Shown: piece by piece, positions 1 to 64,000 of the stretch
How the letters are laid out: each line of letters starts with the position of its first letter
How positions within the stretch are numbered: position 1 is the stretch's first letter
DNA from: Sphingobacteriales bacterium
GTDB lineage: Bacteria; Bacteroidota; Bacteroidia; Sphingobacteriales; Sphingobacteriaceae
Direction of reading: 5' to 3'
Length of the DNA stretch: 64,000 nucleotides
NCBI GenBank assembly: GCA_025353765.1
Contig: JANXOD010000020.1
Location: 186,001 to 250,000 of the forward strand
The notes under the pieces: model-generated
What the model saw: only the letters and a program-made list of their open reading frames with translations
Told to the model about the DNA's origin: nothing
The model's database searches: none
Made by a program: the position numbers and the translations under genes

Positions 1-1860
1 GTAATGGAAGGTAATGAGCCTGTAGTGATTGCTAATAGTGAGGGTAAGCGTACAACTCCATCAATTGTTGCTTTTTTAGATAATGGAGAGCGCAAAGTAG
101 GTGATCCGGCAAAACGCCAGGCAATTACCAATCCAACCAGAACTATATCTTCTATCAAACGGTTCATGGGAAACAGTTTTGATGAAGTAAAAAAAGAAAT
201 TGAACGCGTACCTTATACTGTAGTAAAAGGTGATAATAACACGGTACGTATAGAAATAGATGGCCGTAAATATACTCCTCAGGAAATTTCTGCAATGGTA
301 TTGCAGAAGATGAAAAAAACTGCAGAAGACTTTTTAGGTCATGAAGTAAACGAGGCAGTTATTACTGTTCCCGCTTATTTTAATGATGCACAACGTCAGG
401 CTACTAAAGAAGCCGGAGAAATTGCAGGTTTAAAAGTGAGCCGTATTATCAATGAACCAACAGCTGCAGCTTTAGCTTATGGTTTAGATAAAGCTCATCG
501 CGATATGAAGATCGTGGTGTTTGATTGCGGTGGTGGTACTCATGATGTATCTGTATTAGAATTAGGTGACGGAGTTTTTGAGGTAAAATCAACCGATGGT
601 GATACCCATTTAGGTGGTGATGACTTTGATGCAGTGATTATTGACTGGATGGCTGATGAATTTAAAAGCGATGAAGGTATTGATCTGCGTAAAGATCCAA
701 TGGCCTTACAACGTTTGAAAGAAGCAGCAGAAAAAGCAAAAATTGAATTATCCAGCACCGCACAAACTGAAATTAACCTGCCTTATATCTCCGCAGGTGA
801 TGGAATGCCTAAACACTTGGTTAAAACCTTAACCCGTGCAAAATTTGAGCAACTGGCAGATAGCCTGATCAAACGCACTATTGATCCTTGTAAAACAGCA
901 TTAAAAAATGCGGGTTTAAAAACATCAGATATTGATGAGATTATTTTAGTGGGTGGATCTACCCGTATTCCTGCTATTCAGGATGCAGTTAAAGCTTTCT
1001 TTGGTAAAGAACCTTCAAAAGGTGTAAATCCTGATGAAGTTGTGGCTATTGGTGCAGCTATTCAAGGTGGTGTTTTAACTGGTGAAGTAAAAGATGTATT
1101 GCTATTAGATGTAACTCCACTTTCATTGGGTATTGAAACTATGGGCGGTGTAATGACTAAATTGATAGAAGCCAATACAACTATCCCAACTAAAAAATCG
1201 GAAGTGTTTTCAACGGCTTCTGAGAATCAACCATCTGTAGAAATACATATTTTACAGGGTGAGCGTCCAATGGCTAATCAAAATCGAACGATAGGTCGTT
1301 TCCATTTAGATGGAATTCCGCCTGCACCGCGTGGCATTCCTCAAATTGAAGTAACTTTTGATATTGATGCTAATGGTATATTACATGTAGCTGCAAAAGA
1401 TAAAGCGACTAATAAAGAACAAAAAATCCGTATTGAAGCTTCTTCCGGTTTAACCGAGGCTGATATTAAAAAGATGAAAGAGGAAGCTGAAGCAAATGCA
1501 GAATCTGATAAAAAGGCAAAAGAAGAAGTTGAAAAATTGAATGCAGCCGATGCTTTAATCTTCTCAACTGAAAAGCAATTGAAAGAATATGGTGAAAAAA
1601 TATCTGCGGATAAAAAAGCGCCAATTGAAGAAGGATTGAAAAAGTTGAAAGAGGCTCACGCTTCTAAAAACTTTGATGTTATGGATATAGCTCAAACTGA
1701 ACTTCAAAATGCATGGAATGTAGCATCAGAAGAAATGTACAAAGCTACTGAAGGTGCAACTCAGGATGGTGGTGCAACTGCCGGTGAGGCTCAGCCTGAA
1801 GCAGGTGATCATGTAACTGATGTGGACTTTGAAGAAGTGAAAGAGGATGATAAAAAATAG
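1..1860 (+). CDS. dnaK: Chaperone DnaK (Hsp70), 5' end cut by window
   Basis: Cytosolic ATP-dependent Hsp70 chaperone. The reading frame is open from base 1, and the first visible ATG is internal: compared with the family about 18 N-terminal residues (the first nucleotide-binding strand) lie upstream of the window. Visible landmarks are the ATPase-domain [17 protein letters not shown] and [15 protein letters not shown] segments, [23 protein letters not shown], the linker [15 protein letters not shown], the substrate-binding domain and the helical lid. The tail is [12 protein letters not shown], typical of Bacteroidota DnaK. The usual phosphate loop DLGGGTFDVS reads [11 protein letters not shown] strong hairpin terminator follows the stop codon. 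Identity is certain. Confidence 0.98.
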
Positions 1861-1955
1861 TATTAAGTAGTTAGTATTTAGTATCAAGGTAAATCCCGAT
1901 GTGAAAATTCACATCGGGATTTTTGCTTTTAGGTTTTATTGGAAAAGGAAATCAT
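1861..1955 (+). repeat. Direct repeat block, copy 1 (with terminator)
   Basis: About 95 bp starting at the dnaK stop resembles 2531-2625 along its whole length. Shared pieces are AGTATTTAGTATCAAG, the hairpin with TGTGAA..TTCACAT arms, TGCTTTTA and a following AAATC-rich stretch. The two copies flank the small lipoprotein gene. Confidence 0.65.
1891..1924 (+). terminator. Rho-independent terminator after dnaK
   Basis: A perfect 15-bp stem (1891-1905 with 1908-1922, 2-nt loop) built on ATCCCGATGTGAA is followed by a T-rich stretch. It lies 30 bp after the dnaK stop. A diverged copy of the same block lies at 2563-2598. Confidence 0.85.
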
Positions 1956-2045
1956 TCTAATAGTTCTATTCTATTGTTTTAAGTACTATTTGGAATTACC
2001 TTATTTGCTTATAATTATTTGTATTTTTATAAAAAAAATACAAAT

Positions 2046-2516
2046 ATGAAAAAATTGCTAATTTTATTAACCTTAACTACAATAGTCTATTCTGCTTGTG
2101 GACAAAATTCAAAAGAAGTACCATACCAGGTAGATTCCCGTCCTGTTCCAAAAGGGAAAGATTTTAATGAGATTCTTCCATTAAAAGTGGGAAGTTTTCA
2201 AAGAGTAAAATTTACTCCGCCTAAACCCAGATTCGATGGAGAAGCTTCATATAGGTCGGGCAATGAAGAAATTTTCATCCTATTTTCACTGTCTAATACT
2301 CTCTCAGATTTAAAAGAGGTTTTTGAGACCATTGCTGATGAAGTAAGAGATGAAAAAGGAAATCTTAAAATTGTTGATATCAAGTCAGGAAAAAAATGTG
2401 TTTACCTTGTTGGAAAAAAGAGAACTTTTTTTGCCTGGAACAGGGGACTTTATTGTTTCTCTGTAGATGGAAATCACGTAAAAGTAGATGAGTTCATGAA
2501 GTATTTCCCCTATTAA
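2046..2516 (+). CDS. Small putative lipoprotein of unknown function
   Basis: About 156 residues. I chose the ATG at 2046 rather than the upstream in-frame ATG at 2019, because it starts directly with MKKLLILLTLTTIVYSAC, a lipoprotein signal peptide with Cys at the lipobox. The mature part is polar, with no domain I recognise. It begins GQNSKEVPYQVDSRPVP and has a KFTPPKPRFDGEASYRSGNE stretch. Probably anchored in the inner or outer membrane. It stands alone between two related terminator blocks, so it is likely monocistronic and may have arrived as a unit. Confidence 0.7.
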   Translation: MKKLLILLTLTTIVYSACGQNSKEVPYQVDSRPVPKGKDFNEILPLKVGSFQRVKFTPPKPRFDGEASYRSGNEEIFILFSLSNTLSDLKEVFETIADEVRDEKGNLKIVDIKSGKKCVYLVGKKRTFFAWNRGLYCFSVDGNHVKVDEFMKYFPY

Positions 2517-2530
2517 AGAAAGCGATAATA

Positions 2531-2625
2531 ATAGTATCAAGTAATTAGTATTTAGTATCAAGATAAAGCCTGGTGTGAATTTTCACATTGGGCTTTATGC
2601 TTTTATGGTTTATAGAAAAAGAGAA
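2531..2625 (+). repeat. Direct repeat block, copy 2
   Basis: Diverged copy of 1861-1955. Its stem retains pairing through G-U wobbles rather than identical bases, which suggests that selection keeps the hairpin. Confidence 0.65.
2563..2598. terminator. Terminator between convergent genes
   Basis: A 17-bp stem (2563-2579 with 2582-2598, 2-nt loop) with three G-U pairs on the plus strand. It sits between the plus-strand lipoprotein gene and the minus-strand GH31 gene and may serve both. Confidence 0.6.
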
Positions 2626-2627
2626 AT

Positions 2628-5024
2628 CTAATAATTAATTACCAACTGTTTTTTATCATTAGTAAACTTGAGTTCATCAATCGGACTTTCGCCAAGATGA
2701 TACTTGATATCCCTTCCATTTATTTTTACTGTTTTAAGCTTGGCTTGAAAATGATGTAAAACCAGGTTTATCTTCGTGTATTTAGAATTATAACTGCCTT
2801 CTGCGGGTGCCAATGCTATTTCCCGTTTTGCTGGGTCAAAGCTTATTTTACGTTTGTAATATATTCCCTTTTCATTCTGGTAGGATGATCCGTCATCTTC
2901 ATAATAGGTAAAGGAGCTTCCGGCTTCTCCGTACCAAATATGAACGTTTAATATTCCATCGCCTTTTTCATTTGTGTTTTGTATTAAGTTTTGCATGGGT
3001 ATAATGGCTCCAGCTTTTACAAATACAGGAAGATCAGTTAAAGGAGCAGCAGCCTGTATGGTTTGACCTCCGGTAAACCGTTCACCAGAGCTAAAACGAT
3101 ACCAATCGCCTTTAGGCAAATACACTTCGGTACTTATCTTCGTACTTTCAACAGGTGCAACCAGGATATTGTCCCCGAAAAGGAACTGGTTCTGATATTT
3201 CTGGTCGAAGATCTTTTCATCGTTTGTATAGTTGATGGTTAAGCTGCGAGATACAGGCATACCTGTTTGTGTAGCCTGGTAAAAGGAAGAATACAGGTAC
3301 GGAAGTAGGAGATAGCGTTGCTCAATATCCTTTTTTATAACCTTTTCAGCAGCTTCGCCAAAACGCCAAGGCTCACGGAAAGGAGCATTAATTTCAGCAT
3401 GGTTGCGGAACATTGGGGTGTACACTCCCAAAGAATTCCATCGCATCATTAACTCTGCGGATGGCTCTCCAATAAAACCACCAATATCTACACCGATATT
3501 AGCCACGCCGGATAATCCCAGGCTATTTACCAAACGCTGCCCTAATAACATATGAGCATCGCTGGAAGCATTGTCTCCGGTCCAGACGGCGGAATAGCGT
3601 TGTATACCTGCATAAGCTGCACGGGTTAAAACAAACGGCCGGCGACCAAGGATATCTCTTGTTCCTTCAAATGTGGCTCTCGACATTTGTAAGCCATATG
3701 CATTACGGGCTTCTTTTAAGGTAAAACGATTATTTTTCTCACCAAATTCAATTAGGTCAGGAATGTCTTGTTCCCATACTGCGGGTTCATTCATATCATT
3801 CCAAAAACCCTCTACGCCGGGTTGTGTTAAAGCGGAAAATGATTTTCCCCACCATTTTCTTACTTCCGGACGGAAATAATCAGGGAAATGACAGCGGCCC
3901 GGCCAAACACTCCCGGTGTAAAACTGGCCATTTGGATAAGTAGCAAAGTAATTATCTTTAACTCCTTCGTCATATTGTTTATAACCCTTTTCAACTTTAA
4001 TACCGGGATCTACAATGGTTACTACGTGAAATCCCATTGATTTTAACTTATCAATCATTCCTTTGGGATCGGGAAATTCTATAGGATGCCAGGTGAAAAT
4101 TTTATAGGCATCCATATAATTGATGTCGAGATATATGGCATCTGCAGGGATTTGTTTTTTGCGGAATGTTTCGGCTATTTCTAATACCTGGCTATCCGGA
4201 TGATAACTCCAACGGCATTGCTGATAACCTAAGCTCCATAAAGGTGGCATTTCCATTCTTCCGGTAAGGCTGGTGAAATCCTGGATTAATCCGGCTACCG
4301 TTGGAGAACCGAAAAAGTAATAATTCATTTCGCCGGCTTCAGCTCCGAAGTAAGACATGGTTTCATCTGTTGAACCTCCAAAATTGAAGAATGATTTATG
4401 AGTGTTATCGAAGAAAATTCCGTAGCTCAAACCATCGTGCAAGCCAATATAAAAAGGAATAGTTTTATAAAGCGGATCCTGATTTAAGCCATAAGCCGGA
4501 GCATCTGTATTCCAGTGTACATAAGAACTGCCGCGTCTGTCTAAATTGCCAGTTTTTTCGCCTAAGCCTATAAATCGTTCTTTGGGGAATAACTTTCTAA
4601 AACTGGTAACCTGTGTACCCGACCAGGAAACACCCAGGTTAGGATCATCGGCACTGATTAACTGGCCTTTTTTATTGTAAAAAGAAATGTTCACAGGTTG
4701 TTTATTAACCCGGATGGCAAGGCTCTCGGTATGGAGTACAAGCTCATCTTTTTTGTCCTCTACATCAATCTTTCCCTGTGGTTTTTGTATGACAGCAAAA
4801 GAAGTATCTAAAGCAAATTCTGTATTGGTAACACGTACCCGGATAACGTTTTGATCATAAGCTGTAAGCTGAACTTGTCCATGATCTGCAGTAATTAAAA
4901 CTCCAGAGTTGGTACTCTTAAAGTTTTTAAAATTACCTAATTGTTTGCTAAGCTTGCTGGGTTGGGCGGATGCTGACAACATAAAAAAACTGATAAGTAG
5001 GGTTAAAAGTACTTTATAAAACAT
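2628..5024 (-). CDS. Secreted GH31 alpha-glucosidase
   Basis: Retaining exo-acting alpha-glycosidase of family GH31, removing glucose (or a related sugar) from alpha-glucan oligosaccharides, probably in the periplasm. The 798-residue protein starts with a Sec signal peptide (MFYKVLLTLLISFFMLSASA). An N-terminal beta-sandwich is followed by the TIM barrel, with the nucleophile motif GFWNDMNEPAVW at about residue 408 and the acid/base segment AVWTGDNASSD at about residue 480. The C-terminal beta domains include a DUF5110-like part with YYEDDGSS. Length matches the family. No SusCD pair adjoins it, so it looks like a stand-alone enzyme. Exact substrate (alpha-glucoside or alpha-xyloside) cannot be read from sequence alone. 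Confidence 0.93.
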   Translation of the reverse strand: MFYKVLLTLLISFFMLSASAQPSKLSKQLGNFKNFKSTNSGVLITADHGQVQLTAYDQNVIRVRVTNTEFALDTSFAVIQKPQGKIDVEDKKDELVLHTESLAIRVNKQPVNISFYNKKGQLISADDPNLGVSWSGTQVTSFRKLFPKERFIGLGEKTGNLDRRGSSYVHWNTDAPAYGLNQDPLYKTIPFYIGLHDGLSYGIFFDNTHKSFFNFGGSTDETMSYFGAEAGEMNYYFFGSPTVAGLIQDFTSLTGRMEMPPLWSLGYQQCRWSYHPDSQVLEIAETFRKKQIPADAIYLDINYMDAYKIFTWHPIEFPDPKGMIDKLKSMGFHVVTIVDPGIKVEKGYKQYDEGVKDNYFATYPNGQFYTGSVWPGRCHFPDYFRPEVRKWWGKSFSALTQPGVEGFWNDMNEPAVWEQDIPDLIEFGEKNNRFTLKEARNAYGLQMSRATFEGTRDILGRRPFVLTRAAYAGIQRYSAVWTGDNASSDAHMLLGQRLVNSLGLSGVANIGVDIGGFIGEPSAELMMRWNSLGVYTPMFRNHAEINAPFREPWRFGEAAEKVIKKDIEQRYLLLPYLYSSFYQATQTGMPVSRSLTINYTNDEKIFDQKYQNQFLFGDNILVAPVESTKISTEVYLPKGDWYRFSSGERFTGGQTIQAAAPLTDLPVFVKAGAIIPMQNLIQNTNEKGDGILNVHIWYGEAGSSFTYYEDDGSSYQNEKGIYYKRKISFDPAKREIALAPAEGSYNSKYTKINLVLHHFQAKLKTVKINGRDIKYHLGESPIDELKFTNDKKQLVINY

Positions 5025-5313
5025 GTTTTAATGGATATGGAATTTAAACCAATGTAGAAAATTTTAATTGGATATATCAATAAAAATGCCTGTTCCTAAT
5101 TATAGAGAGTTATAGTTCTTAAAGCAGATTTCAACTTTTACTTTTGGCGAAATATGTTTAATATATGCCAGGTACAAATGTCTGACAACCCCTATAAGGG
5201 TACTATTTACACAAATCTGATAGTTTTTATAGGTTATCACTAATTGCCCATAAAATAATATTACCTTTCATTTTTATAAATTTATAGTTACATCTTCACT
5301 AAACACACACACA

Positions 5314-6156
5314 TTGCTACAAAAAAAGAAAAAAAGCATTCTCGAAAATTGGATGAAAAATCAACTTGTTTATGAAGGTCTGCGTGAGGACCTTATCAGC
5401 AATGATGAATTAAGAATTCAGTCAGAGAAATTAATTGATGCCTTAGTGGCTAATTTATCAGCCGATGGCATTAATGATTTGGATTCCGAAAAGTGGAGTC
5501 CTGTAATTGAGATTTTAGGCGGTATTTCCATCACCCGTGCACGGCAGGGCTTTAGTCCCCGTGAAACAGGCAACTTCATATTTACTTTAAAAGAAGCTTT
5601 ACTGCTTGTATTACAGGAAGAAATTAAGGATGATCCAAAAACTTTATATGAAGAAAGTTTAAAGATCAGCCGTTTAATGGATAATCTGAGCATAGTAACT
5701 TTCGAAACCTTTATTAAAGGCAGAGAAGAAGTTATTTTAAGGCAAACAGATGAAATCGCAGAAATATCAACACCCGTTATCCGTGTTTGGGAAGGTATTT
5801 TGGCTTTGCCGATCATTGGAACATTAGATAGCGCCCGCACACAAATAGTAATGGAAAACCTGTTGCAGGAGATTGTTAATACAAGATCAAGCATCGCTAT
5901 TTTGGATATATCAGGCGTACCGGCAGTGGATTCATTAGTGGCACAACATTTAATTAAAACGGTAAGCGCTACCCGTTTAATGGGAGCCGACTGTATCATC
6001 AGTGGCATCAGGCCGGAGATTGCACAAACCATTGTACATCTGGGTATTGATCTTTCGAGCATTACTACAAAAGCAAGCCTGGCAAGTGCATTAGCGTATG
6101 CCTTTAAATCAATGAAGCTTGAAGTAAGGAGAGCAAATACAGTTCAAAAATTATAG
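5314..6156 (+). CDS. rsbR: RsbR-type stressosome co-antagonist (RsbRD_N + STAS)
   Basis: Scaffold and sensor protein of a stressosome, 280 residues. The N-terminal half (about 1-145) is helical and of the RsbRD/RsbR type. The C-terminal half (about 153-265) is a STAS domain with the diagnostic segments LDISGVPAVDSLVAQH and GIRPEIAQTIVHLGIDLS. Ser207 lies where RsbR paralogues carry the residue phosphorylated by RsbT. The start is a TTG: no ATG lies upstream in frame, and the next Met (residue 14) would cut into the first helix. It is the first gene of an operon, with rsbS 9 bp downstream. What the N-terminal domain senses cannot be told; no heme or flavin motif is evident. Confidence 0.88.
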   Translation: MLQKKKKSILENWMKNQLVYEGLREDLISNDELRIQSEKLIDALVANLSADGINDLDSEKWSPVIEILGGISITRARQGFSPRETGNFIFTLKEALLLVLQEEIKDDPKTLYEESLKISRLMDNLSIVTFETFIKGREEVILRQTDEIAEISTPVIRVWEGILALPIIGTLDSARTQIVMENLLQEIVNTRSSIAILDISGVPAVDSLVAQHLIKTVSATRLMGADCIISGIRPEIAQTIVHLGIDLSSITTKASLASALAYAFKSMKLEVRRANTVQKL

Positions 6157-6165
6157 TTTATTACA

Positions 6166-6576
6166 ATGGATAAAATTCCTATTCTAAAGATGGGCCCCTT
6201 TCTGCTTGTGACCATACAGGTAGATTTGTATGACAGGTTAGCGCTTACCTTAGAAGCCGACCTAGTCCAAATGGTTAATAAAACCAGGGCAAAAGGTGTA
6301 TTGATTGATATCTCTGCTGTTTCTATAGTCGATTCATTTATGGGGCGCATCATTGGCAATATTGCCAGCATGTCTAAATTACTGGAGGCTGAAACCGTGC
6401 TTGTTGGCATGCAGCCCGCGGTAGCTATTACATTGATTGAACTAGGTTTGCCGCTAAATGGGGTACACACTGCGCTGGATATGGAGAGAGGGATGAATTT
6501 GCTTAAATCCATGATTAATGATACTAGCAATATTGGAGATAATGAAATAGAAGAAGATGATCTTATCGTTGAGTAA
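6166..6576 (+). CDS. rsbS: RsbS-type STAS antagonist
   Basis: Single STAS-domain protein of 136 residues that builds the stressosome core with RsbR and sequesters RsbT. The hallmark LIDISAVSIVDSFMG is present, with Ser57 at the site phosphorylated in RsbS of Bacillus, and the GMQPAVAITLIELGL segment fits the family. A short acidic tail (DNEIEEDDLIVE) extends past the STAS domain and its coding sequence overlaps the rsbT start by 20 bp, which suggests translational coupling. Confidence 0.92.
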   Translation: MDKIPILKMGPFLLVTIQVDLYDRLALTLEADLVQMVNKTRAKGVLIDISAVSIVDSFMGRIIGNIASMSKLLEAETVLVGMQPAVAITLIELGLPLNGVHTALDMERGMNLLKSMINDTSNIGDNEIEEDDLIVE

Positions 6577-6970
6577 AGATGCGATAGAGATTATAAAGGA
6601 GCAGGATGTAGTACTTTTCCGGAACCGCTTAAAAGAGACAGCTATAAGAATAAAAATGAGTTTGGTGAATCAAACCAGGCTCATTACAGCCGCCAGCGAA
6701 TTAGTACGTAATATGTTACGATACGCTAATGGCGGCATGTGTTTAATAGAAATAGTAACAAGGGGTCGTGATAATGGGATACGACTGACATTTACTGATA
6801 AGGGGCCAGGTATACCTGATATAGCATTAGCTATGCGTGATGGCTATTCAACAGGTAAAAGTTTAGGGATGGGTTTACCTGGAAGCAAACGCCTGGTAAA
6901 CGAGTTTGAGATTAAAAGCCAAGCTGGAGAAGGCACAATGGTAATTATATTAAAATGGTCTCATGGTTGA
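6557..6970 (+). CDS. rsbT: RsbT-type serine/threonine kinase (switch protein)
   Basis: GHKL-fold kinase of 137 residues that phosphorylates the STAS domains of RsbR and RsbS and, once released, activates a downstream partner. The N box is SELVRNML (Glu48, Asn52), the G1 box DKGPGI (Asp81) and the G2 box GMGLPG (104-109), so it looks catalytically complete. The ATG at 6557 lies inside the end of rsbS, and the stop overlaps the next gene by 8 bp. In Bacillus the released RsbT binds the RsbU phosphatase; no RsbU is seen here, so the output must be another protein. Confidence 0.93.
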   Translation: MILSLSKDAIEIIKEQDVVLFRNRLKETAIRIKMSLVNQTRLITAASELVRNMLRYANGGMCLIEIVTRGRDNGIRLTFTDKGPGIPDIALAMRDGYSTGKSLGMGLPGSKRLVNEFEIKSQAGEGTMVIILKWSHG

Positions 6971-7970
6971 TGCTACGCATATAAGCTTTGCTGCCAATGA
7001 CAGAAGTTATTTTTCATTATTAAAAAAGGAGATACACCGCAGAGCGCAGGAAGCCGGCATTAAAGTCGAAAGGCTGAATGCCCTTGATCTCATTCTTGCC
7101 GAAATGACATCGAACTTATTTAAGTATGGCGATGACGGCGAAATTTTGATGGGAATATTCAATAATATCGATTCACCTTATATCGAATTGATCAGCATAG
7201 ATAAGGGGCCTGGAATGGCCAGACCGGCAAAAATGATGCAGGATGGAGTTTCAACCAGCAATACTATGGGCCATGGACTGGGCAGCATCAAAAGATTATC
7301 AGATACCTTCGACTTGTATTCGCAGGTAGATTGGGGCACTATTGTTTTAAGCAGAGTATATAATGATCCTAAAAGCATAAAGAGTAATAAGGTAATTATA
7401 CGGCCCATTGTTGTTGCTAAACCCGGCGAAGTACATAGTGGAGATGGTGTAGTTTACAAACAGACGGATAAGTATATCAAAATAATGCTGGCTGATGGCC
7501 TGGGTCACGGGCCCGAAGCCAATAAGGCGGTAAACGAAGCTGCCAACGCATTCAGGATCTGCCCTGATTATAGTCCCACAGAAACCCTGCGGTTTATCCA
7601 TACTTCTATCAAGAAAACCAGGGGTGCTGTAGCAAGTGTTGTTTGTTATGATTTTGAGTCTAAGATGTGGAGTTCTGTTGGAATTGGCAATATCTCCGTC
7701 CGGATGATTGGCCCCTCTTCCTCACGTAATCATATGTCTTATAATGGCATTGTTGGGCATAACATCCCAACTACAATAAACGACCAGCAGTATGTTGCCG
7801 AAGATTTTAACCAAATAGTGCTTTGCTCTGATGGGATAAAACCCCCTTGGGATCTGCTTAAATATCCAGTAATACAAAAACATGATCTTACAATTTTAGC
7901 GGCTGCTATTTACAAAGATTATGCAGTGAAAAATGATGATATGTCGGTAATTATAGTTAAAATAAAATAG
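6963..7970 (+). CDS. Fused RsbT/RsbW-like kinase and RsbX-like PP2C phosphatase
   Basis: 335 residues with two modules. Residues about 1-135 form a second GHKL anti-sigma-type kinase: N box AEMTSN (Glu47, Asn51), G1 DKGPGMA (Asp80), G2 GHGLG (103-107). Residues about 145-335 form a small PP2C/SpoIIE-type phosphatase like RsbX. The metal-binding acidic residues are all visible: SGDG (Asp161), LADGLGHG (Asp178), CSDG (Asp290) and KNDDMS (Asp325/326). RsbX resets the stressosome by dephosphorylating RsbR and RsbS. Fusing kinase and phosphatase in one chain suggests that one protein could write and erase STAS phosphates. The gene overlaps rsbT by 8 bp and is followed 4 bp later by the histidine kinase gene. 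Confidence 0.88.
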   Translation: MVDATHISFAANDRSYFSLLKKEIHRRAQEAGIKVERLNALDLILAEMTSNLFKYGDDGEILMGIFNNIDSPYIELISIDKGPGMARPAKMMQDGVSTSNTMGHGLGSIKRLSDTFDLYSQVDWGTIVLSRVYNDPKSIKSNKVIIRPIVVAKPGEVHSGDGVVYKQTDKYIKIMLADGLGHGPEANKAVNEAANAFRICPDYSPTETLRFIHTSIKKTRGAVASVVCYDFESKMWSSVGIGNISVRMIGPSSSRNHMSYNGIVGHNIPTTINDQQYVAEDFNQIVLCSDGIKPPWDLLKYPVIQKHDLTILAAAIYKDYAVKNDDMSVIIVKIK

Positions 7971-7974
7971 TTAT

Positions 7975-9183
7975 ATGGCACAGGTTGTAGCAATTTCACT
8001 TGAAAACGAAATGGACCTGATCCTGGCTCATAAACGGTCAATGAAAGTGGCTGAAAAACTGGGCCTAACCATAGCTACACAAACCACGTTTGCAACCGCG
8101 GTTTCTGAGATTTCCAGGACAGTTATTGAGCATACAGATAATGGTAATCTGGAAATAAGTCTGGATTATACAGACCAGCGCTACGTCTTAAGAGCGGTTG
8201 TAAGTTTTGACAGCGCTATTAAATTCACTAATGCTGATGAGGGCTTTTATTATGCCCAAAAGTTGGTACCCGAATTTAAGATGACTGAAGCGGATGGTTT
8301 AAGGCACATCGAAATCAAGATAAAGCTTCCCCGCTCAATACACCTGGATACAGGAAAGATCGATGTATTAAAAGGTTATTTTCTAAAAGAACTTCCCTTA
8401 AATGCATATGAGGAAATAAAAAAGAAAAACCTGAACCTATATAAAATTGCAGGCGAACAGGAAGAGGAGATCAAGCGCTCCAAAATAATTGATGATAAAA
8501 AGAATGAATTTATATCCATTGCCAGCCATGAGCTAAAAACGCCCATAACCGTTATAAAAGCCTATACTCAAATAGCTCTGACTTCAAAAGAGCCATGTAG
8601 TGAAAAAATTAAAGGTTATTTGGATAAAATAGATTACCAAACCACCAAATTGACTTCCCTGGTAAATCAGCTATTGGATGTATCTAAGATGGAAAATGGA
8701 AATTTGCTTTACGCTATGGAGAAGGTTGAACTCAATTTGTTTATAGCAGATATGGTGTTGGTTATGAAACATATTATACCTAGCCATGAGATCGTAGTTA
8801 ACCCATGCAATAAGGTGAATATTAAGATAGATAAATTGCGCATGGAGCAGGTTTTTTCAAACTTATTAGGTAATGCTTCTAAATATTCTAGTATGGATAC
8901 TCTAATTACCATTAACTGTTTTCTGCAAGATGACCGATATGTAAATATCTCAATTACTGATCAGGGAATGGGCATGTCTGAGGGTAGTATGCAGTCAATT
9001 TTTGACAAGTTTTATAGAGACAAGGATGTACTTAGAACTCATTCAGGCTTAGGAATGGGATTGTACATTGCTTCTAAAATTGTAACGGATCATGGAGGCA
9101 GAATTTGGGTGGAAAGTATTGAAGGTATCGGTTCAACTTTCTTTTTTACCATACCTTATGAAATTTTCAAGGACCAAAATTAA
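7975..9183 (+). CDS. Soluble histidine kinase with N-terminal degenerate RsbT-like domain
   Basis: 402 residues with no membrane segment. Residues about 1-120 resemble the anti-sigma kinase fold (TAVSEISRTVIEHT), but the N-box Asn is replaced by Thr and no G boxes follow, so this part is probably a non-catalytic docking domain. A short coiled stretch leads to a HisKA domain with phospho-acceptor ASHELKTPITVIKAY, then a complete HATPase: N box NLLGNASKYSS, G1 DQGMGMS, F box FDKFYRD, G2 SGLGMGLYIASKI. It is the last gene of the stressosome operon and the most likely output: partner switching would control this kinase, which would phosphorylate a response regulator encoded elsewhere. No receiver protein is present nearby. 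Confidence 0.9.
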   Translation: MAQVVAISLENEMDLILAHKRSMKVAEKLGLTIATQTTFATAVSEISRTVIEHTDNGNLEISLDYTDQRYVLRAVVSFDSAIKFTNADEGFYYAQKLVPEFKMTEADGLRHIEIKIKLPRSIHLDTGKIDVLKGYFLKELPLNAYEEIKKKNLNLYKIAGEQEEEIKRSKIIDDKKNEFISIASHELKTPITVIKAYTQIALTSKEPCSEKIKGYLDKIDYQTTKLTSLVNQLLDVSKMENGNLLYAMEKVELNLFIADMVLVMKHIIPSHEIVVNPCNKVNIKIDKLRMEQVFSNLLGNASKYSSMDTLITINCFLQDDRYVNISITDQGMGMSEGSMQSIFDKFYRDKDVLRTHSGLGMGLYIASKIVTDHGGRIWVESIEGIGSTFFFTIPYEIFKDQN

Positions 9184-9270
9184 TCCTGCATACCTCTTAA
9201 TTTTATGCCGATTTTAGTAAAGGCTTAAATTTCGGGGTTCAAAATTTTGGGACATCTGGCAGCATATAAA

Positions 9271-9810
9271 CTATATATTATCTTTATCATTTAAGTTATG
9301 ATGAATCTGTTGAATGTCTATAATTTCTTTCATCTCTTCGAGCTCTGTTTCGGTAATATTGCTGTCAATGCCCATTTTCTTTTGTATTTCATGCAGCATG
9401 ATTAACACGTTAGTAATTTCATTCTCAGCACGCACATTCACTTCAAACTCTACTTGATGGTTAATCTTATCCATTCTTCCCTGCCGGTTTTGGCTAATTA
9501 ACACAGATACTGATAAAATGATAGCAAATAAAGATACGATCATGTTTAGCATCGTAAATGGGTAAGGATCAAAAGGGTTTAATCCGGGCAATAGATTCAA
9601 ATTCCAACTGATCCAAATACAGAAAAAGATTAAAATCAAACAAAGAAATTTGATAGTGCCAAATGTATCTGTAATCAATAAGGCAATTTGATCGCTCCAG
9701 CTTTTATTAATTTGCAACTGAGATTTTAACTCCTGATTCTGTTTACTATCCAGAGTAGAATGAGCTTTATCCTCTAAAGACTTCCTTAATTTTATTCCTT
9801 TTTTTGTCAT
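9271..9810 (-). CDS. DUF1003 membrane protein
   Basis: 179 residues. The DUF1003 signature is clear: CIWISWNLNLLPGLNPFDPYPF, then VSLFAIILSVSVLISQNRQ, with two transmembrane segments (about 55-72 and 86-106) and a conserved soluble helix rich in Glu (VRAENEI). The N-terminal 40 residues are charged and soluble. Function of the family is not established. Its gene lies downstream of yciE in the same orientation but is separated from it by a strong terminator, so the two are probably independent. Confidence 0.88.
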   Translation of the reverse strand: MTKKGIKLRKSLEDKAHSTLDSKQNQELKSQLQINKSWSDQIALLITDTFGTIKFLCLILIFFCIWISWNLNLLPGLNPFDPYPFTMLNMIVSLFAIILSVSVLISQNRQGRMDKINHQVEFEVNVRAENEITNVLIMLHEIQKKMGIDSNITETELEEMKEIIDIQQIHHNLNDKDNI

Positions 9811-9882
9811 GAGAAATTAGAAGCTAATTTATGATTAAGATTTGTTTCTACCTGTATAATACAAATTAATGAGAATGTTTAG

Positions 9883-9927
9883 ATCAACAAAAACCCTGCA
9901 ATTATTTATTACAGGGTTTTTGTTGAT
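9883..9927 (-). terminator. Terminator after the yciE-like gene
   Basis: A perfect 16-bp stem (9883-9898 with 9912-9927, 13-nt loop) built on ACAAAAACCCTG. It lies 12 bp past the stop of the minus-strand ferritin-like gene, and the T run inside the 3' arm suits transcription in that direction. Confidence 0.8.
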
Positions 9928-9938
9928 TAATGATTTAA

Positions 9939-10490
9939 TTATTCTGCTATTGCCTTCTCGTTGATAAAACTTTCAGCAACTTCAGTTAATGCTACATCGG
10001 TTGCTTTTTCATTATCAAGGGTTTGTTGTAACAGATTTGCCACATCAGTATGGCCCATGTTTTCAGCTAATGTTCGCAGTGTTCCATAAGTTGCAATTTC
10101 GTAATGCTCTACTTTTTGAGCAGCAAGAATTAATCCGGCATCACGTATCATGGTTCCTTTCTCTGTATCTTCCATAATACTATTAGCTTCTTCCAATAAG
10201 CCTTCCATAGCATCACACTTTTTAGCTACCGCTTTTTCATCTAATAGATCAAATACTTTTTCAAGCGTATCCACATGCTTTTGAGTTTCCTCCGTATGCT
10301 TTTTAAATGCATTCGCAAGTTCTGGACTTGTTGCCGCTTTCTGCATTTTAGGTAATGCCTTTACCAGATTTTTTTCTGCCCAATAGATGTCTTTTAATTC
10401 ATCTACAAAGAATTTATGGAATTCAGTATCTTCCATTTTCCCTGTTAAACCGCTTGGTTTTTTCGCTGTGCCTGCTGTTTGAGTTGCCAT
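9939..10490 (-). CDS. YciE/YciF-family ferritin-like protein (DUF892)
   Basis: 183 residues. A helical ferritin-like bundle with DUF892 features: FFVDELKDIYWAEKNLVKALPKM at about 27-49, KHTEETQKHVDTLEKVF, and AAQKVEHYEIATYGTLRTLAE. Glu and His residues in these helices are at positions that bind a di-metal site in the family. A Lys/Thr-rich N-terminus precedes the domain. Family members are general stress proteins, induced by osmotic or oxidative stress in enterobacteria; the exact role is unknown. It neighbours a stressosome operon, which is suggestive but not proof of co-regulation. Confidence 0.9.
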   Translation of the reverse strand: MATQTAGTAKKPSGLTGKMEDTEFHKFFVDELKDIYWAEKNLVKALPKMQKAATSPELANAFKKHTEETQKHVDTLEKVFDLLDEKAVAKKCDAMEGLLEEANSIMEDTEKGTMIRDAGLILAAQKVEHYEIATYGTLRTLAENMGHTDVANLLQQTLDNEKATDVALTEVAESFINEKAIAE

Positions 10491-10758
10491 AAGATTATAA
10501 GTTTAAAAAGAGTTTTGTTACTTTTACTCTTCATAACTTTCAAGACTTATGCCAAAATGATTATTATGTCCAGAAACATGATTGCATTCAGAAAAAGTAT
10601 TCTTAATGATACATTTTAACAAACTATCCATAAATAATGGATTGTCTTTAACCCTATACGTTGTCGGTTAAAAAGAACAAATGGGAAGGGATGCAATTAT
10701 AAACTTTGGTTATAAACTTTGGTTTTTTGGGGTAAACCAAATGGCGAGTTTATATATA
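10491..10758. other. Intergenic region without a gene
   Basis: Upstream region of the yciE-like gene on the minus strand and downstream region of the surface-protein gene. It contains a two-copy 13-bp tandem repeat (separate entry). I see no open frame, RNA or convincing promoter. Confidence 0.5.
10697..10722 (+). repeat. Two-copy 13-bp tandem repeat
   Basis: TTATAAACTTTGG occurs twice in exact tandem (10697-10709 and 10710-10722). Short, with no assigned function. Confidence 0.75.
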
Positions 10759-10794
10759 AAAACACCTGATCAAGAATTCTTGATCAGGTGTTTT
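10759..10794 (-). terminator. Perfect palindromic terminator of the surface-protein gene
   Basis: A 36-bp perfect palindrome centred on GAATTC, each arm 18 nt and containing CACCTGATCAAG. It lies 25 bp after the stop of the minus-strand gene, and the outer ends are A/T runs. Confidence 0.8.
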
Positions 10795-10819
10795 ATGAGA
10801 TTTTTATTTTATAAGAATA

Positions 10820-13204
10820 TCACTCCACAATAATCTTTTGGCTACTGGTTTTACCGTTTGAAGTTACATTTACCACATAAATTCCTTTAGCATTTCCTGA
10901 CAAGTCCAGTTCATAAGATGATTTATCAGATGTAAGATCTACTTTTTGAATTTGGTTTCCTGATAAATCAGATACCTCTATGGTTCCATTATTTAATTTT
11001 GTAGTAATGGTAAATTTACCAGTAGTTGGGTTTGGAGAAATATTAATGCCTTCTGTTGCTAAACTCCCTGCTTCATTTGCCTGGGTAACTGTTGTAAGAC
11101 TTGTTGTTTTAACAGTTCCGGCTCTCACGGGAGTAATTAGTGATTCCACTAGTTTTTTAAGGTTATCAATTTGTTTTTGCTGATCAGTTATTTGTTTTTG
11201 CTGAGCTTCAATTTGTTTTTGTTGTTCAATTTTTTGACCTTGTTGCTCTTGTACTGCTTTTACCAAAGGAACTACAAATTCAGCATAACGAATTCCATAA
11301 AGTGCATTAGTGTTGGTTGGAACATCCACACCGCTAAAACTAAAGCCGCTCTCTTTCGCTGTCTTTTCTACTTCCTGGGCTATAAAACCACTCTCCCTAT
11401 GTTTGGCTGCATATGCATAACTGGCCTGTTTCATTTTCTGCAATTCGGGATCTTCTGTACCTGGAGTACTCTTGCGGTTTTTATTGTAAAAGTTATCTAT
11501 ACCTGGCACGTCAACTATATAAGTAATGGGTCTCAGTTTGTTGATGAATGTAAGTCCTGGTACATCTTCTTTTAGATCTTTTTTAAAACGTCCGTCACTT
11601 AATTTGGTCCAGTCTACTTCCCCGCCTATAGAAGTAACTGCTGTATTTCCTATCCTCACCTTATCGCTGGCATCTACTATGGCTCCATTTCCAATAACAG
11701 TCGCATTATTTATGATAGTGCTTTCAAGTGAAGTTACATCTGTATTAAAGCCTACAGCGGTATTATTGCTTCCTGTAATATTAGATAAAAGTGATAAATA
11801 ACCACTAGCCGTATTATAATTCCCCGTAGTGTTATAGGCAAGGGCCTGAGTACCATTAGCTGTATTTTGATGTCCTTTAGTGTTAAAAGTAAGTGCCTCA
11901 GAACCATTGGCTGTATTTTGATGTCCGTTAGTGTTATTTCGAAGTGCACCATAACCACTCGCTGCATTATTAATCCCGGAAATATTGGAATAGAGTGCCC
12001 ACATACCGATAGCTGTATTGTTTGTCCCTTTAGTATTAGCCCGAAGTGCCTGATAACCATCTGCAGTATTGAAATTTCCCTTATTCATAAAAAGAGCTTC
12101 ATAGCCATCTGCAGTATTAAAATTCCCTTCACTATTGGAATAAAGTGTAGCAAAACCAGTAGCTGTATTTCCTTCACCAATGGTATTACTGGCAAGGGCA
12201 TCCTTGCCGTTGGCCGTATTTTCTCTACCTGTGGTATTGGAGTAAAGAGCACCTGAGCCAGTAGCTGCATTCTGAGATCCGGTAGTATTATTATAAAGTG
12301 CTTCATGGCCATTAGCTACGTTATTATGCCCTCCGGTGTTATAATAAAGTGCACTATTACCATTGGCTGTGTTATAAGATCCACTACTATTGGAATAAAG
12401 TGCACCAGAACCACTGGCTACGTTTTTATAACCCTCTGTATTATGATAAAGTGCAGTCCAGCCTAGTGCTGTATTGTTGGTTCCTGTAGTATTACTGTAA
12501 AGAGCAGAGGCACCATTTGCAGTATTATAAATTCCATCAATATTATTATAAAGCGCAGTCCAACCATTAGCTGTATTTTCAGATCCCTTGTTATTGAAAT
12601 AAAGCGTTTGATAGCCATTAGCTGTATTCTTATCACCTTGAGTATTAGAATAAAGAGACCCAGACCCATTAGCCGTGTTCTTAACACCTGTGGTATTGTG
12701 AAGAAGTGAGCTATAACCACTGGCTGTATTATCAGTGCCGGTAGTATTGGCATAAAGAGTAGCATAGCCATTCGCTGTATTAAATGATCCGCCTATATTG
12801 GAATTAAGCGCAACAAAGCCGGTGGCTGTATTATTTATTCCTGTGGTGTTGCTCTCCAATGCACTACTACCGTTAGCTACGTTAGCAAATCCCGTAGTAT
12901 TGTTAATAAGTGCATGGAAACCCGTAGCCGTATTATTTGATCCTGTAGTATTATAATAAAGCGCTAAAGAACCATTTGCTGTATTTCTGATTCCTGAACT
13001 ATTATAATACAGTGCATAATAACCAAATGCAGAGTTATCTGTACCACTTGTATTACTCAAAAATGCCCCCGAGCCAAACTTTGTATTAGTTTGAGCCATT
13101 ACAGGAGCAAAAAACAGGAGTAAAACCGTTAGGCCTAGAAGTTTTTTGCACACATCTTTTTTACTGAAAAGAGGGTTTATTGGTTTTGTGTATAAATTTT
13201 TCAT
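10820..13204 (-). CDS. Secreted head-repeat surface protein with peptidase S74 domain and T9SS sorting signal
   Basis: 794 residues. The signal peptide hydrophobic core is LLGLTVLLLFFAPVMAQ (after a charged stretch of about 22 residues). Next come 26 tandem repeats of 17 residues (one of 16) with consensus NTTGxxNTAxGxxALYx, related to the left-handed beta-roll heads of trimeric adhesins. Then comes a peptidase S74 (intramolecular chaperone) domain starting at SDGRFKKDL with GFIAQEVEK further on. A Gln/Lys coiled coil follows (QQKQIEAQQKQITDQQKQ). The last 75 residues are a T9SS type A sorting domain (ISPNPTTGKFTI to QKIIVE). S74 domains help fold trimers and can self-cleave before the Ser-Asp. 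Probably a trimeric surface adhesin or sheath protein. Repeat DNA has a 51-bp period. Confidence 0.9.
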   Translation of the reverse strand: MKNLYTKPINPLFSKKDVCKKLLGLTVLLLFFAPVMAQTNTKFGSGAFLSNTSGTDNSAFGYYALYYNSSGIRNTANGSLALYYNTTGSNNTATGFHALINNTTGFANVANGSSALESNTTGINNTATGFVALNSNIGGSFNTANGYATLYANTTGTDNTASGYSSLLHNTTGVKNTANGSGSLYSNTQGDKNTANGYQTLYFNNKGSENTANGWTALYNNIDGIYNTANGASALYSNTTGTNNTALGWTALYHNTEGYKNVASGSGALYSNSSGSYNTANGNSALYYNTGGHNNVANGHEALYNNTTGSQNAATGSGALYSNTTGRENTANGKDALASNTIGEGNTATGFATLYSNSEGNFNTADGYEALFMNKGNFNTADGYQALRANTKGTNNTAIGMWALYSNISGINNAASGYGALRNNTNGHQNTANGSEALTFNTKGHQNTANGTQALAYNTTGNYNTASGYLSLLSNITGSNNTAVGFNTDVTSLESTIINNATVIGNGAIVDASDKVRIGNTAVTSIGGEVDWTKLSDGRFKKDLKEDVPGLTFINKLRPITYIVDVPGIDNFYNKNRKSTPGTEDPELQKMKQASYAYAAKHRESGFIAQEVEKTAKESGFSFSGVDVPTNTNALYGIRYAEFVVPLVKAVQEQQGQKIEQQKQIEAQQKQITDQQKQIDNLKKLVESLITPVRAGTVKTTSLTTVTQANEAGSLATEGINISPNPTTGKFTITTKLNNGTIEVSDLSGNQIQKVDLTSDKSSYELDLSGNAKGIYVVNVTSNGKTSSQKIIVE
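11700..13060 (-). repeat. 51-bp-period coding tandem repeats (26 copies)
   Basis: Internal repeats of the surface-protein gene, each encoding 17 residues. The copies differ at many synonymous and surface positions, so the array is old rather than freshly expanded. Confidence 0.85.
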
Positions 13205-13265
13205 TATTCTTTGATTTAGATTTAAGATATATAAATTAAATGAAAGTAATTTTCTCCAAGTTTAA

Positions 13266-13415
13266 TTATACTTTATTTTTCCCTGAAGTAATGTCTGTAA
13301 CAATATTGTTATATAGAAATAATGCCTGATAACCAGTGGCATTATTATTATTACCAGCAGTATTTAAATAAAGTGCGCCAAAACCACTCGCTGTATTATA
13401 CCAGTAGTGTTGGTA
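13266..13415 (-). pseudogene. Decayed fragment of a second head-repeat gene
   Basis: Read on the minus strand, this stretch encodes YNTASGFGALYL, then NTAGNNNNATGYQALFL, then YNN, i.e. two more 17-residue head repeats in register, ending at a stop at 13266-13268. Just upstream, NTTG appears in a different frame, so a frameshift has broken the first unit. No start codon or signal peptide is found. It sits 62 bp upstream of the intact surface-protein gene, so it is a remnant of a tandem paralogue or of a rearranged 5' end. Confidence 0.75.
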
Positions 13416-13479
13416 TACCGCCGGCCTTCACATATTCGCTGCTATTTTTACTAAATTTGGATGCCACACCGGTAAGGGC

Positions 13480-13584
13480 AGTTCTACTGAAAATGAAATC
13501 AGTTCTACTAAAAGCGAAACTAATTCTGCTATTTACTGAACTAGTTCTACTAAAAGTGAAACCAGTTCTGCTATTTGCTAAATT
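13480..13584 (+). repeat. 21-bp-period tandem array, locus 1
   Basis: Five consecutive units of exactly 21 bp (13480-13500, 13501-13521, 13522-13542, 13543-13563, 13564-13584). Units 2 and 4 are near-identical (AGTTCTACTAAAAGCGAAAC and AGTTCTACTAAAAGTGAAAC) and units 3 and 5 share TTCTGCTATTT. A degenerate unit is visible at about 13435-13458. All frames are either interrupted or lack a credible gene context. Confidence 0.8.
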
Positions 13585-13603
13585 AGGCAGGGATGAGGAA
13601 TGA

Positions 13604-13808
13604 TGGGTGGAATGAATAAACTTATAGGAATTTTTTAGCTATTAAATCTGGCTTACTTGCCAAACTCCTATACTGGTTCACGAGTGCCGCGTGTTCAATT
13701 TATTTAATTTTACTGGCTTTATTCAATTATCTATTTATATGAGCTGAAAGTATAAATTTCTGAATAAAAAGAGTCTGTATTTTGTAAGCTTTGCTACTGT
13801 TAATTAAA
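13604..13808. other. Intergenic stretch with nothing recognised
   Basis: About 200 bp of AT-rich DNA between the 21-bp array and the next terminator. I see no open frame, hairpin or repeat worth naming. Confidence 0.4.
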
Positions 13809-13843
13809 TACACCTCTGCTAGTTCGACTTGCAGAGGTGTATC
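13809..13843 (-). terminator. Terminator of the nucleotidyltransferase gene
   Basis: A 12-bp stem (ATACACCTCTGC with GCAGAGGTGTAT, 11-nt loop) lies 64 bp past the stop of the minus-strand gene. On that strand it is followed by an AT-rich tail. Confidence 0.65.
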
Positions 13844-13907
13844 TTCATATGTAAGCTCGCACTAACGAGGGAATATAGAATATCTGAATTAAATCATTTG
13901 GTCCCTT

Positions 13908-14807
13908 TTAATCCCACAAACTCTCCGGGTATTCTCCCGATTTCACCAGTTTATCAATACTAGTTTGTACAATAGGTTTATCTTCTTTATAAGTTACCCC
14001 AAACCATTGATTTTGAGTAGGAATTACTTTAAAGGAGGCTAAATTCTTTTTGATGAGCTTTTCTGCAACCAATGGAATAAAGAACTCTGATTTTGGATTA
14101 TCTGCATTTGCTAAAGCAAACTCTTTAAACATGCTTGCAGATAGTTCAAATACTTTAGGTGTAAAACCCCAGAAGTTCATAGAAACTCGTGATTTGCGAT
14201 TTAAAGGAAACTCTTTTCCGTCTTCTTCAAAGGCAATACCGGCATCTTTAAAATAAACTTTGGTACGCTCATTAATTTCTGAAAGATTACCATTGCCATC
14301 TACCGCACAAACACCCCTGGAAACAGAACCATGCTCGGATAAGGTTTTATCAATCTGGTATCCTATCATAGAAAAAGCATCATCTTTCACTTCTGTAGTT
14401 AAGAAATCAAACATCTTTTGATAGGCTTCGCGGCCATAAAAATCATCGGCATTAATTACACAGAAAGGTTCTTTAACGGCATCACGTGCTGCTAATACGG
14501 CATGAGCAGTTCCCCAGGGTTTGGCACGTTCAATATGCTGTTCTATCCCGAAAGGTTTTAGATCAAAGGATTGAAAAACATAATCTGTTTCTACTTTGCC
14601 CTTTAATTTTTCCTCGAAAATGGCTTTAAAATTGCCTGCAAATTCTTCACGGATGATGAAAACTACTTTGCCGAAACCGGCTTGTATGGCATCATATATA
14701 GAATAATCAATAATGGTTTCGCCATTTGGCCCAAAAGGATCTGTTTGTTTCATACTGCCATAGCGACTTGCCATGCCCGCAGCTAAAATAAGTAGGGTTG
14801 GTTTCAT
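13908..14807 (-). CDS. Sugar-phosphate nucleotidyltransferase
   Basis: 299 residues, cytosolic. The N-terminal glycine-rich signature LILAAGMASRYGSMKQTDPF is that of NTP:sugar-phosphate nucleotidyltransferases, and AVINADDFYG-like VINADDFYGREAYQ carries the metal-binding Asp pair. GTAHAVLAARDAV and the central GSVSRGVCAVD fit a UDP-glucose or GlcNAc-1-P uridylyltransferase-like fold. The family is common in Bacteroidota as a stand-alone NDP-sugar synthase. Sugar and nucleotide cannot be fixed from sequence. It is the last of a minus-strand run with the M42 peptidase and GNAT genes, but a GC-rich palindromic element separates it from them. Confidence 0.85.
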   Translation of the reverse strand: MKPTLLILAAGMASRYGSMKQTDPFGPNGETIIDYSIYDAIQAGFGKVVFIIREEFAGNFKAIFEEKLKGKVETDYVFQSFDLKPFGIEQHIERAKPWGTAHAVLAARDAVKEPFCVINADDFYGREAYQKMFDFLTTEVKDDAFSMIGYQIDKTLSEHGSVSRGVCAVDGNGNLSEINERTKVYFKDAGIAFEEDGKEFPLNRKSRVSMNFWGFTPKVFELSASMFKEFALANADNPKSEFFIPLVAEKLIKKNLASFKVIPTQNQWFGVTYKEDKPIVQTSIDKLVKSGEYPESLWD

Positions 14808-14857
14808 TTAGATTTTATAGTGTTTTGGTTAAATTTAATAGTGTAATATATTTGAGG

Positions 14858-14971
14858 TTTACCACCTCCGCCTTCGGCACCTCCGCCAGCGGAGGAGAGG
14901 AGGGCTTGTCCTCCGCTGGCGGAGGTGGATTGTGCAGCGAAGCCGAAGCGAAACAAGACGGAGGTGGTTAA
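14858..14971. repeat. GC-rich palindromic intergenic element (REP-like)
   Basis: A 114-bp block far richer in G+C than its surroundings. Outer arms ACCACCTCCG (14861-14870) and CGGAGGTGGT (14959-14968) enclose two inner palindromes, CCTCCGCCAGCGGAGG and CCTCCGCTGGCGGAGG, which are also inverted copies of each other. TTCGGC/GCCGAA segments pair as well. Nested symmetry of this kind is typical of mobile repetitive extragenic palindromes. It sits between two minus-strand genes. Confidence 0.8.
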
Positions 14972-14990
14972 GTAATGTATCAGCACTATC

Positions 14991-16097
14991 TTACTTAATC
15001 GACCTGAAATCATGGTCTACTTTAATGTTTAATAAGGATTCATAAATTAAACGGATCACATTATCCACATCTTCTTTATGGATCATTTCTACAGTTGTAT
15101 GCATATAACGCAAAGGTAAAGATATTAAGGCCGAAACTACGCCATCATTAGAATAAGCAAAAGCATCGGTATCTGTACCGGTTGAACGCGAAGAAGCTTG
15201 GCGTTGAAAAGGGATCTTATTTTTTTCTGCTGTTTGGATAAGTAATTTATTAAGATTGGTTTGTACGGCGGGTGCATAAGAAACTACCGGACCTTTACCA
15301 CAAGCGAGGTCACCTTGTGTAATTTTGCTGATCATGGGTGTTTGTGTATCATGAGTTACATCTGTGACAATGGCAATATTAGGTTTAATACGATTAGCAA
15401 TCATTTCTGCGCCTCGTAAGCCAATCTCTTCCTGAACAGAATTAACAATATATAATCCGAAAGGCAATGATTTTTTGTTTTCTTTAAGCAGGCGGGCAAC
15501 TTCGGCAATCATAAATCCACCGGCACGATTATCTAAAGCACGACCCACATAATACCGATCGTTTAAAACCATAAACTCATCTTCGTAAGTAATTACACAA
15601 CCTACATGGATTCCCAATTTTTCAACTTCTTCCTGAGTGGTGCAGCCGCAATCTAAAAAGATGTTTTTTAATGATGGAGATTCTTCTTTTTCGCCATTTC
15701 GGGTATGAATTGCCGGCCAGCCGAATACAGCTTTTACAATGCCTTTATCGGTATGAATATTTACGCGTTTTGATGGTGCGATCTGGTGATCTGAACCACC
15801 ATTACGAATCACATAGATCAAACCATCTTTGGTAATATAATTTACAAACCAGGAGATTTCATCAGCATGAGCCTCTATAACCACTTTATATTTTGCCTTT
15901 GGATTGATGACTGCTACGGCAGTACCGTAATTATCTACATAATGCTCATCAACGTAGGGCTTTAAATAATCTAACCATAAACGCTGGCCTTCCCATTCAA
16001 AACCTGTTGGAGATGCATTATTAATGTATTTTTCAAAAAAGGGTAGTGATTTTTTAGTGACTACCGGAATGTGTTTTTGTTCTTTTTTAGCTGCCAT
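14991..16097 (-). CDS. M42 family metallo-aminopeptidase
   Basis: 368 residues, cytosolic. A dinuclear zinc aminopeptidase of the M42 (glutamyl aminopeptidase/deblocking, sometimes labelled endoglucanase) family. Metal-binding and catalytic motifs are in order: EAHADEIS (His), GRALDNRAGG (bridging Asp), QEEIGLRGA (catalytic and metal Glu), VTDVTHDTQTP (Asp), and GTDTDA with RYMHTTVEM near the end (His). Family members form tetrahedral dodecamers that trim peptides. It overlaps the upstream GNAT gene by 11 bp, implying co-transcription. Confidence 0.93.
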   Translation of the reverse strand: MAAKKEQKHIPVVTKKSLPFFEKYINNASPTGFEWEGQRLWLDYLKPYVDEHYVDNYGTAVAVINPKAKYKVVIEAHADEISWFVNYITKDGLIYVIRNGGSDHQIAPSKRVNIHTDKGIVKAVFGWPAIHTRNGEKEESPSLKNIFLDCGCTTQEEVEKLGIHVGCVITYEDEFMVLNDRYYVGRALDNRAGGFMIAEVARLLKENKKSLPFGLYIVNSVQEEIGLRGAEMIANRIKPNIAIVTDVTHDTQTPMISKITQGDLACGKGPVVSYAPAVQTNLNKLLIQTAEKNKIPFQRQASSRSTGTDTDAFAYSNDGVVSALISLPLRYMHTTVEMIHKEDVDNVIRLIYESLLNIKVDHDFRSIK

Positions 16098-16512
16098 GTA
16101 TTGATGTGAATTTTAATTCCATGATGACGAAATCATATCCGTCTTTAAAAAATGTAATGTCTGTTTCTCGAAAGCCGAAATTACTATAAAATGTTGAAGC
16201 ATTTTTACGGGCATTGCACCATAACCGTTTACAGCCTTCGGCTTTTGCAAAATCGATGATGTATTTCAACAGTTTTGATCCATAACCCTGATGCTGGTAT
16301 TCTGCTAAAGTAGCAAATTTGCGGAACTGCATTTCTTCTCCACTTTTAAAAGTTGAGGTAATACTGATCAGTTGGATATGATCAAACAACCCAAAATGTA
16401 TCCCTTTCTCATCTTCCGGCAACTTTACATTATCCAAACTCATTTCAGGGTACATCACCTTGTGACGTATTTCCCAAGTTAATGAAGGGAATATTTGTTC
16501 TATTTGAACCAT
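16087..16512 (-). CDS. GNAT family N-acetyltransferase
   Basis: 141 residues. The acetyl-CoA loop is seen in YQHQGYGSKLLKYIIDFAK (about 85-103), followed by KRLWCNARKNASTFYSNFGF, the usual last strand and helix of a GNAT fold. Substrate unknown. It overlaps the downstream M42 peptidase gene, so both are likely on one transcript, and it follows the MFS gene by only 29 bp. Confidence 0.88.
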   Translation of the reverse strand: MVQIEQIFPSLTWEIRHKVMYPEMSLDNVKLPEDEKGIHFGLFDHIQLISITSTFKSGEEMQFRKFATLAEYQHQGYGSKLLKYIIDFAKAEGCKRLWCNARKNASTFYSNFGFRETDITFFKDGYDFVIMELKFTSIHGS

Positions 16513-16541
16513 ATGTTAAAAGGAGGGTCGAAACGTCAGAA

Positions 16542-17738
16542 TTATGATTGAATAAACTTCTTCCTTCCATAAAAAAAGTAAACGCAACTATTTAACAAGG
16601 TAACCAACGTACAGCCGCCACAAAACAATGCCCAACCTCCTAGGTCCCAAAGCCACAAACCCAGAGCCGAACCACAGCTGGCGCCAATGAAGCTTACTGA
16701 CATAAAAACGGTATTCAGCCGATTACGAGCCTCCGGAATTAAAGTATAAATCCGAGTCTGGTTAGTTACATGAATGGCCTGTTGCCCGATATCTACCAAT
16801 ATAATACCTGCTACAAATAAATATAAGTGACTTCCTGTAAAATAGAAGAGCGCCATGCTGATGATCTGCAGAATGAAACCGACTAGTATATTTTTACGTG
16901 GATCACTTCCATCACTTAGTTTACCAACCAAGGGTGCAGCTAATGCTCCGGCTGCTCCGGCAATACCGAATAAACCAATTTGCAGGGTTTGAAAATTAAA
17001 GGGTGGATTGGCCAGGAATAAAACCATGGTGGTCCAAAAAGCGCTGATAATTGCAAAAGCTAAAAAGTTAATGATAGATGCTTCTCTTAAAACTGGTTGC
17101 GTTTTGATATAGCTGAACATAGATCGCATTAATTCTTTATAATTTCCTTTAAAAGCCGGGTAACTTTGGGGAAAAAGCTTCGCCATTAATCCTACCAGCA
17201 AAATGCAAATACCGGCTGCCATAAAATAAACTGCCCGCCAGCCCAGCCAGAAACCTATACTTCCGCTGATAGCCCTGGAAGCTAAAATACCTACCAGCAA
17301 GCCGCTCATGATTATGCCAATATTTTGTCCCCGGTTTTTATCAGAACTTAGGTTGGCTGCTAAAGGTAAAATAAGTTGCGGTACAATGGAACAGGCGCCA
17401 ATTAATACACTGGCAAATGCCAACAGTAAAAAGGTATGCGAAAATGCGGCGGTAAGTAAGGCTAAAATGGCCAGCCCGGTAATGAGCAGGATTTGTTTTT
17501 TACGTTCAAACATATCGCCTAAGGGTACTAAAAGAAATAAGCCAATAGCATAACCTGCCTGGGTTAAATACGTGATTCGTCCTGCATAGCTTTCGGTTAA
17601 ATGAAATTCTTTTGCTACCAGAATCACCAAAGGCTGACAGTAATAAATGTTTGCCACAATGAGACCAGTACAAAAAGCCATTAGTAATATATTAGTGCGG
17701 GATAGCTGCATTTTATTATTAGTATCGGAGATAAACAT
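16542..17738 (-). CDS. MFS transporter, drug/metabolite efflux type
   Basis: 398 residues with about 12 hydrophobic segments. The loop 2-3 signature appears as LVPLGDMFERKKQILLITG, a variant of the MFS GxxxDRxGRR motif, and the repeated half-motif GKLSDGSDPRKN lies between TM8 and TM9. It fits the DHA1 drug/proton antiporter group. The substrate is unknown. A second possible start, Met10 (17711, MQLSRTNILLMAF), sits closer to the first transmembrane helix and may be the real one. The gene follows the acyl-CoA carboxylase gene by 45 bp. Confidence 0.88.
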   Translation of the reverse strand: MFISDTNNKMQLSRTNILLMAFCTGLIVANIYYCQPLVILVAKEFHLTESYAGRITYLTQAGYAIGLFLLVPLGDMFERKKQILLITGLAILALLTAAFSHTFLLLAFASVLIGACSIVPQLILPLAANLSSDKNRGQNIGIIMSGLLVGILASRAISGSIGFWLGWRAVYFMAAGICILLVGLMAKLFPQSYPAFKGNYKELMRSMFSYIKTQPVLREASIINFLAFAIISAFWTTMVLFLANPPFNFQTLQIGLFGIAGAAGALAAPLVGKLSDGSDPRKNILVGFILQIISMALFYFTGSHLYLFVAGIILVDIGQQAIHVTNQTRIYTLIPEARNRLNTVFMSVSFIGASCGSALGLWLWDLGGWALFCGGCTLVTLLNSCVYFFYGRKKFIQS

Positions 17739-17783
17739 TTATACCGGCAATTTGTTTTTTGTTCTTTGCTTAGGCTTTCATCT

Positions 17784-19325
17784 TTATAAAGGAATATTTC
17801 CGTGTTTTTTCCGGGGATTGTTAACCACCTTATTCTCTAGCATTTTAAATGCTTTAATTAATTTGCCTCTTGTTTCTGCCGGTTCAATTACCTCGTCTAT
17901 AAAACCACGTTCGGCAGCACGATAGGGATTGGCAAAAATATCCGAATATTCTTTTTCTTTTTCCAGCCATTTCGCATTGGGATCTTCGGCAGCGGTAATT
18001 TCCCGTTTAAAGATGATCTCTGCCGCACCTTTTGCTCCCATTACTGCAATTTCTGCCGTAGGCCAGGCATAGTTCATATCCGCACCAATATGTTTGGAGT
18101 TCATTACATCATATGCTCCGCCATAAGCTTTACGCGTAATTACGGTAATACGCGGAACAGTTGCTTCGCAAAACGCATATAAAAGTTTAGCCCCATTGGT
18201 GATAATGGCGTTCCATTCCTGGTCGATACCTGGTAAAAACCCCGGAACATCTTCAAAAACCAATAAAGGGATATTAAAGCAATCACAAAAGCGTACAAAA
18301 CGAGCCGCTTTGGTAGATGAATGTATATCTAAGACTCCAGCTAAAAATGCAGGCTGATTGGCAACAATACCAATGCTTCTGCCTGCAAGTCGTGCAAAGC
18401 CAATAACTATATTTTCTGCAAAATCTTTATGCACTTCCAGAAAAGAGCTGTCATCAATTACCTGATGAATGACTTCCCTAATATCATAAGGTTGCGAATT
18501 GTTCTCCGGCATAATATCATTGAGCTGGGGCCGCAATTCATCGCTCCCTTCATATACCAATGCAGGAGTTTGCTCCTCACAATTCTGAGGCATATAACTT
18601 AGTAATTGTTTTACATGATCGATGGCTTCAATCTCGTTGGTACAGGCAAAATGCGTTACCCCGGATTTGGTAGCATGTGTACCGGCACCTCCCAATTCTT
18701 CGGATGTGACCTCTTCATGGGTTACTGTTTTTACCACATTGGGCCCTGTTACAAACATGTAAGAGGTGTTTTCAACCATTAAAACAAAGTCTGTAATAGC
18801 AGGGGAATATACTGCACCGCCTGCACAAGGCCCCATAATGGCAGAGAGTTGAGGTATTACTCCCGATGCCATGGTATTTTTATAGAAAATATCAGCATAG
18901 CCACCTAAAGAAACTACACCTTCCTGGATGCGGGCACCACCTGAATCATTTAAGCCGATAACAGGAGCTCCGTTTTTAATGGCCATATCCATAATTTTAC
19001 AGATCTTTTCTGCCTGGGTTTCTGAAAGTGAACCACCAAAAACGGTAAAATCCTGAGAAAATACATAGATAAGTCGGCCATTTACGGTGCCGTATCCTGT
19101 AATAACGCCATCGCCTGCATAGCGTTCTTTCTCCATCCCAAAATCGGTAGAACGGTGGGTGACAAACATTCCAATTTCTTCAAATGAACCTTCGTCTAAT
19201 AAAAAATGCAGGCGCTCACGAGCAGTTAGTTTGCCTTTTTTATGCTGACTTTCAATACGGGTTGCCCCACCTCCTAATAATGCTTCTTCACGCTTTTGCT
19301 GTAGAGATTCAATCTTTTTATTCAC
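17784..19325 (-). CDS. pccB: Acyl-CoA carboxylase, carboxyltransferase beta subunit (propionyl-CoA carboxylase type)
   Basis: 513 residues, cytosolic. It transfers carboxyl from biotin to propionyl- or a similar acyl-CoA. The N half has [18 protein letters not shown] and [25 protein letters not shown] and [16 protein letters not shown]. The C half has [20 protein letters not shown] and [21 protein letters not shown], the second oxyanion-hole region. Length equals the family norm. The biotin carboxylase/carrier subunit is not adjacent in this window. The same family includes methylmalonyl-CoA decarboxylase alpha subunits, which need a sodium-pump beta subunit that is not seen here. Confidence 0.92.
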
Positions 19326-19517
19326 AATTTTTTAATTTTCTGATCGTATTTAGCTGGCGATAAAAGTACAAAATGCTATTGTAAATTAACTATTCGAAAC
19401 GTTATTGAAACCCAAGGTAAATACATGGCCGATTATATCATTTGATAATTCAGAAATTTTAGAGATTATTCCTAACTTTCACCAAAATGCTTTTACCAAG
19501 AAAATAGAAGCCACGAT

Positions 19518-20171
19518 ATGGAAAAACAGAAGCTTACTTACCAGGATTTAATTGAAGGAAATAGAGACTGGGTTAAAACAGAACTGGGTAAAGATTCGGA
19601 ATATTTCACAAAACTCGCTCAGGGTCAAAGTCCGGATGTGTTCTGGATTGGCTGTTCGGATAGCCGAGTCTCAGCTGATAAAGTTGTAGGCGCAAATCCG
19701 GGAGAAATTTTTGTACACCGTAATATTGCCAATGTATGTGTTCATACAGATATGAATATGTTAAGCGTATTAGATTACGCCGTTAATGTACTCAAAGTAA
19801 AACACGTCATAGTATCGGGGCATTACGGTTGTGGTGGTGTTACAGCTGCAATGAGTAATAATCAGTTTGGAATAATTGATAATTGGTTACGCCACATTAA
19901 AGATGTGTATCGCTTGCATAGTACTGAATTAGATGGTATTGCAAATGAAGCAAAACGACTGGATCGTTTAATAGAATTAAATGTAATAGAACAGGTTTAT
20001 AATTTGTGCAAAACAACTATTGTGCAAAATGCCTGGAGAGAACGCACTGATCTGGAAATTCACGGTTGGGTAATTGATTTAAAAACCGGCCTGGTAAAAG
20101 ATATGGGGGTAACGACAAATAACAGCGGTAACATCGGGAAGATTTTTGCCCTGGATGAAACGGTTAAATAG
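19518..20171 (+). CDS. can: Beta-class carbonic anhydrase
   Basis: 217 residues, interconverting CO2 and bicarbonate with a catalytic zinc. The ligands are all visible: Cys and Asp-Arg in WIGCSDSRVSADKV, then His and Cys in VSGHYGCGGVTAA. The NPGEIFVHRNIANV strand is also conserved. Length is typical of the bacterial Can subgroup. It is divergent from the acyl-CoA carboxylase gene, whose reaction consumes bicarbonate, so a functional link is plausible. Confidence 0.96.
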   Translation: MEKQKLTYQDLIEGNRDWVKTELGKDSEYFTKLAQGQSPDVFWIGCSDSRVSADKVVGANPGEIFVHRNIANVCVHTDMNMLSVLDYAVNVLKVKHVIVSGHYGCGGVTAAMSNNQFGIIDNWLRHIKDVYRLHSTELDGIANEAKRLDRLIELNVIEQVYNLCKTTIVQNAWRERTDLEIHGWVIDLKTGLVKDMGVTTNNSGNIGKIFALDETVK

Positions 20172-20190
20172 CAAACTATTTTCTGATTTA

Positions 20191-20302
20191 AAATGTCATC
20201 CCGAACCTGGAAGGTGAGGGAACTTATTTGTACTATTCACATTAATTCGCTTTAAGTATAAATAAGTTTTCTCCTCATTATTACTCGTTCGAAATGACAT
20301 TT
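20191..20302. repeat. Long imperfect inverted repeat between convergent genes
   Basis: Outer arms AAATGTCATCCCGAAC (20191-20206) and GTTCGAAATGACATTT (20287-20302) pair with two mismatches. Inner arms around GGGAACTTATTTGTA and TATAAATAAGTTTTC also pair. The TGTCATCCCGA-type terminus is common to small dispersed elements in many bacteria. It could be a MITE remnant acting as a two-way terminator for carbonic anhydrase and pruA. Confidence 0.7.
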
Positions 20303-20309
20303 CTGTAAT

Positions 20310-21944
20310 TTATTCCTTCTCTAAAAACGGATATCTATAATCTTTAGGTGGATCGAAGGTTTCTTTAATCGCTCTTGGAGAAACCCAGCGTAATAAGTTG
20401 ATCATAGACCCTGCTTTGTCGTTTGTGCCCGAACCTCTGGCACCCCCAAATGGTTGCTGACCAACAACTGCTCCGGTACACTTATCATTGATGTAAAAAT
20501 TTCCCGATGCATTACGTAAAGCATGAGTTGCTGTTGCTAAAGCATATCTATCCTGTGCTAAAACAGCTCCTGTTAAGGCATAAATGGATGTTTTGTCAAC
20601 TATTTCCAGTGTTTTTTCGAAATCCTTATCTTCATAAACATATATGGTAAGAACTGGTCCGAAAAGTTCTTCGCACATGGTTACATAATATGGATCTTTA
20701 GTTACAATAACAGTTGGTTCTATAAAATAGCCTTTGGATTTATCGTAATTGCCTCCTGATATTATTTCGAGATTTTTATCATTCTTAGCAGTATCAATAT
20801 ATTTAGCCAGTTTGTCGAATGATTTCTCATCAATAACAGCATTAATGAAATTGCTGAAATCTTCTGTTGGACCCATTTTTAAACTTGCCAGATCACGCTT
20901 TACCAGATCTTTGATCTCTGGCCAAACTGAACTGGATATATAAACCCGTGATGCAGCCGAACATTTCTGTCCCTGGTATTCAAAAGCTCCGCGAATAATA
21001 GCGGTAGCGGATACTTCTACATCGGCAGAGCCGTGAACTACAATAAAATCTTTCCCGCCTGTTTCACCTACTATACGTGGATAGGTTTTGTATTTATGAA
21101 TATTGTTTCCAACAGTCTTCCATATATCCTGAAATACAGCTGTGGATCCTGTAAAGTGAATTCCGGCAAAATCAGCATGATTAAAAATTACATCTCCTGC
21201 ATCCGGACCGGAAACATAAACCAAGTTGATAACACCATCCGGTAATCCCGCTTCACGGAAAATCTGCATCAATACATTGGCAGCATAAATTTGGGTATTA
21301 GAAGGTTTCCAAACTACTACATTTCCCATCATAGCTACAGAAGTAGGCAGGTTTCCGGCAATGGCTGTAAAGTTGAAAGGTGTTAAAGCAAATACAAATC
21401 CTTCTAAAGGGCGCTGTTCTAAACGATTCCAGCTTCCACGAGGAGAAACAGGCGGTTGCTGCTGATAAATATCAGTCATGTATTTTACGTTGAAACGCAA
21501 AAAATCAATCAGCTCACAAGCCGCATCAATTTCTGCCTGGTATGCATTTTTAGATTGCCCAAGCATGGTTGCTGCGTTCAGTTTATATCGGTATGGACCT
21601 GCAATTAAATCAGCAGCTTTTAAAAATATGGCAGCACGTTGTTCCCAGGCTAAGTTCTCCCAATTTGATTTTGCTGCTAAAGCGGCTTTAATCGCATCTT
21701 CTACATGTTTTTTTTCACCCTGACTATAATATCCTAAAATATGCTGATGATCGTGTGGTGGCCGCATGGCAACTTTTTTCTCTGTACGAACCTCTTTCCC
21801 TCCTATATACATAGGTACATCTAACTGCTTTGAACGGGATTCAGCAAGAGCTTCTTTTAACAAAGCACGCTCTTTGCTTCCTGGTGCATAGTTTAATATA
21901 GGTTCGTTTACCGGAGTAGGTACGTTGAAAAATCCTTTAAGCAT
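20310..21944 (-). CDS. pruA: L-glutamate gamma-semialdehyde (P5C) dehydrogenase
   Basis: 544 residues, oxidising glutamate-5-semialdehyde to glutamate with NAD, the second step of proline breakdown. Aldehyde dehydrogenase landmarks: FTAIAGNLP, cofactor loop FTGSTAVFQDIWK, general-base Glu in VGETGGKDF, and the nucleophilic Cys in YQGQKCSAASRVY. The N-terminal FFNVPTPVNEPILNYAPGS matches the stand-alone group 1 P5C dehydrogenases rather than bifunctional PutA. No proline dehydrogenase gene is in the window. Confidence 0.95.
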   Translation of the reverse strand: MLKGFFNVPTPVNEPILNYAPGSKERALLKEALAESRSKQLDVPMYIGGKEVRTEKKVAMRPPHDHQHILGYYSQGEKKHVEDAIKAALAAKSNWENLAWEQRAAIFLKAADLIAGPYRYKLNAATMLGQSKNAYQAEIDAACELIDFLRFNVKYMTDIYQQQPPVSPRGSWNRLEQRPLEGFVFALTPFNFTAIAGNLPTSVAMMGNVVVWKPSNTQIYAANVLMQIFREAGLPDGVINLVYVSGPDAGDVIFNHADFAGIHFTGSTAVFQDIWKTVGNNIHKYKTYPRIVGETGGKDFIVVHGSADVEVSATAIIRGAFEYQGQKCSAASRVYISSSVWPEIKDLVKRDLASLKMGPTEDFSNFINAVIDEKSFDKLAKYIDTAKNDKNLEIISGGNYDKSKGYFIEPTVIVTKDPYYVTMCEELFGPVLTIYVYEDKDFEKTLEIVDKTSIYALTGAVLAQDRYALATATHALRNASGNFYINDKCTGAVVGQQPFGGARGSGTNDKAGSMINLLRWVSPRAIKETFDPPKDYRYPFLEKE

Positions 21945-22112
21945 AATATGAGGTTTTATGGGTGCAAAGATATGTTTTTATAAAAAAATATGAGGAGAAG
22001 GTCTGGCTTATGTTTTAAAAATGACAATCACAAATGAATTTAATTTATTGCTTTACACATATCACCTGTTAATGGAAATAATTCAGGACTGATTTTTGCA
22101 AAAGCTTTAAAT

Positions 22113-24662
22113 ATGAAAATAATCTTTACTTTATTTCTGTCTATATTTTTATCCTTCAGTTTATTATTTCAAGAAAAATCCTTTGCTCAAAAAGATAGTA
22201 CTACGGCAAAAGCTAAGCCTGAATATGAAAAGGTATCCGGCTTTCACCGGTTTATTTTTGGAGAAAACTTCCGTAAAGAATGGGCTGCTCCTACAAAATT
22301 AAAAGTCATTAAAATATCTGAAATTAAAGGGGGTTTAATTCCTGTTGAAAGGGGGGGGAGGGCATCAAACACGTTCACTGAGATTAAAAGATAAGCAAGG
22401 GAAAGAATGGGTACTTAGAAGTATTGAAAAATACCCTGAAGTATTATTGCCTGAAGAATTAAGAGAAACGTTTGCCAAAGACTGGCTGGAGGATAATATG
22501 TCTGCACAACATCCGTATTCAGCACTTGTAGTTCCCGCATTAGCAGAAGCTGTTCATGTTCCACATACAAATCCAATTATTGGCTGGGTTTACCCCGATG
22601 CTGCATTAGATTCATTTAAAAAGGACTTTGCAAATACCTTATGTTTATTAGAAGAGCGTGAACCGGAAGGAGATTCGGATAATACAGAGAAGATGCTTGA
22701 CAAGATTAACGATGATAATGATAATCAGGTTGATCGGGCTACATTTTTTCGTGCCCGGATGTTAGATTTATTGATAGCAGATTGGGACAGGCATGAAGAC
22801 CAATGGCGATGGGTAGACAAACAAAAAGGTGAAGGGAAATATTATGTGCCGGTGCCAAGAGACCGGGATGATGCATTGTTCGTAAACCAGGGAATATTTC
22901 CTCAGGTAGCTGCTAAGACTAGTTTATTATCCTTTCTGCAAGGTTTTGATGGTAAAATCAGGAATGCCAATACATTTTTTTATAATGGCCGTAAGCTTGA
23001 TCAGCGATTTTTAACGCAATTTTCTTATGATGAATGGATGAAAATGACGAGAGATTTTGTATCGGCTTTGCCAGATTCTCTAATAAAAAATGCTTTAAAT
23101 CAATTGCCGGGTTCTTCCTTATCCATACGTGGTGTTGCACTTTTTAATACATTGAAAGAACGGCGTGATCATTTAACAAGCGATGGATAAGTATTATCAT
23201 TTTTTAAATCGTATTGTTGATATCCAAACCTCAGACAAAAATGAACTGGTAGAAATAACAGATGATGCCAATAATGGATTGAGAGTTGATATTCATAAAT
23301 TATCAAAAGAGCGCAAGGTAAAAGAGCTGCTTTTTTCAAAATCATTCGATCCATCTGTTACTAAAGAGATCAGACTATTTGTTGTTAAAGGGAATGATAG
23401 TATCAGTTTGAATACCGGAAATGGATCTATAAAATTGCGAATAATAGGAGGGAAGAGAGATAAAATATACCAGGTTATTAAAGCTAAAGGGCCAATAAAA
23501 GTATACGATAAAAAGGATGCTGTATTTACTGGGGATCGGATCAACTTAGCAGACGATTATCTAATGACTCTCTCAATACATCAATTCAACAAACTAATTT
23601 ATATAATCTTAAAAGCCCGTTAATTACAATAGGCTATAATGATGATGATGGAGTTCTGCTAGGATTAGGTATCAGAACTAAGCGGGAAGGTTTCAGAAGA
23701 CTGCCTTATGGAAATATTCAAAAGTTAAATCTGGTACATTCTCTTTCTACCGGAACGTTTAAAATTAAATACACTGGAGAATGGCTTAAGATTTTTGAAA
23801 ATACAGATATTGTAGTTAATGCTTCGGCCAATGTTCCTACGGATACCATTAACTTTTTTGGCAGGGGAAATGAAACTAATTTTATTAAAACCGGAGATTA
23901 TAGAAAGTTCTATCGTGTACGATTTGATTTATATATGGTTGATGCAGCTTTACGTATCAATATCAATAAAAAAAGCACTTTCACTATTGGCCCATCATAC
24001 CAGTATTATCATTTTGATCCTACTGATAACACAGGTCGTTTCATAAATAATACATCGCTTATAGGAAGTTATGATAGTTTAACAGTTGATAAAAGCAAGC
24101 AACACGCAGGATTGATTTGAATTTTATTAGCGATAAGCGTGATGATGAAGTCTTGCCATCAAAAGGAACTTATCTTAATCTGAAACTTCAAACTTACGCA
24201 GGCTTAAATTCGTATTCAAAATCATTTATGCAGTTCTTGCCCGAGTTTTCAGTTTATAAAAAGCTGGACAAGAAATCAATATTTGTAATCTCTAACCGCA
24301 TTGGTGGAGGTGTAACATTAGGAAATACCACTTTCTATCAATCTGCATTTTTAGGAGGGCAAGAAAACCTGCTTGGTTTCAGGCAATACCGTTTTGCCGG
24401 CCAGCATATAGTTTATAATAACTTGGAAACCCGTATTAAATTGGCAAAAGTGGCCAGTTATATTTTGCCCGGTCAGTTAGGATTATTAGGATTTTGCGAT
24501 ATCGGCAGAGTATGGGAAAAGAATGAAAAATCTACTCAATGGCATGAAGGTGTTGGAGGCGGAGTTTATTTTGCACCCATACAAAAAATAGTATTGAAGC
24601 TGGTTGCAGGCCACTCTGAAGAAGGATGGTATCCTTATTTTAATGTTGGGATGAGATTCTAA
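22113..24662 (+). pseudogene. Broken outer-membrane beta-barrel (BamA/TamA-like) protein gene
   Basis: One ancestral gene of about 850 codons spread over three frames. The pieces in order are: a signal peptide (MKIIFTLFLSIFLSFSLLFQ) and FHRFIFGENFRKEW; a globular part with GGGHQTRSLRLKDKQGKEW, MLDLLIADWDRHEDQWRW and VPRDRDDALF; a middle beta-rich part; and a C-terminal surface-antigen barrel ending in GWYPYFNVGMRF with GGQENLLGFRQYRFAGQ. Frame changes are needed at the G8 tract (22351-22358), near 23180, near 23558 and near 24112. One base fewer in the G8 run would join the first two pieces as VERGGGHQTR. In relatives this region often follows a metallophosphoesterase domain. Four breaks suggest true decay or poor assembly quality. 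Confidence 0.85.
22351..22358 (+). repeat. G8 homopolymer at a frameshift
   Basis: Eight consecutive G bases inside the broken barrel gene. A seven-G version would restore the frame across this point. Confidence 0.7.
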
Positions 24663-24719
24663 ATTTTAAGTATAAGTATTACAATTTGCTTTAAATTTTA
24701 TTCTTGCGATATTTGGCAA

Positions 24720-25667
24720 ATGAATATAAAAGTAAAGTTACTATCTCTTGCAATTATTGTTGCTTTTTCGGCTTGTAAAAATGGAAGAAAGCATGGGGCT
24801 CAATCAGAGTATGAGGATGTAAGTTCTGATAAAGCAAATCTAATTATACAATATAATAATGTTTTAGTAGAATTTACCGATCATAAATCTAGTTATGTTA
24901 AGGGCCTGGAATATCATTTAGAAACGATAAAAAAGGACCTCGATAGGCCAAAAGACCAGTTTTCCTTTATTGGCCTCACGTCTGATATAGACATACCTGA
25001 TTATAGCCTTTCAAGTATCAAACCTGAAAATCCACCATCTGCTTTAAGCAGAGATGATAGGAATTTTTTCAAAGAGAATGTAGCTGTCTTAAATAGTACA
25101 GTTAAAAATATCAAGGCGACAAATAAAGAATTATATGAATATATTAACGCAGAAGATTTTAAAGATGATAATTCAGTAAAAGGGAAAAAATTAGTTGATT
25201 CTATTTATGCTTTAAGCGATAAATTTTACGCTTATGATACAAAGATAATGGCAAGATTGGTTGTTATTGCAGACGGTGCAGAACGTGTAGTCATGGAATC
25301 TCATCCGTTAAAAGAATACATCTTTGCCATGAAAGATGATCAAAAAGAAACCCAGGCATTTTATGACTTTATAAGTAAAAATGCAAAAGACTATAGAAAA
25401 GTGGAACCAAAAGTAAAAATACTGTATCAGTCAATGGAAAAAAATAAAAAGGTACATGCTGGTATGGATGCTATTAGTGAGTATAAATTTTCAGGTAAGC
25501 AGCGCTCATTTGCATATTTTTATGATGCTTACAATAATTATCTAATCTGTGCCAGAAAATTAATGAGAGATGCGTCTCCATACGGCGCAGTATCAAAATG
25601 GCAGCTTGAAGAATTGTATGATAAAGGAGAATCTATGCGGCATAGCTATAATAGCTTTGTGCAGTAA
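24720..25667 (+). CDS. DUF3829 (YiiG-like) lipoprotein
   Basis: 315 residues. The start gives MNIKVKLLSLAIIVAFSAC, a lipoprotein signal with the lipobox FSAC. The mature part is helical and charged, with IIQYNNVLVEFTDHKSSYVK near the beginning and YDAYNNYLICARKLMRDA near the end, in keeping with the DUF3829 family whose role is unknown. It begins 57 bp after the broken barrel gene on the same strand and may have shared its promoter. Confidence 0.75.
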   Translation: MNIKVKLLSLAIIVAFSACKNGRKHGAQSEYEDVSSDKANLIIQYNNVLVEFTDHKSSYVKGLEYHLETIKKDLDRPKDQFSFIGLTSDIDIPDYSLSSIKPENPPSALSRDDRNFFKENVAVLNSTVKNIKATNKELYEYINAEDFKDDNSVKGKKLVDSIYALSDKFYAYDTKIMARLVVIADGAERVVMESHPLKEYIFAMKDDQKETQAFYDFISKNAKDYRKVEPKVKILYQSMEKNKKVHAGMDAISEYKFSGKQRSFAYFYDAYNNYLICARKLMRDASPYGAVSKWQLEELYDKGESMRHSYNSFVQ

Positions 25668-25717
25668 TTTAGATAGGAATATAGTTTCCTTAGAAATTTG
25701 TGCAATAATATGAAATT

Positions 25718-26326
25718 ATGAAAACTCTTGCTATACTTTTAATGCTATTGGGTGTCTTGCTTATCGCAGGTTTAGGCTTAATGAGTTTATTGGGATTCGC
25801 TATGTCTTTTGATGCACCAGGATCAGCTCAAAATCCATTAAATTGGTTAATAAGTATTTTGGTGATTGTACTGCCCTTTATAGTTTTAACCGGGATTTTA
25901 ATTTTTTCCTGGATGGCTTTCCATTCTGGTGATTACACGCGTTCAGCTCTTATTGGTTCTGTATTTGGCGTAATAATAATCGGAACCGGAATGTTTGTAG
26001 GTATATCAAGCTATAATACATTGCATGGAATTCATAACATAACTGTAACAGACGCACAAAATGTTCGCTTATATCCCATTGAGAAATTCTTTCGCCGGGT
26101 AGACAAAGGAGTAGATACCATCATTATATTCCCAAACCACATTGTATCTTATCGATTTTGCCCGAGGGGGACTTATAAAGCTACAGGATCCGTTGGCGAT
26201 TTAAATATGGAACGAAATACAATTACAGTCAACTTTGATGCCGGAGCAAAGCTTAATAGAGAAGAACTTTCCCAGTTTATTGATGAAAAGGGACGAAAGT
26301 TAACAGAGGCTTATTCAATTCGATAA
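25718..26326 (+). CDS. Membrane protein of unknown function
   Basis: 202 residues. Three hydrophobic segments lie in the first half (about 4-30, 43-68 and 77-97), followed by a soluble C-terminal domain of about 100 residues with repeated charged/aromatic strands (VRLYPIEKFFRRVDKGVDT, HIVSYRFCPRGTYKATG). I recognise no family. It may form a transcription unit with the DUF3829 lipoprotein gene 50 bp upstream. Confidence 0.65.
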   Translation: MKTLAILLMLLGVLLIAGLGLMSLLGFAMSFDAPGSAQNPLNWLISILVIVLPFIVLTGILIFSWMAFHSGDYTRSALIGSVFGVIIIGTGMFVGISSYNTLHGIHNITVTDAQNVRLYPIEKFFRRVDKGVDTIIIFPNHIVSYRFCPRGTYKATGSVGDLNMERNTITVNFDAGAKLNREELSQFIDEKGRKLTEAYSIR

Positions 26327-26392
26327 ATTCATTCAAGCTTTGAGTTTTAGTGATCGTGGCAACAAGCATAAATAAAAGTGCTATTTTTTATC

Positions 26393-28669
26393 TCATTTTG
26401 TCAGTTTAAAGAATGCTTCCTTTACATCACGTGAATTTGACCCGATAAACACTTTGAAATCTCCGAGTTCTGATGCATATTTCAAATTGCTATCATAAAA
26501 CTTCAAATCATCATTACTTATCGTAAAAACAATATTCTTGCTTTCCCCTGCTTTAATAAATACCTTTTGAAAACTTTTGAGTTCTTTCACCGGGCGTGTT
26601 ATAGATCCAACCATATCTCGAATATACAATTGCACAATTTCTTCTCCATCCAGTTTACCTGTATTACTAATTTTAACAGATGCTGTAATTTTTTGAAAAG
26701 GATTGATCGAACTCGTATTTAATGCGATATCGCCATAAGCAAAGCTGGTATAACTCAATCCGTAACCAAAAGGATATAATGGATCATTAGCTGCGTCCAG
26801 ATATTTAGAAGTATATTTCTGATTGATATCAAACGGTCGGCCGGTATTTTTACTATTATAATAAATAGGAATTTGCCCTATACTTCTTGGAAAGGTCATT
26901 GTAATTTTTCCGGATGGATTTGCTGCACCAAATAACACATCAGTAATAGCTGAACCAGCCTTAGTACCTGCAAACCAGGTTTCCAAAATAGCGTCCATGT
27001 TCCGTTCTTCCCATTGCAGGGTAAGCGGACGGCCATTCATTAATACTAAAACAATAGGTTTTCCGGTCTTCTTCAATGCTTTTAGAAGATCTACTTGATT
27101 ATCCAGCAATCCGATTACACTTCTGCTGGCAGCTTCGCCGCTCATTCCGAATGATTCGCCTAAAACTGCTACCACTACATCGGCTTGTTGTGCAGTTATG
27201 AGAGCTTCATCAATTAATTGTTGAGGAGATTTTTCATCAGGCACTATTTCAGCACCATGCGGATTTAATTTGTTACGCAGCAAACTATCATCTACCAGGT
27301 TACAACCTTTAGCATATAAAAAATGGTCAATGCCATATTTTTGCTCTAAACTATTCCATACAGAAGTTGCCTGTTTCCAATCACCGGCACCACTCCAATT
27401 GCCAATAAGATCACGCTGATTTTTTACAAGAGGGCCAATAAAGGCTATTTTTTGATTGCTATTTAAAGGTAGGGTTTGATTACTATTTTTAAGCAAAACC
27501 ATGCTTTTTATAGCTGCCTCTTTACTAAGTTGCAGTTTATCAGCACTCATGAGTTGACTTTTATTTCTCTCGTCACTGATATACCGATAAGGGTCATTGA
27601 ATAAGCCTAATTTATATTTTGCTTCAAGCATTCGACGACAAGCAGCATCAACCTGTGCCTGAGATACACGACCGGATTTAACCAGATCAACACCATGTTT
27701 TAAGAAAATTTCTCCTACCATATCCATATCTACTCCGGCATTTAAGGCTAATTCTCCTACTTTTAGTTCATCACCCATACCATGTTGCATCATTTCATTA
27801 ATGGCGGTATAATCGGTTACTATCATCCCATTAAAACCCCATTGTTTGCGCAAAAGATCTGTTAATAACCATTTATTGCCACTGGCCGGGATACCATCAA
27901 TTTCATTAAATGAGGTCATCACACTTCCTGCACCAGCCTGAACAGCCGCTTTATAAGGTGGCAAATATTCATTGAACATTTTCACCCGACTCATATCTAC
28001 TGTATTGTAATCACGACCAGCTTCTGCAGCTCCATAAAGTGCAAAATGTTTTATGCATGCCATAATCGTATTATTTTTCATCAGGTCATCGCCCTGATAG
28101 CCTTTAATCATAGCACGTGCAATTTGAGAACCCAACCAAGGATCTTCGCCTGCTCCTTCACTTACACGGCCCCAGCGAGGGTCACGGGCAATATCAACCA
28201 TGGGAGAAAAGGTCCAGTTTAGTCCGTCAGCACTTGCTTCATCGGCAGCAGCACGTGCCGTGCGTTCTATCAAATTTAAATCCCAGGAAGCCGCCAATCC
28301 TAAAGGAATGGGGAAGATAGTACGGTGACCATGTATTACATCATATCCAAAAAGCAAAGGAATTTTAAGCCGTGTTTGTTTTACTGCCATTTCCTGAAGT
28401 TTTCGTACAGCAATTGGAGTAAATGTATTGAATACGCCTCCTACCAAACCCTTTTTTATACTTTCTTCCACATCTTTACTCACAATTGGACCGGTTACAT
28501 CAAAGCCTACAGAAGGTAAATTTAATTGGCCAATTTTTTCTTCTAAAGTCATTTTCTGCATTAATCCATCAATAAAGGGTTTCATTTTTGGATCCTTATC
28601 TTGTGCAATCCCAATGGTAGGAAGGTAAATAATACCTAGAAATACAAATGCTTTTACTATTTTTTTCAT
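26393..28669 (-). CDS. bglX: GH3 beta-glucosidase (BglX type)
   Basis: About 758 residues. I placed the start at the ATG at 28669 (MKKIVKAFVFLGIIYLPTIG) since it opens a signal peptide; an in-frame ATG at 28714 adds 15 atypical residues. The GH3 barrel shows KIGQLNLPSV, PLLFGYDVIHGHRTIFPIPL, PRWGRVSEGAGEDP and KHFALYGAAEAGRDY, with the nucleophile Asp in GMIVTDYTAI. The alpha/beta sandwich carries VVAVLGESFGMSGEAASRS, and a fibronectin III-like domain closes the protein. Periplasmic. It ends the polysaccharide utilisation cluster with two GH144 genes. A GH3 enzyme beside GH144 is expected to clip glucose from beta-1,2-gluco-oligosaccharides, as a Bacteroides homologue does. Confidence 0.92.
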   Translation of the reverse strand: MKKIVKAFVFLGIIYLPTIGIAQDKDPKMKPFIDGLMQKMTLEEKIGQLNLPSVGFDVTGPIVSKDVEESIKKGLVGGVFNTFTPIAVRKLQEMAVKQTRLKIPLLFGYDVIHGHRTIFPIPLGLAASWDLNLIERTARAAADEASADGLNWTFSPMVDIARDPRWGRVSEGAGEDPWLGSQIARAMIKGYQGDDLMKNNTIMACIKHFALYGAAEAGRDYNTVDMSRVKMFNEYLPPYKAAVQAGAGSVMTSFNEIDGIPASGNKWLLTDLLRKQWGFNGMIVTDYTAINEMMQHGMGDELKVGELALNAGVDMDMVGEIFLKHGVDLVKSGRVSQAQVDAACRRMLEAKYKLGLFNDPYRYISDERNKSQLMSADKLQLSKEAAIKSMVLLKNSNQTLPLNSNQKIAFIGPLVKNQRDLIGNWSGAGDWKQATSVWNSLEQKYGIDHFLYAKGCNLVDDSLLRNKLNPHGAEIVPDEKSPQQLIDEALITAQQADVVVAVLGESFGMSGEAASRSVIGLLDNQVDLLKALKKTGKPIVLVLMNGRPLTLQWEERNMDAILETWFAGTKAGSAITDVLFGAANPSGKITMTFPRSIGQIPIYYNSKNTGRPFDINQKYTSKYLDAANDPLYPFGYGLSYTSFAYGDIALNTSSINPFQKITASVKISNTGKLDGEEIVQLYIRDMVGSITRPVKELKSFQKVFIKAGESKNIVFTISNDDLKFYDSNLKYASELGDFKVFIGSNSRDVKEAFFKLTK

Positions 28670-28812
28670 TTGAATAAATTGTTTTTTTAGTGGCAATGAA
28701 GCTATCCTGAGCAAAAATTATTCATCGCTTTTTGTAAGCTGCTGCTCACGATGGTTTCATGAATTACTCTTTTGTAATTTAATTTGTTTCAATGATAAGT
28801 CAAGGCAAAAAT

Positions 28813-30171
28813 TTATGGTTTTAAAGCAGGACTTTTAAAATCCAGCTTTTTTAATCCATTCTGTACTTCGGGACAACCCATAAATAGTTTCCAAAGCAGG
28901 CCCGAACGATAATTTTCTATCATCACTATGATTGGCCCCTGGTCTATTGCCAAATGTGATTTAGCATACCAGTTTTCAGTTTCATTGAATGAATCTACAA
29001 AACCATATTCACTCCATATTTTATCGCCCAGGTCATAATAAAAATGACGCAAGGCCTGCATGGAATATGTTGGTGTATATGGAAATGCCGATAAAGCTGC
29101 TGTTGGAGTGATCACACCTAAATCTTCGGTAGGAGAATGAGCTCCGTATCCCTGCTGATTATCACTTGCTGTCAAACCCCAGTTATTTTCACCATAACCT
29201 TTAAATTTCAGCGGATTATCTATACAGTAAGCTCTGTTAATTAGCGTATGATTGGTATTCTGTTCCCAATAATCAGCATACTGATCTTTTAAGCCTTTAG
29301 GATTTAAACCCAGGAAAGAGTATTGTGAAAAGAAAAGAGGGCCGCCATAATCAAAACCCAAAGGCAAATTGATATTATAAAACTTTTTTCCGTTTTTAAA
29401 GAAACTGCTTTCGGTCCAGCCACGATTATATACATCTGAATTGATTGGATATACTGATGAGGATGCCGCCAACACATAAGTAATTAAACATTCATTCCAG
29501 CCTTTAATCTGGTGATTCATAGACCACCCATTATTGGGAGACCAATGCCAGTACAGTACATCCTGTCCGCCCTGAGTATGCCAGTTCCATTCTACAGCAG
29601 ACCACAACCATTCGATTTTACTTCGAAGTTCTTCTTCCTTTTGATTATCGGCAGTATAATATTGCCTGGCACATAGCAATCCCTGGAATAAATAGGCAGT
29701 TTCTACCAGGTCGCCACCATCATCTTTACGACTGAATGGAATAGTTTTACCTGTTTCGCCATGTAACCAATGTGGGAATACACCATGATAAGAGTCTGCT
29801 TTGAGCAGGAAGTCTACTATTTTAAGCATACGCTCTACCGCCTGATCTCTTGGAATCCATTTGCGCTCTGAGGCTACGATCATACCCATTATTCCAAAAC
29901 CTGATCCTCCGGTAGTAACCACTTCATTACCATATCCATAAGCGATATTACTTCGCTCTCTGGCCAAACCACTTACCGGATGCCCAAAATCCCAGAAGTA
30001 CCGAAAGGTTTGCCTTTGAACAACATCTAACAAAGCGCTGTCGCTTAAATTTTTAATAATACCAACAGGTTTGATTCCTGTTTGCTCTTCCGGCTGGTTT
30101 ACTTTTTTTTGTGCAGAACAAGTGCTTATGCCTGTGATTATGGAGAAAAAGAGAGTAAAGATTAATTTCAT
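28813..30171 (-). CDS. GH144-type glycoamylase-domain enzyme (probable endo-beta-1,2-glucanase)
   Basis: About 452 residues from the ATG at 30171 (MKLIFTLFFSIITGISTCSA); a longer frame to 30258 would overlap the upstream gene and lacks a signal at its start. The glycoamylase domain has RQTFRYFWDFGHPVSGLARERS, TTGGSGFGIMGMIVASERKW, GVFPHWLHGETGKTIPFS, GGDLVETAYLFQGLLCARQYY and LYWHWSPNNGWSMNHQ, and ends with AIDQGPIIVMIENYRSGLLW. Family GH144 was founded on an endo-beta-1,2-glucanase from Chitinophaga. It is a close paralogue of the gene 11 bp upstream. Actual substrate is inferred from family and context. Confidence 0.87.
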   Translation of the reverse strand: MKLIFTLFFSIITGISTCSAQKKVNQPEEQTGIKPVGIIKNLSDSALLDVVQRQTFRYFWDFGHPVSGLARERSNIAYGYGNEVVTTGGSGFGIMGMIVASERKWIPRDQAVERMLKIVDFLLKADSYHGVFPHWLHGETGKTIPFSRKDDGGDLVETAYLFQGLLCARQYYTADNQKEEELRSKIEWLWSAVEWNWHTQGGQDVLYWHWSPNNGWSMNHQIKGWNECLITYVLAASSSVYPINSDVYNRGWTESSFFKNGKKFYNINLPLGFDYGGPLFFSQYSFLGLNPKGLKDQYADYWEQNTNHTLINRAYCIDNPLKFKGYGENNWGLTASDNQQGYGAHSPTEDLGVITPTAALSAFPYTPTYSMQALRHFYYDLGDKIWSEYGFVDSFNETENWYAKSHLAIDQGPIIVMIENYRSGLLWKLFMGCPEVQNGLKKLDFKSPALKP

Positions 30172-30182
30172 TAAATATGTTT

Positions 30183-31844
30183 TTATAAATAAGGACTTTG
30201 AAAGCCAAGATTGGTCATCCCGGTTTTTACTTCGGGACAGCTCATAAATAAATTCCACAACAAGCCACTGCGATAATTTTCTATCATGATGATGATGGGG
30301 CCCTGATCAATAGCTAAAGTAGAATTAGCAAACCAGCGATCTCTTAAACTAAATGCATCGTAAAGACCTCTGTCGCTCCAGGTTTTATCTCCTAACTTAT
30401 AATAGAAAAATTTCAATGCCTGCATAGATTCAACGGGTGTGTAAGGAAAAGAAGATAATGCAGCTGTGGGTGCAATTACTCCTATATCATTTGTTGGAGA
30501 ACTTGCGGTATAACCGTTAGCGATATCACTGGCCGTTAAGCCCCAACAATCCTGACTATATCCAAACTGATTTTTAGGATTAGCTTTACAATATGCATAA
30601 TTTATTTTGGTATGATTAACTACCTGTGTTTGATAATTAGCATACGCATCTGTTAAACCATTCGGATTAATTCCCAAAAAGGAATAATGGGAGAAAAATA
30701 AGGGACCGCCATTATAAGGGCCTAAAGGAAGCGGATTGCCATAATAACTGGCTCCGTTTTTTATGCTCCCATTTTGAGCCCAGCCGTTATCATAAACTAC
30801 TTTAGGTATGGCGTGTGTTTTAGAAGAGGCGGCTAAGACATATACAATTAATGCTTCATTCCAGCCTCTTACTTGCACATTCATGATCCAGCCTTTATCA
30901 GGACTCCAATGCCAGTATAGAACATTTTCCTGGGCTTGTTTGCGAAACCAGTTCCAGTCTACTGCATCCCATATTGTATTGATGTTACTTCTAACATCCG
31001 TTTCGGTTACATCAGCTCCATCAAAATACTGGCGGGCACATAAAAGACCCTGTAGCAAATAAGATGTTTCAACAAGATCCGCACCATTATCATTAGAACT
31101 GAAAGGTATCGTATTGCCGGTGGTTCCACTTAGCCAATGGGGATAAACACCATGATATGTTTGAGCTGTATTTTTTAAGAAATTAACAATAGTTTGTATT
31201 CTGGCTAAGCCCTGTGCCCGGGTAATAAAGCCCCTGTGTACACCGGTAATAATGGCCATAATGCCAAATCCGCTACCACCAGTTGTTACTAAATCTCCGG
31301 AAGAATTTCGCTCCAAGGCTAATCCTGAAACTGGATGGCCATAGTCATAAAAGTATTTAAACGTTTGTTTTTGTACTAGATCAAGAAGAGCGTTATCTGT
31401 TATTATAGGAAATTTATCAGTCGAATCCAGTACCGTAGTAAATGTGTTTTTGGTATTATTTTGAAAGCTTGCTTTTGTGGTAGATTTCAGTTCAGTGCTT
31501 ATATTTAAGACATAAGCAGTATATTTTTTTAAAGGACTTTGTGGTTTTAAAAGTATTGTACTATCATTATTTTGGTAAGTAATATCACAGGGAACAGGCG
31601 TACTGCTATTTTCTTTTAAACTGATATTACTAATGCTTTGCCTATCTATAGCGGCGGTAAAATTGACTTTAACAGAAGCATTTTGTGAAATATCATACAA
31701 CGCAGATGATGCATCTTTACCACTAACGGAAATAGTATTATAAAAAAACGGATTGGGTGTTGGAGTAATTACAACGGGTGTTTCTTTCTTTTTACAGGAA
31801 AAAAAAAGTAGCAGTAAAAACAAAAAGGGTAAATGAATTCTCAT
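30183..31844 (-). CDS. GH144-type lipoprotein with N-terminal Ig-like domain
   Basis: About 553 residues. MRIHLPFLFLLLLFFSCKKK is a lipoprotein signal; an ATG 12 bp upstream (31856) is also in frame. Residues about 30-140 form a Big_5-type Ig-like domain (SVKVNFTAAIDRQSISNISL, KKYTAYVLNISTELKS), then the glycoamylase domain follows: QKQTFKYFYDYGHPVSGLAL, TTGGSGFGIMAIITGVHRGF, GVYPHWLSGTTGNTIPFSS, LYWHWSPDKGWIMNVQ, AIDQGPIIIMIENYRSGLLW. As an outer-membrane lipoprotein it would be the surface endo-glucanase of the locus, feeding oligosaccharides to the SusCD pair, with the shorter paralogue acting in the periplasm. Confidence 0.87.
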   Translation of the reverse strand: MRIHLPFLFLLLLFFSCKKKETPVVITPTPNPFFYNTISVSGKDASSALYDISQNASVKVNFTAAIDRQSISNISLKENSSTPVPCDITYQNNDSTILLKPQSPLKKYTAYVLNISTELKSTTKASFQNNTKNTFTTVLDSTDKFPIITDNALLDLVQKQTFKYFYDYGHPVSGLALERNSSGDLVTTGGSGFGIMAIITGVHRGFITRAQGLARIQTIVNFLKNTAQTYHGVYPHWLSGTTGNTIPFSSNDNGADLVETSYLLQGLLCARQYFDGADVTETDVRSNINTIWDAVDWNWFRKQAQENVLYWHWSPDKGWIMNVQVRGWNEALIVYVLAASSKTHAIPKVVYDNGWAQNGSIKNGASYYGNPLPLGPYNGGPLFFSHYSFLGINPNGLTDAYANYQTQVVNHTKINYAYCKANPKNQFGYSQDCWGLTASDIANGYTASSPTNDIGVIAPTAALSSFPYTPVESMQALKFFYYKLGDKTWSDRGLYDAFSLRDRWFANSTLAIDQGPIIIMIENYRSGLLWNLFMSCPEVKTGMTNLGFQSPYL

Positions 31845-31860
31845 TCTAATACACATAGTA

Positions 31861-31904
31861 AAAACAAAGGTTGCCTATTATTGAGGCAACCTTTGTTTTA
31901 TTTT
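31861..31904 (-). terminator. Hairpin inside the glucan utilisation operon
   Basis: A perfect 16-bp stem (31861-31876 with 31884-31899, 7-nt loop) built on CAAAGGTTGCCT lies between the LamG lipoprotein gene and the first GH144 gene. The A/T ends give a U tail in either direction. It may lower expression of the enzymes relative to SusCD or mark 3' end processing. Confidence 0.75.
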
Positions 31905-31911
31905 TAGCAGA

Positions 31912-32808
31912 TTATCTACCTGCAACTCCTAAATCATACAATGCTTTTATTTCAGCTGCAGATAATAGTTTATTATATACCCGAATTTCATCTATTTTTC
32001 CTTTAAAAGGTAATGTCCAAGGATCTACAGAAACCGCCTTGTTAGGAACGTTATTATACCAACCTCCAATAATTACTTCGTTTGCTGAATATTTGAACGA
32101 GTTAACAGTTTTATCTTCAAATTGCTTATTTCCAACTTTTACACCATTGGCATATAATTGAAAAATATTATGAGCTACATTAGAGCCATCATAAGTAGTT
32201 ATTAAGTGAATCCATTTATTTGTTCCTCCACCTTTCACTACCTGATAATCAGTTCCTAATACACCATAATTATTAATATTATCCTGAGTGCCACCATTTA
32301 AATCTTGATATATAGCTTTTACATCTAATGTATCAGAAATAGATTTATAATGACCAGTCTCAATCATACCATTAATATTTCCGAATAATTTACCTGGAAC
32401 TGCACTTTGAAAATAAAGTGAAGGCGTATTTGTAGTTTCTTGGTTATTAGCTACCTGTATCCATGCACTTAGCGTCCATGAGCCACCTGTAGTCAGCGCA
32501 CCAAGAGGATTTGCATAATATAAATACCCGTTATCTAAAGTTACTGCCTGACCTATTACCCCACCTGCAGCAAAAGTAGCATTTGCTGTAGTTGTTGGAG
32601 CCGTTTTAGAAATATCTTCATTTCCATTTCCTTCGAAGCCCCAGTGTGCTTTTAAATTTGCTGCTGCAACTTCATTAGAGTTGTTGTAACCTCCAATAGT
32701 AGGGAGGGTTGGATCTGTTGTTTTTTTCTTACATGCGTTAAAGGTGAAAGCTGTTAATAGCAAGCCACCGGCAAGCAATGCATACATACTGTTTTTTGTC
32801 GTTTTCAT
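31912..32808 (-). CDS. LamG/concanavalin-fold surface lipoprotein (glycan-binding)
   Basis: 298 residues. MYALLAGGLLLTAFTFNACKKK is a lipoprotein signal with lipobox FNAC. A spacer is followed by a LamG-like jelly-roll: LKAHWGFEGNGNEDISKT, GQAVTLDNGYLYYANP, SWTLSAWIQVANN, and the closing GKIDEIRVYNKLLSAAEIKA typical of this fold. No catalytic residues are recognisable. Placed directly behind susD, it is probably a surface glycan-binding protein (SusE/F-like role) of the locus. Confidence 0.85.
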   Translation of the reverse strand: MKTTKNSMYALLAGGLLLTAFTFNACKKKTTDPTLPTIGGYNNSNEVAAANLKAHWGFEGNGNEDISKTAPTTTANATFAAGGVIGQAVTLDNGYLYYANPLGALTTGGSWTLSAWIQVANNQETTNTPSLYFQSAVPGKLFGNINGMIETGHYKSISDTLDVKAIYQDLNGGTQDNINNYGVLGTDYQVVKGGGTNKWIHLITTYDGSNVAHNIFQLYANGVKVGNKQFEDKTVNSFKYSANEVIIGGWYNNVPNKAVSVDPWTLPFKGKIDEIRVYNKLLSAAEIKALYDLGVAGR

Positions 32809-32864
32809 GATTATTGGGTTTAATTAATTTGATTAATTGTAATTAGTTTTATTTGTATTTATTA

Positions 32865-34304
32865 TTAGTATCCCGGATTCTGAATTAATTTCCCCCCACT
32901 TAAATCAATTTGTTTTTGAGGTATGGGGAAAATTTCATTTTTGCCATCTACAAATTGTTTGCCTGCTGCTTTAAGAACCTGGCCTGCTCTGCCTTGACGT
33001 ACCAAGTCGAAAAACCGATCTTCTTCCATCGCCAATTCTGAGCGGCGTTCTTTCCATATTGCATTACGTAGCAATGTTTGATCCACAATATTTACAGAGG
33101 CCAATCCTGCACGATTTCGAACTTTATTTAATGATAGTAATGCCTGTACATTGTCACTTTGTTCATTTGCAGCCTCGGCATTCATTAATAAAACATCTGC
33201 TAAACGAAGTATTCTTCTGTTTTGATCTTTGGGATCAGATCCACAAATCTTTGGAATACTAGTAGGCTGATATGCTTTTTGATTATACATGGGATTAGGA
33301 GCTAGGCTTGAAACCTGATCTCCTTCAGGAGTAGTTTCACCTTTAAATAAAATGGTTCCCTCTTTCCTTAGGTCACCAGCTTCATACGAAGCTGACAGAT
33401 CTTGTGATGGAATATTAAATCCCCAACCCCATTGCCCACGTACAGATTGTATATTGGTATAATCATCGCCAATACTGCAATTTATATCTTGTTTGGTTTG
33501 TGCTTCAAAAATGGATTCGCTATTATTTTCTACTCTGAAAATCTGTTCATAATCACTCATTAATGTATATGGTAAAGCGATTACCTGGTTTGTTAAACTT
33601 AAAACTTCTCCCCAATTCTTTTCATACATTCTAACCTTGGCAAGCATAGCTAAAGCAGCTCCTTTTGTTGCTCTTCCTACATCATTACCCGAATAAGAGA
33701 TGGGTAATATAGCTGCATCATTTAAGTCTTTTTCGATGAGAGCATAAATTTCTTCTTTAGATGCCCTTGAAGGATTTAATTCGTCCGCTGTGACAGGTAC
33801 CTTATCTACTTTTGGTACACCTCCAAAAGCTCTTACCAAATTAAAATAATGATACGCTCTGAGAAATTTTGCTTCTGCTATTAAACGATTTTTAAGAGTT
33901 TCATCCATGGTAATATTAGGAATATTCTCTATGCACTGGTTACTTAAATTGATTCCTGCATATTGGCCTTTCCAGAAGTCATCTATAAGAAATTGGGTAG
34001 AGGTAAACGTAAAATTGTCAAAATCATCTAAAAAACCGGCATCTCCCGGAGAACTGCCTTTATCAGCATCATCTGATGGAATGCTGGTAATGGCAAGCAA
34101 GGGGAAGCCACATTCTTGCCAAGTATTAAAATGCCCGTAAATAGAATTTACAGATTCTACGGCATCTTTAGCAGACACAAAAAACTGTTCTTCCTTTTTC
34201 TTACCCTGAGGATCAACATCTAAAAAACTACGTTTACAGGATATCCCGGATATCATCAATAAACTAAAAAGTAGTATGTGTTTATATATATGAGATTGAT
34301 TCAT
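32865..34304 (-). CDS. SusD/RagB-family outer-membrane lipoprotein
   Basis: 479 residues. Lipobox ISGISC ends the signal peptide. The SusD fold is indicated by FLDVDPQGKKKEEQFFVSAK, EAKFLRAYHYFNLVRAFGGVPKV, the TPR-like helices with GAALAMLAKVRMYEKNWGEV, and the C-terminal LRLADVLLMNAEAANE, KVRNRAGLASV, RSELAMEEDRFFDLVRQGRA and FPIPQKQIDLS. It caps the SusC barrel and binds glycan at the cell surface. It starts 42 bp after the susC stop. Confidence 0.95.
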   Translation of the reverse strand: MNQSHIYKHILLFSLLMISGISCKRSFLDVDPQGKKKEEQFFVSAKDAVESVNSIYGHFNTWQECGFPLLAITSIPSDDADKGSSPGDAGFLDDFDNFTFTSTQFLIDDFWKGQYAGINLSNQCIENIPNITMDETLKNRLIAEAKFLRAYHYFNLVRAFGGVPKVDKVPVTADELNPSRASKEEIYALIEKDLNDAAILPISYSGNDVGRATKGAALAMLAKVRMYEKNWGEVLSLTNQVIALPYTLMSDYEQIFRVENNSESIFEAQTKQDINCSIGDDYTNIQSVRGQWGWGFNIPSQDLSASYEAGDLRKEGTILFKGETTPEGDQVSSLAPNPMYNQKAYQPTSIPKICGSDPKDQNRRILRLADVLLMNAEAANEQSDNVQALLSLNKVRNRAGLASVNIVDQTLLRNAIWKERRSELAMEEDRFFDLVRQGRAGQVLKAAGKQFVDGKNEIFPIPQKQIDLSGGKLIQNPGY

Positions 34305-34346
34305 GTTTTTCTATTTATTAATCACTACTATTAAAACCTTGAATAA

Positions 34347-37310
34347 TTAAAAAGTAACATTAACGCCTACATTATACGTTGCAGATAAGGGATATACATT
34401 TAAATCAATCCCTGCATTTAATGGATCTCCACCTACTTCCGGCGTAAAACCTTTATATTTAAAATAAGTATACGGATTTTGTGCATTAAGATATATACGA
34501 ACTTTTTGTATTTTCCACTTATCAGTTATATTTTTAGATAAGGTGTATCCTAATTGAACATTTCTTAAACGCACATAATCGCCACTTTCTACGAACCAGG
34601 AATTAGCTTCCAAATTAGGACCACTTAAACTGGATGAAGGATAAGTATTAGATGTACCTGCCCCATGCCAGCGATTTTCGTAAAAATCAAGTGTATAATT
34701 TTCATTACCTGAACGTATTCCTTTTGTAGCATTATATACATCTACACCTGCCACACCCTGAATGTCTAACTGAAAATCGAAATTTTTAAATTCAAGTCCA
34801 CTGGTGAAACCATAGGTAAAACGAGGATTAGGATTACCAATGATTTGCTTGTCTTTTGTATCAATTACGCCATCTTTATTCAGATCCTGATATTTAAACC
34901 ATCCGGCCTTTGCAAATGGCTGTGCAGATGTAGTAGCCTCCGCATCTGTTTGAAAGATTCCATCTACCACATATCCATAAAATGATCCGATTGGATCACC
35001 AATTCTGGTAATATTGGTAAAAATCCCACCTATAGGAAGGCCGCCGCCTAAAATCTCATTATTCCCAGTTGCAATAGCTGTAACTTCATTTTTATTATAA
35101 GATCCGTTTATACCTAAATTATAATTCCATTCTCCGGCTCGGGCCTTCCAATTAGCAGCTAATTCAAAACCTGAGTTTTTAAAAGTTGCATAATTACCTA
35201 ATGTTGAACTACCCTCTACACCAATAGAACTTAAAATGGGTACTGCAAAAATGGCGTTTTGCGTATTTTTAATATAATAATCTGCATTAACTGTTAATTT
35301 ATTTTGCAGGAAAGCCGTCTCTAATCCCAGATCAGTTTCTTTCACCACTTCCCAAACTAAGGTTTGTGCTGCTTTTTGATTAACATTACTTCCTGGCCCA
35401 AAAGGCGTACTATTAAAAATACCACCCACACTTATCAGGCTTGTGGTAAGATTATCTGGTATTCCTGCATTACCTAATTTACCCCAGCTTGCTTTAAATT
35501 TCAAAAGGTCAAAAATATGCTGATCTTTCATGAATCCTTCGTCACTTATAATCCAGGCTAAACCTACTGAAGGGAAGTTATCAAACGGATTAGAGATAGG
35601 GAATTTCGATGCGCCATCTCTTCGTAAGGTGGCCGTAAGGAGATAGCGGTCTTTGAAAGCATAGTTCACTCTTCCGAAATAAGACAAGTATCTTTCTATA
35701 TAAGTAGGATTATCTAAAGTTGCTGTGGTACTGGTTCCTAAATTAAAATTTAAAGAACCTTCATTATAATAAGGAACGTCAGAAATTGATCCTATCACTT
35801 TTTCACCACTTCTTTCTTCTGAGGAAGTTCCGGCCAAGATTGTAAACCGATGATCACCAAGAGTTTTTTGATATGTTAACGTGTTTTCTATGAGCAAATC
35901 TCTGGTACTTCCTGTTTCTTTAGTCAGCTTACTATGGTTTGTTTTTTGAACTGTTGTAAAAGAATCCAATGCCAGATAGTTTCGGTTTTGGTTAATGGCA
36001 TAACTTAAAGCAACACTTGAATGCAATGTAAAATCTTTTAGGAATTTCACATCGCCATAAGCAGTACTTGTGATGCTTTGTCCTTTTGATTTTTGATTAT
36101 ACCAATCTAAAGACACCTGCGGATTTGGGAAATTTCCAAGGTTATAATCGATCGGATCACCATAATTGCCATTTGCTTTTCTTACCGGTATAAGAGACGG
36201 AGTTGTGAAAGCCTCTAAAAAGATTGAGCCCGGAACATCTACAGAATTATAATGGTATAAAAGTGCATTATAACCCACTTTTATATTTTTGTTTAGTTTA
36301 ATATCATTTTGTAAGCGGGCAGTAATTTTTTGATAGTTATTATTACGTACTGCTCCATCCTGATTTAAATATCCTAAACTAAGATTATATGTATTCTTTT
36401 CTGATCCACCCGAAACGCTTATCTGATGATTTTGAACCATCGCCGCAGGCCGCAGGATCACGTCATACCAATTAGTTGTTGGATATTCGGATACGGTAGG
36501 CATACCAAATTTTTCATTGATCATTAACCCATACTGTTTTGCACTGGCCATTTGCACTTTATTGGTAACTATCTGCGCTCCGGCATAGGCATTATAATCA
36601 ATTTTAGTAACCCCTACTTTCCCCTTTTTAGTAGTCACTAATACCACACCATTAGATGCTCTCACACCATAAATAGAGGCAGAAGATGCATCTTTTAAGA
36701 TATCCATGGTTTCTATATCATTCTGATTTAGGAAACTTAAATCATCTACAATAATTCCATCCACAACATATAAAGGTCCTGTTTTACCAAATACAGAACC
36801 TGTACCTCTTATAAGAACACGCGGAGAGGAGCCCGGAGAGCCACTATTCGTTATTTGAACACCAGCAACCTTGCCTTGTAAAGAACTAAGGGGGTTTTGG
36901 GATGCCTGTTTATTAATATCTGCTCCTTTTATAGAGCTAATGGAACCCGTAACATCTACTTTTCGTTGTGTACCATAACCTACCACAACTACCTGATCCA
37001 ACTCTTTGGTGGATACCTGTAGTTTTACATTTATTTCCTGAAGGCCGTTAACCGGAATTTCCAAAGATAAATAGCCGATAGAAGAAAAAATTAATGTACC
37101 GACATCAGAAGCAGATAATGCATAATTTCCATTCACATCTGTAGAGGTTCCTCCAGATTGTCCTTTAATTTTTACACTTACACCCGGAAGAGTTTCATTA
37201 TTGGATGCATCTGTAACTTTGCCTTTTACAGTAATGTTCTGAGCAGAGGCCCGGTGAATAGTAAAGAAACAAAAAACAGCCGCAATTAATACAGTAAACT
37301 TACACTTCAT
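34347..37310 (-). CDS. SusC/RagA-family TonB-dependent outer-membrane transporter
   Basis: 987 residues. Signal peptide MKCKFTVLIAAVFCFFTIHRASA is followed by a carboxypeptidase-regulatory-like domain (VKGKVTDASNNETLPGVSVK), the TonB box region ELDQVVVVGYGTQRKVDVTG, the plug (LQGKVAGVQITNSGSPGSSP, DILKDASSASIYGVRASNGV) and a 22-strand barrel ending in YPLSATYNVGVNVTF. It imports oligosaccharides with the SusD lid, driven by TonB. First gene of the operon. No hybrid two-component, LacI or anti-sigma regulator adjoins it, so its regulator lies elsewhere. Confidence 0.96.
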   Translation of the reverse strand: MKCKFTVLIAAVFCFFTIHRASAQNITVKGKVTDASNNETLPGVSVKIKGQSGGTSTDVNGNYALSASDVGTLIFSSIGYLSLEIPVNGLQEINVKLQVSTKELDQVVVVGYGTQRKVDVTGSISSIKGADINKQASQNPLSSLQGKVAGVQITNSGSPGSSPRVLIRGTGSVFGKTGPLYVVDGIIVDDLSFLNQNDIETMDILKDASSASIYGVRASNGVVLVTTKKGKVGVTKIDYNAYAGAQIVTNKVQMASAKQYGLMINEKFGMPTVSEYPTTNWYDVILRPAAMVQNHQISVSGGSEKNTYNLSLGYLNQDGAVRNNNYQKITARLQNDIKLNKNIKVGYNALLYHYNSVDVPGSIFLEAFTTPSLIPVRKANGNYGDPIDYNLGNFPNPQVSLDWYNQKSKGQSITSTAYGDVKFLKDFTLHSSVALSYAINQNRNYLALDSFTTVQKTNHSKLTKETGSTRDLLIENTLTYQKTLGDHRFTILAGTSSEERSGEKVIGSISDVPYYNEGSLNFNLGTSTTATLDNPTYIERYLSYFGRVNYAFKDRYLLTATLRRDGASKFPISNPFDNFPSVGLAWIISDEGFMKDQHIFDLLKFKASWGKLGNAGIPDNLTTSLISVGGIFNSTPFGPGSNVNQKAAQTLVWEVVKETDLGLETAFLQNKLTVNADYYIKNTQNAIFAVPILSSIGVEGSSTLGNYATFKNSGFELAANWKARAGEWNYNLGINGSYNKNEVTAIATGNNEILGGGLPIGGIFTNITRIGDPIGSFYGYVVDGIFQTDAEATTSAQPFAKAGWFKYQDLNKDGVIDTKDKQIIGNPNPRFTYGFTSGLEFKNFDFQLDIQGVAGVDVYNATKGIRSGNENYTLDFYENRWHGAGTSNTYPSSSLSGPNLEANSWFVESGDYVRLRNVQLGYTLSKNITDKWKIQKVRIYLNAQNPYTYFKYKGFTPEVGGDPLNAGIDLNVYPLSATYNVGVNVTF

Positions 37311-37377
37311 AGCGGTTCAATAAATTGGAAAAGTTAATAATTGGTTAAGTAAATCTAAAGACTAGCTTTCTATTAAA

Positions 37378-37385
37378 CAAACTTA
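37378..37385 (-). promoter_or_regulatory. Possible -7 element of the susC operon
   Basis: TAAGTTTG on the minus strand fits the Bacteroidota -7 consensus TAnnTTTG, about 68 bp before the susC start. I could not find a good upstream TTG partner at the expected distance. Confidence 0.35.
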
Positions 37386-37497
37386 TTGTAAGTTTTACAC
37401 TAAGATATTATCGAAATAAGAATTATTTAATGGCTGGTTAACGAAAAGAATAATATATTTATAACATTATGATAATATCAGAAAGATAAACAGACTA

Positions 37498-37514
37498 TAT
37501 ACCATTATGGTATA
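37498..37514. promoter_or_regulatory. 17-bp perfect palindrome upstream of susC
   Basis: TATACCATTATGGTATA, symmetric around the central T, directly after the stop of the DUF486 gene and about 190 bp upstream of susC. It is operator-like in size, but could be a chance AT-rich palindrome or transcript end. Confidence 0.35.
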
Positions 37515-37886
37515 CTACCATTTTTTAAAAGCGAAAAATACGGCTAGAATAATTAAGATAAAAGCAACCATATGGTTCCAAGCCAATTTCTCTGATTTGA
37601 AAAACAAAAATGTAAATATTAAGAAAACCGTAATAGATACCGTTTCCTGAATTACCTTAAGTTGCACCAAATTAAAGGGGCCTCCATTTTCTTTAAACCC
37701 ATATTTATTGGCAGGAACCTGGAAAGTATATTCTGCCAATGCTATTCCCCAACTGATTAAAATTATAGCTATCAATCCAAGGTTTTTACTCCAGTCCATA
37801 TCCTTAAACTTTAAATGCCCGTACCAGGCTAAAGTCATGAAGATATTTGATACGGTAAGCATGCCTATAGTAAAGAGAGATTTCAT
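37515..37886 (-). CDS. DMT-family protein (DUF486)
   Basis: 123 residues with four transmembrane helices. Family hallmarks: TVSNIFMTLAWYGHLKFKD, SWGIALAEYTFQVPANKYG and GPFNLVQLKVIQETVSITVF. This small DUF486 group is related to the drug/metabolite transporter superfamily, substrate unknown. Its start overlaps the trhO stop by 4 bp, so the two are translationally coupled. Confidence 0.9.
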   Translation of the reverse strand: MKSLFTIGMLTVSNIFMTLAWYGHLKFKDMDWSKNLGLIAIILISWGIALAEYTFQVPANKYGFKENGGPFNLVQLKVIQETVSITVFLIFTFLFFKSEKLAWNHMVAFILIILAVFFAFKKW

Positions 37887-38872
37887 TCTACTTGCAGATC
37901 AGGCTTATTTGACTTAATATTAGCATCCAATACGACTCTTTTTGTAACATTTACAGGTTGCGGAACTTTAACGTAATAGCCAGTGCCATCATAAATACGC
38001 TTTCGCGGATGAGACTGGCAAATTTCAGAACAAGCTCCATCTAGCTGCGTTCCACAATCATCACATTGGGTGAAATGTTCATTACATTCTGGGTTGGCAC
38101 AATTAATCATTTTGTCAGTAGTTTTGCCACAATTACGGCATTTAGATATCACTTCAGGATTTATAGAATTCACATCCACTGCCACACGATTATCAAATAC
38201 ATAGCATTTACCTTCAAAATCTTTTCCGCCAGCTTCTTTACCATATTTTATGATACCACCATGCAACTGATAAACTTCCGGAAAACCCTCATGGAGTAAC
38301 AATGCAGATGCTTTTTCGCATTTAATCCCACCTGTACAATAAGTAAGTATTTTTTTGTCTTTGTATTTAGCCAACTGGTTTATCATTTCCGGAAATTCAC
38401 GAAAATTTTCCATATCCAATGTGATGGCATTTTTAAATTTACCTATGGAATGCTCATAATTTGAACGTACATCTAGTATCACCACATCATCCCTGTCTTT
38501 CATTTTCAGGAAATCTTCGGGCTCTAAATGTATTCCTGTTTTTTGTTCGGGATTAATAATATGAGGATCGCGTAAGCCGGAATGAACAATTTCAGATTTA
38601 TAACGGCAGTGCATTTTAATAAAAGAAGGTTCTTTTACTTCATCAATTTTAAAATCTATTTTGGCGAAACGGGGATCATCCAGTAAGATTTCCATATATG
38701 TTTTACAGGATTCTGCTGTACCCGAAACAGTTCCGTTAAGGCCTTCATCAGCTACAATAATGCGCCCAACCAGATTTAAAGATTGACAGAATTTAAGATG
38801 ATCTGCAGCAAATTGATCTGCATTCGCTATAGTGCTATAACAATAATATAGCAGGGTTTGATATTTTTTCAT
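37883..38872 (-). CDS. trhO: tRNA uridine(34) hydroxylase (rhodanese family)
   Basis: 329 residues. TrhO hydroxylates U34 of certain tRNAs (ho5U). An N-terminal acylphosphatase-like part has IVADEGLNGTVSGT. The rhodanese domain follows, with VVILDVRSNYEHSIGKFKNA and the active-site Cys in TYCTGGIKCEKASALLLHEGF. The C-terminal Cys-rich segment (CRNCGKTTDKMINC, CNEHFTQCDDCG) is seen in many TrhO proteins. Length and order match the family. Confidence 0.94.
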   Translation of the reverse strand: MKKYQTLLYYCYSTIANADQFAADHLKFCQSLNLVGRIIVADEGLNGTVSGTAESCKTYMEILLDDPRFAKIDFKIDEVKEPSFIKMHCRYKSEIVHSGLRDPHIINPEQKTGIHLEPEDFLKMKDRDDVVILDVRSNYEHSIGKFKNAITLDMENFREFPEMINQLAKYKDKKILTYCTGGIKCEKASALLLHEGFPEVYQLHGGIIKYGKEAGGKDFEGKCYVFDNRVAVDVNSINPEVISKCRNCGKTTDKMINCANPECNEHFTQCDDCGTQLDGACSEICQSHPRKRIYDGTGYYVKVPQPVNVTKRVVLDANIKSNKPDLQVE

Positions 38873-38988
38873 AATTCATTGATACTGTTGCAAACAGCGT
38901 TTAATGCAAGCAAATATAAGGAATTGATTAAGAACTAAAATTCAATGAATAAATCTAAGCTGATATTTTTATTAATTTTAACAACAAA

Positions 38989-39264
38989 ATGGGCAAGAAA
39001 TTAGAATATACACAAGATGGAAGAGGCGGTAGTATAGTCTACCTGGATGGAGAAGTAAGCATTAAATTTAGTTATGAATTAGCTGCGCCACCCGGAATTA
39101 TTATCATATTTATTCCGAAGTGGCAGTATTGGGAAAGCCAGACAGGCTTACCATTAAAAGATCGGGATGAAATTCTCGAATTTGTTTGTAAACAAGTAAT
39201 TATTGATAAAGCTCGTGGTTATAGATATAGTATTGGAGAAGAAATAATTGATATTATAAAATAG
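38989..39264 (+). CDS. Small protein of unknown function
   Basis: 91 residues, no signal peptide or membrane helix. It begins MGKKLEYTQDGRGGSIVYLDG and has one hydrophobic strand (GIIIIFIPKWQYW). Real gene likely, because codon use resembles that of the neighbours, an ATG follows an A-rich leader, and no better frame overlaps it. No family recognised. Confidence 0.6.
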   Translation: MGKKLEYTQDGRGGSIVYLDGEVSIKFSYELAAPPGIIIIFIPKWQYWESQTGLPLKDRDEILEFVCKQVIIDKARGYRYSIGEEIIDIIK

Positions 39265-39350
39265 TAGTAAGGTGGTGATACTTTCTGTTTTCGTAGCCCT
39301 TTAGATTTACAATAACTATTAAAAATAGATTTGAAGTATTACATTTATAC

Positions 39351-40679
39351 ATGAATTCAGCCAAAACTTATTCTTACTTCATTCTTGTACTATGCTTTTT
39401 TAGTACTTCCTGCTTCTATAAATCTCCTAAAACAGGTGTAGCAGACGATTTAGATTACACCATTATCTGTCATACACCCAAAGGCGATTACTTAATCACT
39501 CATGAGGAAGTTTTTCAGGCTTCTTCTAAATCATCCGGACCAAAAGGCACATATATTTCCGGTTCAGCAGATTACCGATTTACTGTACGTAATTTACAAA
39601 CTGGTATTCAGGCAACAAGATTGGTAACAGGAGATCGGGAAAAAGATATGCTGCCATTAGGCTTCGATGGTAATCAATTGTGGTTTTATAGTGCTGATAA
39701 ATCCGTCGGCCTTCATGCCCGAAACCCGGGTACACTAGATATTACTATTACTCAAAAACAAATTGAGGAGGCAAATCCTTCATTTGCGGGTAAACTAAAT
39801 ACGCCGACCACTACTTATGATGCAAAAAAGTTTTATAGTTATGACCCGGTAAATAACCAAATAACTGTGCTTGATTTGCAAGGCAATTTATATGGGATTG
39901 ATCCTGCAACTTTACATGCTGTGCCTCTCATAAAAAAATCAGCGTTTTTACAATACTTACCAAGTGCATTTTCTACTTCTGCATATTTTGGAATAGTTAA
40001 AAGTGTTACTCTTAAAGGTGAATCTCGTATGCATATAGACGTTGATGGGATAAAAAGTGAAGAGAGCTATTTGAAAGGGCAAATATTATTGGAGCAAGAT
40101 CTAAATCGCTTATCCCATTTAAGTAAAAAAATGAGGGCAAATCTTGATGTTAGTAATCCATTCATTCCCGAGCATTCTAATTATGATCGTACTCGTCCAT
40201 TTGATCCTTCTATTACTTCTCCTAAAAATTATCATGAAACTCCTTATAAATATATACCAACTTCAAGTGAGCTTAAAGAGGATAGTTTGAGAAATGTTCA
40301 GAATGCGCTAAGAGATAAAACAGCTAAAGACTATAAGGCTCTTATTCCTATGAATAATATGGTTCTTGGCTGTGATTCTAACATTATTTATATCATACAT
40401 GCAAACAATCTAGCAGATACCAGCAGCCTTTTAATTTCCAAAATTAATACCAAAGGGAATAAATTTATAACCCAATGGACTACTCTGGTGCCAAAGATAT
40501 ATTTCAATCCTTCCGATGGTATTAAAAAAGATGATTTTGGGACATTAAAAGCGGGCAATCCTAAATTTAGATACGAGTGGTATGGAAAGGAAGGGAATGT
40601 ATTTATTGGCATTAAAATGTTATTTGCATTCGCACTAGATGATTCCACTGGTAAAATGCTTTGGAAACAGCAGTTATAA
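39351..40679 (+). CDS. Putative lipoprotein, possible beta-propeller
   Basis: 442 residues. YSYFILVLCFFSTSCF gives a lipoprotein signal with lipobox STSC. The body alternates short strands and turns (FTVRNLQTGIQATRL, DGNQLWFYSADKSVGLHARN, DPVNNQITVLDLQGNLYGID), like a beta-propeller or PQQ-like fold. The last strand, LDDSTGKMLWKQQL, resembles a PQQ-repeat motif. No enzyme motif is visible. It is followed by a terminator, so it is the end of its unit. Confidence 0.65.
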   Translation: MNSAKTYSYFILVLCFFSTSCFYKSPKTGVADDLDYTIICHTPKGDYLITHEEVFQASSKSSGPKGTYISGSADYRFTVRNLQTGIQATRLVTGDREKDMLPLGFDGNQLWFYSADKSVGLHARNPGTLDITITQKQIEEANPSFAGKLNTPTTTYDAKKFYSYDPVNNQITVLDLQGNLYGIDPATLHAVPLIKKSAFLQYLPSAFSTSAYFGIVKSVTLKGESRMHIDVDGIKSEESYLKGQILLEQDLNRLSHLSKKMRANLDVSNPFIPEHSNYDRTRPFDPSITSPKNYHETPYKYIPTSSELKEDSLRNVQNALRDKTAKDYKALIPMNNMVLGCDSNIIYIIHANNLADTSSLLISKINTKGNKFITQWTTLVPKIYFNPSDGIKKDDFGTLKAGNPKFRYEWYGKEGNVFIGIKMLFAFALDDSTGKMLWKQQL

Positions 40680-40742
40680 TTAGAACTAATATATCAGTAA
40701 GACTATAATGGTTTAATAACTGTATCAGGCATTGAATATACT

Positions 40743-40776
40743 AAAACCTCATTCAATCCTTGAGGTTTTATTTTTT
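40743..40776 (+). terminator. Rho-independent terminator
   Basis: A 9-bp stem AAAACCTCA/TGAGGTTTT with a 9-nt loop, followed by ATTTTTT. It closes the propeller-like lipoprotein gene. Confidence 0.8.
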
Positions 40777-40925
40777 AGAGATGATTTAGAGCTTTTGACG
40801 CCCCCCAATTGTTTGTAAAAAAGCTGAGTTATAGTAGGTTTATTAATTCTAATTTATGGAATATCCTCGGCTTGATCATCACATACATAAGTTTCCAGTT
40901 TTTCATTTAAACTTAAACCAATTGT

Positions 40926-41507
40926 ATGCTTAAAAAAAAATTGACTATTATCTTATTTTCTACCTTTTCCTTTCCTTTTTATTCATTTTCTTCTTGCGAG
41001 CAAGCCAACAGGAATAATTCCTTAATTACAAAAGAGACCCTACAACTACCTAAAAAGCATCTTTATTACCATAGTAAATCGATCAGCATTTGTGTGGATA
41101 ACGTTTTATATGAAACGCCCAACTCATCCAATTTCTGGTTGCGTTTTACTATTCAAAATCATACATCTAAACATTCCATTGCCTATTTTGATTTAAAAGA
41201 CCCACATAGACATATTTACCCTAACCAATGGGGAATTTATACCCGTAATAAGCTAAAGGATATAGATGAAATACAAATTACTCCGCTGTCAATAGACAGC
41301 TTTAAAACTCCGGATAAACAAGATGTCCTGATTTCTCAAACAACTAACAAAACACACTATTTTAGGAATCGTTGGGAAAATATTACGTGTGATGATAAAG
41401 GATCAGTTAATCGGCAATTGGTATTGTCTTATCCGGTTTCCTATAGAAATCTGCCTTCGGATTGCAATAAAAAATTAATTTTCAGAAATCAAAGTAGAGC
41501 AATGTAG
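40926..41507 (+). CDS. Secreted or lipid-anchored protein of unknown function
   Basis: 193 residues. A basic, hydrophobic start (MLKKKLTIILFSTFSFPFYS) leads to FSSCEQ, a possible lipobox. The mature part contains an NFWLRFTIQNHTSKHSIAYF strand and HRHIYPNQWGIYTRN, suggesting a beta-sandwich, but no family is recognised. It precedes the alpha-2-macroglobulin gene by 73 bp and could be co-expressed with it. Confidence 0.6.
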   Translation: MLKKKLTIILFSTFSFPFYSFSSCEQANRNNSLITKETLQLPKKHLYYHSKSISICVDNVLYETPNSSNFWLRFTIQNHTSKHSIAYFDLKDPHRHIYPNQWGIYTRNKLKDIDEIQITPLSIDSFKTPDKQDVLISQTTNKTHYFRNRWENITCDDKGSVNRQLVLSYPVSYRNLPSDCNKKLIFRNQSRAM

Positions 41508-41580
41508 TCTGTATTAATCGAAATAATAATCTTAAAATTGTACAACAATACTAGAATAAACTTTTCGCAAACCTTTTATC

Positions 41581-44500
41581 ATGAAGAAAATCACAGTTCT
41601 ATTACTCATTATACTTTGCTTTGGAATATCCTTTTACCTATTCAGTCAAAATAATAAAAAAGCCATGCTCCATTACCCGGAAGACACCTATAAACAAGCT
41701 TGGGAAAAAGTGAAAGACTACGAAAACCAAGGCTTACCAAAATCAGCTTTAGAAGAAGTAAATACCATTTACAAAAAAGCTAAAAAAGAAAACAACCCTG
41801 GGCAGTTAGTCAAAGCCGTGATCCATAAGCTAAAATTTATGTCTGCAACAGAAGAAGATGCTTTAGCTAAAAGCCTGGAAGAACTACGAATAGAGGCCGA
41901 ACAATCCAAGTTTCCGGTGAAACCTATTTTACATTCCATGTTGGCCGAAATGTATTGGAAATACTATGAACAAAACCAATGGTATATTTTGCAGCGGTCT
42001 ACAACCGAAAATTTTAAACAAGATGATATCCGTACTTGGGATGTAAAAAAATTGGTAGAGCAGACGGTTATACAATACCAAGCCTCTTTGGCAAATGCAG
42101 ATAGTTTACAACTAACTTCTATTGATATTTACGATGCTGTTTTAAACACTGAAAATGCATCCGTTCCAGATGGCCGTGTTTTTCGTCCTACTTTATATGA
42201 TTTTTTGGCACATCGTGCTTCAGATTTCTTTACAAGCAGCGAACCACAAATAGCAAAGCCTGGAGATGATTTTTTAATAAATAAAAATAGCATATTTTAC
42301 GATTTATCAAATCCATATCCTGATAAGGGGGAAAACGGATATTTTAATTCAGCAGAGGACTTTATTAATTGTAAGATTAGTGCCGTTGAGGTAAATAAAA
42401 ATGGATCGCATGTTATTCAAAAGCCCGACTCTACTTATGCCCTCTCCTTTAAATATAATGCCATTACTATTTTACAGGATTTGCTTCGCTTCCATAACAA
42501 AGACAAGACCCCTGACGCTTTGGTATATGTGGATTTAAAACGCTTGTCTTTTGTGTATCAAAACTATGTAGGTGAAGAAAAAGATAGTCTCTATTTAAAT
42601 GCCCTACAAAAATTAGAGCAAGAATATAGCAAAGAAGCTATCTCTACCGAAGTGAGTTATCAAATTGCTTTTTATTATTACGGCCAAAGCCGGAAATATA
42701 ATCCCTTAAACTTAGAAGATAATAAATGGGATGCTAAAAAGGGGCTTCAACTTTGCGAAGAAGCTATTCAACGTTTCCCCAATTCGACCGGAGCCAAAAA
42801 CTGCCAAAGTTTGCAATCATCTATTCAACAAAAAACTCTGAATTTAAAACTAGAAGATGTTAACCTCCCTGATCAACCTTTCCGTACTTTAGTTACCTAT
42901 CAAAATCTAAATAAAATTTATTTTAGAGTAATTAAAACTAACTCTAATGAGTTAGATAATCTAAAAAAGGAATATTATAGAAAAACGCAAAATGGCAGTT
43001 ACGATATAGATTATGATCAATTTCTGCTAGATTTTTATGTTAAAAAACAAGCCGTCCAACAATTTACTTCGCAACTTCCAGATGATAAAGATTATCAACA
43101 ACATAAAACAGAACTTGAACTCCCTGCTCTAGCTGTAGGCGAATATCTCATTCTTTCTGCTACCGACCCTACATTTACCTACCAAAAACAAGCCGTTTCT
43201 TTTGCATTTACTACTATTTCCAATTTAAGTTACATACATCGAAGCAAAGGAAAAAGCTTGGATTTTTATATCCTGAATCGCAAAACTGGCGAACCTATGC
43301 AGGGAGTAAAAGCCGAGTTGCATGAGGAGAGATATAATTATAATAATCGTTATTCTGAATATAGTTATCCTGTTGCTGCATCTTATATTTCCGATAAAGA
43401 AGGCTATTTTAATATCCCACCTTCTAAAAAAGGCAGAAGTTTTTACCTGGAATTATCTTATCAAAATGATAAGTTATATACTCTAATGTCTGAAAATAGT
43501 GAAAACCAAGGTGGCAATAGCTACAAATATGTACCATTTCAGCAAGGCGAAGATTATGAAACTCCTGCGCAAACCTATACACAAACCTTCCTTTTTACAG
43601 ATCGGGCTATTTACCGCCCGGGACAAATCGTTTACTTTAAAGGCATTGTATTAGATAAAAATAACGCGAAAGAGCAAGCCAAAATCAAAGTTAATTATCC
43701 GGAAACGGTAACGTTATATGATGTTAACGGACAACAGGTAGCGCATTTAGATCTGACCACCAATGAATATGGCTCTTATAGTGGTAGTTTTACCGCTCCG
43801 TCGGGTGGTTTAAACGGGCAGATGTTCATTCAAACCAATCATGGGTCTGTCTATTTTTCTGTAGAAGATTACAAACGGCCAAAGTTCGAAGTTAAGATTG
43901 TAAATCCTAAAGGGATCTATCGTTTAAATGACAGCGTATTAGTTACAGGTAAAGCTATGGCTTATTCAGGCGCCAATATTGATGGTGCTGCCGTAAGTTA
44001 TCGGGTAGTGCGTACTGCTAATTTCCCTTTTTGGTGGTATTGTTTACGAGGCTATTATCCCTCTTCGCCCCAGGTAGAAATTACTAATGGCATAAGCACT
44101 ACTGATGAAAATGGTGAATTTAAAATTAATTTTACTGCCTTACCCGATTTAACCGTTCCGGCAGCATCACAACCCACTTTTACTTACCAGGTTATAGCTG
44201 ATGTAACCGATCTGAATGGAGAAACCCATAGTAGTTCGCAATATGTGCCTATAGGTTATACCGCTTTGCAGATCAACACTGATATTCCGGAACAGGTAAA
44301 TAATACAGATAAAAATGAGTTTGCTATTCATACCAGCAATTTAAGTGGAGAGTTTGAAGCTTTAAAAGGAACCATCTCCATACATAAACTAAAAAACCCT
44401 GATAAAGCATTTAGAACACGGCTATGGGAACGGCCAGATAAGTTTACATTAAGTAAAGACGAATTTTATAAAGCTTTCCCTAATGATCTGTATGATGATG

Positions 44501-47500
44501 AGGATAATTTCTTTAAATGGGAAAAAGAGAAAGAAGTTTTAAGATTATCTATGGATACAGAGAAAGAAAAAATGCTTTCTCTTAAAGACATCAAAAATTG
44601 GCCGCAGGGAAAATATGTATTGGAAATTACTGCTAAAGATAAATATGGGGCAGAAATAAAGGAGGTGAAATACTTCACGGTTTTTGATGGATTAATGGCT
44701 GTGGATAGGATGAAAGTTAGCGAAACTCCCAATATTCCATTACCTGCTATTGACTGGTTTAATCCCATAAAAACTACTGTGGAGCCTAATGAGACTGCTA
44801 AGATCTTAGTTGGCTCTTCCGAATCTGTTAAGGTATTGTATGAAATAGAACAGCAAGGTAAAATCATACAAAAAGAATGGCTAAAGTTGGCGGGAGGTCA
44901 ACATCTGTTAAGTATTCCGATTAAAGAAGAATATCGCGGAAATTTGGGGATTCATTATATTTTTATTAAAAACAATCGCCTGTATACACATGATGCAGTT
45001 ATTACAGTTCCTTACACCAATAAGCAACTGGATATTACGTTTGAAACCTTCCGAAATAAATTACTTCCCGGCGAAAAAGAAGAGTGGAAACTTTTAATTA
45101 AAGGAAAGAATGGAGAGAAACTAGCTGCCGAAATGCTGGCCACACTATATGATGCATCATTGGATGCTTTCCGTCCTAATAATTGGAACTTTAATATTTA
45201 TAACAGTTATTATAACCAGTTAAACTGGGAGGCTAGTACTGCCTTTACTTCTTCCAATTTCAGGCAGTATGATAAAGACTGGAATACTTCTGTAAGCGGA
45301 TTTTCTTATAGTTATGATTACCTCAACTGGTTTGATTATCCGTTTTATCAATATTTTGCTAATCGTGAGGGCGCATTTGGCGGTTCAGATGCATCTAAAG
45401 TTGGATATCAATTAGACGAAACTGTCGTTACAACAAGAAGTAGTGCCAAGTCAGTACAACAAGCTCCTTCATCACCAGAAACAAAATTTTTTAAAGATGA
45501 TGCATTAAAAAAGCCTATAGTACTAAGGGGGCAGGCTGCAGGTATTACTACTGAACCCAATGGGCTATCTGGAGATTTGGCCGGTGTACAAACCCGTAAA
45601 AACTTTAATGAAACGGCTTTCTTTTATCCGCATTTGCGTACTAATGAAAAAGGAGAAATTATCATTGCCTTTACCATTCCGGAAGCTTTAACCAAGTGGA
45701 AAATGATGGGTTTGGCGCATACTAAAGATTTAAAATACGGTTTCACTCAAAATGAATTAGTAACTCAAAAAGATTTAATAATGGTACCTAATGCACCTCG
45801 CTTTTTCCGCGAAGGCGACCAAATTTCTTTTACAACTAAGATCACCAATCTTTCAGATAAAGATTTGAATGGCGAAACCCAATTGGAATTGTTTGATGCC
45901 TTAACCATGAAACCTTTGGAGGTAATAAAAGGAACTGGTTCTTATATGTATCATATAGGCGATATAGAAACTTCCAAGGAGTTTCCTATATTGAAATCAG
46001 CTGCTCAACAATCCTTCCAAACTAAAAAAGGCCAAAGTACCTTAGTGAGTTGGAATTTGCAAATCCCGGAAGGTGTACAAGCTATTACTTATAAAGTGAT
46101 AGCTAAAGCAGGTAATTTTTCGGATGGTGAAGAAATGGCGGTTCCGGTATTAACCAACCGGATGCTGGTTACCGAAACGCTTCCTCTTTCTGTTCGGGGA
46201 AACCAGCCTAAAACCTTTATGCTGGATAAACTGATCAACAACAAATCTACCACGTTGCGTAACCATAAACTTACTTTAGAATATAGTTCTAACCCGGCAT
46301 GGTATGCCGTGCAGGCCTTGCCTTATTTAATGGAATATCCATACGAATGTGCTGAGCAAACTTTTAACCGTTTTTATGCCAATAGCTTAGCAGCGCATGT
46401 AAGTAACTCTAATCCGAAATTGAAACAGGTTTTTGATTCCTGGAAAAATTACCAGCCAGAAGCTCTGCTTTCTAATTTGGAAAAGAACCAGGAATTAAAA
46501 TCATTACTGTTGGAAGAAACTCCCTGGGTACGCGATGCGCAAAATGAATCGGAACGCAAAAAACGAATCGCCTTATTGTTCGACCTGAATAAAATGGCCG
46601 ATGAATTACAGCGTGCTTTAAACAAACTGATTAAAATGCAAGCTTCCAATGGTGCCTGGGCTTGGTTTGAGGGTATGCCCGAAGACCGATATATGACGCA
46701 ATACATCGTAAGCGGCTTGGGACATCTGGATCATTTGGGCGTAAAAAGTTTGCGTACAGATCAGAAAACTTGGGGTATGACTAGAAAAGCTGTTTTATGG
46801 TTGGATTATCAGATACAAAAAGATTATCAGGAAATTTTAAGAGAAGAAAAAAAGGGGCATGCCAAGCTTTCTGATAATCATCTCAGCAATGAAATTATTC
46901 AATACTTCTATGCCCGCAGTTATTTTAAAGATGTAACTGTTGATGAAGATAACCAAAAAGCCTTTGCCTATTTTAAAGGGCAGTTAGGAACTTATTGGAA
47001 AAGTTATTTAACCAGTACGGATAAGTATACCGAAGGGATGATCGCTTTAGCTATGCACCGTTACGGATACATTAATGAACCGCAAGCCATTGTAAAATCC
47101 CTTAAGCAATATGCCTTAACATCCGATGAAATGGGCATGTACTGGAAAGAAAATGTGTGGGGATATTATTGGTACCAGGCTCCTATTGAAACCCAGGCTT
47201 TAATGATTGAAGTATTTGATGAGGTAGCTCAGGATCAAAAAGCGGTGGATGAATTGAAAGTATGGCTTCTCAAACAGAAGCAAACCCAGGATTGGAAAAC
47301 CACTAAAGCCACTGCCGAAGCCTGTTATGCTCTTCTTTTAAGAGGTGATGACTGGTTAAATAATAGCAATCTGGTTGATATTACGATAGGTAGTCAAAAA
47401 ATAGATGTTAAACAAATGGGGGCCGAAGCCGGAACCGGTTATATTAAAACTTCCTGGAGCGGTAGCGAAATTAAACCAGAAATGGGCAAAATTACCGTTA

Positions 47501-48012
47501 CACCATCCACCACACAAAAAGGAGGCGTAAGTTGGGGAGCGCTTTACTGGCAATATTTTGAGCAGTTGGATAAAATCACTCCTTCTAAAACTTCTTTGCA
47601 GTTAAAGAAACAATTGTTTTTACAAAAGAATACTCCAAGCGGACCGGTGATTGTGCCAATAGATGAGAAAACAGCTTTAAAACCGGGAGATAAGGTGAAA
47701 GTACGTATAGAGCTTCGTGCAGATCGCAATATGGAATATGTTCACCTTAAAGATATGCGTGCTTCCTGTTTTGAACCACTGAATGTGATTTCGCAATATA
47801 AATGGCAGGATGGTTTAGGCTATTATGAAAGTACCCGCGATGCCGCTACCAATTTCTTTTTCGGCTATCTGCCTAAAGGCACTTATGTATTTGAGTACCC
47901 TTTGTATGTAACCCATAAAGGCAATTTCTCCAATGGCATTACTACTATTCAGTGCATGTATGCTCCTGAGTTTAGCAGCCATTCGGAAGGAATCAGAGTA
48001 CAGGTAAAATAA
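41581..48012 (+). CDS. Bacterial alpha-2-macroglobulin family protein
   Basis: 2143 residues. The hydrophobic start (ITVLLLIILCFGISFYLF) is a signal or anchor. An N-terminal helical region (about 30-420) is typical of Bacteroidota members. MG2/MG3 domains carry FLFTDRAIYRPGQIVYFKGI and DYKRPKFEVKI. The A2M core segment starts at NFNETAFFYPHLRTNEKGEI, and the thioester motif CAEQ (Cys about residue 1590, in YPYECAEQTFNRFYA) is intact. These proteins trap attacking proteases in the periplasm or at the surface. A Ser/Gly-rich insertion at about 1275-1345 looks like a miniature TonB plug. Penicillin-binding protein 1C, the usual partner gene, is not adjacent. Confidence 0.93.
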   Translation: MKKITVLLLIILCFGISFYLFSQNNKKAMLHYPEDTYKQAWEKVKDYENQGLPKSALEEVNTIYKKAKKENNPGQLVKAVIHKLKFMSATEEDALAKSLEELRIEAEQSKFPVKPILHSMLAEMYWKYYEQNQWYILQRSTTENFKQDDIRTWDVKKLVEQTVIQYQASLANADSLQLTSIDIYDAVLNTENASVPDGRVFRPTLYDFLAHRASDFFTSSEPQIAKPGDDFLINKNSIFYDLSNPYPDKGENGYFNSAEDFINCKISAVEVNKNGSHVIQKPDSTYALSFKYNAITILQDLLRFHNKDKTPDALVYVDLKRLSFVYQNYVGEEKDSLYLNALQKLEQEYSKEAISTEVSYQIAFYYYGQSRKYNPLNLEDNKWDAKKGLQLCEEAIQRFPNSTGAKNCQSLQSSIQQKTLNLKLEDVNLPDQPFRTLVTYQNLNKIYFRVIKTNSNELDNLKKEYYRKTQNGSYDIDYDQFLLDFYVKKQAVQQFTSQLPDDKDYQQHKTELELPALAVGEYLILSATDPTFTYQKQAVSFAFTTISNLSYIHRSKGKSLDFYILNRKTGEPMQGVKAELHEERYNYNNRYSEYSYPVAASYISDKEGYFNIPPSKKGRSFYLELSYQNDKLYTLMSENSENQGGNSYKYVPFQQGEDYETPAQTYTQTFLFTDRAIYRPGQIVYFKGIVLDKNNAKEQAKIKVNYPETVTLYDVNGQQVAHLDLTTNEYGSYSGSFTAPSGGLNGQMFIQTNHGSVYFSVEDYKRPKFEVKIVNPKGIYRLNDSVLVTGKAMAYSGANIDGAAVSYRVVRTANFPFWWYCLRGYYPSSPQVEITNGISTTDENGEFKINFTALPDLTVPAASQPTFTYQVIADVTDLNGETHSSSQYVPIGYTALQINTDIPEQVNNTDKNEFAIHTSNLSGEFEALKGTISIHKLKNPDKAFRTRLWERPDKFTLSKDEFYKAFPNDLYDDEDNFFKWEKEKEVLRLSMDTEKEKMLSLKDIKNWPQGKYVLEITAKDKYGAEIKEVKYFTVFDGLMAVDRMKVSETPNIPLPAIDWFNPIKTTVEPNETAKILVGSSESVKVLYEIEQQGKIIQKEWLKLAGGQHLLSIPIKEEYRGNLGIHYIFIKNNRLYTHDAVITVPYTNKQLDITFETFRNKLLPGEKEEWKLLIKGKNGEKLAAEMLATLYDASLDAFRPNNWNFNIYNSYYNQLNWEASTAFTSSNFRQYDKDWNTSVSGFSYSYDYLNWFDYPFYQYFANREGAFGGSDASKVGYQLDETVVTTRSSAKSVQQAPSSPETKFFKDDALKKPIVLRGQAAGITTEPNGLSGDLAGVQTRKNFNETAFFYPHLRTNEKGEIIIAFTIPEALTKWKMMGLAHTKDLKYGFTQNELVTQKDLIMVPNAPRFFREGDQISFTTKITNLSDKDLNGETQLELFDALTMKPLEVIKGTGSYMYHIGDIETSKEFPILKSAAQQSFQTKKGQSTLVSWNLQIPEGVQAITYKVIAKAGNFSDGEEMAVPVLTNRMLVTETLPLSVRGNQPKTFMLDKLINNKSTTLRNHKLTLEYSSNPAWYAVQALPYLMEYPYECAEQTFNRFYANSLAAHVSNSNPKLKQVFDSWKNYQPEALLSNLEKNQELKSLLLEETPWVRDAQNESERKKRIALLFDLNKMADELQRALNKLIKMQASNGAWAWFEGMPEDRYMTQYIVSGLGHLDHLGVKSLRTDQKTWGMTRKAVLWLDYQIQKDYQEILREEKKGHAKLSDNHLSNEIIQYFYARSYFKDVTVDEDNQKAFAYFKGQLGTYWKSYLTSTDKYTEGMIALAMHRYGYINEPQAIVKSLKQYALTSDEMGMYWKENVWGYYWYQAPIETQALMIEVFDEVAQDQKAVDELKVWLLKQKQTQDWKTTKATAEACYALLLRGDDWLNNSNLVDITIGSQKIDVKQMGAEAGTGYIKTSWSGSEIKPEMGKITVTPSTTQKGGVSWGALYWQYFEQLDKITPSKTSLQLKKQLFLQKNTPSGPVIVPIDEKTALKPGDKVKVRIELRADRNMEYVHLKDMRASCFEPLNVISQYKWQDGLGYYESTRDAATNFFFGYLPKGTYVFEYPLYVTHKGNFSNGITTIQCMYAPEFSSHSEGIRVQVK

Positions 48013-48017
48013 AAAAC

Positions 48018-48677
48018 ATGAAACATTTGTTATTATCCACTCTCTTGTTTTTATGCATTAAATGTGATGCTCAAAAAATGGATTATATCAAAAACATTAA
48101 ATACCTGCTTGCATTATATGGTAAAGATTCAACCCATTATCAGGATGATAAAATTGAAGCTTTTAAAAATGGCGGCAAACAGTATGATAACAAACAATTT
48201 TTTAATGTAAAAATGCCTTTACTCCCGTCAGGGACAACTGCATTAACCTTAAAATATTTTAATGCTTCTGTTACTACTATTGCCGGACAAGAAGATTCAA
48301 ATGCTACCATTCTTGCGGGGTTAGCACAGGAAAATCCAAAAACAGTTCAGCTTGACTTTTATAGTGATTGGCATGAAAATCTTGATTTCAATAGAATAAA
48401 TAATGGCATATATGTTCCTGTAGCAAAAGTAGTTGAAGATGATTTTATAAAGTTTTTCAGTAAAAACGGATGGCAATTTAAAGACAGTGTACACAACCGG
48501 TTTGCTGAATCTCTTATTTTTAAATACAAAAATTTAGAATTAACTATCCTATTTGAAGTACTTCAAGATGTAAATAGTTCTCCTTTTAGATTTGAGCCCG
48601 ATGTAACATGGCCGAAGGATCATATTCCCAACTTAAAAAGATTTATTCATTATATTATTCAAAAAAAATTGAAGTAA
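48018..48677 (+). CDS. Secreted protein of unknown function
   Basis: 219 residues, starting 5 bp after the alpha-2-macroglobulin stop and therefore almost certainly co-transcribed. MKHLLLSTLLFLCIKCDAQK is a short signal peptide. The mature part has mixed alpha/beta character (TTIAGQEDSNATILAGLAQ, YVPVAKVVEDDFIKFFSKNG) without a recognised domain. Its coupling to the A2M gene suggests a role in the same envelope process. Confidence 0.7.
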   Translation: MKHLLLSTLLFLCIKCDAQKMDYIKNIKYLLALYGKDSTHYQDDKIEAFKNGGKQYDNKQFFNVKMPLLPSGTTALTLKYFNASVTTIAGQEDSNATILAGLAQENPKTVQLDFYSDWHENLDFNRINNGIYVPVAKVVEDDFIKFFSKNGWQFKDSVHNRFAESLIFKYKNLELTILFEVLQDVNSSPFRFEPDVTWPKDHIPNLKRFIHYIIQKKLK

Positions 48678-48714
48678 ATATCTTACTGGTTCCAGTTTGA
48701 GACTGAAGCCAGAG

Positions 48715-49050
48715 GATTGGATAGCTTTTTATAAGCTTCGGCCACATTTCCATTAGCTCGGACTTGCTTTTAACCATCTCGGTACGCCTTTTTGTCAGCT
48801 CTGGATAAGTTTTAACCATCTCGGTGCGCCTATCTGTCAGCTCGGTGTAGCCTTTAATGCTCTCGGTGTAGCTTTTAACCTTCTCGGTATAGCTTTCTGT
48901 TATCTCAGTGTGGCTTTTAGCTATCTCGGTATAGCTTTCTATTATCTCGGTGTTGCTTTCTACTGTCTGGATATAGATTTTAACCATCTTTGGACAGCCA
49001 TTAACTATTTTGATGTAGCTTTTTGTGACACTTGATAAGACTTTTGAAAA
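48715..49050. repeat. 21-bp-period tandem array, locus 2
   Basis: About sixteen units of exactly 21 bp, with consensus CTCGGTRTAGCTTTTAACYAT on the plus strand. Clear unit starts are 48757, 48778, 48799, 48820, 48841, 48862, 48883, 48904, 48925, 48946 and 48967. Units decay at both edges. Two alternating variants are visible in the left half. The minus strand reads as heptads such as YTEKVKS, but the array runs past the only start codon and into the flanks, so a gene is doubtful. Confidence 0.85.
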
Positions 49051-49108
49051 ATCTCATACGCAATATTCATATCTTCTAACTTAACTCAAAACGTATCTGA
49101 AAAATAAT

Positions 49109-49116
49109 TACTTTTG
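49109..49116 (+). promoter_or_regulatory. Possible -7 element of lipA
   Basis: TACTTTTG matches the Bacteroidota TAnnTTTG -7 consensus and ends only 4 bp before the lipA ATG. If used, the transcript would be leaderless or nearly so. Confidence 0.4.
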
Positions 49117-49120
49117 CCTT

Positions 49121-49999
49121 ATGATCGATTTACCGGTTATTCCTGCTAATGAAATGCAACGTAAACCAAATTGGTTACGTGTAAAACTTCCTGTGGGGAA
49201 AGAATATGCCCATGTAAGAAGTTTGGTTGATACGCATAAGCTTCATACTATATGCGAAAGTGGGAATTGTCCGAACATGGGCGAATGCTGGGGAGCGGGA
49301 ACTGCTACTTTTATGATATTGGGTAATATTTGTACTCGTTCATGTTCATTCTGTGCAGTTGCCACCGGAAGACCTTTGGCAGTTGATTTGGATGAGCCCA
49401 ATCGTGTGGCTAATTCTGTGAAGTTGATGCAGGTTAAACACTGTGTAATTACTTCTGTAGATCGGGATGATTTGAAAGATGGCGGATCAATTATTTGGGC
49501 AGAAACCATTAATGCCATCCGTAAAGAAAGTCCGGAAACAACTTTAGAAACTTTAATTCCTGATTTTAAAGGAATTTGGGAAAATCTGGATCGGGTTTTA
49601 GCAGTAAGGCCGGAAGTAGTATCTCATAATTTAGAAACGGTTCGAAGATTAACCAAGGAAGTACGTATCCAGGCTAAATATGATCGAAGCTTAGAATGCT
49701 TAAAACGCATATCAAAAGCAGGGGTTCGTACAAAATCGGGTATTATGTTAGGTTTAGGTGAGACGGAAGATGATGTTATTGAAGCTATGGCTGATTTGTT
49801 AAATGTGGGTGTTCACATTTTAACTTTGGGCCAATATTTGCAGCCCACTCGCAATCATCATCCGGTAGTTGAGTGGATTACTCCGGATCAATTTGTAAAA
49901 TATAAAGAGATCGGCTTAAGCATGGGATTCAAATATGTAGAAAGCGGACCATTGGTTCGGTCATCATACCATGCCGAAAAACATCTCTTTGAATTATAA
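49121..49999 (+). CDS. lipA: Lipoyl synthase
   Basis: 292 residues. Radical-SAM enzyme that inserts two sulfurs into octanoyl groups on lipoyl domains. The auxiliary cluster cysteines are in [13 protein letters not shown], the SAM cluster in CTRSCSFC, and the C-terminal RSSYHAE Ser ligand motif is present. Length is normal. It is followed after 9 bp by the ECF sigma gene. Confidence 0.98.
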
Positions 50000-50008
50000 C
50001 AACCAACC

Positions 50009-50572
50009 TTGAATACGACCTTGAGCAAAAAAAGAAAAATTGCCCTTTCCGAAAACGATCTGATTCTTGCCCTTAGACGCAAAGAAAAGATTGGAGCAGA
50101 AGCTTTGTATGATATGTATTCATCTTCATTGTATGGGATAATATACAGAGTTGTGCAGCAAGAGGAAATCGCTGAAGACTTATTACAGGAAACTTTTGTA
50201 AAGATTTGGAATTCTTTCAATTATTTTGATTCTGAAAAAGGGCGTCTGTTTACATGGATGGTCAATATTGCCCGTAATCTGTCTATTGATAAAATACGTT
50301 CTAAAGATTTCAGAAATAATTCAAAAAACCAGGATATAGAAAACACCGTAAATTTCATCGATGAACAAAGGAATACTATAATTAATCCTGACACATTAGG
50401 TGTTAGAGATCTGGTAGATAAATTAAAGCCTGATCAGAAAAGTATCTTAGACCTGATTTATTTTAGGGGTTATACACATGTAGAAGCCGCCGAAGAACTT
50501 GGAATACCTCTTGGAACAGTAAAGACAAGATTAAGAATGGGGATTATTACATTGAGGAAATACTTTAATTAA
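50009..50572 (+). CDS. ECF-type RNA polymerase sigma factor
   Basis: 187 residues. Region 2 is seen in ALYDMYSSSLYGIIYRVV, EDLLQETFVKIWNSF and GRLFTWMVNIARNLSIDKIR; region 4 in LKPDQKSILDLIYFRGYTHV and IPLGTVKTRLRMGIITLRKY. The start is read as a TTG at 50009; no ATG is available before region 2. SigK-like, given the RskA-type anti-sigma gene that begins 1 bp after its stop. Likely autoregulated and released by an envelope or redox cue. Confidence 0.93.
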   Translation: MNTTLSKKRKIALSENDLILALRRKEKIGAEALYDMYSSSLYGIIYRVVQQEEIAEDLLQETFVKIWNSFNYFDSEKGRLFTWMVNIARNLSIDKIRSKDFRNNSKNQDIENTVNFIDEQRNTIINPDTLGVRDLVDKLKPDQKSILDLIYFRGYTHVEAAEELGIPLGTVKTRLRMGIITLRKYFN

Positions 50573-50573
50573 A

Positions 50574-51401
50574 GTGGAAGAGGTTAAATCATATATTGAA
50601 AGCGGATTTCTGGAACTTTACGTGATAGGAGATTTAAATCCTTCTGAAAAACGTGAGGTGGAAGAAATGGCTGCGCAATATCCGGCTATTAAAACAGAAT
50701 TCGTTGAGATACAACAAGCATTGGAAACTTATGCAAATACTTATGCTATTAGCCCGGCAGAGCATCTGCGAGAACGCATAATCAACAACCTGCTTACTTC
50801 TGTTGAAGATAATAACAAGGAAGAAGAAACAAAGATAGTCGCTTTGCCTTCTTCAAATACCTCTTCGTTTTATAAATATGCATTTGCCGCATGCTTAACC
50901 CTGTTGGTAATGAGTGTTGCCGCATTGTTTGTATTGTATACCCGACTTCAAGATTCTAATAATCAGTTAGCCTCATTGCAAATTAGTAATCAATCATTTA
51001 GTAGCCGTGTTAATTACATGGATAAACAACTTAATGAAAGTCAGCAAGCTTTAAGTGTATTGCGAAACCCGGAAGTTAAATTAATAAAATTAGAAGCTAC
51101 AAAAGCAGCTCCCGCAGGAGCAAGTATGATGATCGCCTTTAATCCGGTTAAAAAACAGGTGATGATTGATCTGTCTGCCTTGGAAATGCCTGCTAATGAT
51201 GAGCAACATCAATATCAATTATGGGCTTTAGTAGATGGGAAACCTGTAGACCTGGGTGTTTTTGATAAAACAAAGGATAAGGAGGGGATGAAGATAATGA
51301 AAGCCATTGGTGAAGTACAGGCTTTTGCCGTAACACTTGAACCACGAGGTGGCAGTATAAATCCCACTATGGATCAACTGATGGTTATAGGATCTATTTA
51401 A
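50574..51401 (+). CDS. RskA-type anti-sigma factor
   Basis: 275 residues, GTG start one base after the sigma stop. The cytosolic N-terminal anti-sigma domain has YIESGFLELYVIGDLNPSE. One transmembrane helix (about 101-122, YKYAFAACLTLLVMSVAALF) is followed by a coiled region and a periplasmic RskA C-terminal domain (QYQLWALVDGKPVDLGVFDK, AFAVTLEPRGGSINPT). The N-terminal zinc-binding HxxxCxxC motif is absent, so it is not a ZAS-type protein. It holds the sigma factor at the membrane. Confidence 0.92.
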   Translation: MEEVKSYIESGFLELYVIGDLNPSEKREVEEMAAQYPAIKTEFVEIQQALETYANTYAISPAEHLRERIINNLLTSVEDNNKEEETKIVALPSSNTSSFYKYAFAACLTLLVMSVAALFVLYTRLQDSNNQLASLQISNQSFSSRVNYMDKQLNESQQALSVLRNPEVKLIKLEATKAAPAGASMMIAFNPVKKQVMIDLSALEMPANDEQHQYQLWALVDGKPVDLGVFDKTKDKEGMKIMKAIGEVQAFAVTLEPRGGSINPTMDQLMVIGSI

Positions 51402-52399
51402 AAATTCATTCGGGCTAAGGGTGCTACATCCTGTCCGGTAAAATCTTTCTTTAAAAACTTATAATAACCAGCCATAGCTATCATAGCTGCATTATCTGTA
51501 CAATATTCGAATTTTGGAATAAATACATTCCATCTATATTGATCTGCCATATTTCTTAAAGCATCACGTAATCCCGAATTGGCAGAAACACCACCAGCGA
51601 TAGCAATATCCTTTATTTGATATTGTTGAGATGCCTTATTTAATTTATTTAGTAGAATAGTGATAATACGATGTTGAACAGAAGCGCAAATATCACACAG
51701 GTTATTTTTCAAAAAGTCAGGATCGTTTTTCAAATGATCTCTTACAAAATAAAGAATAGAAGTTTTTAATCCGCTAAAGCTGAAATTTAAACCAGCTATT
51801 TGAGGTTCAGGAAATTGATATGCATCCGGATTTCCCTGCTGCGCATATTTATCAATTAAAGGACCGCCAGGATAAGGTAAACCTAATATCTTGGCTGTTT
51901 TATCAAATGCTTCACCGGCTGCGTCGTCTGTTGTTTGCCCTACAATTTCCATATCGAAATAATCTTTTACCAATACTATTTGTGTATGTCCGCCAGAAAC
52001 TGTTAAGCATAAAAATGGGAAAGCAGGTTTTGGCTCGTCAATAAAGTGGGCTAAAATATGTGCCTGCATGTGATTTATTTCAATCAGAGGAAGCTGATTC
52101 GCTAATGCAAATGCTTTTGCAAAGGAGGTTCCGACTAAAAGGGAACCCAATAAACCCGGCCCGCGTGTAAAAGCTATAGCATCAATATCATTTTTGTGTA
52201 CTTTTGCGATTGAAAGTGCTTCATGTACTACCGGGATAATATTTTGCTGGTGTAGTCTTGATGCAAGTTCGGGCACAACGCCACCATAATTTTGATGAAT
52301 AATTTGAGTAGAAATAACATTGGAGCGAATTTTGCCGTTAACACAAACTGCTGCAGAAGTGTCATCACAAGAAGTTTCTATACCGAGAATTATGTCCAA
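51398..52399 (-). CDS. tsaD: tRNA N6-adenosine threonylcarbamoyltransferase
   Basis: 333 residues. TsaD transfers threonylcarbamoyl to A37 of ANN-decoding tRNAs, with TsaB and TsaE. Motifs: ILGIETSCDDTSAAV, TRGPGLLGSLLVG, the metal-binding HMQAH, SGGHTQIVLV and AIAGGVSANSGLRDAL. The start appears to be a TTG at 52399, giving the expected N-terminus. The stop overlaps the end of the convergent anti-sigma gene by 4 bp. The tamB gene starts only 16 bp away on the other strand. Confidence 0.95.
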   Translation of the reverse strand: MDIILGIETSCDDTSAAVCVNGKIRSNVISTQIIHQNYGGVVPELASRLHQQNIIPVVHEALSIAKVHKNDIDAIAFTRGPGLLGSLLVGTSFAKAFALANQLPLIEINHMQAHILAHFIDEPKPAFPFLCLTVSGGHTQIVLVKDYFDMEIVGQTTDDAAGEAFDKTAKILGLPYPGGPLIDKYAQQGNPDAYQFPEPQIAGLNFSFSGLKTSILYFVRDHLKNDPDFLKNNLCDICASVQHRIITILLNKLNKASQQYQIKDIAIAGGVSANSGLRDALRNMADQYRWNVFIPKFEYCTDNAAMIAMAGYYKFLKKDFTGQDVAPLARMNF

Positions 52400-52415
52400 A
52401 ACTGCAAATAATTAG

Positions 52416-55400
52416 TTGTCTATCTTAAAGAACAAAAATATCAAAAAAGTACTGAAAATAACGTTATGGGTGCTGGCAACATTAATATTGCTTATTGCCG
52501 CATTAATTTTCTCCCTGCAATTTAAATCGGTGCAAACTTATGTAGCTAAAAAGGCAGCTAATTACTTATCTACAGAGTTAAAAACCCGCATTGAAATTGG
52601 TAGTTTGTATATAAAGCCTTTTAAATCTGTTGTACTGGAAAATTTATATGTAGAAGATCGTGAAAAAGACACTCTTTTATATTCTCCTAAATTTTCGGTT
52701 GACCTGAATCTGCTTTCTACGGCCCTGCGTAAAGTTTCTGTTAATACTGTAGAAATGGATAATGGGAAATTTTATTTGAAACAGTATAAAGATTCCGCTA
52801 CAAACTTAGAATTTATTATCAAGTATTTTAGTCCCGGTACTAAGACGCGTAAAAAACCAAGCAAGCCTTATGATATTACTTTTGATAAAATTGTATTAAA
52901 TAATATCGCTTTCAAATACAAAAACTTCAATTCCGATAAGATTATTAAAGGCATTAATTTCAATGATATTGATCTGCGTAATCTAAATACAACTATTGAA
53001 AATTTAGATACAAAAAAACATTTAGTAAAGGCAAATTTTCAACATTTATCCTTTAGGGAAAAAAGTGGTTTTTATTTAAAAAACCTAACTGCGGCTGCAA
53101 CGATAGATACTAATCAAATGGAATTTAAGCAATTTTCGCTTGAAACACCTCATACCCGTTTGTCTGATTATTTATTGTTTAAATATAACAAATTTAAAGA
53201 TTTTGGACAGTTTGTGAATAAAGTATACATGAAAGCTCATTTTAAGAATACTCATATAGATTCTCGTGATATAGCTTTCTTTGCACCAAAAGGTCTTAGT
53301 AAAACTAATGCCGAGATAAGTCTTGATGGAAATGCAAGTGGATACGTTAATAATTTAAAAGCCAGAAATTTATCTTTAAAAGCCGGGAAGACTACTTATC
53401 TTAAAGGAGATTTTAATATTAAAGGCCTTCCTGATATAAACAATACGCAGCTGGATTTAAAATTCAACCAGGTTTACACCAATAAAAAAGATCTTGATTA
53501 TTTAATTACAAAATTTACTGGGAAAGAGACCTCAATTATACCGCCGATTATAGACAAATTTGGAAATGTAAATTTCAGAGGGAATTTTACCGGTTCTACA
53601 AATAATTTTATTGCCAAGGGAGAATTTAAAACCCGTTTAGGACGCATTATATCGAATATAAATTTTAAAATGGGTAAAAATAATACACCCATTTATAGTG
53701 GCTTAGTTAAAGCTGTTGATTTTAATCTTGGCGATCTGTTAAATCAAAAGAATCTGGGTAGAACCACCTTTAAAGCAAATATAAACGGCAGTAGCTTTAA
53801 CCTTAAAAGCTTACATGAGCAGATAAAAAGTGATATTACTTATTTTGATTTTAATGGATATCGCTACAATAACATTGCATTAAACGGCAATTTTAATGAT
53901 AAATTTTTTGATGGTCGGGTTAAAATAAATGACCGCAATATCAAACTTGATTTTGATGGGGGAGTAGATTTGAATCCAAAGTTGCCTGTTTTTAATTTCA
54001 ATGCTATTGTACGCGGGGCAAATCTCAGGACACTAAAACTTACTAAAGATACTGTTCAGATTGATGCAGATCTTAACACCAATTTTTCGGGTAATAATCT
54101 GGATAATATTCAAGGTACTGTAAATATTAAAAAAATACGTTTAACTAATCCTCATAATTCATTAGTGGTAGATTTTGTGTCATTAGCAGCAAATGGAATT
54201 GGTGTTAATCGGTCACTTAATATTAAATCAGACATTCTGGATGCCAGTATACAGGGCGAATATGATTTGAACACATTGCCCTCTTATTTTAAATCTGTAG
54301 TAAAAAAATATATACCCTCATTACAAGTAAATATAGTTACTCCTAAAAAGCAGAATTTCGAATTCCAGCTAAATGTCAAAAACTTTGAGCCTATCAGTTT
54401 GCTGTTTATGCCAGAGTTAAAAATCCCTGATGGAGTCGGCTTAAATGGTAAGTTCATTTCATCTGAGAATGTGGCTAATTTAAGTGGTTTTGCTAAACTC
54501 ATTCAATATAAAAAGATAAAGATCAACAATCTTATTCTTGATGAAGGTACTACTAAGGAGGCAATGAACCTTTTCATTACCTCAGATCGTGTTGATTTGT
54601 CTGATAGTCTTTTTGTAAAAAATATAAATATTGCGAATATTCTTCGGAATGATAGCCTGAACTTAAACATTAAACTTTCTGATAAAGATGCAATCAATCA
54701 ACTGGATTTAAACTCCTTAGTGGAATTTAATACTAAAAGAGATAGTGCTGTTAAATTAAGTCTGCTACCCTCGGATGTAATTATTAACCGAGAAGTATGG
54801 AAAATCCAAGAAAAGGTAAGTTTCAACTTTGATGAAGGCAGAGATCCGAACCAAAGTTTCAGTTTGTTGCGGCGTACCAGGATTAAGGGTTTTCAGTTAT
54901 TTCGTGATAATCAAATATTAACGGTAGATGGAGTTATATCTGCTGATCCTAAAGATGAGCTGCTCATTGGTTTCAATAAATTCAAATTAACTACTTTTAA
55001 TCCTTTAGCAAAGGCGTTAGGAATTACGCTTAGAGGAGAATTGAATGGGAACGCCAAACTTTCCTCTCTTGGTAAAACCCCGCGTATTGAAGCCGCAATA
55101 AAAATTGATTCGCTGCATTATAATAATATTGCCATCGGCGATTTGAATCTGGCTGCTCATCTAGATAATTCAACAAAACTGATTGATGTCAAAATGGATA
55201 TTATGAATCTGGGGCAAAAGACATTAGACATTGCGGGCACCTATAACTCGAATATAGATCATGATAATTTGAATATGACCGTGCAGATGGAAGATAATGA
55301 GATCATTCTTTTTCAGCCCTTTTTGAAAAAATTAGTATCTAATCTTAATGGTAAAGTATCAGCAGATTTAAAGGTTACAGGTGAGTTAAAGAATCCCCAA

Positions 55401-56930
55401 ATTAAAGGCACTCTGGATCTTAAAAATGCTGGCCTTACAGTCAATTATTTAAAAACGAGGTATTTCATTTCTGACCATGTAACGGTTGAAAACAGTGTCA
55501 TAAAGCTTGATAATCTGGTTTTAAAAGATGTTAATAATCATGAAGCACAGGCAAACGGCACAGTGGATATGCGCAATCCTAACACTCCCACTATAAATAT
55601 AACGCTTGTAGCTAATAATTTTATGGCCCTTAATACTACAGCTAAAGATAACTCGGTATATTATGGGACGGCATATGGGACGGGAGTTTTTACCTTTAAT
55701 GGCCCGACAAATAATATGCGAATTAAGATTGATGCAAAAACAGATGCTGGAACTGTATTTAATATCCCCCTAAATTCTTCGGTAACTGTGAGAGATAATG
55801 ACTTTATTACCTTCGTTGCTAAGGATTCATCGCTTAACGTTAAAAAGGAAGCTTCTTTTAACGGACTTACAATGGATTTTGATTTACAAGTTGATGAAAA
55901 TTCGGAAGTCAATATTTATACTGATTTGGGTAGACTCTCCGGTCGCGGAAATGGCAATCTGAACTTAAAGATTACCAGTTTAGGAGATTTTGAAATGTTT
56001 GGTGATTATTTAATTTCTAAAGGCAGATTCGAATTTACTGCCAAAGAAGTAATCAATAAAAATTTTGAGATAAGCCAGGGTGGCTCTATCCGCTGGACGG
56101 GAAATCCTACTGAAGCCGCTATAAATTTGAAAGCCATTTATAGTGTGCGCACAAGCTTAAGTCCTCTTTATATTGCTGCAGGAAGGCCTGCCGTTGACCA
56201 AAGAGTAATAGCTGAAGCTGTGATGAATTTAACCGGTTTACTTCTTCATCCTGCGATTAGTTTTGATATTAATTTTCCTGCAGATTCTTACTTAAAAGAT
56301 GAGTTCCAGAGTTATTTTAGTGATGTAAATAATGTAAATCAACAAGCATTAAGCTTAATTGTAAGGAGAAGTTTTGCACCTGGTACAGGCACAGATATTA
56401 GTGCTGCAAACTCTAATGTTATTGGTGCGATAAACTCTACTTTTATAAACGCCGGAACGGAACTTTTCTTTAATCAGTTAAACAGTATACTAACACAAAC
56501 TCTAAATTTAAACTTTGTAGATCTAAATATTCGTTCTTTTAATGATGCCAGTGCTTCCTTCCGTCTATTGAATGATCGTTTAGTGATAACAGGAGGTGTT
56601 ACAGACCGACGTGGTGATTTAAACGACTTTAATGTTATTGGCAGCTCTGTTGCACGGGATCTTGAATTACAATATTTAATAAAAAAGGACGGAAGTCTTG
56701 TTGCCCGATTATCCAATCGATTAAATAATCGAAATTTTTTAAATACAAATGAAGTAGATTATGTAAGTGCGATTGGTTTAGTTTACCGGCAGGATTTTGA
56801 TAATTTAAATGAGTTTTTAAGTATTTTGATTGGCAAGAAACGCCGTGAAGAACGCCAGAAAAAAGCATTGGAAGAAAATAAAAAAGCAAGTGCCCTTAAA
56901 CCGGAAGAAAATAGAGAGCCTAAAAAGTAA
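52416..56930 (+). CDS. tamB: TamB-family translocation/assembly protein (DUF490)
   Basis: 1504 residues. One N-terminal membrane anchor (VLWVLATLILLIAALIF-like, about 12-32) is followed by a very long beta-rich periplasmic region of AsmA/TamB repeats (LDLKFNQVYTNKKDL, IQGTVNIKKIRLTN) and the C-terminal TamB domain: GRFEFTAKEVINKNFEISQG, GSIRWTGNPTEAAINLKAIY, LSLIVRRSFAPG, and DLELQYLIKKDGSLVARLSNR. It works in outer-membrane lipid or protein transport. The start is a TTG, giving MSILKNKNIKKVLK before the anchor. It shares a 16-bp gap with divergent tsaD, so promoters must lie within the opposite coding region. Confidence 0.93.
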   Translation: MSILKNKNIKKVLKITLWVLATLILLIAALIFSLQFKSVQTYVAKKAANYLSTELKTRIEIGSLYIKPFKSVVLENLYVEDREKDTLLYSPKFSVDLNLLSTALRKVSVNTVEMDNGKFYLKQYKDSATNLEFIIKYFSPGTKTRKKPSKPYDITFDKIVLNNIAFKYKNFNSDKIIKGINFNDIDLRNLNTTIENLDTKKHLVKANFQHLSFREKSGFYLKNLTAAATIDTNQMEFKQFSLETPHTRLSDYLLFKYNKFKDFGQFVNKVYMKAHFKNTHIDSRDIAFFAPKGLSKTNAEISLDGNASGYVNNLKARNLSLKAGKTTYLKGDFNIKGLPDINNTQLDLKFNQVYTNKKDLDYLITKFTGKETSIIPPIIDKFGNVNFRGNFTGSTNNFIAKGEFKTRLGRIISNINFKMGKNNTPIYSGLVKAVDFNLGDLLNQKNLGRTTFKANINGSSFNLKSLHEQIKSDITYFDFNGYRYNNIALNGNFNDKFFDGRVKINDRNIKLDFDGGVDLNPKLPVFNFNAIVRGANLRTLKLTKDTVQIDADLNTNFSGNNLDNIQGTVNIKKIRLTNPHNSLVVDFVSLAANGIGVNRSLNIKSDILDASIQGEYDLNTLPSYFKSVVKKYIPSLQVNIVTPKKQNFEFQLNVKNFEPISLLFMPELKIPDGVGLNGKFISSENVANLSGFAKLIQYKKIKINNLILDEGTTKEAMNLFITSDRVDLSDSLFVKNINIANILRNDSLNLNIKLSDKDAINQLDLNSLVEFNTKRDSAVKLSLLPSDVIINREVWKIQEKVSFNFDEGRDPNQSFSLLRRTRIKGFQLFRDNQILTVDGVISADPKDELLIGFNKFKLTTFNPLAKALGITLRGELNGNAKLSSLGKTPRIEAAIKIDSLHYNNIAIGDLNLAAHLDNSTKLIDVKMDIMNLGQKTLDIAGTYNSNIDHDNLNMTVQMEDNEIILFQPFLKKLVSNLNGKVSADLKVTGELKNPQIKGTLDLKNAGLTVNYLKTRYFISDHVTVENSVIKLDNLVLKDVNNHEAQANGTVDMRNPNTPTINITLVANNFMALNTTAKDNSVYYGTAYGTGVFTFNGPTNNMRIKIDAKTDAGTVFNIPLNSSVTVRDNDFITFVAKDSSLNVKKEASFNGLTMDFDLQVDENSEVNIYTDLGRLSGRGNGNLNLKITSLGDFEMFGDYLISKGRFEFTAKEVINKNFEISQGGSIRWTGNPTEAAINLKAIYSVRTSLSPLYIAAGRPAVDQRVIAEAVMNLTGLLLHPAISFDINFPADSYLKDEFQSYFSDVNNVNQQALSLIVRRSFAPGTGTDISAANSNVIGAINSTFINAGTELFFNQLNSILTQTLNLNFVDLNIRSFNDASASFRLLNDRLVITGGVTDRRGDLNDFNVIGSSVARDLELQYLIKKDGSLVARLSNRLNNRNFLNTNEVDYVSAIGLVYRQDFDNLNEFLSILIGKKRREERQKKALEENKKASALKPEENREPKK

Positions 56931-56971
56931 GGAATATACAGCTATTATTTCTGCGGTTATTTCAACCAAAC

Positions 56972-58207
56972 TTATTTGGTTTTTTTTAGGGACTCACTAA
57001 AATTCATAATAGTATGCCCCATTTTATCCCGTTTTGTTTTAAGGTATAGTTCATTATGTTCATTAGATTTTATTTCAATAGGTATATTGCCCACTACTTC
57101 TAAGCCATAACCAATTAACCCGGCACGTTTTGTAGGATTATTGGTCATCAATTTCATTTTTTTAACACCTAGACTGCGTAATATTTGAGCTCCTATTCCA
57201 TAATCACGTTGATCCATTGTAAAGCCTAATTGCAAGTTGGCATCAACAGTATCCAAGCCATTTTCCTGAAGGTTATAAGCGTGCAACTTATTAATTAATC
57301 CTATCCCTCTACCTTCCTGATTCATATAAATAATTACGCCTTTACCCTCTTTGTCGATCATTTCCATCGCTTTATGTAATTGCGGCCCACAATCACATCT
57401 ACAAGAACCAAATATATCTCCTGTAATGCATGAACTATGAACCCTAACCAATATAGGCTCATTAGCCTCCCAACTTCCCTTCACTAAAGCTAAGTGATGC
57501 TCGCCTGTATTAATTTGAGTATAAGCACTCATTTCAAAATCGCCCCATTCGGTAGGTAACTTTACAGAGACTTCCTTTTTTATTAAAGACTCTGTATTTA
57601 ATCGGTATGATATTAAATCTTTTATTGATATTATTTTAATATTTAATTCTTTTGCAATAACAAGCAAATCGGGTAGACGGGCCATCTCACCATCCTCTTT
57701 CATAATTTCCACAATTACACCAGCAGGTTCAAAACCGGCTAATTTTGCTAGATCAACAGCCGCTTCTGTATGACCTGAACGCCTTAATACTCCGCCTTCT
57801 TTAGCTCTTAATGGGAAAATATGCCCGGGTCTTCCTAAATCTTCTGGTTTAGTATCCGAATTGATAAGTGCCTGGATTGTTTTAGACCTGTCTGAAGCAG
57901 AAATACCTGTAGTACAACCATGCCCAATTAAATCAACAGATACAGTAAAATTGGTTTCGTAAGTAGCTGTATTATTCCCAACCATAAGATCTAATCTTAA
58001 TTCATCACAACGTTTTTCAGTTAGCGGGGCACAAATTAAACCACGACCATACCGGGCCATAAAATTTATTACTTCCGGAGTTGCATTTTGAGCAGCTGTA
58101 AGAAAATCACCTTCATTTTCCCTATCTTCATCATCAACTACAATAATCACTTTTCCTGCTTTTATATCAGCAATGGCTTCTTCAATAGTGTTTAAAATGG
58201 AACTCAT
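56972..58207 (-). CDS. ribBA: Riboflavin biosynthesis bifunctional enzyme RibBA
   Basis: About 411 residues from the ATG at 58207 ([18 protein letters not shown]); an upstream ATG at 58261 adds 18 residues outside the family. The DHBP synthase half carries [11 protein letters not shown] and [20 protein letters not shown]. The GTP cyclohydrolase II half carries [21 protein letters not shown] (zinc Cys) and [19 protein letters not shown]. Both activities look intact, so it supplies both riboflavin precursors. I saw no FMN riboswitch upstream. Confidence 0.96.
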
Positions 58208-58394
58208 GGTGTGTCTTTTAAAGTGATCAACTATTATCTGCTGATTTAAGAGATTTGGCAAAGAGGTTATAGGTCATCCTAAATAATTGAAATGCACTAT
58301 AATTACCTTATCCTTTTGATTTTCTGTTTGTAAAAGTACAGAAATAATGGCATTAGCGTATGCTTAAGGTATGGAGCATATCGTAATTTCAATG

Positions 58395-59843
58395 TCAGGA
58401 TATTGATTTTTCTTTACTCCTTTTTGGCAATAGCTTTTTAAACCATTGTTTATAATAATCGAAATTAAATATAGCAGAGTCTACTGTTGCTTTATATGTT
58501 AAAAAAGCACCTAACGGAGTTAATGTAAATATGGCAATCCACATCCCTAAAAAAGTAGATATAGAACCATCTTTGGATGCTTTCTCACCAATTGTAGAAA
58601 TAATATGATACACTAAAAAAAATAGGACAGACATAACTACAGGAAGCCCTAGGCCTCCTTTTCGAATAATCGCCCCCAATGGTGCTCCAATAAAGAACAG
58701 TAATAAGCAGGAGAGAGACAAGGTGAATTTGCGATGAAACTCTACCATAAACCCACGTAACTTGTCAGTATAATCTTTATCAAATGATTCTATATTATCC
58801 AATTTTTCTTTAATGTAATGCGCTTGATTTTTGGCTGCTTGTATAGTTGCAATTTTATTACAGTTAGGCAGTACTTGTAAAACATCTTTATAGTCATTTA
58901 AAATCTGTTTTTTAGCAAGTTTTAGTTTGGGATCTAAATTTTCTGAATATTGATTATAATAAGGTTTTATGGCTTTAAATGTAGATTTTGAATTACTGTC
59001 TATCTGGTATTTTATAGAATCACGATAGTAAGCTAACTGCTTTAAATTAAGCATGGCGTAGTTAGATTTAAACAGATTTTCATCAGTGCGTTGTAATTTA
59101 AATCCCGACAGATCAAATTTTTGTTCTGTTTCTTTAAACCTGAAACGCATTAAGATTTGTCGTGGATTATATCCCCCCGCTCCACTTCCTTGCTTTTCTT
59201 CATAACGTACGCCGTCTTTTAGTTTAAGGACTAAGAATTGATCATCTGCAGTTCTGTACATTCTGCCTTCTTTAGCAAGAAGCACATTTATATTTCCATT
59301 ACCTGTATGATCATAAATAACAACATCATGCAATGTTTGTCCGTCTGGGTCTTTCTTTTTTACACGAATAGAATATCCGGTAATGCTATTATTAAAAATG
59401 CCTTCATCTATTAAAAATACTGCTTTCTGATTACGAACATCATAAAGCAACGATCCCATCTTTAAATTAGCTATAGGTAACATATAATCTGAAAAAAGAA
59501 AAGCGCTTGCACTTAAGAGAGTTACAATAATCACAAGCGGCATCATAGCACGTTGTAAAGAAATTCCCGCAGATTTAATGGCTACTAGTTCGTAGTTTTC
59601 ACCCAGACTGCCAAATGTCATGATAGAAGATAAAAGAATAGCTAAAGGGAGCGCCATAGCTACATTAGTAGCAGAGGCATAAAATAGCAATTCTAAAATC
59701 ACATACCATTCAAAGCCCTTTCCAATCAAATCATCAATGTATTTAAATAAAAATAACATCAATAAAATGAACATAACTATGAAAAAGGTTACAATAAAAG
59801 GCCGTATAAATGCCTTAATGACCAATAGGTATAGCTTTTTCAC
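58395..59843 (-). CDS. LptF/LptG family permease
   Basis: 482 residues. Inner-membrane subunit of the LPS export ABC transporter (YjgP/YjgQ). N-terminal membrane helices with FIRPFIVTFFIVMFILLML and ATNVAMALPLAILLSSIMTF, the GENYELVAIKSAGISLQRAM coupling helix, a large periplasmic beta-jellyroll (about 140-345), and C-terminal helices with FTLSLSCLLLFFIGAPLGAI. Bacteroidota members have an extended periplasmic part, as here. The start is a GTG at 59843. Sequence does not separate LptF from LptG. Confidence 0.92.
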   Translation of the reverse strand: MKKLYLLVIKAFIRPFIVTFFIVMFILLMLFLFKYIDDLIGKGFEWYVILELLFYASATNVAMALPLAILLSSIMTFGSLGENYELVAIKSAGISLQRAMMPLVIIVTLLSASAFLFSDYMLPIANLKMGSLLYDVRNQKAVFLIDEGIFNNSITGYSIRVKKKDPDGQTLHDVVIYDHTGNGNINVLLAKEGRMYRTADDQFLVLKLKDGVRYEEKQGSGAGGYNPRQILMRFRFKETEQKFDLSGFKLQRTDENLFKSNYAMLNLKQLAYYRDSIKYQIDSNSKSTFKAIKPYYNQYSENLDPKLKLAKKQILNDYKDVLQVLPNCNKIATIQAAKNQAHYIKEKLDNIESFDKDYTDKLRGFMVEFHRKFTLSLSCLLLFFIGAPLGAIIRKGGLGLPVVMSVLFFLVYHIISTIGEKASKDGSISTFLGMWIAIFTLTPLGAFLTYKATVDSAIFNFDYYKQWFKKLLPKRSKEKSIS

Positions 59844-59847
59844 ATTG

Positions 59848-59855
59848 CAAAAATA
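59848..59855 (-). promoter_or_regulatory. Possible -7 element of the LptF/G gene
   Basis: TATTTTTG on the minus strand fits TAnnTTTG and lies 4 bp before the GTG start, the same geometry as at lipA. Confidence 0.35.
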
Positions 59856-59870
59856 GGGAAAAATTAAGTC

Positions 59871-60251
59871 CTATGCCCCTAGTACACTAATCAAATATTC
59901 TATTTGATTATCCCATATTAATCTTCGGTCTTGCATGGTATCTTCAGTTGCAAAATCTGTTATGGATAATGCCACATCATTGGTTAATTCGTCTTGCACA
60001 ATTTCCATCTCAAAATAGCAATCGGGTTCGTCTTCAAGCCATTTGAATTTTACCAATTTATTTTCTTTAATAGATAGTAGTTTGGCTTTTTGCTGTTCCC
60101 CATCCCAGGTAAAAGTATAAATTTGGTCGCGGTACGTTACATCATCAGCAAACCATTGTGCTAAACCATTGGGTTCGTTCAAAAAACTAAATAATATTTT
60201 GGGCGAGGATTTTACTTCATATTCGATATTAAATTTTTTCTTTTCTGTCAT
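59871..60251 (-). CDS. START-like domain protein (SRPBCC fold)
   Basis: About 126 residues from the ATG at 60251 (MTEKKKFNIEYEVKSSPKIL); an ATG at 60272 adds 7 residues. The pattern FSFLNEPNGLAQWFADDV, FTWDGEQQKAKLLS, LVKFKWLEDEPDCYFEMEI and a last helix IWDNQIEYLISVLG is that of the Bacteroidota-specific START-like/AHSA1 family. It probably binds a small hydrophobic ligand. The LptF/G gene 27 bp downstream suggests a link to envelope lipid handling. Confidence 0.87.
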   Translation of the reverse strand: MTEKKKFNIEYEVKSSPKILFSFLNEPNGLAQWFADDVTYRDQIYTFTWDGEQQKAKLLSIKENKLVKFKWLEDEPDCYFEMEIVQDELTNDVALSITDFATEDTMQDRRLIWDNQIEYLISVLGA

Positions 60252-60322
60252 TTCTCGTTCTTTTATTAGCATATCGCAAAGCGATTTTTTTACATTTGTT
60301 TCTAAAGAAAAGTAAATTCCGC

Positions 60323-60330
60323 TATATTTG
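60323..60330 (+). promoter_or_regulatory. Promoter -7 element of the tRNA-Met gene
   Basis: TATATTTG fits the Bacteroidota -7 consensus TAnnTTTG 27 bp before the tRNA. A TTTG at 60295-60298 is a possible -33 element, though its 24-bp spacing is at the long end. Confidence 0.5.
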
Positions 60331-60356
60331 CAACTCTCATTTAAAACCCTTGTTTT

Positions 60357-60430
60357 GGCGGGGTAGCTCAGATGGTTAGAGCGCAGGATTCATAACCCTG
60401 AGGTCGGCAGTTCGATCCTGCTTCCCGCTA
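60357..60430 (+). tRNA. tRNA-Met (anticodon CAT)
   Basis: A 74-nt cloverleaf: acceptor GGCGGGG with TCCCGCT (two G-U pairs), TA at 8-9, D stem GCTC/GAGC, anticodon loop TTCATAA, variable loop AGGTC, T arm GGCAG-TTCGATC-CTGCT, discriminator A. CCA is not encoded. The anticodon stem CAGGA/CCCTG ends in an A31-C39 mismatch. CAT could also be an Ile2 tRNA after lysidine modification or an initiator tRNA; the missing three G-C pairs in the anticodon stem argue against the initiator. Confidence 0.93.
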
Positions 60431-60434
60431 CACT

Positions 60435-60459
60435 AAGCCCCGTTTTAGGGGCTTTTTTA
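60435..60459 (+). terminator. Terminator after the tRNA gene
   Basis: A 7-bp stem AAGCCCC/GGGGCTT with a 6-nt loop followed by a T run, starting 4 bp after the tRNA. Confidence 0.88.
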
Positions 60460-60564
60460 TTTGGAATTTTATAACTGCTGTTTATTATTTAATTAACTTC
60501 CACTAAAAAATCTTTTTATTTAGTTTTATAAAATTGATTCTATAAGTATTATGATTGAATAAGT

Positions 60565-61218
60565 ATGGAAAATAAAGATGGCCAGATACCAGCATTCTTT
60601 TTTATACCCGACATATCCGGGTTCACTAAGTTTATAGCAACAGCTGATATAAATTTTACTAAAGAAGTGATACCTGCTTTATTGCGTAAACTTATAGACG
60701 CCAACAAGTTAAAAATGAACGTTGGCGAAATTGAAGGTGACGCTATATTTTTTTATAAAACCGGCCGTTTACCTTCTGTAAGCAATGTTGCCAAACAATG
60801 CCGGCATATTTATCAGATTTTTATGGAATTTATTCAATCATTAGAATTGAATGATCCGGAGAATTATCATAAATATTTAAGCAAAAACCAGCTGGGTTTA
60901 AAAGTTATTGTTCACTTTGGGCCTATTAGCATCGCTAATATTAAAGGGCGGATTAAGTTACTGGGAGGAGATGTAATAGTTGCTCATAAACTTTTAAAAA
61001 ACAGCATTGATGAAGTAAACTATATTCTGCTTACTAAAAAATATCTTGCTAAAATTAGAGGTACAAAAAAATTGGCTCAGTATTTCCACTGGGAAAAACT
61101 TCATCCGGGAAAAGAAGAATTTGAACACATTGGTGAAGTAGAATACTACTATATTACAATGGATAAGCTTGAAATAATTAATCAGGCTAAACCGAAAATT
61201 AGTAAGAAACTAGCATAA
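60565..61218 (+). CDS. DUF2652 protein, class III nucleotidyl cyclase-like
   Basis: 217 residues, soluble. The fold matches class III adenylate/guanylate cyclases. FIPDISGFTKF holds the first metal-binding Asp (Asp16), VGEIEGDAIFFY the second (Asp59), and VIVHFGPISIANI plus LLGGDVIVAHKLL the last strands. The transition-state pair of active cyclases (GDxVNxAxR) is replaced: Ile138 for Asn and Lys142 for Arg. It may be a degenerate or differently acting cyclase. The 3' end overlaps by 20 bp the end of a convergent gene encoding an HD domain and a Pycsar-effector-type membrane region. Confidence 0.83.
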   Translation: MENKDGQIPAFFFIPDISGFTKFIATADINFTKEVIPALLRKLIDANKLKMNVGEIEGDAIFFYKTGRLPSVSNVAKQCRHIYQIFMEFIQSLELNDPENYHKYLSKNQLGLKVIVHFGPISIANIKGRIKLLGGDVIVAHKLLKNSIDEVNYILLTKKYLAKIRGTKKLAQYFHWEKLHPGKEEFEHIGEVEYYYITMDKLEIINQAKPKISKKLA

Positions 61219-62386
61219 TAATTGTAAAGCCTAAAGCAGCTAAGATAATACCACCCATAAATATATTATAAGACCAACTTAAATATTTGTATTTCTTCAC
61301 TAAAACACTTCCTAAGTGATAGATATCTACAGACATATTATCATACAATTCTTCGTTTTTATATTTCAAGGACTTAATATGGTCTACAAATTCCTTTAAT
61401 TCTAATTGGGCAAAATTTCCGAAGTAAAGTAGACTACTTTGTTTTTTATTTAACTCATATTTTTCTTTTGAAGTAACGTTTGGCCTGGATGATAGTACCG
61501 CAAAAATTACAGCAAATAAGCTGGTTAATAATAAAAATGCCATTGGAAATACAAATCTCACACTTTCAAAGCCACCGTCTTTGCCAGAAAAGGTAAACCC
61601 GGTTCCAAATAACGTAATCACTATCGATATTATGATTGTATTAATATTGATCATAATATGTGCTTTATTATCAGCAATTGAAGTTAAATTGATATGATAG
61701 GAATATAAAGATCGATAAAGCGTCTCTATTCCCCGTCCTTCTTTAATCGGCTTTAAATTCTCTTTTTCTTTAAGTCTAAGCTCTTTATTCTTTATTGTAT
61801 TTATTAAATTTTGTTGTTCTATTATGTTTAATTCTCGTTGATCATTATAATTAATAATAGCTTCCTCTGTTTTATATGGGGTATTCATCAAAAAACTTAA
61901 TTGCACCTGGGGCCATTCTATTTCTGTATAAGTTTTGTTTAAAGCCTTCTCCCACTCAATTCTTAAAAGACTTGCTCTACGATTAAATTTTTTGGTGCCT
62001 AAGTTGATATAATCAGCGTCATGCAAAATTTCCTGTAAAGAGCCATCGGGTATTGTATCATGCTTTGTAGATAAAATAAGTCTTTCAATTTCTAAAATTT
62101 CCTGTTGAGCATAATTATCCATGAGATAATTTTTCATGATTTTTACACTGGCTTCTTCATGATTTTCATACGTTTCTACATATCCAATATCATGAAACCA
62201 GGCTGCTAATATTAAAACTTCATAATCCCGGCTTGTTAAATTGTAAACTTTAGAGAGCTTTTTGCACGCTTTTACAGTTTCAAGAGTATGCTTATAATTA
62301 TGATACACATAATCATTGGAAAGCTTTTCTTTAAATAAATTGAATACGTATTCAGCAACATCTTTAATTACAGGATTATTTTTCAT
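61199..62386 (-). CDS. HD-domain phosphohydrolase fused to a Pycsar effector-type transmembrane domain (DUF5706)
   Basis: 395 residues. Residues about 10-200 form an HD domain with all ligands: HNYKHTLE (His33), AAWFHDIGYV (His65, Asp66) and LHDADYINLG (Asp125). A charged linker (KNKELRLKEKENLKP) leads to the PycTM region: DNKAHIMININTIIISIVIT and two more helices (about 276-300 and 369-394), with YFGNFAQLELKEF between them. In Pycsar defence, PycTM effectors bind cyclic CMP or UMP and disrupt the membrane; an HD domain could degrade the signal. The family is also widespread in Bacteroidota chromosomes outside clear defence islands. Its convergent neighbour is cyclase-like. Confidence 0.85.
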   Translation of the reverse strand: MKNNPVIKDVAEYVFNLFKEKLSNDYVYHNYKHTLETVKACKKLSKVYNLTSRDYEVLILAAWFHDIGYVETYENHEEASVKIMKNYLMDNYAQQEILEIERLILSTKHDTIPDGSLQEILHDADYINLGTKKFNRRASLLRIEWEKALNKTYTEIEWPQVQLSFLMNTPYKTEEAIINYNDQRELNIIEQQNLINTIKNKELRLKEKENLKPIKEGRGIETLYRSLYSYHINLTSIADNKAHIMININTIIISIVITLFGTGFTFSGKDGGFESVRFVFPMAFLLLTSLFAVIFAVLSSRPNVTSKEKYELNKKQSSLLYFGNFAQLELKEFVDHIKSLKYKNEELYDNMSVDIYHLGSVLVKKYKYLSWSYNIFMGGIILAALGFTIIMLVSY

Positions 62387-62488
62387 TCAGGATTTATTTA
62401 TATCTCATACTAAATAGTAAAAACTATGCCATAATATTAATTTACATATCATGATTCTATTTGGTACGATTATAGTAAGTTAATTGAA

Positions 62489-63394
62489 ATGAGAATAACA
62501 CATAAAAATATTTTTTTTGCTTTCCTGTTTATAGCATGTAATAACCCATATAAGAATAAAGCAAATAGTTTACAGTCTGATGCCCCAAAACCCAAATTAA
62601 TTGAGACTATTAAGGTTAATAAGTTACCTGCAGAACTAAACGAAATTTCAGGTATTACCTTTATTAATGACAGTATAGTTGCCTCTATCCAGGATGAAGA
62701 TGGTATGCTTTACTATTATAATATCAATCAAAACAAAATTGAAAAAAAGCAACCTTTTGGCGAACCAAATGATTATGAAGATCTGGTGCGAGTAGGGAAA
62801 GATATGTATGTTATGTCCAGTAAAGGCACTATTTATCAAATTAAAAATTTTGCTTCAGAAAAACCTGTTGTTACTCCATTTAAAACTCCTCTCAAGGGGA
62901 AAAATAATATTGAAGGCTTAGCATACGATGAAAAAAATAACCGATTGCTCTTAGCTGCAAAGGATTATGGCTTAGATAAGGATGAAACAACTAAAGAAAT
63001 TTATTCCGTTGACTTAAAAACTATGCAGTTTCAACCTGCGCCTACTTATGTTATAAATACAGGTGAGATTAAAAAATACTTTAAAGGAGATACTTTAGAA
63101 GAAAGCTCAAAAAAATTCCTTAAGGCATTGGGCAATGAAAATATGAACAAAGTTTTTCGTTCATCAGCATTAACCATAAATCCTGCTACCCAAGAAGTGT
63201 ATGTTTTATCTTCTATTAATAATTTAATTGCCGTACTCTCTCCGAAAGGAAAAATCAAAAGACTATTAGAGTTTCCGAAAAAAGATTTTCAACAACCTGA
63301 AGGAATAGCTTTTTCGCCAAATGGCAAGCTTTATATCTCTAATGAAGCAAGGGGTGGAATACCTAATATTATTGAAGTGAAAGATGCAGAATAA
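62489..63394 (+). CDS. SdiA-regulated-like beta-propeller lipoprotein
   Basis: 301 residues. ITHKNIFFAFLFIACNN is a lipoprotein signal with lipobox FIAC. The body has a propeller pattern of the SdiA-regulated family: LNEISGITFINDSIVASIQD, EDLVRVGKDMYVMSSKGTIY, NIEGLAYDEKNNRLLLAAKD and PEGIAFSPNGKLYISNEARG. Function unknown; members are often calcium-binding or phytase-like in fold. It overlaps the next gene by 11 bp. Confidence 0.82.
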   Translation: MRITHKNIFFAFLFIACNNPYKNKANSLQSDAPKPKLIETIKVNKLPAELNEISGITFINDSIVASIQDEDGMLYYYNINQNKIEKKQPFGEPNDYEDLVRVGKDMYVMSSKGTIYQIKNFASEKPVVTPFKTPLKGKNNIEGLAYDEKNNRLLLAAKDYGLDKDETTKEIYSVDLKTMQFQPAPTYVINTGEIKKYFKGDTLEESSKKFLKALGNENMNKVFRSSALTINPATQEVYVLSSINNLIAVLSPKGKIKRLLEFPKKDFQQPEGIAFSPNGKLYISNEARGGIPNIIEVKDAE

Positions 63395-64000
63395 GATATT
63401 TAAGTTTATACCAACCTCCCTTATTATTACTAGTATTATATTACAGGGTTGTACCAGTTTAAAGCCCTATTATGATAAGAGTCAAAAAAATTGGCAAACT
63501 GCAAATGCTCCCGATACTTTAAAACTCAAATACTCCATATTCTTAATTGGTGATGCTGGCAACCCGGATAAAAATAGGCAGGAACCTGTTCTTAAACTGC
63601 TACAATCGCAGATTAATCATAGCGACACCTCAAGCCATGGTCTTAATAAGGATACTGTTTTCGTTAATAATTCTCATAAGGAGGATGTAGTTATTTTTAT
63701 GGGAGATAATATTTATGAAACAGGTCTCCCCGAACCTGGTGCATTAGACCGTGCTGATAAAGAACGTGAAATTACCGAACAGATGAAGGTTGTTAAAGAT
63801 TTTAAAGGCCATAAAATATTTGTACCTGGTAATCATGACTGGAATGAAAGTAGACCGGGAGGTTTAGCAGCATTAAACCGACAGGAAGAATTTGTTGAAA
63901 CTTACCTGAATGCTGGTGATGTATTTATGCCAAGCAATGGCTGCGCCGGCCCTGTAGAGTTACAACTTAATAATGATCTGGTTGTAATTATTATTGATAG
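63384..64000 (+). CDS. Metallophosphoesterase lipoprotein, 3' end cut by window
   Basis: Open from the ATG at 63384 to the window end (205 codons visible). IPTSLIITSIILQGCTSLKP is a lipoprotein signal with lipobox LQGC. The calcineurin-like motifs are LIGDAGNPDKN, VIFMGDNIYETGLPEPGA and FVPGNHDWNESRPGG, giving the dimetal ligands. In Bacteroidota such proteins often continue into the same globular and barrel domains seen in the broken gene at 22113-24662, so this may be the intact relative. The start lies inside the preceding lipoprotein gene (11-bp overlap), implying coupled translation. Confidence 0.88.
   Translation, partial: MQNKIFKFIPTSLIITSIILQGCTSLKPYYDKSQKNWQTANAPDTLKLKYSIFLIGDAGNPDKNRQEPVLKLLQSQINHSDTSSHGLNKDTVFVNNSHKEDVVIFMGDNIYETGLPEPGALDRADKEREITEQMKVVKDFKGHKIFVPGNHDWNESRPGGLAALNRQEEFVETYLNAGDVFMPSNGCAGPVELQLNNDLVVIIID

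Follow-up and report, generated by a model that had tools for sequence, protein, structure and literature searches.

Within the window (the whole stretch of DNA analysed here, 64,000 nucleotides from a Sphingobacteriales bacterium), an open reading frame at 10820..13204 on the minus strand starts with ATG and encodes a protein of 794 aa. The chain runs from a signal peptide through an array of repeats and a stalk to an S74/ICA domain, which includes a coil, and closes with a T9SS sorting domain of type A (Table 1); a first-pass annotation of the sequence had named the repeats, S74, a coiled coil, and the sorting domain.

Table 1 Features of the S74 gene and its upstream flank, in window coordinates.
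Feature	Position	Strand	Basis
Signal peptide, residues 1–37	13094..13204	-	Hydrophobicity heuristic, type I; cut expected after VMA, placed by eye
25 strict 17-residue repeats, residues 57–480	11765..13036	-	Pattern count and AlphaFold solenoid (residues 57–310)
Stalk with ASDKVRIGNT motif, residues 490–535	11600..11737	-	Alignments A1 and A2
Ser536 ... Lys541 catalytic pair, candidate cut Leu535|Ser536	11582..11599	-	Alignment columns; bond by analogy to cases described in PMC4690869 and PMC8326128
S74/ICA domain body, residues 536–639	11288..11599	-	PF13884, profile match to solved ICA domains, Foldseek 7dc3
S74 C-terminal helix / coiled coil, predicted, residues 640–695	11120..11287	-	Helix 151–206 of the model
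Flexible linker, predicted, residues 696–721	11042..11119	-	pLDDT < 50 at model residues 208–227
Type A T9SS sorting domain, residues 722–794	10823..11041	-	PF18962, TIGR04183, Foldseek 8glk_D
Second-copy remnant upstream of the gene: a 53-aa frame with roughly two repeat units	13314..13400	-	

The head is a regular array, in which 23 of the 24 spacings between strict repeats are 17 aa and the remaining one is 16 aa, and its identity at a lag of 17 residues reaches 0.488, a value that none of 500 shuffles approached (maximum 0.170). Positions 0, 2, 4, 8, and 11 of the unit are invariably N, A, G, L, and N; the search pattern fixed positions 2 (A) and 8 (L), nearly fixed positions 0 and 4, and left position 11 free. 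One degenerate unit precedes the strict array and one or two follow it, and with these ends included the original figure of 26 repeats is fair. The head is predicted to form a solenoid (AlphaFold monomer of residues 57–310, pLDDT 81), which had no PDB match reaching E 0.001. In outline (repeat head, stalk, and coil) the protein is similar to trimeric autotransporter adhesins such as YadA, whose head motif the repeat recalls. However, the YadA anchor and head are absent from its Pfam matches at E up to 1, and YadA-type (type Vc) proteins end in an anchor barrel, whereas this protein ends in a T9SS domain.

The S74 assignment holds up: Peptidase_S74 (PF13884, Pfam) matches residues 536–618 with 26.1 bits, above the curated cut-off of 22, and a profile built from six relatives (A1) matches five solved S74-type chains (6f45, 7dc3, 8jov, 3gud, and 6eu4), with the gp37-type fibre 6f45 as the best match (E 2e-14) and the MyRF ICA domain 7dc3 at 5e-10. 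Neither endoNF (3GW6) nor T5 pb1 is among the 11 sequences listed for this profile at E up to 10. An AlphaFold model of the C-terminal part (monomer; mean pLDDT 84.5, pTM 0.62) shows the S74 body connected by a helix of 56 residues and a disordered linker to an Ig-like domain, and a Foldseek search with it returned 7dc3 at rank 31 (E 0.0099). The predicted helix corresponds to the coiled coil named in the first-pass annotation. A coiled coil that forms a module of its own was ruled out, as the helix continues the S74 domain in the model.

Ser536 and Lys541, five residues apart, are both present, and their columns are invariant in all 62 rows of alignment A2; a check for missing S74 catalytic residues, proposed at the outset, thus found the pair in place. 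The bond itself had been placed one residue off, at Ser536-Asp537, which is ruled out because the solved relatives are described as cutting before the Ser: T5 pb1 at Thr1263-Ser1264 (PMC4690869), and MyRF at P586|S587, where S587A and K592A each abolish the cut (PMC8326128). By analogy with these reports, we infer Leu535|Ser536 as the candidate scissile bond. Uncut Ser-to-Ala forms of T5 pb1 and MyRF are reported to fold well enough for crystals (PMC4690869, PMC8326128), so on these accounts the Ser is dispensable for folding.

T5 and endoNF are described as using an Arg from the neighbouring chain as well (R1250 in T5, R897 in endoNF), a position that we derived from their residue numbers as −14 from the Ser. 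In the window protein, position −14 is an Ala and the Arg nearby is at −19, and column counts show that Arg at −14 is unconserved across cellular S74 proteins. The absence of this phage oxyanion Arg favours a reading in which S74 acts as a trimerising chaperone only, with no cut or a very slow one, and head, S74, and anchor remain one chain at the surface. Against this, MyRF is reported to cut without the phage Arg, using a Lys elsewhere (PMC8326128), so that an Arg at −14 appears not to be defining for the wider S74/ICA family; no counterpart of this alternative Lys was found in the window protein.

At the very C-terminus, PF18962 (Por_Secre_tail) matches residues 722–793 of 794 with 48.9 bits (cut-off 27) and TIGR04183 matches with 44.7 bits (cut-off 23), in line with the T9SS sorting domain first annotated there. 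The first Foldseek rows are T9SS C-terminal domains and DUF3244; the best is 8glk_D, the NucA CTD bound to T9SS, and the CTDs of mirolase and RgpB are also among the best rows, pointing to an Ig-like CTD fold. VIA-align rows are confined to this domain. A type A domain above cut-offs and the CTD fold, together with a putative signal peptide, place the window protein close to type A cargo of T9SS, for example RgpB, NucA, and RemA; these are single chains that are not known to carry a self-cutting domain ahead of the CTD. The same genome encodes sprA (SprA_N 519.8 bits, cut-off 27, E 5e-156) and contains 56 sorting-domain matches. A search of the genome for PorU, which is described as processing T9SS cargo (PMC10202324), returned pieces at 183.9 and 81.1 bits, below the cut-off of 420.

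The arrangement is not confined to one gene: two paralogues in the same genome and proteins in other genomes share it. Each of the three S74 genes of this genome encodes a signal peptide, 17-residue repeats, S74, and a sorting domain. The window protein and paralogue L002 are 84% identical in S74 and 80% in the sorting domain. With paralogue L001 the identity is again 84% in S74, but the sorting domains agree at only 21% of positions and the signal peptides at 16%; the S74 module has accordingly been combined with different tails.

Decayed copies adjoin two of the three genes, namely the window gene and L002. The stretches concerned are 13314-13400 (Table 1) and 13479-13573 of the window, upstream of the window gene, where repeat units remain, and L284:5466-5780, upstream of L002, with an orphan sorting domain (PF18962 39.2 bits). 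A 21-bp tandem repeat is found upstream of the window remnant and the L284 remnant starts with a similar-looking repeat; elsewhere in the window, positions 48755-48989 hold an array of 21/42-bp tandem repeats. The genome also encodes a fourth protein with 17-residue repeats, in an 812-aa frame that is open at the start of contig C35 (L283:1-4755) and has no S74 match. It lies two genes before a PorP/SprF gene (PF11751, 1.1e-49), a pairing described for type B T9SS cargo (PMC10202324).

Resemblance to phage proteins extends beyond the S74 domain. As in phage endosialidase, the T5 L-shaped tail fibre, and gp37-type fibres, S74 with the same catalytic pair follows a fibre, trimeric in the phage proteins and predicted to be so here, and a stalk, and in addition to the solved gp37-type match, the repeats and S74 match the PHROG virion and tail families phrog_23837, phrog_4636, and phrog_6002. 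These matches, together with the decayed copies, could be explained by a domesticated or decaying phage-fibre gene without present function. We consider this very improbable, since three intact paralogues each retain a signal peptide and a sorting domain, none of the 36 viral S74 clusters surveyed below carries a sorting domain, and the five flanking genes scanned (histidine kinase, DUF1003, DUF892, nucleotidyl transferase, and M42 peptidase) are non-phage, which rules out a phage setting. Phage fibres differ in that S74 is last in the chain, without signal peptide or sorting domain, and in that T5 and endoNF have the Arg at −14 that the window protein lacks.

To place the window protein among its relatives, S74 proteins were surveyed in cellular and viral genomes. 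In a sample of 392 genomes from the host phylum, Bacteroidota, 113 match S74 with E values up to 0.001; among the matches listed, 30 automatic loci and 80 further stretches were used. The best 80 of 196 relatives were kept from a scan of named genomes, whose pattern was the GFIAQEVE stretch and not the catalytic motif, with a tblastn confirmation that did include the catalytic motif, and 48 loci were viral. Together these yielded 295 S74 frames, 76 of them with four or more repeat units in a row. Clustering all frames at 80% identity gave 232 clusters, of which 196 are cellular and 36 are viral.

Most cellular S74 proteins are untailed: 157 clusters (of the 194 with a complete end, and of 196 in all) have 60 or fewer aa after S74 and no sorting domain, and one has 61–90 aa and likewise no sorting domain. 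Such untailed Bacteroidota proteins have a signal peptide, the same stalk and S74, and in many cases the same head repeats as the window protein, but differ from it in this short end. Among the 36 cellular clusters with more than 90 aa after S74, 34 match a home-made sorting-domain profile, and a sorting domain behind S74 was assigned to 26 of the 196 cellular clusters at the curated cut-off and to nine weakly. The home-made profile is generous, as 26 of the 35 tailed representatives reach 23 bits for TIGR04183, and L058, L061, L066 (frame at 1706), L068, L076, L080, L082, L099, and L179, the last of which is cut by the contig end, fall below. When the full proteins of eight profile-tailed relatives (L046, L069, L146, L037, L058, L080, L099, and L066) were scanned against PF18962, only L046 passed the cut-off. 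The combination of S74 with a T9SS tail recurs across genomes, and searches of open-licence PubMed Central papers brought up, among the rows listed, no work that treats an S74 protein as cargo of T9SS.

Tails have changed more than once. A single tail origin is rejected by an AU test in which 25 curated tailed rows, with L066 left out, were held together against 35 random untailed rows (p 2.5e-6), as well as in a test that includes the weak tails (24 vs 35 rows, p 2.5e-37). The number of tail changes needed is 15 on a 231-row tree, 11 on a thinned tree with weak tails, and nine on a thinned tree with curated tails, on trees with few well-supported branches and with changes that may be losses or gains. 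The catalytic pair has thus outlasted more than one tail change.

The pair is kept under nearly all tails. Counting one representative per 80% cluster, and the tailed member first in mixed clusters, Ser and Lys are both kept in their alignment columns in 25/26 curated tailed clusters, 9/9 weakly tailed, 159/161 untailed cellular, and 35/36 viral clusters; for 194 of the 196 cellular clusters, the passenger in this comparison is presumed. All 85 clusters from the GFIAQEVE scan keep the pair, and Ser and Lys rank among the best-kept columns in every group. The curated tailed exception, L066, is almost headless, its signal peptide standing nearly directly before S74, and in the untailed exception L108 the signal peptide likewise stands directly or nearly directly before S74; a further exception, L263, is cut by a contig end, and the last, L020, is taken up below. 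The L066 frame (L066:3349-4095, 249 aa) comprises a signal peptide, about 10 residues, S74 without the catalytic pair, and a sorting-type tail.

Headless proteins, in which the signal peptide directly precedes S74 and there is no passenger, are found in the host's own family, in which the S74 profile has matches in 64 of the 151 genomes. The headless set comprises 41 frames of 138–190 aa from 41 genomes of this family (L307, L311, L313, L315, and L317–L353) plus L108; L354 (255 aa, not headless), the short frames of G460 and G509, and profile matches with internal stop codons were left out. In these 42 proteins the Ser is kept in 11, the Lys in 25, and both in 11, so that 31 have lost the pair. 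Compared with the curated tailed clusters, this gives Fisher 6e-9, a value that is too optimistic since the sequences are related. The headless domains, mainly from one family, are changed elsewhere too, for example in the GFIAQ stretch, and their decay may therefore not concern cutting alone. With this caution, proteins that have something to cut, among them T9SS cargo, seem to retain the pair, and those with nothing to cut have often lost it. Headless S74 proteins might act as chaperones on other chains.

This distribution bears on the chaperone-only reading. If the Ser is unneeded for folding, as reported for T5 and MyRF, its retention in tailed proteins needs another reason, and the contrast with the headless set speaks against a domain that never cuts. 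In favour of that reading, a cut would sever the sorting signal, and L020 (L020:1781-2836), whose passenger spans about 250 residues, carries Ala in place of both catalytic residues. S74 can evidently persist without the pair, and L020 argues that the cut is not strictly needed. It is possible that there is no cutting at all, and we regard a purely chaperoning S74 as unlikely. For comparative work, L020 is a natural variant predicted not to cut.

The conflict between export and cleavage raised in the first-pass annotation is real, as S74 sits between the passenger and the sorting signal. The annotation concluded that cleavage must be either ordered or absent; an order with or after export is the part we retain, while absence is disfavoured by the pair kept in tailed clusters. 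A cut ahead of export would leave the head stranded unless the two pieces stayed together. A conserved pair is consistent either with a cut that follows export, which we favour, or with cut pieces that travel together. Because the cut would part the head from its sorting signal and the pair is nonetheless kept in tailed relatives, it would fall during or after passage; this suggests release of the fibre by cutting only once it has been exported.

Our preferred reading, tentatively held and somewhat short of an even chance, is that the protein forms a trimeric fibre at the surface, is exported by T9SS with a self-cutting S74 chaperone in its chain, and is cut during or after passage of the outer membrane. 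The signal peptide would take the chain into the periplasm via Sec, and the type A domain, assigned by profile and predicted fold, would take it on through SprA. By analogy with its family, S74 would trimerise via its C-terminal helix and aid co-folding of the stalk and repeat head. Once the trimer is complete, Ser536 with Lys541 would cut Leu535|Ser536. The simplest reason for the cut to wait until the chain crosses the outer membrane, or has crossed it, would be that the trimer is completed only outside. The head would then be free or held by contacts, and the stub of S74 and coil would enter the T9SS sortase route, to be anchored or shed.

Alternatively, S74 may cut in the periplasm, with the head and the S74-coil-sorting fragment remaining bound and the cut trimer exported folded by T9SS. 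T9SS is described as a 36-strand barrel that moves folded cargo (PMC9251779, PMC10202324), and cargo said to cross folded through SprA would also allow trimer and cut in the periplasm (PMC9251779); the conserved pair fits equally well. However, S74 is reported to leave after the cut in T5 and endoNF (PMC8326128, PMC4690869), and the literature cited here, which does not stem from a targeted search, mentions no trimeric T9SS cargo. We judge a periplasmic cut rather unlikely.

A cut that detaches the head from a C-terminal device has a precedent in MYRF, in which the ICA domain is described as lying between the head and a C-terminal membrane anchor, and the cut as freeing the head (PMC3742443). 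In the window protein as in MYRF/MrfA, the ICA domain separates the N-terminal head from a localisation device at the C-terminus, and the catalytic Lys follows the Ser by five residues; a coiled coil and the profile match noted above are further points in common. The two differ in that MYRF/MrfA carry an ER membrane anchor and a transcription-factor head in place of a T9SS domain and a repeat fibre, and in that cutting is demonstrated for MYRF/MrfA and predicted from sequence for the window protein.

A more specific form of our preferred reading is a release switch at the surface: chains would be exported singly by T9SS, trimerisation outside would complete the S74 site, and self-cutting would free only properly built fibres and leave the stub of S74 and coil on the surface. 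We consider this form somewhat doubtful. If it were true, T9SS export would include a quality check on trimeric cargo, at which evolution arrived repeatedly through changes of the tail that follows S74. In the broader reading, if correct, a phage-type self-cutting chaperone has been joined to the surface-export machine of Bacteroidota. How a secretion signal can lie beyond a built-in cut site is the question that the window protein poses, and a catalytic pair that is kept under changing tails and eroded without a passenger makes this question open to experiment.
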